Positions 1 through 23,889 of a stretch of 23,889 nucleotides of DNA are shown here, one piece after another. Position 1 is the stretch's first letter, and every line of letters begins with the position of its first letter. The DNA is taken from positions 1-23,889 of IMG/VR virus record IMGVR_UViG_3300006789_000159; one strand, given 5' to 3'. This stretch comes from a virus. Both the position numbers and the translations under genes were made by a program. The notes below the pieces were generated by a model. It worked only from the letters and a program-made list of their open reading frames with translations. It had not been told where the DNA came from and did no database searches.

Positions 1-645
1 AGCTTGCTGAATAAGAGAGCGGGATTTAACCTGTGGGGAGTCAAAAGACTCAATAAAGTCCTTAGGCTTGTTCTTAGCGATTCTAAGGAGGTTAAACCGT
101 ATCTCTGATACAGGGGTATTAATATTGATATTGAAGTACATAGCGATAGGCAAGAGTGCCTGTACGTCGCTGTCGCGCACCAAAGAGATGGCGTCAGTGA
201 CCAAGAACTCTCTTTCAAGCTCTTTTTCAGCGTCTCTCTTCTTATTGACCTCGCGGAAGACACTACCTCCGTTAGCCATATTCTGCGGATGCAACTCCAT
301 AAACCGTCTTAGGTTAGGCTTATCCTTAGGAACAAACAGCTTACCCTCTCTAAAGGCTACGGACTGCCGTGTAGCTTTATCTCCCTGCTCATCCGACCAT
401 ACGGACGGCTCGTTAGGACAATAGCGGATCTCACGAACCGTATCTTTCTCCTTGTCGTAGACAGTGACGCCCTTCTGAGGGAGCATAAAGACTACGCCCG
501 CCGCTTTAGGGATCTCGTACTCTTTGTGTTCGTCTGGAGACTCTTTACGCTTGATAGCTGGTCTCTTTCTAACTGGGGCGGCAGCTACTGGAGCTGGAGC
601 CACGGCCTTGGGCCGCCCTGGGGCTCTTTTGACTTTTTGTGTCAT
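1..645 (-). CDS. Hypothetical phage protein, 3' end outside the window
   Basis: An open minus-strand frame runs from an ATG at 645 to the window edge with no stop (215 codons visible), so the gene is truncated on the left. The first 35 residues are rich in Lys, Arg, Pro and Ala and contain KRAPGRPK, which resembles an AT-hook core. Around residues 100-120 comes a segment with GKLFVPKD and later RFMELHPQN, then a charged helical region (KKRDAEKELEREF). I recall similar 'F..G.L.VPK....L..F...HP.N' patterns in marine phage proteins of unknown function; this is memory, not a search. It starts 18 bases after the stop of the upstream 540-residue gene, behind an A/T-only leader, so it is probably co-transcribed with it. 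No function can be assigned; DNA binding by the basic tail is only a guess. Confidence 0.85.
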   Translation of the reverse strand, partial: MTQKVKRAPGRPKAVAPAPVAAAPVRKRPAIKRKESPDEHKEYEIPKAAGVVFMLPQKGVTVYDKEKDTVREIRYCPNEPSVWSDEQGDKATRQSVAFREGKLFVPKDKPNLRRFMELHPQNMANGGSVFREVNKKRDAEKELEREFLVTDAISLVRDSDVQALLPIAMYFNININTPVSEIRFNLLRIAKNKPKDFIESFDSPQVKSRSLIQQA

Positions 646-663
646 GTTAAATATAAATTAAAA

Positions 664-2286
664 TTAAACTCTGTACGTCTCAAACATCTGTACGGCTATA
701 TCCCTTGAAAGGGTGTCGCCTATATCTTTAGCTACAACTCCAAATCTAGCAATTCGCATCTGCTGCCAAGGGTCTTGATCTTGCCCTATAACCATGCCGA
801 AATTATCTATATTCAGCTTCCCGTCTGTATCTAGCCCTGGGGCCTTTGTGGCGACCACCTCACCCTTTCTGTCGTAAACCACAATTTCTCTGTCTTTTGT
901 TCTCCTTATGACAAAACAATGAAGGTTATCTTCGGAGGTCAGAAGAGGTTCTTTTACATCTGCCTCAGTATAACCAGCGGTTAACGCATCGCCCAAACTG
1001 ACAGGCGTCATTGGGAATCTCTCTTGCTTAAAAGGAAAAGTAGATCTTATCGCTTTAAATTTAGTAGAAGGGAAAGTAGATGAGTTTTGATGGCTGATCT
1101 CAAATTCATCCCCTAAGGAGTCTCTAGGGAATAGACCCTTTGCTTCTGTAGAAGAAGCTGAATCGCCATCATATATGGGCTGGGTTAGGGCGTTAGGAGG
1201 GATAACAACAGTAGCGTATATAGTGTAGTCGTTATCAATATTAATATCTTCAAACTCCAATTTAGCTGGCCTAAACCCTCCGCTCCCATCAGAGTTGCCA
1301 AGGAAATCATTAAGACGCAGATACCCCACTAGAGAGTTTCCAGTGAGCTCAAAACTAATTATATCGTTAGGACGAAGCCCCCCTCCTTCATCATTCACAA
1401 GCATCTGAGTTACAACATGGCTAGCATTTGTAGTTATATCATCAAAAGAAGGCAGCTGTATAAGCTCTAATGTTCTAGCAACAGAATAATAAACACCCTG
1501 CCTTATTAGGCGCATCGTAGCCGCGTCAGACGTCCCACCTGAAGACCCCCCCTCATCCGTATTAAAGGTTCCAGCTGTCCCTGCCGAAACATTAGTGTTT
1601 TCTATAAGCTTACCCGCTGCCAGGTCTATGGTTTTTGTTGAACAAGCAGCATCAGGAGCAGCTACTATAGGGGAAATCTTTGTACTACCTGAAGTTATAG
1701 AAGCGTTCTTAGTAGAACCACCAGTAGCTTTAGAGTGATTAGCCATAGAAGCTATATCCGATCTAGCGACTCCTAATGCCGTATGAGAGAAGTCTATAAT
1801 TGGCAAGTTAGCTAATGACAAGAAATCCAATCCGTCAAGAATTGTCAGGTTGTTGGTTTTCTGAATAGCGGCGTTACCCGTTACCCCTCTTCTCACAGGA
1901 CGTGACCTTATAAAGGCATCGACAGATGCCTCTACTTCCGTCTGCCTAAATGTATTACGCTCCCCCGTAGCATCGAAGCGCATAAAGTTATTCGGAGTAT
2001 CTCTATTAATGAAGTTGATGACAGCTTCCATAAGCTCGTCCTCTTCACCAACGGCACACGCTACAGACACCTTTGTTTTTTCAAACGACTCCCCTTCTCG
2101 CAGGCTGTTCTCTTCGAACAGAGAGGTGTCGTTAAAGAAGATACTAATAGAACCTTCTATACCAGCCATATAAGAAACGCTAGAAGCGGGAATAGCTACA
2201 AGGCTAAGCCCTTTCCCATTGTCGGAAAAAACCTCTGAATCCTTATTAGGACTGTCTCTTTTGAATAAGAAAAACTTCCCGTTCAT
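664..2286 (-). CDS. Putative virion adhesin/fibre with N-terminal domain shared with small neighbouring genes
   Basis: This is a 540-residue protein without signal peptide or membrane segment. Residues 1-100 repeat the pattern of the three small proteins encoded just upstream (2320-2637, 3143-3445, 3451-3792): a start like MxxKFFLF, a strand ending in a Pro-Ala motif, a hydrophobic stretch with SISIFF, then an amphipathic helix (ELMEAVINFINRD). The middle is Ser/Thr/Gly-rich and low in complexity. The last ~200 residues are beta-rich and end in a pattern like that of concanavalin-type/LamG lectin domains (IARFGVVAKDIGDTLSRDI). I infer that the N-terminal domain docks on the virion and that the C-terminal part contacts a ligand. 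It has its own promoter-like motif 17 bases upstream of the ATG. The lectin reading is weak; the domain sharing is better supported. Confidence 0.8.
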   Translation of the reverse strand: MNGKFFLFKRDSPNKDSEVFSDNGKGLSLVAIPASSVSYMAGIEGSISIFFNDTSLFEENSLREGESFEKTKVSVACAVGEEDELMEAVINFINRDTPNNFMRFDATGERNTFRQTEVEASVDAFIRSRPVRRGVTGNAAIQKTNNLTILDGLDFLSLANLPIIDFSHTALGVARSDIASMANHSKATGGSTKNASITSGSTKISPIVAAPDAACSTKTIDLAAGKLIENTNVSAGTAGTFNTDEGGSSGGTSDAATMRLIRQGVYYSVARTLELIQLPSFDDITTNASHVVTQMLVNDEGGGLRPNDIISFELTGNSLVGYLRLNDFLGNSDGSGGFRPAKLEFEDINIDNDYTIYATVVIPPNALTQPIYDGDSASSTEAKGLFPRDSLGDEFEISHQNSSTFPSTKFKAIRSTFPFKQERFPMTPVSLGDALTAGYTEADVKEPLLTSEDNLHCFVIRRTKDREIVVYDRKGEVVATKAPGLDTDGKLNIDNFGMVIGQDQDPWQQMRIARFGVVAKDIGDTLSRDIAVQMFETYRV

Positions 2287-2302
2287 TGAATTGAATTATC
2301 TA

Positions 2303-2310
2303 CAAATATA
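2303..2310 (-). promoter_or_regulatory. Promoter-like TATATTTG element
   Basis: On the minus strand this reads TATATTTG, matching the Bacteroidota -7 consensus TAnnTTTG. It lies in the gap between the 105-residue gene and the 540-residue gene, 16 bases before that ATG. I see no clear -33 TTTG at the usual distance. Confidence 0.5.
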
Positions 2311-2319
2311 CTCAAAATA

Positions 2320-2637
2320 TTAAGCATCTAGCGTGATGGCACAAGCGGTAATGTCTGGATCTAGGTATATGCTGTTCACGTCGTCTGCGACAATAACAAC
2401 ATTGTCTTCGTTGTGGGTTATAGCATCGGCTATATTAGTCATAACCGACTTCTCCGTATCAGCCGTTATAGTCAACGTAACGAAGTCCAAAGACGCTGAT
2501 TGTCCTGTACCTAGCGAACCTGGCGAGAACTTCAGTACTAGGGCCGCGTTAGACGCGCAAGTAATTGCTATGAGCTTGTCTACGGGATAGGTGGCTGCGT
2601 CGTCAGCATCGTCTATAAACTGTAGGAATTTAGCCAT
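2320..2637 (-). CDS. Small virion-like protein, member of the three-gene paralogous family
   Basis: This 105-residue acidic protein begins MAKFLQF and ends in TACAITLDA. It shares its layout with the products at 3451-3792 (which ends SCAITLDD) and 3143-3445, and with the first 100 residues of the 540-residue protein. In each, a short N-terminal strand is followed by a Pro-Val/Ala strand with Ile-Ala-Ile, a central beta pair, an amphipathic helix (here KSVMTNIADAITH) and a final strand pair. It has no signal peptide or membrane segment. The gene stands alone between a strong terminator upstream (2650-2682) and its own promoter-like motif, which ends only 4 bases before the ATG. A head decoration or other repeated virion protein is plausible from position; function is unknown. 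Confidence 0.8.
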   Translation of the reverse strand: MAKFLQFIDDADDAATYPVDKLIAITCASNAALVLKFSPGSLGTGQSASLDFVTLTITADTEKSVMTNIADAITHNEDNVVIVADDVNSIYLDPDITACAITLDA

Positions 2638-2641
2638 GATG

Positions 2642-2649
2642 CAAATATA
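2642..2649 (-). promoter_or_regulatory. Promoter-like TATATTTG element immediately before a start codon
   Basis: The minus strand reads AGTATATTTGCATCATG: the -7-like element is followed by only 4 bases before the ATG of the 105-residue gene. If transcription begins at the usual distance from a -7 box, the message would be leaderless or nearly so. It overlaps the tail of the preceding terminator, a compact arrangement that separates two units. Confidence 0.5.
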
Positions 2650-2682
2650 CTAAAAAGAAAAAGGCCCCCGAAGGAGCCTTTC
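2650..2682 (-). terminator. Rho-independent terminator with UUCG tetraloop
   Basis: On the minus strand the stem AAAGGCTCC (2681-2673) pairs with GGGGCCTTT (2668-2660), nine pairs including one G-U, closed by a C(UUCG)G tetraloop at 2672-2669. It is followed by TTTCTTTTTA (2659-2650). It lies about 20 bases after the stop of the 123-residue gene and ends that unit. Confidence 0.9.
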
Positions 2683-2703
2683 TCGTAGTAGTGTTCTTAG
2701 TTA

Positions 2704-3075
2704 TTACTGTCCAATAACTAAGTAGCCTAGAGATCCCACACAAGTACCACTAGCAGTAATAGTAAAAGCAGTAGTTGCACTAGCAAGAGCATCTACCTCT
2801 ACTAAAACAGCACCTGAAGCGTTTACATTTTGAGCGCCAGTAAGCAATACTATTGGTGCGTTGTCATAAGCATTAGCATAAGTGACAACAACAGTGTCAC
2901 CATCAGCCCATGTGTCTGCAAACGTAATGGTTCCAGCAACATCATCTCCAACTAAAGTAGCAGACCCATCTCCAGCTGTTGTTGCAGCAAGAGAAGCGCT
3001 ACCTCCGTTAGAAACTAAATGCTTAGTCACATTACATGTTGCCACATTTAATTTTGAAAGAATTAATTCATTCAT
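2704..3075 (-). CDS. Small beta-rich virion-like protein
   Basis: This 123-residue protein starts MNELILSKLNVA and ends in YLVIGQ, followed by two consecutive TAA codons. It is rich in Ala, Thr, Val and Gly, with no signal peptide or membrane helix. The second half (APIVLLTGAQN, then TTAFTITASG, then LGYLVIG) resembles the small beta-sandwich tips found at the C-terminus of many phage fibre and tail proteins, but this is pattern memory. It does not align with the neighbouring three-gene family. The gene is flanked by terminators on both sides, so it forms a one-gene unit. Its leader contains AACTTTTAAAAAAAA, an element also seen before the capsid gene. A decoration or receptor-contact subunit is possible; function is unproven. 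Confidence 0.8.
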   Translation of the reverse strand: MNELILSKLNVATCNVTKHLVSNGGSASLAATTAGDGSATLVGDDVAGTITFADTWADGDTVVVTYANAYDNAPIVLLTGAQNVNASGAVLVEVDALASATTAFTITASGTCVGSLGYLVIGQ

Positions 3076-3111
3076 ATTTTCTAATTTTTGTTTTTTTTAA
3101 AAGTTAAAGTG

Positions 3112-3134
3112 TAAAAGTAGGGCCGAAGCCCCCT
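3112..3134 (-). terminator. Probable rho-independent terminator with UUCG tetraloop
   Basis: The minus strand reads GGGGGC-TTCG-GCCCTAC-TTTT: four G-C pairs plus one G-U around a C(UUCG)G loop at 3127-3124. An imperfect T-rich tract (TTTTACACTTTAACTTTT) follows. It starts about 9 bases after the stop of the gene at 3143-3445 and would end the capsid transcription unit. The stem is shorter than that at 2650-2682. Confidence 0.7.
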
Positions 3135-3142
3135 TTCACGTT

Positions 3143-3445
3143 TTAGTTAGTGTTAGATGTCGCAGCTGTAATGCCGTTTAAATACACGCCGTCAACTCCA
3201 TCCGCTACGGTAGACATAGGTGTTTTCCCGTAGTTGATCTCATGAACTATAGCCTTAATAGCGGCTTTTGTGTTTGCATTAGTAGTTACAACCAATATCT
3301 CACCAGCGTTGTCAGTCACATCCAAACCTGCAAAAAAGATTTTAAGTTCGGTAGCGTGAGCTTTGCTTATAGCAATAACCTCTCTAGCTGGAAGTGCCAG
3401 CATATCGGATGCAGAGACTCTGCAAAAAAGTAGTTTATTTTCCAT
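3143..3445 (-). CDS. Small virion-like protein, paralogue of its neighbours
   Basis: I place the start at the ATG at 3445 (MENKLLFCR). This leaves a 5-base gap after the upstream stop and follows an AATAATT leader; the longer frame beginning at 3475 would overlap the upstream gene by 25 bases. The product is then 100 residues. It shares the layout of the products at 3451-3792 and 2320-2637: KLLFCRV start, PAREVIAI strand, ELKIFFAG, a VVTTN strand, the helix KAAIKAIVHEIN, and a final YLNGITAA strand. It has no export signal. It lies in the capsid unit between a paralogue and a terminator, so a virion role is likely; the exact role is unknown. Confidence 0.8.
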   Translation of the reverse strand: MENKLLFCRVSASDMLALPAREVIAISKAHATELKIFFAGLDVTDNAGEILVVTTNANTKAAIKAIVHEINYGKTPMSTVADGVDGVYLNGITAATSNTN

Positions 3446-3450
3446 AATTA

Positions 3451-3792
3451 TTAGTCGTCTAAGGTTATTGCACAAGAGCCAGAAGTAGCCGTCATAGATG
3501 AGTGAATTGCTTCAGCGTTTTGAGCGTCCAGAACCACAATAAATGGATCCGCAGAATTAAGCATTGCGTCGGCTATAGCCTCAACAACAACTTTACAATC
3601 TCCACTCGTTACGTTTGAAATAGCAACATCACCGCTATGATCATCGGCACCACCGCCACCTGCGCCAATGCTATCAAAATAGATAGAAAACGCAGTAGCG
3701 CTAGTTACGTCAATACCAGCTACTCGGTCTACTGGAACGGCTAAGGCAGCTGTGCCATCACCGTCAGCTTCAAAATATAAAAATCGTCTCAT
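3451..3792 (-). CDS. Small virion-like protein, first of the three paralogues
   Basis: This 113-residue acidic protein begins MRRFLYFEADGDG and ends SCAITLDD. It is the first gene after the major capsid gene, 45 bases downstream of its stop. The helix DCKVVVEAIADAM and the terminal CAITLD motif match those of the 2320-2637 product, and the overall layout matches the 3143-3445 product. A Gly-rich insertion (GAGGGG) sits in the middle. The leader carries AACTTTTAAAA followed by AAATT just before the ATG. Small genes directly after a capsid gene are often head decoration or completion proteins, which is the best guess here. I cannot identify the family. Confidence 0.8.
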   Translation of the reverse strand: MRRFLYFEADGDGTAALAVPVDRVAGIDVTSATAFSIYFDSIGAGGGGADDHSGDVAISNVTSGDCKVVVEAIADAMLNSADPFIVVLDAQNAEAIHSSMTATSGSCAITLDD

Positions 3793-3816
3793 AATTTCTT
3801 AAGTTTTAAAAGTTAG

Positions 3817-3829
3817 TAATCAATGATTA
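3817..3829. repeat. Short perfect inverted repeat after the capsid gene
   Basis: The sequence TAATCA-A-TGATTA is a six-base inverted repeat around one central base. It lies just downstream of the capsid stop codon and upstream of the next gene. There is no T-tract typical of a terminator, so it may be a weak hairpin, an RNA processing site or chance in A/T-rich DNA. Confidence 0.35.
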
Positions 3830-3837
3830 ACCAACGA

Positions 3838-5253
3838 TTAACCCTTAATCATTACGTGTTGATTCGCAGCTCTAACACACAAAGCAACTTCTGATCTGTA
3901 GTGGAAGACCGCTTGGTCAGTTCCTACATCACCGTTGTTAGTGTGTCCTAAAACGCCACCACCAGTTACCCAGTGATCCATCTCGCGAGAGTAGCCGTTA
4001 GCCTCTTTGTAGTACATAGCCAAAGACGGAGCCTTCATGCCTGAACGTGCGTCAGTAACCTGCGACATAGGAACCATAGCCCCTTGTACGTAGTTAGATG
4101 CCCCCAACAAAGTAGGATCGTTCAACAGCTTCCAATCGTGCTTGTGGAAAGTATACCCTCCACGAGTAAACGACTTAAAGCCAAGCTTAACAGCCATGTC
4201 AGAATCGTTGTTGAAAGCACCGAACTGTCCTGGCAAACCAGCAGTAACGCCAGTAGAGATACCAGAAGCGAGCATGTCGTCGATAGCCAAGTCTTGCTTT
4301 CTGTTTACGTACATAGCGTACTCAGATGGCGCTCCTTGCTTATCAAGCTCGATAATGATGTCGTCAAACTCTGCGAATGAATCGAGCGGGTTAGCGTTAG
4401 CGTTGCTCACTTGAATTCCGCGATCCTCGATAGCCGAGAAGTAACCTTCAGAACCAGCAATTACGTTATCCAGAGCGGTATCAGAACCGCTCGTAGCCAT
4501 CTTCTCGCCGAAGAGCATCATCATCTCACGCTGGTCTTCAAAACGCTTACGCGCCTCTTGCTCAGCATACATGAACCAGCGGTATTCACCGCCACCTACG
4601 TTCACCCATCCGATGTTTGTTGCTTGTGAACCGTTCACTTCGTGACGGCCCTTAACAATCATAAATGGATTCTTGTAGCGCTCGATATCGGTCTCGCGGA
4701 AAGCAGTTGGTTGGTTCGTTCCTTGAGCATACATATTACCCAAAACAACCAAAGTGCCTCCACTCGTAGCATCAATATCAGCAGCCGCAACATCTGTTCC
4801 GTCAAGCTTTAGCAAGACAACATTAACACTAGATCCCGTGCCAAATCCACCAGACTTAACAATAAATCGGACCCCGCTAGTAGCGTCCATAAGAACATCA
4901 TTTGCTTGACATCCTGCTGTTACAGCAGCATCGGTAATAGTCACGAAGTCAGAGCCTGAGGCGTCGATAGTAGTGTTTCCGCCAGTGTAGGCGAGGGTTT
5001 TGTGCCGTCTTCCTGTTTCGTACCAGTCGATCTGATCAGAGGCACCACCAGCGTTAATAGCGCCAGTTAATTTTAAAAATCCAGTAATACCTTGATCGCC
5101 ATAAGTTTCAACGAGATCAGGCATAACCTCATCTTTTGTTGCCTTAATCAGTGTATCAACGGTAGTATAGGATTCGGGCGTGATTCTATAGTTAGAACCC
5201 GCCGTGTCTAGATTAGGGATATCAGTACCCCTAGTAGAACCTAAAGTAGCCAT
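3838..5253 (-). CDS. Major capsid protein (probable)
   Basis: This 471-residue protein has no signal peptide or membrane segment. Its N-terminus (NYRITPESYTTVDTLIKAT) is followed by a variable beta-rich region at about residues 90-175. An alpha/beta core then includes YRWFMYAEQEARKRFEDQRE, a spine-helix-like stretch, with KQDLAIDDML further on. Length, composition and position fit an HK97-fold major capsid protein: the scaffold-like gene lies 14 bases upstream and small virion-type genes follow. In tailed phages the order scaffold then capsid is usual. The variable N-terminal insertion (TDAAVTAGCQANDVLMDAT) looks like an extra small domain, perhaps surface-exposed. The leader before the ATG is A/T only, with the upstream gene's last codons forming AACTTTTAA. 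The call rests on context more than on motif identity. Confidence 0.82.
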   Translation of the reverse strand: MATLGSTRGTDIPNLDTAGSNYRITPESYTTVDTLIKATKDEVMPDLVETYGDQGITGFLKLTGAINAGGASDQIDWYETGRRHKTLAYTGGNTTIDASGSDFVTITDAAVTAGCQANDVLMDATSGVRFIVKSGGFGTGSSVNVVLLKLDGTDVAAADIDATSGGTLVVLGNMYAQGTNQPTAFRETDIERYKNPFMIVKGRHEVNGSQATNIGWVNVGGGEYRWFMYAEQEARKRFEDQREMMMLFGEKMATSGSDTALDNVIAGSEGYFSAIEDRGIQVSNANANPLDSFAEFDDIIIELDKQGAPSEYAMYVNRKQDLAIDDMLASGISTGVTAGLPGQFGAFNNDSDMAVKLGFKSFTRGGYTFHKHDWKLLNDPTLLGASNYVQGAMVPMSQVTDARSGMKAPSLAMYYKEANGYSREMDHWVTGGGVLGHTNNGDVGTDQAVFHYRSEVALCVRAANQHVMIKG

Positions 5254-5267
5254 AATTTATATTTTTT

Positions 5268-6425
5268 TTAAAAGTTATTAAAACTCATCTTGTTATTTTT
5301 CGAGATGAGCTGTCTCACTTGGTCTGCAAGTGGAGACGTTTGATTATTTTGACTTCCCTGTTGAGGGGACTGAGTAGAGATATTAGCCGCTGTATTTACA
5401 AGCGTCTTCTGACCATCACCCAAGCCTTGAGTGTATACCGACTTGATAATCTTGTCGATGTTGTCAACTAAAGCCACATGCGTAGACAGGGATTCATAAT
5501 CCCAGCTCCCGTCATCCCTTACATAGGAGTCGAAGTACTCGTTAAGACGAGCGTTTTTTGTTTTTAATTGCGACTTGTAGTTGTCGTCTAAGCCGAATTC
5601 AAAAGTCTTCTCTCCACCCAGGTCAAACTCTAGACCTTCAATGGAATCGACTTCTCTCGACATATCTGACACCCATTTGTCATCAAAAACAGATCCAGGG
5701 GCAGCTTGCTCGGTGTCGGGGGCGGAGTACTTTTGTCTAATCTGCTCCACACCTTCACGGGCTTTTTGTCCGTCAATCTTAAGTTGCAATTGAGAAAGCT
5801 TTAGCTCGGCCTCATCGTGGAGGTCGGCGTCTAGCTTGTATTTGCTTTTCGTTAAAAGGTCCAACTCCTCATAAGACAGGTTTGGGTACTCGTTAGCCAT
5901 TTGAACTCTAACCGCAGTCATATCATCCATACTCTCTGGATTTAACGACTGATACCTAAACCAATCCTCTGGCGCACGGCCCGTATCCTCTACGAACTGC
6001 GCTATGGCTTGGACTCTTTCATCTAAAGCGTTTGCCTCAGCTTGCTGGGTAGCAGACAGATCATCAAGCGATGTAACCTCCCGTCCGAGCTTTTCGCTCA
6101 GGAAGCTCATAACCGCCGTCTCGACCTCGTCGTCTGAATACCCTTGTTGTGTATTTGTTTCGGGTTCGGCAGTCTCTCGCTGAACCTCGTTAGTACCTTG
6201 TTGTTGTGGCTCCCCTGGCGCTTCTTGCGCGGGAGCTTCTTCAGCGGGGAGACCTTCTACAACCGATCCTGTTGGGGGTGCTTGACCACCCATGATCGTT
6301 TCGTTTGAAGGCTGTTCACCTGCTGACTCTTGTTGAGGCGCATCGGCCTGTATAGAAGCAGCAAGATCCTCAGGGCTACTGAAGATCTCTGCTTTCTCAA
6401 AAGTTTCGTTTTGATTATTATCCAT
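5268..6425 (-). CDS. Capsid scaffolding protein (probable)
   Basis: This 385-residue, strongly acidic protein has a long Gln/Glu/Pro/Ala-rich, presumably disordered N-terminus (about residues 1-100). A helical region follows (ETAVMSFLSEKLGREVTSL, then EDWFRYQSLNPESMDD, then LSYEELDLLTKSKYKLDAD), with coiled-coil-like heptads near HDEAELKLSQLQLKIDGQK. The C-terminus is again Gln/Asn-rich with a basic patch (QVRQLISKNNKMSFNNF). Disordered acidic N-terminus, helical core and basic tail directly upstream of the capsid gene are the classical features of a phage scaffold. I see no serine-protease motif, so a protease-scaffold fusion is unlikely. The last codons AAC TTT TAA belong to the leader of the capsid gene. 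Confidence 0.75.
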   Translation of the reverse strand: MDNNQNETFEKAEIFSSPEDLAASIQADAPQQESAGEQPSNETIMGGQAPPTGSVVEGLPAEEAPAQEAPGEPQQQGTNEVQRETAEPETNTQQGYSDDEVETAVMSFLSEKLGREVTSLDDLSATQQAEANALDERVQAIAQFVEDTGRAPEDWFRYQSLNPESMDDMTAVRVQMANEYPNLSYEELDLLTKSKYKLDADLHDEAELKLSQLQLKIDGQKAREGVEQIRQKYSAPDTEQAAPGSVFDDKWVSDMSREVDSIEGLEFDLGGEKTFEFGLDDNYKSQLKTKNARLNEYFDSYVRDDGSWDYESLSTHVALVDNIDKIIKSVYTQGLGDGQKTLVNTAANISTQSPQQGSQNNQTSPLADQVRQLISKNNKMSFNNF

Positions 6426-6450
6426 TAAATTAAATTAAGTTGTGTTTTAT

Positions 6451-6981
6451 TCAATACTCGAAGTATAGAATTATATCAATCGCATCAGTTGCGCTAAAAT
6501 TTGGAGCCGTACTAACAGACTGTATAACCCCGCTTACATACATTGGAGTAGACGACTTAGGATCACTTTGATATTCTTCGTCTGGACCTACACTTGTTAA
6601 GACAATAGGCTGCATTCCTCCTTCTTCACTTCCATCTACATCACCATAAGTAGATAAAGGCTTAAAAACGGCGCTATCAATTTCTCCTACTGGATCTCCC
6701 GTTCCAATTTGACAAGCCCCTATAAGTTGATTTAACTTAAGATTAGCGTTGCTAATATTTGCGGTTTCGTTGATTGTGCCTAAATCAGCTTTATTTCTCT
6801 GCATAAAGTACAGCACAACAGCGTCTGCTACAAGGTCTTTTTCGTAGTCTATAACTAATCCACCAATTAGCTTGCAAGATCTGTGAGGCAAGGAAAACTC
6901 TGTATTAACAAATAATACATCTCCGTCTGCATATGCGTCTGTGCTTAATGTTGGTGTTATTTTTACCGTCTTAAATGCCAT
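6451..6981 (-). CDS. Phage structural protein of unknown function
   Basis: This 176-residue protein begins MAFKTVKITPTLSTDAYADGD and continues with DVLFVNTEFSLPHRSCKLIGG and a strand-rich body. It resembles in outline a family common in marine phage genomes, where TLDTSAYAxGDVLF-like starts are followed by a statement of the type 'LYFMQRNKADLGTIN'; this is recall, not a search. It has no export signal. It lies between the four-gene paralogous block and the scaffold gene, in the same transcription unit as the capsid. A virion component is likely from context. The exact role is unknown. Confidence 0.78.
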   Translation of the reverse strand: MAFKTVKITPTLSTDAYADGDVLFVNTEFSLPHRSCKLIGGLVIDYEKDLVADAVVLYFMQRNKADLGTINETANISNANLKLNQLIGACQIGTGDPVGEIDSAVFKPLSTYGDVDGSEEGGMQPIVLTSVGPDEEYQSDPKSSTPMYVSGVIQSVSTAPNFSATDAIDIILYFEY

Positions 6982-6993
6982 GTCTTTATTTTA

Positions 6994-7413
6994 TTATGTT
7001 CCTGAGCCTCCGAAGATTACAGCAGAGTTGTCGTTTCCAAATACACCGTACTCAATCAGTGAGTCCGCTTTCGTAGCGTGAACAGCGTATGTCTTGTCTG
7101 GCGCTAAAGGGATAAAAGCAAATTCGCCACCCCCAATTTTAGCAGAGAAAGCCGTGTCGCTTTCGGTTTCGTTACGTAAGTATACGTAGTTCTCCAGCTC
7201 AGGCTCTATATTCTTAATGTATAAGTAAGCCCTGTCATTCTTGTCGTTAGCCAAGTAAACGATCATGTCGTTTGTATCGACAGCCGTACCTTTTACTTTA
7301 GCTCTGATAAGGCTACCAGAATCACAAGTAAGGTTGGCTACAACAGAAAGCGTGAGCGGAGACGTAAGTACATCCGCGCTGTTTAATGATAGTGATGCCC
7401 GTACTGTAGCCAT
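6994..7413 (-). CDS. Virion-like protein, fourth and most diverged member of a tandem paralogous block
   Basis: This 139-residue protein begins MATVRASLSLNSADVLTSPL, the same N-terminal pattern as the three genes upstream (MATTTATxTLNSxDITGxP). Its middle strand (RAYLYIKNIEPELENYVYL) aligns with HKVYIKN in the others, and EFAFIPLAPDKTYAVHA aligns with their GDWxFxPYxGTLDV. The ending LIEYGVFG matches IEYGVFSQ. Overall identity is low, so this is the oldest or fastest-changing copy. Its ATG overlaps the stop of the upstream gene by one base (TAATG), which implies translational coupling. A repeated surface or fibre-type virion subunit is plausible; function is unknown. Confidence 0.8.
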   Translation of the reverse strand: MATVRASLSLNSADVLTSPLTLSVVANLTCDSGSLIRAKVKGTAVDTNDMIVYLANDKNDRAYLYIKNIEPELENYVYLRNETESDTAFSAKIGGGEFAFIPLAPDKTYAVHATKADSLIEYGVFGNDNSAVIFGGSGT

Positions 7414-8159
7414 TATACTGCTTGATAGATTAACATTGATTCTAAAGTCATAGATGTCGCTACGCTAGGCTTTATATAGATGTCTGAAAGAGACTTCGTT
7501 CCCGTAACAGTTGTTGCCACCGCTCCCGTTCCGTCACCTGCCGTCGTAGTAACCGCTTCGGTTGTATCAATCTCTAGGTCAGCCCTTGAGGTTCTCGATG
7601 TAAAGGTTACTACCGCAGTATCTACCGATGTGGTCCAGTTCGGGTAGTAAGCATTATTAATTTGTGACGCTACGTTAGCTACTGTTGAATTAGCTGCGAC
7701 AACGGTTACACCATCGAAAGCAAATGTGTCTCCAGCAGCCCATGTATTGGCAACAGTTACAGTAAATGCCTCTTTAGTTCCCGAAGCTGAGTTCCAAGGA
7801 ATAAAAGCAAAGTCACCTGCATATAATCTCCCTACCTCTGTCAGTCCAGTAATAGACTGGTCAGTAGCATCGTGAGCGCCTGTGGCTCGGTCTCCAGTTA
7901 GATATACAGTAAAGTACTCAGAGCTTACAACAGATAAGTTTTTTAGATAAACCTTATGAGACTTATCGTCTGCGTAATCGTCAGAACGATACAAGACGTA
8001 AGGGGTTACAGATTCCGTTTCTCTTCTCGCTAACCCAGACGTTGATTGCAACCCGATACCTGTACCAGCCTCTGTAAGGTTGGTAGTGGCAGATATGTTG
8101 ATAGGGCTGCTCGTAAGATCAGCGCTTGATATAGTTAGTGATGCTGTAGTAGTTGGCAT
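7413..8159 (-). CDS. Virion-like paralogue carrying an inserted extra domain
   Basis: This 248-residue protein begins MPTTTASLTISSADLTSSPI and follows the family plan up to GDFAFIPW (about residue 122), including SHKVYLKN. At about residues 128-221 it has a segment absent from its paralogues: TVTVANTWAAGDTFAFDG, then a helix (TVANVASQINNAYY) and strands ending TVTGTKSL. The family C-terminal strand then resumes (MTLESMLIYQ). Similar 'TWAAGDTFTFDGVTV' segments recur in phage virion proteins as small accessory domains, by recall. The insertion nearly doubles the length relative to 136-139 residues. Its stop overlaps the next start. It may be the member that carries a specialised surface contact, which is inference. 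Confidence 0.8.
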   Translation of the reverse strand: MPTTTASLTISSADLTSSPINISATTNLTEAGTGIGLQSTSGLARRETESVTPYVLYRSDDYADDKSHKVYLKNLSVVSSEYFTVYLTGDRATGAHDATDQSITGLTEVGRLYAGDFAFIPWNSASGTKEAFTVTVANTWAAGDTFAFDGVTVVAANSTVANVASQINNAYYPNWTTSVDTAVVTFTSRTSRADLEIDTTEAVTTTAGDGTGAVATTVTGTKSLSDIYIKPSVATSMTLESMLIYQAV

Positions 8160-8168
8160 AAGAGGCTA

Positions 8169-8579
8169 TTAGGAGGCTGCTGATTGAGAGAAAACACCAT
8201 ACTCGATAGTAACGCCAGTAGCAATGGTAGTCACCTGAACATCAAGAGTTCCTCCATACGGAATAAACATCCAATCCCCAGGGTAAAGCCTTCCTATAAT
8301 TACATTACCCTCAAGCTCAACAAGGATGTAGTCGCTTGTTCCAGAGCTTGTGTTTCTAATGTAAACCTTATGGGCTACCGTAGTATCAGCATAGATAGAA
8401 TCCGCTACAACAACCGTATCGGTTTGTGCAGCAGCATACGTCCTACTGGTGATCCCTGTAAACTCATCCAAGCCAGTAGATGCCCCAGCCTTTGTTAAGG
8501 TGGCCGTTTGGGTCATGCTAAAAGGATGACCTGTGATGTCCCCGCTATTAAGAGTGAGTGTTGCTGTTGTCGTTGCCAT
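8169..8579 (-). CDS. Virion-like protein, tandem paralogue
   Basis: This 136-residue protein begins MATTTATLTLNSGDITGHPF and ends VTIEYGVFSQSAAS. By hand alignment it shares about 89 of 136 positions (roughly two thirds) with the gene immediately upstream, including HKVYI, GTSD, GRLYPGDW and GTLDV, which points to a fairly recent tandem duplication. It is entirely beta-rich, with no signal peptide, membrane segment or Cys. It lies in the unit that begins at the promoter-like motif 9024-9031 and runs through scaffold and capsid. Function is unknown; its position suggests a virion component made in many copies. Confidence 0.8.
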   Translation of the reverse strand: MATTTATLTLNSGDITGHPFSMTQTATLTKAGASTGLDEFTGITSRTYAAAQTDTVVVADSIYADTTVAHKVYIRNTSSGTSDYILVELEGNVIIGRLYPGDWMFIPYGGTLDVQVTTIATGVTIEYGVFSQSAAS

Positions 8580-8590
8580 GTTCTATAAAA

Positions 8591-9004
8591 TTACGATGCT
8601 ACAGATTGAGAGAAAACGGCGTACTCTACTTTCATTCCAACAGCGCTAGTGTCTATGTCTACGTCTAGAGTTCCGTCATAAGGGAAGAAGCACCAGTCCC
8701 CAGGGTAAAGCCTACCCATAAGCACGTTACTCCCTCCAAGCTCAACGGTAACAAAGTCGCTTGTTCCAGTCGAAGAGTTTTTAATATAAACCTTATGAGA
8801 AGTTGTGGTATCTACATAGGTTCCGTTAGGGACAATATTGGTTGCTGTTTGAGCGGCAGCATACACTACAGTCGTAACCCCTGTAAACTGATCCAGACCA
8901 GTCTCGCTTGCCGCCTTTGTCAAAGTAGCAGTTTTGGTAAGGTTCAGAGGGTCCCCTGTAATGTCAGGGCTGTTAAGTGTTATAGTTGCTGTTGTAGTTG
9001 CCAT
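8591..9004 (-). CDS. Virion-like protein, first copy of the tandem paralogous block
   Basis: This 137-residue protein begins MATTTATITLNSPDITGDPL and ends MKVEYAVFSQSVAS. It is the closest relative of the next gene downstream (8169-8579). The core motif is MGRLYPGDWCFFPYDGTLDV. It is the first gene after the promoter-like motif at 9024-9031, 19 bases before its ATG, and so heads the head-gene unit. There is no export signal. Its position ahead of structural genes and its multiplication suggest a virion surface subunit, but no known family is recognised. Confidence 0.8.
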   Translation of the reverse strand: MATTTATITLNSPDITGDPLNLTKTATLTKAASETGLDQFTGVTTVVYAAAQTATNIVPNGTYVDTTTSHKVYIKNSSTGTSDFVTVELGGSNVLMGRLYPGDWCFFPYDGTLDVDIDTSAVGMKVEYAVFSQSVAS

Positions 9005-9023
9005 TATTGCCTGTTATCTTCTG

Positions 9024-9031
9024 CAAATATA
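9024..9031 (-). promoter_or_regulatory. Promoter-like TATATTTG element heading the head-gene unit
   Basis: The minus strand reads CTATATTTGCAGAA, a 14-base string also found upstream of the portal gene (19563-19556 and flanks). It matches the Bacteroidota -7 consensus TAnnTTTG. It lies in the 31-base gap after the envelope cassette and 19 bases before the first paralogue. No convincing -33 TTTG is seen. Confidence 0.55.
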
Positions 9032-9035
9032 GTAA

Positions 9036-9236
9036 TTATTTCTTGGTGGGTTTTTTGTGGCTGACAAGCTTAAATTTAGCCTCTTCTATAGCCCCAGCGT
9101 GAGGTGCGTACTCCCCTTTCATAAGGAAGTATCTACCCCGATCCGTCATCCAATGAAACCCATCAGGAGCAGCGACAGCTTTTGTCGCTTGGCTTATATT
9201 CAGCTTACCCCCTTTATTTTTCTTTACTGCGTTCAT
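9036..9236 (-). CDS. Small basic protein, last gene of the envelope cassette
   Basis: This 66-residue, Lys-rich protein contains two similar aromatic stretches, DGFHWMTDRGRYFLM and GEYAPHAGAIEEAKFKLV, and a basic tail (SHKKPTKK). No signal peptide or membrane helix is visible. Its ATG overlaps the TGA of the exported thioredoxin-like gene (TGATG), so translation is probably coupled. The His and aromatic content with basic ends could suit nucleic-acid or envelope binding, but this is speculation. The promoter-like motif of the next unit begins 4 bases after its stop codon, so it closes the cassette. Confidence 0.75.
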   Translation of the reverse strand: MNAVKKNKGGKLNISQATKAVAAPDGFHWMTDRGRYFLMKGEYAPHAGAIEEAKFKLVSHKKPTKK

Positions 9237-9595
9237 CAGAAAGAGCTCATTAGTATTTCATCTACAACGTCCTGAACATCGCTTTGCGTTGCTTCTATAG
9301 CCATCATGATATTCGCCTGGAACCTCTCTTCTTCCTCCCCGTCGTTAAAAACCACGATAGTAGGGACCACAACAATCTTGTGCTCTTTCTGCATATCTGG
9401 CCTCACCATGATGTCAATCCTAGAAACCTCACAGTCGCTTAACGTGTCTATCCAGTCCACGCTGTTCTGAGCGTTAAAGGCTGCATTGAACTCTATTACA
9501 CATATATCGCTTGAGCAAACATCCTTGTTCTCGAAAGAAACAAAAACAACAGTAGAGTATAGAGCAAAAAGACAGAGGGTAATGAGGGTTTTCAT
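9236..9595 (-). CDS. Exported thioredoxin-fold protein lacking the CxxC active site
   Basis: This 119-residue protein has an N-terminal hydrophobic segment (about residues 1-19, MKTLITLCLFALYSTVVFV), read as a signal peptide or anchor. The body follows the thioredoxin plan: first strand VIEF at 33-36, the active-site loop position at 37-44, a second strand (SRIDIMV) and the conserved cis-proline loop VVPTIVVFNDGEE with Pro78, then a C-terminal helix. Where thioredoxins have WCGPC, this protein has F40-N41-A42-Q43-N44, so both catalytic Cys are replaced by Asn. Two other Cys (27 and 32) flank the first strand, with a third at 55. It is probably a non-redox thioredoxin-fold protein in the periplasm. 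Close coupling to its neighbours places it in the envelope cassette. Confidence 0.75.
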   Translation of the reverse strand: MKTLITLCLFALYSTVVFVSFENKDVCSSDICVIEFNAAFNAQNSVDWIDTLSDCEVSRIDIMVRPDMQKEHKIVVVPTIVVFNDGEEEERFQANIMMAIEATQSDVQDVVDEILMSSF

Positions 9596-9602
9596 GGCAG
9601 GG

Positions 9603-9887
9603 TTAATTTAATTTATCGATCTTATCTTCAATTCTTTTCATGTCGTCTTTTATTTCAGAGACATCTTCTTGTGTAGACATAATCGTTTGTCTGATAAGCT
9701 GATCTTTCATGTCGAACTCCATCCTCGTTATCTCTGGGTCTGGTGCGATAGGGAGAGCCTTTGCTTCCGCTATATCAGCCTGAAGGACAAACCACATACT
9801 AATAATAGTAGCCATAGCCGCCCCTATCCCCGCTAAAGTCTTAATGCTTACATTAAAACCTAAGTTTTCATTCAACTCCTTGCCCAT
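9603..9887 (-). CDS. Small inner-membrane protein with periplasmic coiled coil (spanin- or holin-like)
   Basis: This 94-residue protein has one clear membrane segment at about residues 15-37 (KTLAGIGAAMATIISMWFVL) after a short charged N-terminus. A Pro-rich link (ALPIAPDPE) follows, then an amphipathic helix with heptad-like spacing to the end (DVSEIKDDMKRIEDKIDKLN). One N-terminal helix plus an outer coiled coil is the layout of inner-membrane spanins, though some holins and membrane-anchored assembly factors look similar. No lipoprotein partner (o-spanin) and no lysozyme or amidase are seen nearby, so a lysis role is uncertain. It lies 1 base after the outer-membrane barrel gene and 7 bases before the thioredoxin-like gene. 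Confidence 0.78.
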   Translation of the reverse strand: MGKELNENLGFNVSIKTLAGIGAAMATIISMWFVLQADIAEAKALPIAPDPEITRMEFDMKDQLIRQTIMSTQEDVSEIKDDMKRIEDKIDKLN

Positions 9888-9888
9888 A

Positions 9889-10929
9889 TTAGATAATTAC
9901 GTAATTTATACCAAGTGAAAAGTCATGCCATGTCCTGTTCCAATACTTATTGTATTTTCCTTCCAGGAATAACCCTAAACTTTTGTTTACTTTAACCCCA
10001 AAGATAAGCCCTCCTGAGTAGTCCATCCATTGCTCTCCGTTATTGAAGTTGTGATAGGAGAACTCATCCTCTAGGTTTAAATGATAGGGCATTACGTTCC
10101 CCCAACTGTGAAGCCAAAAGGTTTTTTCGTAGTGATAAAAATCAAACCCAGCAACCACAGAGTATTCTATCTTCTGAGGGAGCTCACTGATCTTCCTGTC
10201 TACGTAATCACCTAAGACCTGCGGGATAACCACCTCCTCCCATACCTCTACGCTGTTAGCAACAACCTCCCCTTCAGGGGATAAAAACTCGTTGGTTTCA
10301 AAGTCCACATTGTACCCCTCTTGAAGAGCCAGATAAGTATAGTGAATGTTGTTATTGGCTAACAACCAGTCAGATAGCGGATCATACCCATAGGGCATAG
10401 AGGCCCGCTGAACCGTCCCGACATTAAAAGAAAACTTCTTACCTAAGTTTATACGAGCCCTTTGAGAGGCTTCGAAGTACTCTACGTCAGCGAACCCGTC
10501 TGGCAGGTACTCCACCTTGGCTATAAAGTTCTTACCTACATACCTTAAAAAGTGGTTCTGATTTAAAAACTCCTGCCCTCTTTGACGCATATACGCCCCT
10601 TCGAACAGGAACTCAAACCCCTTCACTTTACCTACTGTAGCGGCATCGCTATATGTTTTCTCTTCGCCGCTATAAAATACGTTAGCCCTGTTCTCATATC
10701 CAAACCGAGCAATCTTGCGTACACCAGCGGTAAAAGAAAAGTCCATTGGTGTTGACACGATGTCAGACTGAAGTTGTCCTGTATAAACAGAGAACGCGCT
10801 CTCATCAGCCACAGAGTTACTGCCCCCTAAAGAGCTGTAAAAAGTAGCGAACTTAAGCGTCTTCTTCAGTAGCTGAGCGTTAGAGCTCAAGCAAAGAAAA
10901 GAGAATAAAATGGCTAACGCAACCCTCAT
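9889..10929 (-). CDS. Outer-membrane beta-barrel-like protein
   Basis: This 346-residue protein has a clear signal peptide (MRVALAILFSFLCLSSNAQ) with the Ala-Gln junction common in Bacteroidota exported proteins. The mature part alternates hydrophobic and polar residues in many short strands rich in Tyr, Phe and Gly (for example KGFEFLFEGAYMRQRG, ARINLGKKFSFNVGT, FGVKVNKSLGLFLEGKYN). It ends in a typical barrel strand (HDFSLGINYVII). I do not see the NPAxAG motif of PorP/SprF proteins. Barrels are rarely encoded among phage structural genes; a receptor-masking (superinfection exclusion) or surface-anchoring role for the T9SS-exported neighbour are possibilities. Its ATG overlaps the stop of the 56-residue gene (ATGA), showing it belongs to the cassette. 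Confidence 0.75.
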   Translation of the reverse strand: MRVALAILFSFLCLSSNAQLLKKTLKFATFYSSLGGSNSVADESAFSVYTGQLQSDIVSTPMDFSFTAGVRKIARFGYENRANVFYSGEEKTYSDAATVGKVKGFEFLFEGAYMRQRGQEFLNQNHFLRYVGKNFIAKVEYLPDGFADVEYFEASQRARINLGKKFSFNVGTVQRASMPYGYDPLSDWLLANNNIHYTYLALQEGYNVDFETNEFLSPEGEVVANSVEVWEEVVIPQVLGDYVDRKISELPQKIEYSVVAGFDFYHYEKTFWLHSWGNVMPYHLNLEDEFSYHNFNNGEQWMDYSGGLIFGVKVNKSLGLFLEGKYNKYWNRTWHDFSLGINYVII

Positions 10930-11096
10930 ACCTCGAACCCGAAATTGAGGATCATAAATCTAACTCTCTTGCACTTCTCGTCTTTAGAACAAAAAAGGCA
11001 TAGACGAAGTTCGAGGACGGTTAACCGACCCAACCTAAGAGACACTTCATATTTTGCCTTCTTGTTTCCTTTTCCCCAGCTGTTAATCCAATTCAT
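10926..11096 (-). CDS. 56-residue protein coupled between the T9SS protein and the barrel
   Basis: The 163-base gap between two larger genes is filled by an open frame from ATG at 11096 to TGA at 10926. The ATG overlaps the upstream TGA (ATGA) and its own TGA overlaps the downstream ATG (ATGA), so both junctions are four-base coupling overlaps. This double fit is strong evidence that it is translated. The product is basic, starts MNWINSWGKGNKKAKYEVSL, has two Cys-containing stretches (LCLFCSKDEKC) and ends RVRFMILNFGFEV. No signal peptide or clear membrane helix is visible. I do not recognise the family. Confidence 0.75.
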   Translation of the reverse strand: MNWINSWGKGNKKAKYEVSLRLGRLTVLELRLCLFCSKDEKCKRVRFMILNFGFEV

Positions 11097-13120
11097 AATT
11101 TCATAATTTTTTTGTTAATAGATATACCGTTGTACTCAACGATAACTTGATAGAGCCCTTTAGAGAGCCCTGAGAGGTCTAAAACCTTTTCTGTGGTACT
11201 AGACACTACTCGTTGACCAAAGTTGTTGTATACGGCTGTAATGACCTTATACGGACATCTTATGGTTAATGTGTTTTCTACGGGGTTGGGGTAGATCTGT
11301 ACCCTACCCATGTAATAAGGGATGTCAGCGGGCATGCCTTCTTGGCAGTAGCTGTATATCTCGCCGCAAATATCGTCCCATTCGGATCCGCAGCAGTTAG
11401 GGTCCACCTCGATAACCCACGAGTAACAGACATCATTAGCCCAGTAAGGGTCTCCAGGCTCGCCTACGCACCCCGCGTCATATAGGCATAGGCTGTTGTC
11501 CGCCGTGTTGGCCTCCTCGTCATAGTTAAAAGCGTTAACGTCAACGCACCCTACTAGCACCTCGATGCAAGAGTCAATATCTACATTGGCTTCAGCGTCG
11601 TAGTTAAGAGCATCGGGGTCCGTACAGCCGAACATAGCCACCGTCTCGCAGCTACCGTCATCAAAATCAGCGACATAGCCCTGCTCGTAGTACTCTAAAT
11701 ACCCCGCCTGCATGCACCCTGCATTATAATAACAGCTTCCGTCTTCTGAGTTTACGGCAGGATCATAGTTCTGTGCGTCAGTATCCATACACCCATAAAC
11801 GTACGGCTCACAGAAGTTATCGCAAGTAGGTGTAGCCACATACCTATAAGGAAACTTCAACAAAGCATCTGTCCAAGGGTTTGTACCCCCGTCTAAAAGC
11901 ACTCCTTGAGGTCCAGATAGAGAAAACCCACACTGACCAGCCGTAGACTCTGCGTTACCTCCAGTAAAGAAGTACACGCTTACCTCTTCATTGCTATTCA
12001 GTTGGAGAGGTATGTCTATTTGGTTCCCATCAATAGGCTGCATCTCATACGGACCATACAAGCTATCCCCTTGTGCCACACCTAACCAGCTTCCAAACCA
12101 TCCATCCCAACCCCCGTCGATAAGGGTTAGTGTATAATCACAAGAATCCTCCAGCGCCATCGTGTTGCAGTTCTCGTCGTAGTTAAAAGCCTCGGTATCT
12201 GTACAGCCTAAAACAACAGGGGTGAGGCAACTACCATCATCTTCAATAGCAAAAGAATTATACTCTAAATAACCCTCGTCAGTACACCCAGTAGAAACAG
12301 GTGGGTCACAGTGTGGGACAACAAAAGCGGGGGAGGAAAGCGTATCGTACTGCGTTTCCCCTCCAACGTAGAAAAAGCCGTGATCGCATAAAGACAAAAC
12401 AACAAAAAAACCGTCAACACCTCCCCAACACGAGCCACACATACCGTCCCCGTAAGTGTCATATATAGTAGCTACAAGGCTATCCCCTTCAGTAGCGCAC
12501 ACGCTAGACATATTAGTATACTGAGCCCCCGTGTAATTCCCACCCCAATTTAAAACCTCCTCTGTCCCGTATACGGATATATCCCAACTAATCTCCTCGA
12601 AGTACGTATCAGCGGCAAGGAGGGCAATTATGTTTGTCTGTCCCTCTGGGCAAGCGACAGGCGGCGTATCACATACATCGGGATACATCGCCCAAGGGTT
12701 GTAATTCAAAGCCAATTCATCCATGCACCCGTATATAGGTATCTCACACGGGTCAACTACAAAGGGAATGGTAAGTAGGGGCGAATCGAAATCACCTACG
12801 TATTCATCCAGCCCACACGTATTGGTTAGACTAAACCACCCTTCCCCGAAATTGCAGCATATTCCATCCCCATACGAGTCGTACATAGCAAAAAGATAAC
12901 TGCCCACACTTAAGGTGACTACAGTCTCTGTTAAAGAATTGCTAGTAAACGGGTCTGAAGTCTCTATAATTTCTCCGCTGATAGAAGAGAAAATCTTCCA
13001 GCTTGTCTCGCCTGCGTACTGATCGGTTTGCACCGAGACGTTCACCCACCCGCTCTGTCCAAGAACGAGACATGGGATAAAAGAAAAAAGGAGCAGCAGG
13101 CATGACTTTGTTATTCCCAT
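11093..13120 (-). CDS. Secreted Cys-rich repeat protein with T9SS type A C-terminal sorting domain
   Basis: This 675-residue protein has a signal peptide at residues 1-21 (LLLLFSFIPCLVLG, then Q22). Two copies of an ETSWKI...YDSYGDGICC-type beta domain occupy about residues 24-125 and 163-270; a related domain at about 326-437 starts TLTLIDGGWDGW. At least seven repeats of the form GCxDxxAxNYDxxAxxxDGSC lie around 131, 278, 305, 443, 468, 498 and 524. A Cys-rich segment (DPNCCGSEWDDIC) precedes the end. Residues 605-675 are a T9SS type A sorting domain: VQIYPNPVENTLTI, then YNNFGQRVV, LDLSGLSKGLYQVIVE and KKIMKL. Such domains direct cargo through the Bacteroidota outer membrane, after which they are cut off and the protein released or attached to the surface. 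It heads the envelope cassette, with a promoter-like motif 4 bases before the ATG. It may have been acquired from a host. Confidence 0.9.
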   Translation of the reverse strand: MGITKSCLLLLFSFIPCLVLGQSGWVNVSVQTDQYAGETSWKIFSSISGEIIETSDPFTSNSLTETVVTLSVGSYLFAMYDSYGDGICCNFGEGWFSLTNTCGLDEYVGDFDSPLLTIPFVVDPCEIPIYGCMDELALNYNPWAMYPDVCDTPPVACPEGQTNIIALLAADTYFEEISWDISVYGTEEVLNWGGNYTGAQYTNMSSVCATEGDSLVATIYDTYGDGMCGSCWGGVDGFFVVLSLCDHGFFYVGGETQYDTLSSPAFVVPHCDPPVSTGCTDEGYLEYNSFAIEDDGSCLTPVVLGCTDTEAFNYDENCNTMALEDSCDYTLTLIDGGWDGWFGSWLGVAQGDSLYGPYEMQPIDGNQIDIPLQLNSNEEVSVYFFTGGNAESTAGQCGFSLSGPQGVLLDGGTNPWTDALLKFPYRYVATPTCDNFCEPYVYGCMDTDAQNYDPAVNSEDGSCYYNAGCMQAGYLEYYEQGYVADFDDGSCETVAMFGCTDPDALNYDAEANVDIDSCIEVLVGCVDVNAFNYDEEANTADNSLCLYDAGCVGEPGDPYWANDVCYSWVIEVDPNCCGSEWDDICGEIYSYCQEGMPADIPYYMGRVQIYPNPVENTLTIRCPYKVITAVYNNFGQRVVSSTTEKVLDLSGLSKGLYQVIVEYNGISINKKIMKL

Positions 13121-13124
13121 ACTG

Positions 13125-13132
13125 CAAAGGTA
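13125..13132 (-). promoter_or_regulatory. Promoter-like TACCTTTG element before the T9SS gene
   Basis: The minus strand reads TACCTTTGCAGTATG: a TAnnTTTG element followed by CAGT and the start codon of the T9SS-exported protein. It would begin the envelope cassette as a separate unit, with a leaderless or very short-leader message. The CAG after the element is shared with the motifs at 9024 and 19556. Confidence 0.45.
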
Positions 13133-13143
13133 ATAAAAACAAA

Positions 13144-13422
13144 TTATGGTCTTATCCCGTACTCACCCGCAGGTACGACAATAGTTTTTGTTCCGCCCCC
13201 GTTAGCCGCTATCTCGTCAGCATCGTTTAAGATGTACTTAATAGTAGTATCAGAGGCATACACCCTTGTGTTGTACGTAGCTTGGTATTTGCCGTTTCCT
13301 AGCAAAGGACACTCCTCTAGCTTGTCTTCGTTAAACTTAAAAGAAGCTATAGGGAGGTTGTCGTCGGTCCACCGAGTGGACAGGTCATCTTCAGAAGATA
13401 TTTCTACTGTGTATAAAGCCAT
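13144..13422 (-). CDS. Small protein at the end of the fibre unit
   Basis: I place the start at the ATG at 13422 (MALYTVEISSEDD), 4 bases after the upstream stop; the longer frame starting at 13473 would overlap the RCC1-like gene by 47 bases. This gives 92 residues. The product is soluble and acidic to neutral, with strands such as IASFKFNEDKL and KYQATYNTRVYASDTTIKYI and a Gly-rich linker (ANGGGTKTIVVPAGEY). No known family is recognised. It directly follows the RCC1-propeller fibre gene and precedes the promoter of the envelope cassette, so an accessory fibre or assembly role is possible. Confidence 0.72.
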   Translation of the reverse strand: MALYTVEISSEDDLSTRWTDDNLPIASFKFNEDKLEECPLLGNGKYQATYNTRVYASDTTIKYILNDADEIAANGGGTKTIVVPAGEYGIRP

Positions 13423-13426
13423 TGTA

Positions 13427-14794
13427 TTATGAATTAAAAGCAGCATATACGCCAGATATTGCTGTAGTGCCAAGCCAAGGGGCTATAGCATTACATGTCT
13501 GTCCAGAGTTTTGTACTATACCCTGCCGATTGTATACATCGGTGCTTCCTGTAATAAAAGATGCCGCTGTATTGACGGTGGTTCCATAGTTTTGGACTCC
13601 AAAAACGTATAGCTTATTGTTGTTTATCGCGGCCCATACATAATCTGATTGGCTAGTCGCATGCCTAGCGCATTTAATAGCAGTAAACTGATCGCTACCT
13701 CCAAAAGAACCGAGAGTTCCCGCCGACGCAGTACCGCTAGTTTTTACATGGTAGCCAGACTTAGCATCAACAGTTGTGCCGCTCCCTGTACCCCAAGTAG
13801 CCTCCCCCGCAAACCACACCTCGCCGCTAGTGTTTATTAACATAGTTTTGTCATCCGAGCAAGACCCGCTCACCCAGCTCGTCCCAAACGTTCCGCTACC
13901 ATCTATCTTCCCTGACTGAGTAAAAGAAGTTACATCAGAGGTTGAGTTATTTCCAAACCGCTCGTCGCCGCCATCGCCCGTTACATACAGCTTCCCCGCT
14001 AAAATAGCTATAGTGTGGTTATACCCCGCTTCAACAAAAGTCCAGTCTTCACCAGCGTCAGCCGCCACCCTTTCTGTCCACGAGGTATCGTCGCCAGACG
14101 TATCCCCCGAACCGCACTTACCGTCCCTATTTTCTCCTGTCGTTAGCAGCGATCTATCCCCCGAAGCGCCTTTAATAGCGGCGCTGTGGTTATCCCCCGC
14201 AGAAACAGCAAACCAATCGGTATCGCTCCCTATCTGCGTTAGCGTTGTTACATCGGTGGTATTCCCCGTTCCTAGCTGACCGTCACCGTTCTCTCCAACG
14301 ACAAAGAGCTTGCCCGCGTTAATAGCTAAAATAAAGTCACTACCACAGGATACATCCGTCCACGCTGTGTCATCACTAACCCCTGTGACAGAAGTTGCTT
14401 GCGTTAACGTGGCGGCACTCGATGATTGGTGCACATAGTTTGTGCTATAACTGTACATCCACAGCTTCCCATCGGTATCGATACCCGCGAATACGTATTT
14501 ACTAGCATCTAGCTTGCTCCAGTTTTTTGCGCTTACTTGATCTATAGCGAACTGCCCGTCTTTATCGCTAGAATAATTTACAACCACCTCCGCATGCCAA
14601 CTATATAATCCAGATAAAGGTTCACCTGCGTTCTTAGCGGTACCATAATGAATTAATCCCGTTGTAGGTACCGTTTCTGTGTATGTCCCTGAGTCGGCTA
14701 CAGGATTATATGCTCCTCCAGCAGCGATATCCTGTCCGTTTATTGATGCTATGTTTCCCACGTCTATTCCGTTATATGATGATATGTCTGGCAT
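13427..14794 (-). CDS. Tail/fibre protein with RCC1-like beta-propeller
   Basis: The first ~28 residues of this 455-residue protein (SSYNGIDVGNIASINGQDIA) have the short repeated N-terminal docking look seen in some marine phage fibre proteins. A region up to about residue 90 follows. From about residue 92 to 445 there are six to seven repeats of RCC1 type: WTDVSCGSDFILAINAGKLFVVGENGDGQLG, split here as WTDVSCGSDFILAI and KLFVVGENGDGQLGTG, then WFAVSAGDNHSAAIKG with LLTTGENRDGKCGSG, then WTFVEAGYNHTIAIL with KLYVTGDGGDERFG, then weaker ones. The Gly-rich turn and the His/Asp-containing loop recur. RCC1 propellers bind proteins and other ligands; here a host-contact tip is the natural guess. 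The start overlaps the collagen-like gene's stop (TAATG), so the two are coupled. Confidence 0.82.
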   Translation of the reverse strand: MPDISSYNGIDVGNIASINGQDIAAGGAYNPVADSGTYTETVPTTGLIHYGTAKNAGEPLSGLYSWHAEVVVNYSSDKDGQFAIDQVSAKNWSKLDASKYVFAGIDTDGKLWMYSYSTNYVHQSSSAATLTQATSVTGVSDDTAWTDVSCGSDFILAINAGKLFVVGENGDGQLGTGNTTDVTTLTQIGSDTDWFAVSAGDNHSAAIKGASGDRSLLTTGENRDGKCGSGDTSGDDTSWTERVAADAGEDWTFVEAGYNHTIAILAGKLYVTGDGGDERFGNNSTSDVTSFTQSGKIDGSGTFGTSWVSGSCSDDKTMLINTSGEVWFAGEATWGTGSGTTVDAKSGYHVKTSGTASAGTLGSFGGSDQFTAIKCARHATSQSDYVWAAINNNKLYVFGVQNYGTTVNTAASFITGSTDVYNRQGIVQNSGQTCNAIAPWLGTTAISGVYAAFNS

Positions 14795-16623
14795 TATGCA
14801 AGAACGATAAAGTCGTTAGATGGGTTGAACCAAATTTGGCCGTCGCTGCTGTCTAAGCAGTATCCAACTACTCTTACTATATCTCCTGTGGCGGAAGGGG
14901 CTGTGCTTGTAATATCCCCTGCTGTAGTAGAGATATAAAGCTCATCAGCTATAGTTCCAGGGTCATGGTCTAAAGTAAACATACCGCGTAACAACATGCC
15001 ATCGACATCTGGGTCGGTACCTAAAGCCATAGCTAAAAGCACTCCTCCAGAAGTGGCTACTGCGTCAGCATCTGTAGCTGCCCAAGTGCCGTCTGCCTTA
15101 AGATAGCAAAGCTCCCCAGCCGTTGTGCTACCTGTTCCAATTTTTATAATATCTCCTTGAGCTTCAAAATGCGTATCGCTTCCTTTAGCGTATAAGTGTC
15201 CTTTCGTTGGAGCTATTAGCTCTGAGAAGGTTTTAGCGCCTGAGAAGGTTTGAGTACCCGATAAATGAGCTGTATCAGCATCTAGATAAGCGCTAGCTAC
15301 AGCCGTACCTTGCCAAACTCCAGTTCCAATAGTTCCTACTGTAGCAATACTTGCGTGACCAGCGACAGGACTTAACACAGAGGCGATAGCTGTACCACCG
15401 ATTGTTATAGCGTCAGCCTCTAGAGTACCATCGAAATACCCATCTTTAAACTCTAAATCGTCTGTACCTAAATCTACAATAGCGTTTGTGGTTGGTGTAA
15501 GAGCACCGTCCACAAGAGTAAGCTGATCTTCCCCTCCCGCTCTAAACCTAATGTTATTGTCAGTAGTAAAATCAATATCGTTATCAGCGTCTCTACCAAT
15601 AACTAAACTAGCATTTAGTACAGAGGTGATTGTCGTCTGAGCGGCCGTAATAGCTACGTCATTAGCGTTAGCCGTTATACCGTCGCCGCCAATAACATTC
15701 AATGTAGCATCTCCGCTTGTGGCTCCGCCAGTCATGCCTGATCCAGCCACAACGGATGTTATATCACCCGAACCTCCTCCGCTAGCGGCTGCCCATTTAA
15801 GCCCTGAAGCCTCACTGCTGTCTGCGGTTAATACCTGATCATCATCACCAACAGCTAAAGCAACTGGGTCTGTAGTCCCATCGCCAACAAGTATAGATCC
15901 TTTAGCCGTTACATCAAGGGCTGTAACAGCGCCTGTACCGCTTCCAAGAAGTACATACCCGTCAGTAAGAGAAGTGGCCCCTGTTCCTCCCTTCGCAACC
16001 GTAACAGTATCTGAAAGGGTAGAGCCCGCTGCTGTAACCGTAATACCCGCGCTCCCATCAAAGTTTACCCCATTAATAGCACGAGGCGTAGTCAACGTGG
16101 CGGCACTACCAGTAGTGTCCTGGTTAAGTGTACCTACGGTAAACGTAAGGTCGTAAGGATCTCCGTCCGTACCGTGAGATGTATCGGTCCAGTTAATACC
16201 CAGCCCGCCAGCACCAATAAACTTAACTTCCTTGCCGTTCGATATGGTTACCTCGTCTCCGCTATCGTCTTCAAGCTGAAATGTTGTAACTCCGTCAGAC
16301 CCGTCAGACCCGTCAGATCCGTCAGCACCTGCTGCCCCTGTAGCTCCTGTAGCTCCTGTAGCTCCTGCTGCCCCCGTAGCTCCTGTATCCCCTTTTGCCC
16401 CCGTAGACCCCGTAGGTCCAGTTGGGCCAGTAGCGCCAGTAGCGCCAGTAGCCCCTGTAGCTCCCGTCTCACCTTTGTTTACCTGGGTGACACTTAGAGA
16501 GGTAGAGGCCGCTTCTGTTATAGATACCGAGTTCGTCGTTGTAGAACCCAAAGTAACAGAAGTACCACCATTCACAGTAGCCGTGACAGTATTACCACCA
16601 CTAGAAGTTACTGTTATAGCCAT
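14794..16623 (-). CDS. Collagen-like tail fibre protein
   Basis: This 609-residue protein has a Ser/Thr/Val-rich N-terminus (residues 1-50) that probably attaches to the tail. Twenty Gly-X-Y triplets follow at residues 51-110 ([12 protein letters not shown] and similar), a collagen-like triple-helix shaft. The rest is a beta-rich Gly/Thr/Asp fibre body with stretches typical of phage fibres, such as [20 protein letters not shown] and, near the end, [19 protein letters not shown]. It has no signal peptide. The protein probably forms a trimer that carries or accompanies the RCC1 protein encoded next. It follows the adaptor-like gene with a 1-base gap. No intramolecular chaperone domain is evident at the end. 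Confidence 0.85.
16294..16473 (-). repeat. Gly-X-Y coding repeat tract
   Basis: This in-frame tract encodes 20 consecutive Gly-X-Y triplets in the fibre gene. Neighbouring 9-base units are nearly identical (for example repeated GTAGCTCCT and CCGTCAGAC on the plus strand), so slippage or unequal recombination could change shaft length. The tract also creates overlapping open frames on both strands that I regard as artefacts. Confidence 0.8.
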
Positions 16624-16624
16624 A

Positions 16625-17077
16625 TTAGTCTGAGATATCTTCGTTTACCTTAAAGCTACCTCTTAGGATAGTAGTAACCGTCTCGCTTACTTTTTGCTGA
16701 ATATCATAAACATACCTCCCTGGAGGAAGCTGCTTCATAACTTCCGCTGTGGCCGTTACCGTTACCAACCCAGCATCTGTCCCAGCGCTAAAAACAAATC
16801 CATTTGATAAAGCATCAAGAGGGTTTCCGTCAGCATCCTTTAGATCGGTTGTAGAAGAAGACTTAGAGCTCGAAGCCACCACCGACCTGGAAACAGATCC
16901 ATCAGTCTGGGTTGTTTTGGCTCCTTTAACATCCATCAGGAATTCGTAGTTTGAGGTGGCTAGGGTTAGCGCATCACCTGCGGAATCTTTTAGCGTCAGA
17001 GAAAGCGAAAAGGAATCGCCTCGTCTGCACGTAATGTCTAGCTTCTCGGCTACATCTAAATTTACTTTACTTGCCAT
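16625..17077 (-). CDS. Fibre/baseplate adaptor-like phage protein
   Basis: This 150-residue protein begins with a basic, strand-forming part ([20 protein letters not shown]) and continues with YEFLMDVKG. It ends [20 protein letters not shown] and [14 protein letters not shown]. The pattern 'RxGDSF...L.D..G', later 'LPPGxYxYDI', then 'G.F.V..DI' is familiar from upper-baseplate and fibre-attachment domains (BppU N-terminal type) in phages, by recall. It lies between the portal gene (1-base gap) and the collagen-like fibre gene (1-base gap), which supports a role joining the fibre to the tail. It has no export signal. Confidence 0.75.
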
Positions 17078-17078
17078 A

Positions 17079-19526
17079 TTAGCCTAATAATGAGTTTACA
17101 ATATCGTCTACGTTTTCAGAAGCTTCTGGTAGCTCCCCGCGCTTGCCCTGACGTTGAGACAACAGCTTGCTTTGTTCTGAAGACTGCTTCTTTACCCTCT
17201 CGTCTTTTCTATCCTCTTTAAGAACCTCAAGCTTTTCTTTGAAATTTTTATCATCCTCTTTAAACCCTAGCGTAGCCTGAGCCTTAATTATCTCAATTTC
17301 TTTTCTAAACTGGTGCTTAACCTGTTCTAGCTGAGCCTCTAACTGAGACTGCAATTGCATCTTCTGCGAATCCAATTGCGCCTCCATCTGCAACTCTTGC
17401 ATCTTAGCTTGCGAGGTAGCCTGCGCCGAAGCTTGTTGTATCTGAGCTTGTTGCTGAGAGTTCTGCATAGCCATCTGCTGCTGCTGAGCAATCCGCTTCT
17501 TCCTGCGAACCACAAGTAGCCTCTCCGCCTGGTTTACGTCTTTCATATTGCGTATAGCAATAGCATCTTCTATATCCAACTCTTTCTGTTGAAGAGACAT
17601 CTGTATGTTCTGTTCCAGGTAGGCCCTATCTTGATCCTCCATCTCCTTAACCACCTGTACACCAAAGTTATACATAGGTAGATCGTTAAACGAAGAGAGG
17701 ACAGACATGTTTTCTTTTCCTACCGCGTTCTCGTACACTTTAAAGATAACAGACTCAGGCGGTAGGATCTGCAAGCACTTCACTATATCCTCGCAGACCT
17801 TTTTAAACAAGATCATAGAAGCGTTTGTGATGTCGTATATAGCGTTATTCCCTGCCGCAATAGCATTCTGCTGCACACCGACAAGCGTGTCCCCTTTAGG
17901 TGTAGAGGCATCCATCATCTCGTTAACCCCCGTAGCATCCCTAATCATTTTTAGGTAATGGTTGTACAACCCGACAAGCTCGTTGATATTTCGAATAGAA
18001 TTTCCTATCTCCCTAACAGGCGGGTTTTGGAAGCCCCCCTCTGGGTTCTTGCTCCTGTAGTAGAAGACACCTGTCTGCTCGTATATATCGTGAAGCTCTA
18101 ATGGCTGCAAGTCGCCGCCTTTTCCAAGCTGTACGTTCTCCAGCCCCTCGATATCAATAATAAGTCCATCGGGTTTGGCTTTGGCAATAGCCTGCTGAAT
18201 CTTTAAGTGCGTAAGCTGCAACATATCAGCAAACCCCGTACAGGAGTCCACCATAGACTTAGGCATCATATTGCGGAGGTTCGTCGCAATAGGAGAATAA
18301 GAGAGAGTGACCTTTGATATATCGTGGATATTCTTCGGTACGTTCTTCGTCCTTCCGTAATTAAACAATATATCAGCGCCACCCATAACGTAGCTACCGC
18401 CATAGACAGTAGATATCTCCATTTTGCTTGGTGTGCGCTGGAAGACACTACCCTGCTTCTCTTCGTAAGAAAACCCTTTTAAGAAGAAATTTACATTCCC
18501 AAAACGATTTTCTTTTTCTTCGAAATGGATACAATCGACAGAAAGAAACTCAAAGTCTAAAATATCGACCATATACTGATCGTAGCCGTTCTCGTTGCGC
18601 TGAAGGTTTTTGTTGTAGCTGGTCTTGTTAAAGGCAGAAGCGTCATTACCTGACTTATTCTTTACCCCCGACGCTATCTTTTTAAAATCCTCTTCATCTA
18701 GCTCATGACCAGCAATTCTCTTTAGCTCAGCTATAGACATTCTCTTTACATGCCCTGCATAGATAAGATCCTCAAAGCTAGGGTCCTCTGTGTAGCTATG
18801 AACGAAGCAAGCAGGATCGACATATTCCGTCTTTATGCCTTCGTTGGGGTCGTTACTCCTCTTAACAACAGACATCCCTAAAGCAACCAGATCGTTTACA
18901 CACCTTCTAAAAACCCCGTCATTGAAGTTATTCCAAGAGAGCGTCATATTTGTCCCTATCTGCGCGGCTATCTCTGCATCGGTCTTAACATTAGTGCCAA
19001 GAAGAATCTCCGCCTCCTCTAAGGTATCTGGAAGTGTGTCAGGGTCATCCCCGACAACCATACCTGTTTGTTGTTTAAGCTGTTGTAATTGCTTTTTTGC
19101 TTCCACTTGAATCTCAACCCTGCGCTTTTTATTGTTCTTCTCTGAAGAAGACAACGGATCAATAGCCTCTAGGTTAGGGTATGGATTTCTAGAAAGGATT
19201 TTATTTACGACAACACGAACAAACTTAGGTAAGATGGGAACAGGAGTGTAATCCATGTTCAATAAACTACCATCGCCCGAATTGGGCTCTAAAGAACTAA
19301 GAAGCTTCTTGTATATGTTTGTATCCTGGGTGCCGTTAGCATAATCCCTGCTTCTCTCAAATACGTTATTTCTTTTACCGTAAAGAGAGCTCGACTCGTT
19401 CATCTTACCCCACTGAGATTCAACAGCTTTAGCATACTCCAACCCATAGGCTTTGCTCTCCTTAACTTCTGTTTCCGCTAATGGGTCTGGAAAAGTGCCT
19501 TTTTTGTTGTTGTTGTAGTCAGTCAT
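17079..19526 (-). CDS. Portal protein
   Basis: This 815-residue protein has a typical portal layout: a helical N-terminal region with FERSRDYANGTQD, a PILPKFVRVVVNKILSRNPY segment, a long linker, an alpha/beta core, and a stem/clip-like region (IKQ/AKAKPDGLIIDIEGLE; then INELVGLYNHYLKMIRDATG). A very long, Gln-rich, coiled-coil-like C-terminus covers roughly the last 160 residues (RIAQQQQMAMQNSQQQ, then QLDSQKMQLQSQLEAQLEQV). Such large portals with a helical C-terminal barrel occur in podoviruses, including crAss-like and related Bacteroidota phages. Function: dodecameric DNA channel at the capsid vertex that binds TerL. It follows TerL by 42 bases, with its own promoter-like motif in that gap. 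Confidence 0.85.
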   Translation of the reverse strand: MTDYNNNKKGTFPDPLAETEVKESKAYGLEYAKAVESQWGKMNESSSLYGKRNNVFERSRDYANGTQDTNIYKKLLSSLEPNSGDGSLLNMDYTPVPILPKFVRVVVNKILSRNPYPNLEAIDPLSSSEKNNKKRRVEIQVEAKKQLQQLKQQTGMVVGDDPDTLPDTLEEAEILLGTNVKTDAEIAAQIGTNMTLSWNNFNDGVFRRCVNDLVALGMSVVKRSNDPNEGIKTEYVDPACFVHSYTEDPSFEDLIYAGHVKRMSIAELKRIAGHELDEEDFKKIASGVKNKSGNDASAFNKTSYNKNLQRNENGYDQYMVDILDFEFLSVDCIHFEEKENRFGNVNFFLKGFSYEEKQGSVFQRTPSKMEISTVYGGSYVMGGADILFNYGRTKNVPKNIHDISKVTLSYSPIATNLRNMMPKSMVDSCTGFADMLQLTHLKIQQAIAKAKPDGLIIDIEGLENVQLGKGGDLQPLELHDIYEQTGVFYYRSKNPEGGFQNPPVREIGNSIRNINELVGLYNHYLKMIRDATGVNEMMDASTPKGDTLVGVQQNAIAAGNNAIYDITNASMILFKKVCEDIVKCLQILPPESVIFKVYENAVGKENMSVLSSFNDLPMYNFGVQVVKEMEDQDRAYLEQNIQMSLQQKELDIEDAIAIRNMKDVNQAERLLVVRRKKRIAQQQQMAMQNSQQQAQIQQASAQATSQAKMQELQMEAQLDSQKMQLQSQLEAQLEQVKHQFRKEIEIIKAQATLGFKEDDKNFKEKLEVLKEDRKDERVKKQSSEQSKLLSQRQGKRGELPEASENVDDIVNSLLG

Positions 19527-19555
19527 GATGATAGTGAAGAGCTAGGCATATTCTG

Positions 19556-19563
19556 CAAATATA
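19556..19563 (-). promoter_or_regulatory. Promoter-like TATATTTG element before the portal gene
   Basis: The minus strand reads CTATATTTGCAGAA, identical over 14 bases to the motif at 9024-9031. It fits the Bacteroidota -7 consensus TAnnTTTG, in the 42-base gap between TerL and portal and 29 bases before the portal ATG. No clear -33 TTTG is seen. The preserved long match in non-coding gaps favours a real late promoter. Confidence 0.55.
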
Positions 19564-19568
19564 GCAAA

Positions 19569-21683
19569 TCATCCGTAGACCTTGTATCGTCTAAAAAACT
19601 TGGTTTCTGTAAAATCGGCAACAGGTTTTTCTTTGGCCTTTTGAGCGCCTAACAAAGCCAACCCAGAGCTTATAGTCAAGTCAAACTTGGTTCTTTTGTC
19701 TATCTTAAAACCTATCCAGTCTTCTAGGGTTTTATTGAAATACATACTTCCTGTCTCTCCAGAATCGTAATTAACACCAACATGATGGTGTATATATGTC
19801 TCTATAGCCTGCGCGTGAGACTGTATAACATCCTGAGAGTTAGAAGGTATACCCTTGGTTCTTACATTCATATTGGAACTAACAGCCGCTAAGTGCTTAG
19901 GGCGATCCATTAAGTAACCGTCGTAACCCCTTGACTCAAAGTACCTTACAATACCGTACTTGTTGTTCTCCACTAACAAGGGATACCCATAGAAAAAGGC
20001 ACACATAAGGACGTCTTCGTAGAATATCTTAGCTAGGTCGGGACGAGAAGCATACTCTACAACAAACATATTAGATGGTCTGTTTATAGAAAATTTATTG
20101 TACATATGTAACGCTCCTTTCGATCCCCTGCCGTCTACCGTAGCGTCTAAATCATAAGAGTCAACACCCCCACACCCGTGATCTTTAAAAGGAGGAATCC
20201 TCTTGCCTCTTTCTGTAGCAGCGACATTACGGTCTTCGGGGTCGGGCATCCACGCAACCCTAAACCTACCGTTGGGGGTAGGGGAGAAGGCCACTTCTTT
20301 GTCTTTTTCTATCCATATAAAGTTGCCTATAACAACGGGATTTGGGTAGAGCTCGTCGTTATGTTCTATCTGCTGGTATATCTTACCTATATTAAAGAGG
20401 CTTCCCTCTATGCTGTCCCTAAAGGCTTCGTCCTCGGTGAAAGGAAACTGCCTTACCACTTCGTTCAGCTCAGAAGGATCGTCTTTAAGCGACTGCCTTT
20501 CGTTTTTTAAATACCTACGAGCCCCAATTTCTATCGTTTCCCCATCAATACCCTCTACAGGTTCTTCGGGTGTCTCTTTTACAGGCCTCCCGTGTTTATC
20601 GAAAAAACCTTCCAATGACTCATCGGCTGGCATAAAGAGCCTATATAGGCCCGTTCGGGTTCGTCCGTTCTCGTTCCTGTTAGACGGATCGGAGTCATTC
20701 CATAGATCTTTATACTCCTCGCCCCCTTTGCTCATAGGATTAACCGTACTCCCTACCATAGCCTTGCCTACCACTTTCCTTCCTACGATAAGACATGTCC
20801 TTTCCACCCTCCACGCTTCGCGTATATCGGACGGCTTCTCCCACTTACCTGCCTCATCGAGGTACATCATATGAAGCTTCTCTCCGTCATATGCGTTATT
20901 GGTTGTGTTTTTCCAATTAACCAAAGTATTTAAGGCATCACCCCGATAAGATGTTTTGTTGTTTTTTGTTATCCTCTTTGAGGGCTCTCTAAAAGCCAGC
21001 TCCATACGCGGGTTAGTAGTACCATCTTGAATAGGCTTGAAGAAGAAAGGGTAGCCACGGAACATAGCTACTACTTTTTTCATGAAAATATTCTCCTGGG
21101 CATCTTTACCAGTTTTCGACTGAATACCAAGAAGCTTGTCTTTAACTTGAGTAGCCTCGTCAACAAGTACAGCGGAACAGATATTAGTATACCCAGAGCG
21201 GCGACACTTAGTATAAAGCTGGCCGAGACAACGAGGATCAGCTTCACACGCAGCCATGTGGATAAAGACTTCTTTTTGGAAACTAAGGAATTGTGGGTGT
21301 CCGATATCAATTTGAGTCCATTGTAAAAACATATAGTGCCGCCCTGTAATATACGTAGGGATCCCATCATTGTAAAACCAAAGGCCGTCGCGCCGCCGCT
21401 GAAACTCTTGTTCGATGTAAACAGAAAACCTTTTTCGAAACTCGGAAGGTTTCTCGAACCACTCATCCATACTTCTAATCCTTTGCAGCTCCACAGGCAT
21501 AGGCTGCCTCTCCCACAGCTGCATCGCTCTTGGCTTATCATGGAAGAGGATTTTCGATTTGGGTGGTTTTTTTGGCAGTACAACAAGAATGCCATTGATT
21601 TCGAGTGCCTCTCCAGCCGTACCGTTAGGGTCGATCTTAATCCCTTGATCTTCATATCCTTCTATGTCAATAAGTACAGACAT
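19569..21683 (-). CDS. terL: Terminase large subunit (DNA-packaging ATPase and nuclease)
   Basis: This 704-residue protein starts at ATG 21683, overlapping the upstream stop (TGATG); a TTG one codon earlier is less likely. The ATPase domain holds a deviant P-loop, K159-CRRSGYTN, which resembles the lambda gpA form KSARVGYSK with the Lys at the start of the loop. The Walker B is HMMYLDEAGKW (D276, E277) and the coupling motif is MVGSTVN at 309-315. The nuclease domain has GGVDSYD with D508, then VENN with E572, and KFDLTISSG with D668 as probable metal ligands. It cuts and translocates the DNA into the prohead through the portal. The family is a P-loop terminase. The length fits large phages. 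A 191-residue frame inside it on the same strand is an artefact. Confidence 0.95.
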   Translation of the reverse strand: MSVLIDIEGYEDQGIKIDPNGTAGEALEINGILVVLPKKPPKSKILFHDKPRAMQLWERQPMPVELQRIRSMDEWFEKPSEFRKRFSVYIEQEFQRRRDGLWFYNDGIPTYITGRHYMFLQWTQIDIGHPQFLSFQKEVFIHMAACEADPRCLGQLYTKCRRSGYTNICSAVLVDEATQVKDKLLGIQSKTGKDAQENIFMKKVVAMFRGYPFFFKPIQDGTTNPRMELAFREPSKRITKNNKTSYRGDALNTLVNWKNTTNNAYDGEKLHMMYLDEAGKWEKPSDIREAWRVERTCLIVGRKVVGKAMVGSTVNPMSKGGEEYKDLWNDSDPSNRNENGRTRTGLYRLFMPADESLEGFFDKHGRPVKETPEEPVEGIDGETIEIGARRYLKNERQSLKDDPSELNEVVRQFPFTEDEAFRDSIEGSLFNIGKIYQQIEHNDELYPNPVVIGNFIWIEKDKEVAFSPTPNGRFRVAWMPDPEDRNVAATERGKRIPPFKDHGCGGVDSYDLDATVDGRGSKGALHMYNKFSINRPSNMFVVEYASRPDLAKIFYEDVLMCAFFYGYPLLVENNKYGIVRYFESRGYDGYLMDRPKHLAAVSSNMNVRTKGIPSNSQDVIQSHAQAIETYIHHHVGVNYDSGETGSMYFNKTLEDWIGFKIDKRTKFDLTISSGLALLGAQKAKEKPVADFTETKFFRRYKVYG

Positions 21684-21871
21684 CAATAACTACTGCCGTT
21701 TCTACCCATCCGCCCTAAATTTGCCACGCCCTTTCTAGGATTCGTTAGCTTCATCTGAGATCCGCATTCACATTCTCCTTCAACGTAATATGTGTCGCCA
21801 TCGCGGACACGCATGGTTAAAGATTTTTCGAAACGCTCCTTCCCGCAATCGGGGCAATGTAAGTCTGGCAT
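21683..21871 (-). CDS. Small zinc-ribbon protein
   Basis: This 62-residue protein has four Cys in two pairs, CPDCG (6 and 9) and CECG (34 and 36), the layout of a small zinc ribbon, with a strand pair between them (LTMRVRDGDTYYVEGE). A Lys/Arg-rich Asn-Pro tail follows (TNPRKGVANLGRMGRNGSSY). Zinc ribbons of this size commonly bind nucleic acid or protein. Its stop codon overlaps the TerL start by one base (TGATG), so the two are probably coupled, and a role in packaging or in regulating it is worth considering. It sits between TerL and the tRNA gene. Confidence 0.8.
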   Translation of the reverse strand: MPDLHCPDCGKERFEKSLTMRVRDGDTYYVEGECECGSQMKLTNPRKGVANLGRMGRNGSSY

Positions 21872-21888
21872 GTTGTTTAGTTTAATTG

Positions 21889-21962
21889 TACACCCGCAGG
21901 GATTCGAACCCCGAACCTTCGCATTAGAAGTGCGATGCTCTATCCTGTTGAGCTACGAGTGC
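21889..21962 (-). tRNA. tRNA-Arg (anticodon UCU)
   Basis: A full cloverleaf can be drawn: acceptor GCACTCG pairing with CGGGTGT, D-stem GCTC/GAGC with GG in the loop, anticodon stem TCGCA/TGCGA around CTTCTAA (anticodon TCT), variable loop AGGTT, and T-stem CGGGG/CCCTG with TTCGAAT. The discriminator base is A. CCA is not encoded, since CAA follows. It reads AGA and AGG arginine codons, both used in this phage. Its 5' end overlaps the last codons of the HNH gene by 10 bases. Confidence 0.95.
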
Positions 21963-22309
21963 TTGTTTATGGTTCTTCTTTGGTGGGTTATCCTACGGTG
22001 GCAATTTGAACACCTTACCTCGCACTTTCTTATTTCTTTCTTTATAGCCTCTATAGAGTAGCCCTGTCTAGACATATCAGATACGTTCCCTGCCTTTTCG
22101 CCCTCTACATGATCAAAATCAAGGACCACTACATCTGACTCGCCGCAGTCCACGCAATTAAACCTCCTCTTAACCCTAGATACAAAGTTAGAGTTTCTTT
22201 CCCTTTGAAGTCTATTCCTTTTTTTGCTTCTTTCTTTTACCTTTTCTTTGTTTTCAGAATAGTGTTTAGCGCTGGCTCTAGCTTGGTCTTCTTTGTTCTT
22301 GTAGCTCAT
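21953..22309 (-). CDS. HNH-type homing endonuclease
   Basis: This 118-residue protein has a strongly basic helical N-terminus (about residues 1-50, KEKVKERSKKRNRLQRERN). A zinc-stabilised HNH motif follows: CVDCG at 52-55, LDFDHV with D66-H67, KCEVRCSNCHRR with C100, C103 and H104. It cuts DNA with loose specificity; family members in phages are often free-standing mobile genes. Its last four codons and stop lie inside the acceptor stem of tRNA-Arg (10-base overlap). The position next to a tRNA, with packaging genes on both sides, could mean that gene and tRNA arrived together. No frameshift is seen, so it looks intact. Confidence 0.88.
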   Translation of the reverse strand: MSYKNKEDQARASAKHYSENKEKVKERSKKRNRLQRERNSNFVSRVKRRFNCVDCGESDVVVLDFDHVEGEKAGNVSDMSRQGYSIEAIKKEIRKCEVRCSNCHRRITHQRRTINKHS

Positions 22310-22321
22310 GCGAATTCCAAC

Positions 22322-22483
22322 TTAATACTTGTTATATCGTATGTTAAAGTTTTTGTTTAAGTAATCGCTGCTAACTGTCTGGTTATCAATATAATCGCCC
22401 CAGTAGATTAAACCAGTGTGGTTACTTTGAAAACCTCTCAGCGAATCCTCCTGAGTAGTCTTTTTCTTCTTCGATTTGCCCAT
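22322..22483 (-). CDS. Putative 53-residue protein overlapping the candidate small terminase
   Basis: An open frame starts at ATG 22483, inside the 3' end of the upstream gene in another frame, and runs to TAA at 22322, filling the 112-base gap before the HNH gene. The product begins MGKSKKKKTTQEDSLRG, a basic start, and continues with LIYWGDYIDNQTVSSDYLN, ending NFNIRYNKY. The overlap with the upstream gene is 62 bases, longer than other overlaps here. Amino-acid composition in the unshared half looks protein-like. I do not recognise it, and it could be a chance frame. Confidence 0.45.
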   Translation of the reverse strand: MGKSKKKKTTQEDSLRGFQSNHTGLIYWGDYIDNQTVSSDYLNKNFNIRYNKY

Positions 22484-22712
22484 GTTGTTTTAGTTCTTTT
22501 ACCATCTGTTCTAACTTCTGGCGCTCTACCAGTAGCTCCTTGCAGTCCACAGCCGTCTGTTTAATAGACTGAAGCTCAGCCTTTCTAGCAGACCCACCCG
22601 CGTCTGGGTCGACAGGCTTTTTAATCTCTTCGATCATATTGTCTATAGCCACCTCCATACTCTTCATGAGGCGCTGAGAAGCACTAATTGTAGTGAATTT
22701 AGTTTTCGACAT
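22422..22712 (-). CDS. Small coiled-coil protein, candidate small terminase subunit
   Basis: I place the start at ATG 22712 (MSKTKFTTISASQRL), which overlaps the end of the cochaperonin gene by 14 bases in another frame. A frame starting at 22757 would overlap by 59 bases. The product is 96 residues, with an N-terminal helix (LMKSMEVAIDNMIEEI), a Pro-Asp-Gly turn (KPVDPDAGGSARK) and a long coiled-coil-like helix (LLVERQKLEQMVKELK), ending in SGGFAERFSK. Small terminase subunits are often small, helical and encoded before TerL. No helix-turn-helix is certain, so the call rests on position and shape alone. Confidence 0.6.
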   Translation of the reverse strand: MSKTKFTTISASQRLMKSMEVAIDNMIEEIKKPVDPDAGGSARKAELQSIKQTAVDCKELLVERQKLEQMVKELKQHGQIEEEKDYSGGFAERFSK

Positions 22713-23283
22713 AGAGTAGGTCTTCTGCGCGAGTTCTGTAATACTCTTTCTCGTCAATAGTAATCCTGTAGTCGCGGTTCTCTTTAAACCCTACTACATC
22801 GCCTACCTCAACGCCTAACGCTTGAATCCAAGGTGCCATAAACGCGACGCGACCCTTTGTTGGTAGCTTCTCATCGAGTTTGACCACTTCGATAGTCTCC
22901 GATTCGGGAACTTCCTCTTCTTCGACAGGCTCAAGAAGGCTCCAGCCCGCAAGAGGAGCGACAAGACCAGTATGCTGATCTTTATAAGCAATAGCTTGAT
23001 TGTTAATAGTATTGTCTGGATCAAATCGTACAATATAGTGATTGTCTTCACCAGTAAGTACTTGACCTTCGTTAAGCACCACGAGATGGTGGAAGTAAAG
23101 AGTATCTCCAGGCTGGACGCCAGTTTCATACTTAAATGGAGCAGCCACGACAGGCCCCTCTGTAACCCTATTTTTAAATTCATCATATCTATTATCTATA
23201 TAAAGTTCTAACCCCCCAGCGGTGGTTACGGTGTCTTTGAGCTGTTTCTCTAGCTCCACGACAAACAAGTTAAATGTCCTCAT
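22699..23283 (-). CDS. GroES-like cochaperonin with two GroES folds
   Basis: This 194-residue protein is about twice the length of bacterial GroES (~97 residues). The first half begins FNLFVVELEKQL and carries the GroES pattern: TAGGLELY, then RVTEGPVVAAP, GVQPGDTLYFHH and a later strand HYIVRFD. The second half repeats it: WSLLEPVEEEE, then LPTKGRVAFMAP, LGVEVGDVVGFKENRDYRIT and a C-terminal EDLLYVEN, which matches the 'ESDILAIVE' end of GroES. GroES caps the GroEL chaperonin; phages such as T4 (gp31) supply their own to fold capsid protein. An acidic linker (EEEEVPESE) lies between the halves. It sits ahead of the packaging genes. Which half caps GroEL is unclear. Confidence 0.75.
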   Translation of the reverse strand: MRTFNLFVVELEKQLKDTVTTAGGLELYIDNRYDEFKNRVTEGPVVAAPFKYETGVQPGDTLYFHHLVVLNEGQVLTGEDNHYIVRFDPDNTINNQAIAYKDQHTGLVAPLAGWSLLEPVEEEEVPESETIEVVKLDEKLPTKGRVAFMAPWIQALGVEVGDVVGFKENRDYRITIDEKEYYRTRAEDLLYVEN

Positions 23284-23286
23284 AAA

Positions 23287-23523
23287 TTAAAAGTTCAAAT
23301 CAAATTCCAGCATACACGGCATATCGTCTATGGCCTTCCAAAGTACGTTGCCTTCTTCGTTTTCTATGTATACAAGGTATCTTTTTTTAGCAAACTTATG
23401 AAGATATCTCTCATCCTCTACTATAGCTGACACGTTCCCGTCGCCAGCCCGCATACCTATATAATAGGCCATGCCGTTTTTGGGCTCCTTGCCCACAATA
23501 ATTTTTCTAATAAGACCTTCCAT
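23287..23523 (-). CDS. Conserved-looking small phage protein
   Basis: This 78-residue protein begins MEGLIRKIIVGKEPKNGMAY and reads as a compact beta-rich domain: YYIGMRAGDGNVSAIVED, then KKRYLVYIENEEGNVLWKAI and PCMLEFDLNF. No signal peptide, membrane helix or catalytic motif is visible. Its end (AAC TTT TAA) forms part of the A/T-rich leader of the cochaperonin gene, 3 bases before that ATG. It belongs to the first unit leading to packaging. I recall similar sequences from flavobacterial phage genomes but no function. Confidence 0.78.
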   Translation of the reverse strand: MEGLIRKIIVGKEPKNGMAYYIGMRAGDGNVSAIVEDERYLHKFAKKRYLVYIENEEGNVLWKAIDDMPCMLEFDLNF

Positions 23524-23528
23524 TATAT

Positions 23529-23825
23529 TTAGTTTAGCGATATGCCTAAACCGTTTAACAAGTCGTCTAGCGGCTCCTCGTCAGTGTACATATCGTCCAT
23601 TAAAGATTTAATTGTCTCTAGCTCCTCCCTGCTCTCAAGGCTGAAGCTATACATCGTTTTTAATTCAGCGGTCTCGGCTTCATCCTCTAGGGCGTCGGAG
23701 TCAAGAACCCCAACAACAATAGAAGCTAAGATCCTTTCCCTCATATCAAACTCTTCTATGGTTTCCTCCATTTTCTTTACCAAGGAGTACATCTCGGCCA
23801 AGAAGTGTGTGTCTTTAGCTGTCAT
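23529..23825 (-). CDS. Small acidic helical protein, first gene of the leftward unit
   Basis: This 98-residue, strongly acidic and helical protein (FLAEMYSLVKKMEETIEEFD, then DALEDEAETAELKTMYSFSL, EELETIKSLMDDMYTDEEPL) ends LLNGLGISLN. No signal peptide or metal site is seen. It is the first gene on the minus strand, 21 bases after a TATCTTTG promoter-like element. Acidic small proteins at the start of phage operons sometimes act as regulators or host-takeover factors (DNA-mimic type); the sequence does not prove this. Confidence 0.72.
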   Translation of the reverse strand: MTAKDTHFLAEMYSLVKKMEETIEEFDMRERILASIVVGVLDSDALEDEAETAELKTMYSFSLESREELETIKSLMDDMYTDEEPLDDLLNGLGISLN

Positions 23826-23829
23826 GATA

Positions 23830-23837
23830 TAAATTTG
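23830..23837 (+). promoter_or_regulatory. Promoter-like TAAATTTG element, plus strand
   Basis: The plus strand reads TATAAATTTG, fitting TAnnTTTG, 28 bases before the plus-strand ATG at 23866. With the oppositely directed motif at 23847-23854 it forms a compact divergent promoter region. The element is A/T-rich, so chance occurrence is likelier than for the leftward motifs. Confidence 0.35.
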
Positions 23838-23846
23838 TTATGCAAT

Positions 23847-23854
23847 CAAAGATA
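23847..23854 (-). promoter_or_regulatory. Promoter-like TATCTTTG element, minus strand
   Basis: The minus strand reads CTTATCTTTGATTGC, matching TAnnTTTG, 21 bases before the ATG of the first leftward gene. It would drive the unit that ends with TerL. No clear -33 element is visible before the window edge. Confidence 0.45.
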
Positions 23855-23865
23855 AGGATTAAATT

Positions 23866-23889
23866 ATGCCGCGATCTAGAGTGAAGAAA
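23866..23889 (+). CDS. Start of a divergent plus-strand gene, truncated at the window edge
   Basis: Eight codons (MPRSRVKK) follow an ATG with an A/T leader (AAGGATTAAATT) and run in frame to the edge. AAGGA here is one of the few Shine-Dalgarno-like strings in the window, 6 bases before the ATG. The leftward genes begin only 40 bases away on the other strand, so a divergent gene here is plausible; too little is visible to name it. Confidence 0.4.

Follow-up and report, generated by a model that had tools for sequence, protein, structure and literature searches.

A fixed block of four phage genes was found in hundreds of uncultured phages, the hosts of which are probably marine Bacteroidota. 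The products of these genes, here designated A, C, D and E, are predicted to lie at the cell surface, outer membrane, inner membrane and periplasm, respectively. Among IMG/VR loci with complete flanks (5.5 kb or more to either side of the seed), 169 of 169 contained the whole set, always on one strand, a joint occurrence that is more than chance. We tentatively favour, with a probability of about 0.4, the reading that this block is a late trans-envelope module serving the outer-membrane step of virion release.

The window phage and its late operon

The whole stretch of DNA analysed here (the window) is a 23.9-kb fragment from an IMG/VR virus record, the block of which is also carried at 100% identity by a 62,033-bp contig (L002/G001) that was examined in its entirety. 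The window portal shares ~31% identity with the portals of Cellulophaga phage phi38:1 and its relatives, which points to a probable Bacteroidota host. In the longer contig a single late operon runs from terminase through portal, fibre-like genes, the block, small structural-type genes and a scaffold-like gene to the MCP, followed by more late genes, a 3149-aa protein and then a holin (phrog_3427). The fibre-like genes beside A in the window encode a collagen-like fibre protein (14794-16623) and, between it and the block, an RCC1-like beta-propeller protein (13427-14794; RCC1 1.1e-12). Also present in the window are four tandem paralogous small proteins of 137, 136, 248 and 139 aa (6994-9004). 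They belong to a family of which 153 members lie near the block in relatives, and we regard them as repeated structural or decoration proteins. A 191-aa protein (L088; contig G001 61377-61952) with an SLT-like 'GYVESRDNYEAVNP..ATGRYQM' stretch, spotted by eye, is a possible candidate for the cell-wall hydrolase of the window phage.

Six consecutive ORFs had been described in the block region by an earlier note made from the sequence alone. All of them are present on the minus strand, with the junctions that it had given: ATGA at 11093-11096 and at 10926-10929, 1 base at 9888, 7 bases at 9596-9602, and TGATG between E and F (9236). The features are as follows:

11093..13120, minus strand: gene A, 675-aa T9SS type A cargo; homologues in 163 dereplicated loci
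10926..11096, minus strand: gene B, 56-aa accessory protein, optional; overlaps A and C through ATGA
9889..10929, minus strand: gene C, 346-aa predicted outer-membrane beta-barrel of ~12 strands, new family; at least 568 IMG/VR relatives
9603..9887, minus strand: gene D, 94 aa, TM near the N-terminus plus helix; at least 593 IMG/VR relatives
9236..9595, minus strand: gene E, 119-aa predicted exported thioredoxin-fold protein; at least 566 IMG/VR relatives
9036..9236, minus strand: gene F, 66-aa small basic protein; neighbour, outside the core
13122..13132, minus strand: promoter-like TACCTTTGCAG, with its TACCTTTG part at 13125-13132, 4 bases before the A start
9021..9031, minus strand: promoter-like TATATTTGCAG after F, with TATATTTG at 9024-9031; precedes the next late gene (8591-9004)

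The promoter-like elements reported before A and after F were thus recovered. Plain TANNTTTG is weakly enriched in the window (25 copies against 17 expected), a count near chance that we did not take to demonstrate a promoter. Clear enrichment was seen for the longer TANNTTTGCAG, with 4 copies against 0.27 expected (9021-9031, 13122-13132, 19553-19563 and 2916-2926). Genes preceded by a copy include A, that of the 137-aa protein and that of the portal. Judging from these sites, TANNTTTGCAG is a likely late promoter consensus of the window phage, but it is not special to the block because a copy also stands before the portal gene. Among relatives, the 4-base spacing between promoter and A was repeated in 6 of 40 loci of gene order ACDE, and a promoter common to the block was seen in some loci only.

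Composition and distribution of the block

A first IMG/VR scan recovered 179 relatives of C; the counts listed above for D, E and C come from later scans seeded separately on D, on E and on a distant C. The 169 loci with complete flanks comprised 42 seeded on D, 45 on E and 82 on C, the three sets having some contigs in common. Dereplication left 163 loci, in which three gene orders were distinguished: CDEA (94), ACDE (52) and DEAC (17). D and E are adjacent in 145 of these, and the cargo and barrel genes adjoin at 39 of 69 A-C junctions.

A comparison of related genomes for the whole block had been proposed in the earlier note, with the independent occurrence of its genes in other phages as evidence against it. 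For A, C, D and E such independent occurrence was looked for and not found. The unit is nevertheless smaller than the six genes originally described: the B cluster occurs in only 36 of 163 loci and the F cluster in 17, leading us to reject a six-gene block, to treat B (which returned no family match) as optional and to place F outside the unit. In contrast to the constant presence of A, C, D and E, neighbours such as u92 and RCC1 are rare, being shared by 6 of about 80 relatives.

Searches of 50,697 phage records returned no match to A, C or D, and none was found in cellular genomes except on phage-like contigs; for E, phage isolates yielded weak, partial thioredoxin matches in Streptomyces phages only. 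In the related isolates phi38:1 and elemoE, the block is absent between the portal and the next structural genes. Both isolates have TM proteins near their lysis genes, and phi38:1 has inner-membrane-anchored proteins beside its endolysin.

Predicted properties of the encoded proteins

The initial descriptions of A as a T9SS-exported repeat protein, of C as an outer-membrane barrel and of D as a one-TM protein were borne out by the present predictions, whereas that of E as an exported thioredoxin-fold protein held for export and fold, and the catalytic cysteines proved absent. A comprises a Sec signal peptide, a DSYGDG-type N-terminal domain, GCxDxxAxNYN repeats and a C-terminal sorting domain (609-672) of type A (PF18962, 1.6e-9; TIGR04183 over its cut-off), that is, the features of a T9SS type A cargo. 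An N-terminal hydrophobic segment was found in 148 of 154 homologues, and 28 of 32 viral records encode exactly one PF18962 protein. A is also the fastest-evolving member of the block, its N-terminal part having a median identity of 27% versus 60% for C, and ranges from 554 to 1465 aa among relatives, one of which possesses a carbohydrate-binding domain.

The barrel fold of C was predicted with a mean AF2 pLDDT of 74. Around 100 of its 346 positions are invariant among 41 members, which share a conserved insertion at residues 178-252; a long loop (75-103) and residues 178-206 of the insertion are conserved as much as the strands, which fits the presence of conserved partners. No relatives were found by sequence in Pfam, PHROG, NCBIfam or the PDB. 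Structure searches returned generic porins and autotransporter barrels only, and therefore permit no functional call. Similarly, none of the 41 members matched PorP/SprF in Pfam, and fold comparison gave generic barrels only. The C-terminal twin cysteines through which SprF and PorG bond to GldK (PMC12635249) were not found, and the mature part of C is cysteine-free in 35 of 41 members, so that an SprF-like disulfide linkage was rejected. As judged by these comparisons, the C family is a predicted barrel of no known family.

A host origin of the C gene was also considered and dismissed, as no cellular homologue was seen: the three matches among 84,980 species genomes correspond to two phage-like contigs in MAGs (L082 and L084) and a 3.8-kb contig of identical gene order (L083), and the match in 1 of 395 genomes of the phylum is the same contig as L084. 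The two phage-like contigs both bear the block, L084 being a 63-kb contig in a Sphingobacteriales MAG and L082 belonging to a Flavobacteriales MAG. The MAG containing L084 has 15 PF18962 matches, one of them from the phage, which fits a T9SS host.

D consists of a single TM segment and a charged helical C-terminal part carrying the invariant motif RMEFDMKDQLxRQTIMxTQEDV. Its periplasmic part is predicted from hydropathy at ~45 aa, cysteine is absent from the D of the window, and database matches were weak, some being to holin or hemolysin families. E has a signal peptide and a profile match to PDB thioredoxins (E 4e-8), indicating the thioredoxin fold. At the active site, the catalytic CxxC is replaced by NxxN (FNAxFNxxN) in 146 of 163 homologues and occurs in 0 of 163, on which ground a redox role was rejected. 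Replacement of these cysteines while the fold is kept argues for a conserved, non-redox binding role of E.

Genomic position and association with lysis genes

The block lies between portal and MCP in the window, in agreement with its earlier placement inside a phage structural region, but sister phages carry it just behind the holin. Specifically, fourteen records with a window-type portal (60-72% identity) and MCP (49-74%) possess the block at either of two places: between portal and MCP (G001, G002, G004, G007, G010, G011, G012 and G014), or 0 to 1.6 kb behind the holin (G005, G006, G008, G016, G018 and G019). Seven more records, of up to 158 kb, possess the block and lack both portal and MCP homologues. 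Because two positions are found within one clade sharing portal and MCP, the block behaves as a unit of its own. Evolutionary distances of portal and C are uncorrelated (24 loci) and those of C and TerL are correlated, mixed results from which we draw no firm claim on transfer of the block.

That the four are ordinary virion or morphogenesis proteins located in a structural region by chance is very improbable. Such a reading is consistent with the portal-MCP placement in the window but at odds with the signal peptides of A, C and E and with the change of position relative to virion genes inside a single clade.

In many loci the spacing between a block gene and an adjoining holin or holin-like gene ranges from -4 to +12 bases; in G005 and G006, for example, holin and A overlap by 4 bases (ATGA). 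A two-TM family of ~83 aa (GFxAF...GKDLVINEFIYDSF; e.g. L075:9952-10203), which often overlaps A by 4 bases, is probably an undescribed holin family, being holin-like by topology only. A lysis-category gene is located within 3.5 kb of the block in 75 of 163 loci, or 90 of 163 counting DUF5675; these are lower bounds given that flanks are often incomplete, drawn from interrelated loci and with no late-region baseline. The families concerned include holin phrog_3427, the M15-type endolysin phrog_894, phrog_33083 and an amidase endolysin. Also adjoining the block, in L071 (11965-12567) and relatives, is a putative L,D-transpeptidase-like lysis enzyme with an SAGCQVI motif (phrog_3000/phrog_33083).

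Exported proteins and the search for spanins

Apart from A, C, D, E and the holin, the 62-kb contig of the window phage encodes no convincing membrane or exported protein. A similar pattern was observed in ten further near-full contigs. The additions were few: G011 and G019 each encode a single exported protein, G006 and G019 have small lipoproteins (on the opposite strand, close to the block or elsewhere), G008 has a second A-like protein, and in G030 a gene is inserted between D and E. A crude screen based only on hydropathy and lipobox patterns recognised no spanin in these 11 near-full genomes, nor did they contain a convincing ORF for a unimolecular spanin, combining a lipobox and a C-terminal TM in one protein. 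For comparison, recognisable spanins are also missing from 91 of 677 surveyed phages (PMC6139136).

By hydropathy, D possesses the inner-membrane plus periplasmic-helix topology of an i-spanin, with a short periplasmic part. The window phage has no convincing lipobox gene for an o-spanin lipoprotein, and the window D lacks the periplasmic cysteine that is present in the i- or o-spanin of 507 of 528 systems (PMC6139136). As both the lipoprotein partner and the cysteine features were looked for and not found, we do not class the block as a spanin, although its mode of action may be similar.

A model for the block and its alternatives

The earlier note had assigned the products to the inner membrane, periplasm, outer membrane and surface, and the predicted locations do describe a coherent envelope block. 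In the model that we propose, A, C, D and E would work together late in infection as one trans-envelope module that the phage encodes for use in T9SS hosts. The inner membrane would anchor D, leaving its conserved helix to project into the periplasm; there E, its redox cysteines lost, would serve as a non-catalytic binding adaptor. C would be seated in the outer membrane, and A would reach the outer face by way of Sec followed by the host T9SS. Through contacts among the four, the module would stand in for a spanin and bridge the two membranes, while A would act on the outer side. Of the readings of the four locations, such a chain, running late in infection from the inner membrane to the surface, is the simplest.

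The observations from which this model draws are the co-occurrence of the genes on a single strand, their sequence features and predicted folds, lysis-gene proximity and the lack of a recognisable spanin, and a role in release is favoured because of the universality of the block, its inferred lateness, its linkage to lysis genes and the spanin absence. A real counter-argument is that the holin is ~25-36 kb from the block in the window phage and its portal-MCP group. The short, cysteine-free periplasmic part of D and the missing lipoprotein o-spanin also speak against it. A possible extension, which we hold less firmly than the release role itself, is that the block represents a new class of exit system, in which, for spanin-less phages of Bacteroidota, a complex of D, E and C together with T9SS-sent A would open the outer membrane after holin and endolysin had acted.

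A somewhat unlikely alternative is surface display or receptor blocking, with C, D and E delivering or anchoring A such that infected cells or debris stop binding progeny or competing phages. Superinfection exclusion or competition has been proposed for the T9SS cargo of Cryophage (PMC7468147). A is surface-directed, adjoins the fibre-like genes of the window and is the most variable member in sequence and length; its fast change fits surface display better than lysis. On the other hand, a type A cargo should need only host PorV/PorU (PorV: PMC12618676), and not C, D and E, and display accords less well with the late position and the holin or endolysin genes linked to about half of the loci. 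No PADLOC match was obtained, which says little about exclusion genes, the library being weighted towards bacterial defence and less towards exclusion by phages. The suggestion in the earlier note of a remodelling or exclusion system thus stands in that exclusion is possible; it is not favoured, given the late operon, the lysis genes nearby and the status of the block as the sole convincing envelope set besides the holin in the 62-kb contig.

More doubtful is a dedicated T9SS export and anchoring pair, in which C would be a phage shuttle or anchor barrel for A, in a PorP/SprF-like role, and D and E a tether, with an adhesive coat on infected cells or a halt to gliding as the proposed outcome. 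The frequent adjacency of cargo and barrel genes and the carbohydrate-binding domain on one A are in keeping with this arrangement, and so is the frequent linkage in F. johnsoniae of T9SS type B cargo genes to PorP/SprF-like shuttle genes (PMC12618676). The sorting domain of A, however, is of type A and not type B, C has no PorP/SprF match, and mature C, cysteine-free in most members, is without the means for the SprF/PorG-GldK disulfide (PMC12635249).

Whichever role applies, a set that is fixed across hundreds of contigs with differing portal and capsid genes, and at two or more genomic positions, must do something important. A role in release would reveal how the outer membrane is opened by phages in T9SS-bearing Bacteroidota, abundant marine organisms, and display would represent a widespread takeover of the surface through a host secretion system; under either, the T9SS becomes a testable phage dependency.

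Comparison with known systems

Phage-encoded T9SS cargo has already been published for Cryophage (Bellas et al. 2020; PMC7468147), and A likewise has a type A sorting domain and varies between relatives. Unlike A, the Cryophage cargo proteins are enzymes or a PA14 protein, and the available part of that report describes no conserved barrel, coiled-coil or thioredoxin-fold partners. E resembles thioredoxin (PF00085) in its fold and cis-proline loop and differs in its NxxN active site, so is not a redox enzyme of that type. To our knowledge, an outer-membrane barrel, a thioredoxin fold and a T9SS cargo are not parts of any known spanin. The block would share with two-component and unimolecular spanins (Rz/Rz1, T1 gp11; PMC6139136) the bridging of both membranes by late proteins, D having by hydropathy an i-spanin-like topology with a short periplasmic part; unlike them, it has neither a lipoprotein partner nor a cysteine in D. 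As with SprB/SprF of F. johnsoniae, a cargo gene can stand next to an outer-membrane barrel gene, but A is a type A cargo, and C, with neither a PorP/SprF match nor twin cysteines, is accompanied by D and E. T5 Llp, a receptor blocker at the outer membrane, is likewise a phage envelope protein with its gene near that of the receptor-binding protein; Llp is a single small lipoprotein, in contrast to the several proteins of the block.

The open-access literature and annotation libraries searched yielded no description of the four-gene module, the NxxN thioredoxin or the barrel family. If the block does serve virion release, its function, opening the outer membrane, would be of a known kind, carried out by new machinery.

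Follow-up and report, generated by a model that had tools for sequence, protein, structure and literature searches.

The window, the whole stretch of 23,889 bases analyzed here, is a complete IMG/VR virus record. Its long minus-strand genes are phage genes, including those for terminase (phrog_6681, E 3e-204), portal (phrog_6547, E 3e-202), a capsid-region protein (phrog_13704, E 7e-106), and a collagen-type tail fiber. Between the tail-fiber and the decoration/capsid genes lies a gene for a 675-residue protein, which the initial annotation had placed at 11093-13120. These coordinates are correct, but the gene turns out to be on the minus strand; the plus strand there is rich in stop codons. 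This gene and three neighbors, b346, tm94, and trx119, are referred to below as the cassette, and their features are as follows.

11093..13120, minus strand: type IX secretion system (T9SS) type A cargo, 675 aa (Pfam and NCBIfam matches above cut-off, AlphaFold2 model, superposition on 8glk_D)
11093..11296, minus strand: sorting domain of the cargo, residues 609-675, stop codon included (PF18962 and TIGR04183)
13058..13120, minus strand: leader peptide of the cargo, codons 1-21, predicted cleavage before Q22 (judged from the sequence itself; Q22 all but constant across 45 relatives; Bacteroidetes Q-rule)
9889..10929, minus strand: b346, 346 aa, exported, predicted to form a beta-barrel of 12 strands in the outer membrane (AlphaFold2 model, fold matches, conserved Q19)
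9603..9887, minus strand: tm94, 94 aa, a single hydrophobic helix plus a charged tail of coiled-coil type (sequence, alignment, position kept in relatives)
9236..9595, minus strand: trx119, 119 aa, exported, with a thioredoxin fold that lacks a CxxC active site (weak Pfam match, alignment)

Other features of the window include a gene at 13427-14794 (minus strand), between the tail fiber and the cargo, for a 455-aa RCC1-type beta-propeller repeat protein (PF00415, 48.8 bits; phrog_4219), a repeat type resembling those of eukaryotes, here within the tail region of a phage. Four small paralogous genes at 6994-9004 (minus strand), about 31 to 65% identical where compared, lie between the cassette and the capsid genes and probably encode decoration proteins, with a copy number that varies between phages. 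A tRNA-Arg(TCT) gene (21888-21962, minus strand) shares 10 bases with the 3' end of a gene at 21953-22309 (minus strand), whose 118-aa product has an HNH-like CxxC..CxxC pattern.

The initial annotation had proposed, from sequence motifs, that the cargo carries a signal peptide at residues 1-21 and a C-terminal type A sorting domain, and both proposals held. PF18962 (Por_Secre_tail) matches residues 609-672 (E 1.6e-9; 38.4 bits, with the gathering score at 27), and TIGR04183 of NCBIfam matches residues 609-674 (30.4 bits against a cut-off of 23). The domain sits at the very C terminus, ending at residue 674 of 675, and a six-frame search of the record gave a single sorting-domain match, located within this gene. 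A sorting domain is present in 42 of 45 divergent cargo relatives, more than expected by chance. The N terminus, MGITKSCLLLLFSFIPCLVLG followed by QSGW, reads by eye as a Sec leader that ends between G21 and Q22, and Q22 is near-invariant in the relatives.

In the AlphaFold2 model of the cargo (m7a07b67df442, pLDDT 82.6), the leader (residues 1-21) is followed by three beta-sandwich domains (approximately 23-122, 161-265, and 326-430), Cys-rich GCxDxxAxNY repeats, a short helical CC..WD..C domain, and the sorting domain (608-674). The protein contains 37 Cys residues and six GC[MTV]D repeats. Its C-terminal domain (CTD) is modeled as seven strands at 608-674 with an Ig-like fold, and the model superposes on 8glk_D, the NucA sorting domain in a solved T9SS complex (TM 0.78, 2.2 A), and on 8glj_D, the FspA sorting domain (TM 0.73). 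In sequence comparison, a profile built on the 45 relatives likewise picks up CTD chains of gingipain and endonuclease. Outside the CTD, a fold search returned only generic beta-sandwich matches, and Pfam recognized no domain besides the sorting domain in the window cargo, neither an enzymatic nor a PA14 passenger. Our results thus confirm, at the level of sequence, that the gene encodes a phage-borne T9SS type A cargo, whose export is predicted from its tag and leader.

The AlphaFold2 model of b346 (m9bfb173e88c7; pLDDT 74.8, pTM 0.69, moderate confidence) consists of a leader and 12 long strands. The best fold match in the PDB is the NanC porin (E 3.5e-5), and outer-membrane barrels, NanC/KdgM porins included, make up most of the top list. 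With its leader and long up-and-down strands, b346 is predicted to be an outer-membrane beta-barrel, and Q19 is conserved among its relatives. Lipobox-like LLASC, LVASC, and LTAC motifs are found in the b346 leaders of large phages (L250, L254, and L536), which is odd for a barrel protein. The b346 protein of the window matches no family in Pfam or NCBIfam, PorV and PorP/SprF families included, and T9SS barrels are absent among its 50 best fold matches. An identification as PorV or SprF is therefore unsupported, and as the protein has no PorV or PorP/SprF sequence match, a direct role as a T9SS partner is conjecture. For trx119, which also begins with a leader, Pfam gives a thioredoxin match that is weak and falls below the cut-off (E 8e-4). 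This protein is unlikely to serve the Cys-rich cargo as an enzyme of disulfide formation, as it has no CxxC and the divergent members seen keep only an LSDC-type Cys. Likewise, tm94 is unlikely to be the sole holin, since a phrog_3427 holin coexists with it in many loci. Beyond the sorting domain and the weak thioredoxin match, nothing informative was found for the four proteins of the window in Pfam, NCBIfam, or PHROGs.

The four genes are linked well beyond the window. In four terminase-related lineages (window/L002, G049, G007/G011, and G023), the cargo gene precedes the 346-aa, 94-aa, and 119-aa genes in an unchanged order, and in two of these a second cargo gene is interposed. Scans of IMG/VR identified 206 relatives of the cargo and 166 of b346 (591 or more when the b346 profile was broadened). 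Among the distinct cassettes from the cargo and barrel scans, all four genes are present in 106 of 121; a contig end interrupts 14, and in the remaining one (L261) b346 lies at the contig end without tm94 and trx119. The cargo is beside b346 in each of 22 further distinct b346 loci, 19 of which contain all four genes. When the search is anchored on trx119 the full block is found in 66 of 78 loci, and on tm94 in 67 of 79. The order is mostly cargo-b346-tm94-trx119, with b346-tm94-trx119-cargo in nine loci, and 51 loci show a 4-nt overlap between the cargo stop and the b346 start. Relatives that have terminases about 80% identical and a complete tail-to-capsid region lack the four cassette genes together, as one block, and in seven large records b346 was not found anywhere.

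The linkage has limits. At least four loci that bear the trio of b346, tm94, and trx119 together with flanking sequence have no cargo beside b346: L467, L479, and L491 harbor a distant b346 subfamily with tm94 and trx119 and no adjacent cargo, and L536 is also without an upstream cargo. No sorting domain was found in the 65.7-kb record of L467. These loci rule out strict universality of the four-gene cassette and indicate that the cargo is not a strict requirement for the trio, which forms the core and has the cargo as a nearly constant companion. Loci were taken from the best 80 relatives per scan, and more distant exceptions to the linkage are likely. The Cys-rich cargo repeats recur in ORFs of 1357-2987 aa from records G506, G509, G510, and G511 (loci L467, L536, L543, and L554); the phages with these ORFs have b346 and tm94 and no sorting domain. 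A second T9SS cargo adjoins the cassette at L097:16092-17657, L100:12343-13578, and L117:13788-15563. The second cargos found nearby are CARDB-like type A proteins and one type B protein (CHU_C, E 2e-15), and relatives of the latter are present in 23 loci, 12 of them between cassette genes.

The modules of the cargo resemble secreted proteins of marine Flavobacteriales, which could point to host DNA or an assembly chimera as the source of the gene. Against this, a 62-kb contig from a second metagenome carries an identical cargo gene, with neighbors that match at 99.5-100% protein identity, and more than 100 contigs keep the identical gene order. Matches of the cargo in bacterial genomes, mostly from marine Flavobacteriales and other Bacteroidetes, are partial and at the level of modules (25-48%). 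A search of 395 genomes that share the class of a marine Flavobacteriales genome did not find b346, while the control detected five of five carrier records. With relatives of the cargo in more than 200 IMG/VR contigs, the initial annotation was right to treat this as a phage gene; a chimera or host contamination is ruled out by the independent contigs and has a vanishingly small probability.

The terminase of the window shares 40-46% identity with terminases from Flavobacterium elemo phages and from an uncultured spring phage, and further matches come from Cellulophaga, Tenacibaculum, and Maribacter phages. In Bacteroidetes, the Q-rule describes a Q that follows signal-peptide cleavage (PMC5837995, PMC10367356, PMC10653852). 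Cargo leaders fit this rule in 42 of 45 cases by a crude pattern, with another recognized by eye (shuffled control, 24%); b346 leaders do so in 46 of 57 cases by pattern and in the other 11 by eye (control, 11%). The Q-rule leaders, the T9SS tag, and the terminase relatives together make a Bacteroidetes host very likely, and we describe the phage, on this indirect assignment, as a putative marine virus of Bacteroidetes. Among the isolate phages of INPHARED, neither the cargo nor b346 nor trx119 was found, and a consensus CTD query for isolate phages returned only two uncultured records with weak E-values.

The cassette genes are under strong purifying selection, with median dN/dS values, from pairs that are not independent, of 0.071 for the cargo (117 pairs), 0.045 for b346, 0.097 for trx119, and 0.069 for tm94. 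Between the window and L117 or L163, cassette identity is 59-60% for b346, 59% for trx119, 60-81% for tm94, and 46-49% for the cargo, whereas the terminases are 20-21% identical, against 21% in the shuffled control. As cassette identity stays at these levels where the terminases align no better than shuffled sequences, the cassette most likely moves between phage lineages. A distant phrog_6681 terminase is present in 40 of 50 carrier records picked outside the terminase clade of the window. Three carrier contigs of 116-158 kb have no phrog_6681 terminase, and one of these has ribonucleotide reductase and DnaB-type helicase genes near the cassette. In a 116-kb phage contig, the cassette has a gene for a GroEL-type chaperonin (PF00118) in its vicinity, at L252:1625-3262.

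We consider it likely that the gene product is a phage-borne cargo of the host T9SS and part of an envelope cassette of four genes in marine Bacteroidetes phages. The computation supports the phage context, sorting domain, leader, conserved linkage, predicted barrel fold, and purifying selection; export, display, and timing are our inference. Sec and signal peptidase I would release the cargo into the periplasm, and the host T9SS would carry it over the outer membrane via its C-terminal domain. The b346 barrel would insert in the outer membrane beside the cargo, and tm94 and trx119 would provide links from the inner membrane and the periplasm. Expression of the cassette is probably late, because the cargo gene sits among virion genes, and the complex may then remodel the dying cell's surface together with its outer membrane. 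As for its role, we tentatively favor the prevention of wasteful adsorption, through superinfection exclusion or by keeping progeny off debris; this falls a little short of an even chance and is favored because the product should end up outside the cell. A role in opening of the outer membrane or exit of virions is rather unlikely, yet it has to be taken seriously as an alternative, since 54 of 139 loci have a holin or endolysin gene within 3 kb. Other surface or extracellular functions are unlikely as well. The initial annotation had also considered coating of released virions, a possible role that nothing here favors. Its central reading, a phage-encoded T9SS cargo that is not a usual tail protein, is supported; it missed the linkage of four envelope genes and, in many phages, the lysis genes beside the cargo.

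That tm94, trx119, the barrel, and the exported cargo jointly act at the outer membrane in lysis, replacing spanins that go unrecognized, would fit the frequent company of lysis genes. A relative of the phrog_3427 holin is present in 48 of the 139 loci (within 300 b of the cassette in 29, between cassette genes in 20), an amidase endolysin in six (five within 300 b), and an M15 endolysin in seven. By its sequence, an inner-membrane helix with a coiled coil, tm94 is i-spanin-like, and its topology fits a spanin by eye; some b346 proteins of large phages have lipobox-like leaders. However, b346 of the window is a predicted barrel and not a small lipoprotein, no fusion or spanin signature was found, no lysis gene is recognized next to the cassette in the window's own lineage, and T9SS export of a large Cys-rich multidomain protein would be a costly way to open a membrane. 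We regard such a release module as unlikely.

The location of the cargo gene between tail-fiber and decoration/capsid genes, and the recurrence of its Cys repeats in the 1357-2987-aa ORFs of some related phages, raise the possibility that it encodes a tail fiber or decoration protein merely resembling secreted proteins. This is improbable given the Q-rule leader and C-terminal sorting domain in 42 of 45 relatives, the leaders on b346 and trx119, and the close relatives that have tail genes without the whole block. A passive moron, in which a surface protein and a porin aid substrate uptake with no role in adsorption or release, would accord with the porin-like fold of b346, with the glycogen-binding (CBM-like) domain match in 2 of the 45 cargo relatives, and with the glycoside hydrolases among Cryophage T9SS cargos (PMC7468147). 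The lack of a catalytic domain, the late-gene position, and the strong conservation of four genes, two of which look neither porin-like nor enzyme-like, argue against nutrient capture, which we regard as doubtful.

Our preferred reading stays with a cargo of the host T9SS that acts within an envelope cassette. The joint occurrence of the cargo gene with its three envelope partners in hundreds of uncultivated phages suggests that such phages routinely rework the host surface. More speculatively, a mobile and widespread envelope cassette may let marine Bacteroidetes phages build a T9SS-dependent surface complex that controls adsorption or release. This complex would comprise the exported Cys-rich protein, an outer-membrane barrel, a periplasmic thioredoxin-fold protein, and an inner-membrane coiled coil. 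To our knowledge, such a complex would have no T9SS-dependent precedent among phage-encoded trans-envelope apparatuses. T9SS is a main route of surface building in Bacteroidetes and is linked to gliding and phage sensitivity. If the cassette does depend on T9SS, its maintenance by strong purifying selection across several hundred viral contigs from uncultivated phages would make it a general strategy and not a curiosity, and the cassette offers a testable handle on outer-membrane management by these phages.

The cargo of the window shares the leader and the C-terminal seven-strand sandwich of Bacteroidetes type A cargos such as NucA and gingipains, as seen in the matches to 8glk_D and 8glj_D, but it is phage encoded and has no recognized enzymatic domain. 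The arrangement resembles SprB-SprF in outline, in that the gene for an exported surface protein adjoins a gene for an outer-membrane barrel. SprF-type partners, however, serve type B cargo, and b346 matches no Pfam or NCBIfam barrel family. The Omp protein of Aeromonas phage phiAS5 and Omp-like proteins of cyanophages, weak fold matches of b346 by Foldseek, are likewise phage-encoded predicted outer-membrane barrels; we know of no association of these with T9SS cargo.

The initial annotation had assumed that use of T9SS by phages was undescribed, which is contradicted by reports from 2020 (PMC7468147) and 2019 (PMC6949934). Cryophage harbors three T9SS-tagged cargo genes, for which competition or superinfection exclusion was suggested (Bellas et al. 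2020, PMC7468147), and it resembles the present case in the type A sorting domain on proteins of a Bacteroidetes phage and in the function proposed. Its cargos are an endoglucanase, a GH39 protein, and a PA14 protein in variable islands, whereas the window cargo, compared with Cryophage (MT820023) by description only, is conserved, has no recognized enzyme domain, and belongs to a fixed four-gene cassette. P. gingivalis phages have been reported to encode Q-rule exported proteins (PMC10367356). In the 2019 report, crAss-like BACON phages are described with T9SS sorting domains on proteins encoded near head genes, as here; these are gut phages with BACON repeats, and the passages on them mention no linked outer-membrane barrel (PMC6949934). 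A search limited to the open-access literature found no description of this cassette. Phage T9SS cargo is therefore already known, and what is new here is its widespread, conserved four-gene envelope context.
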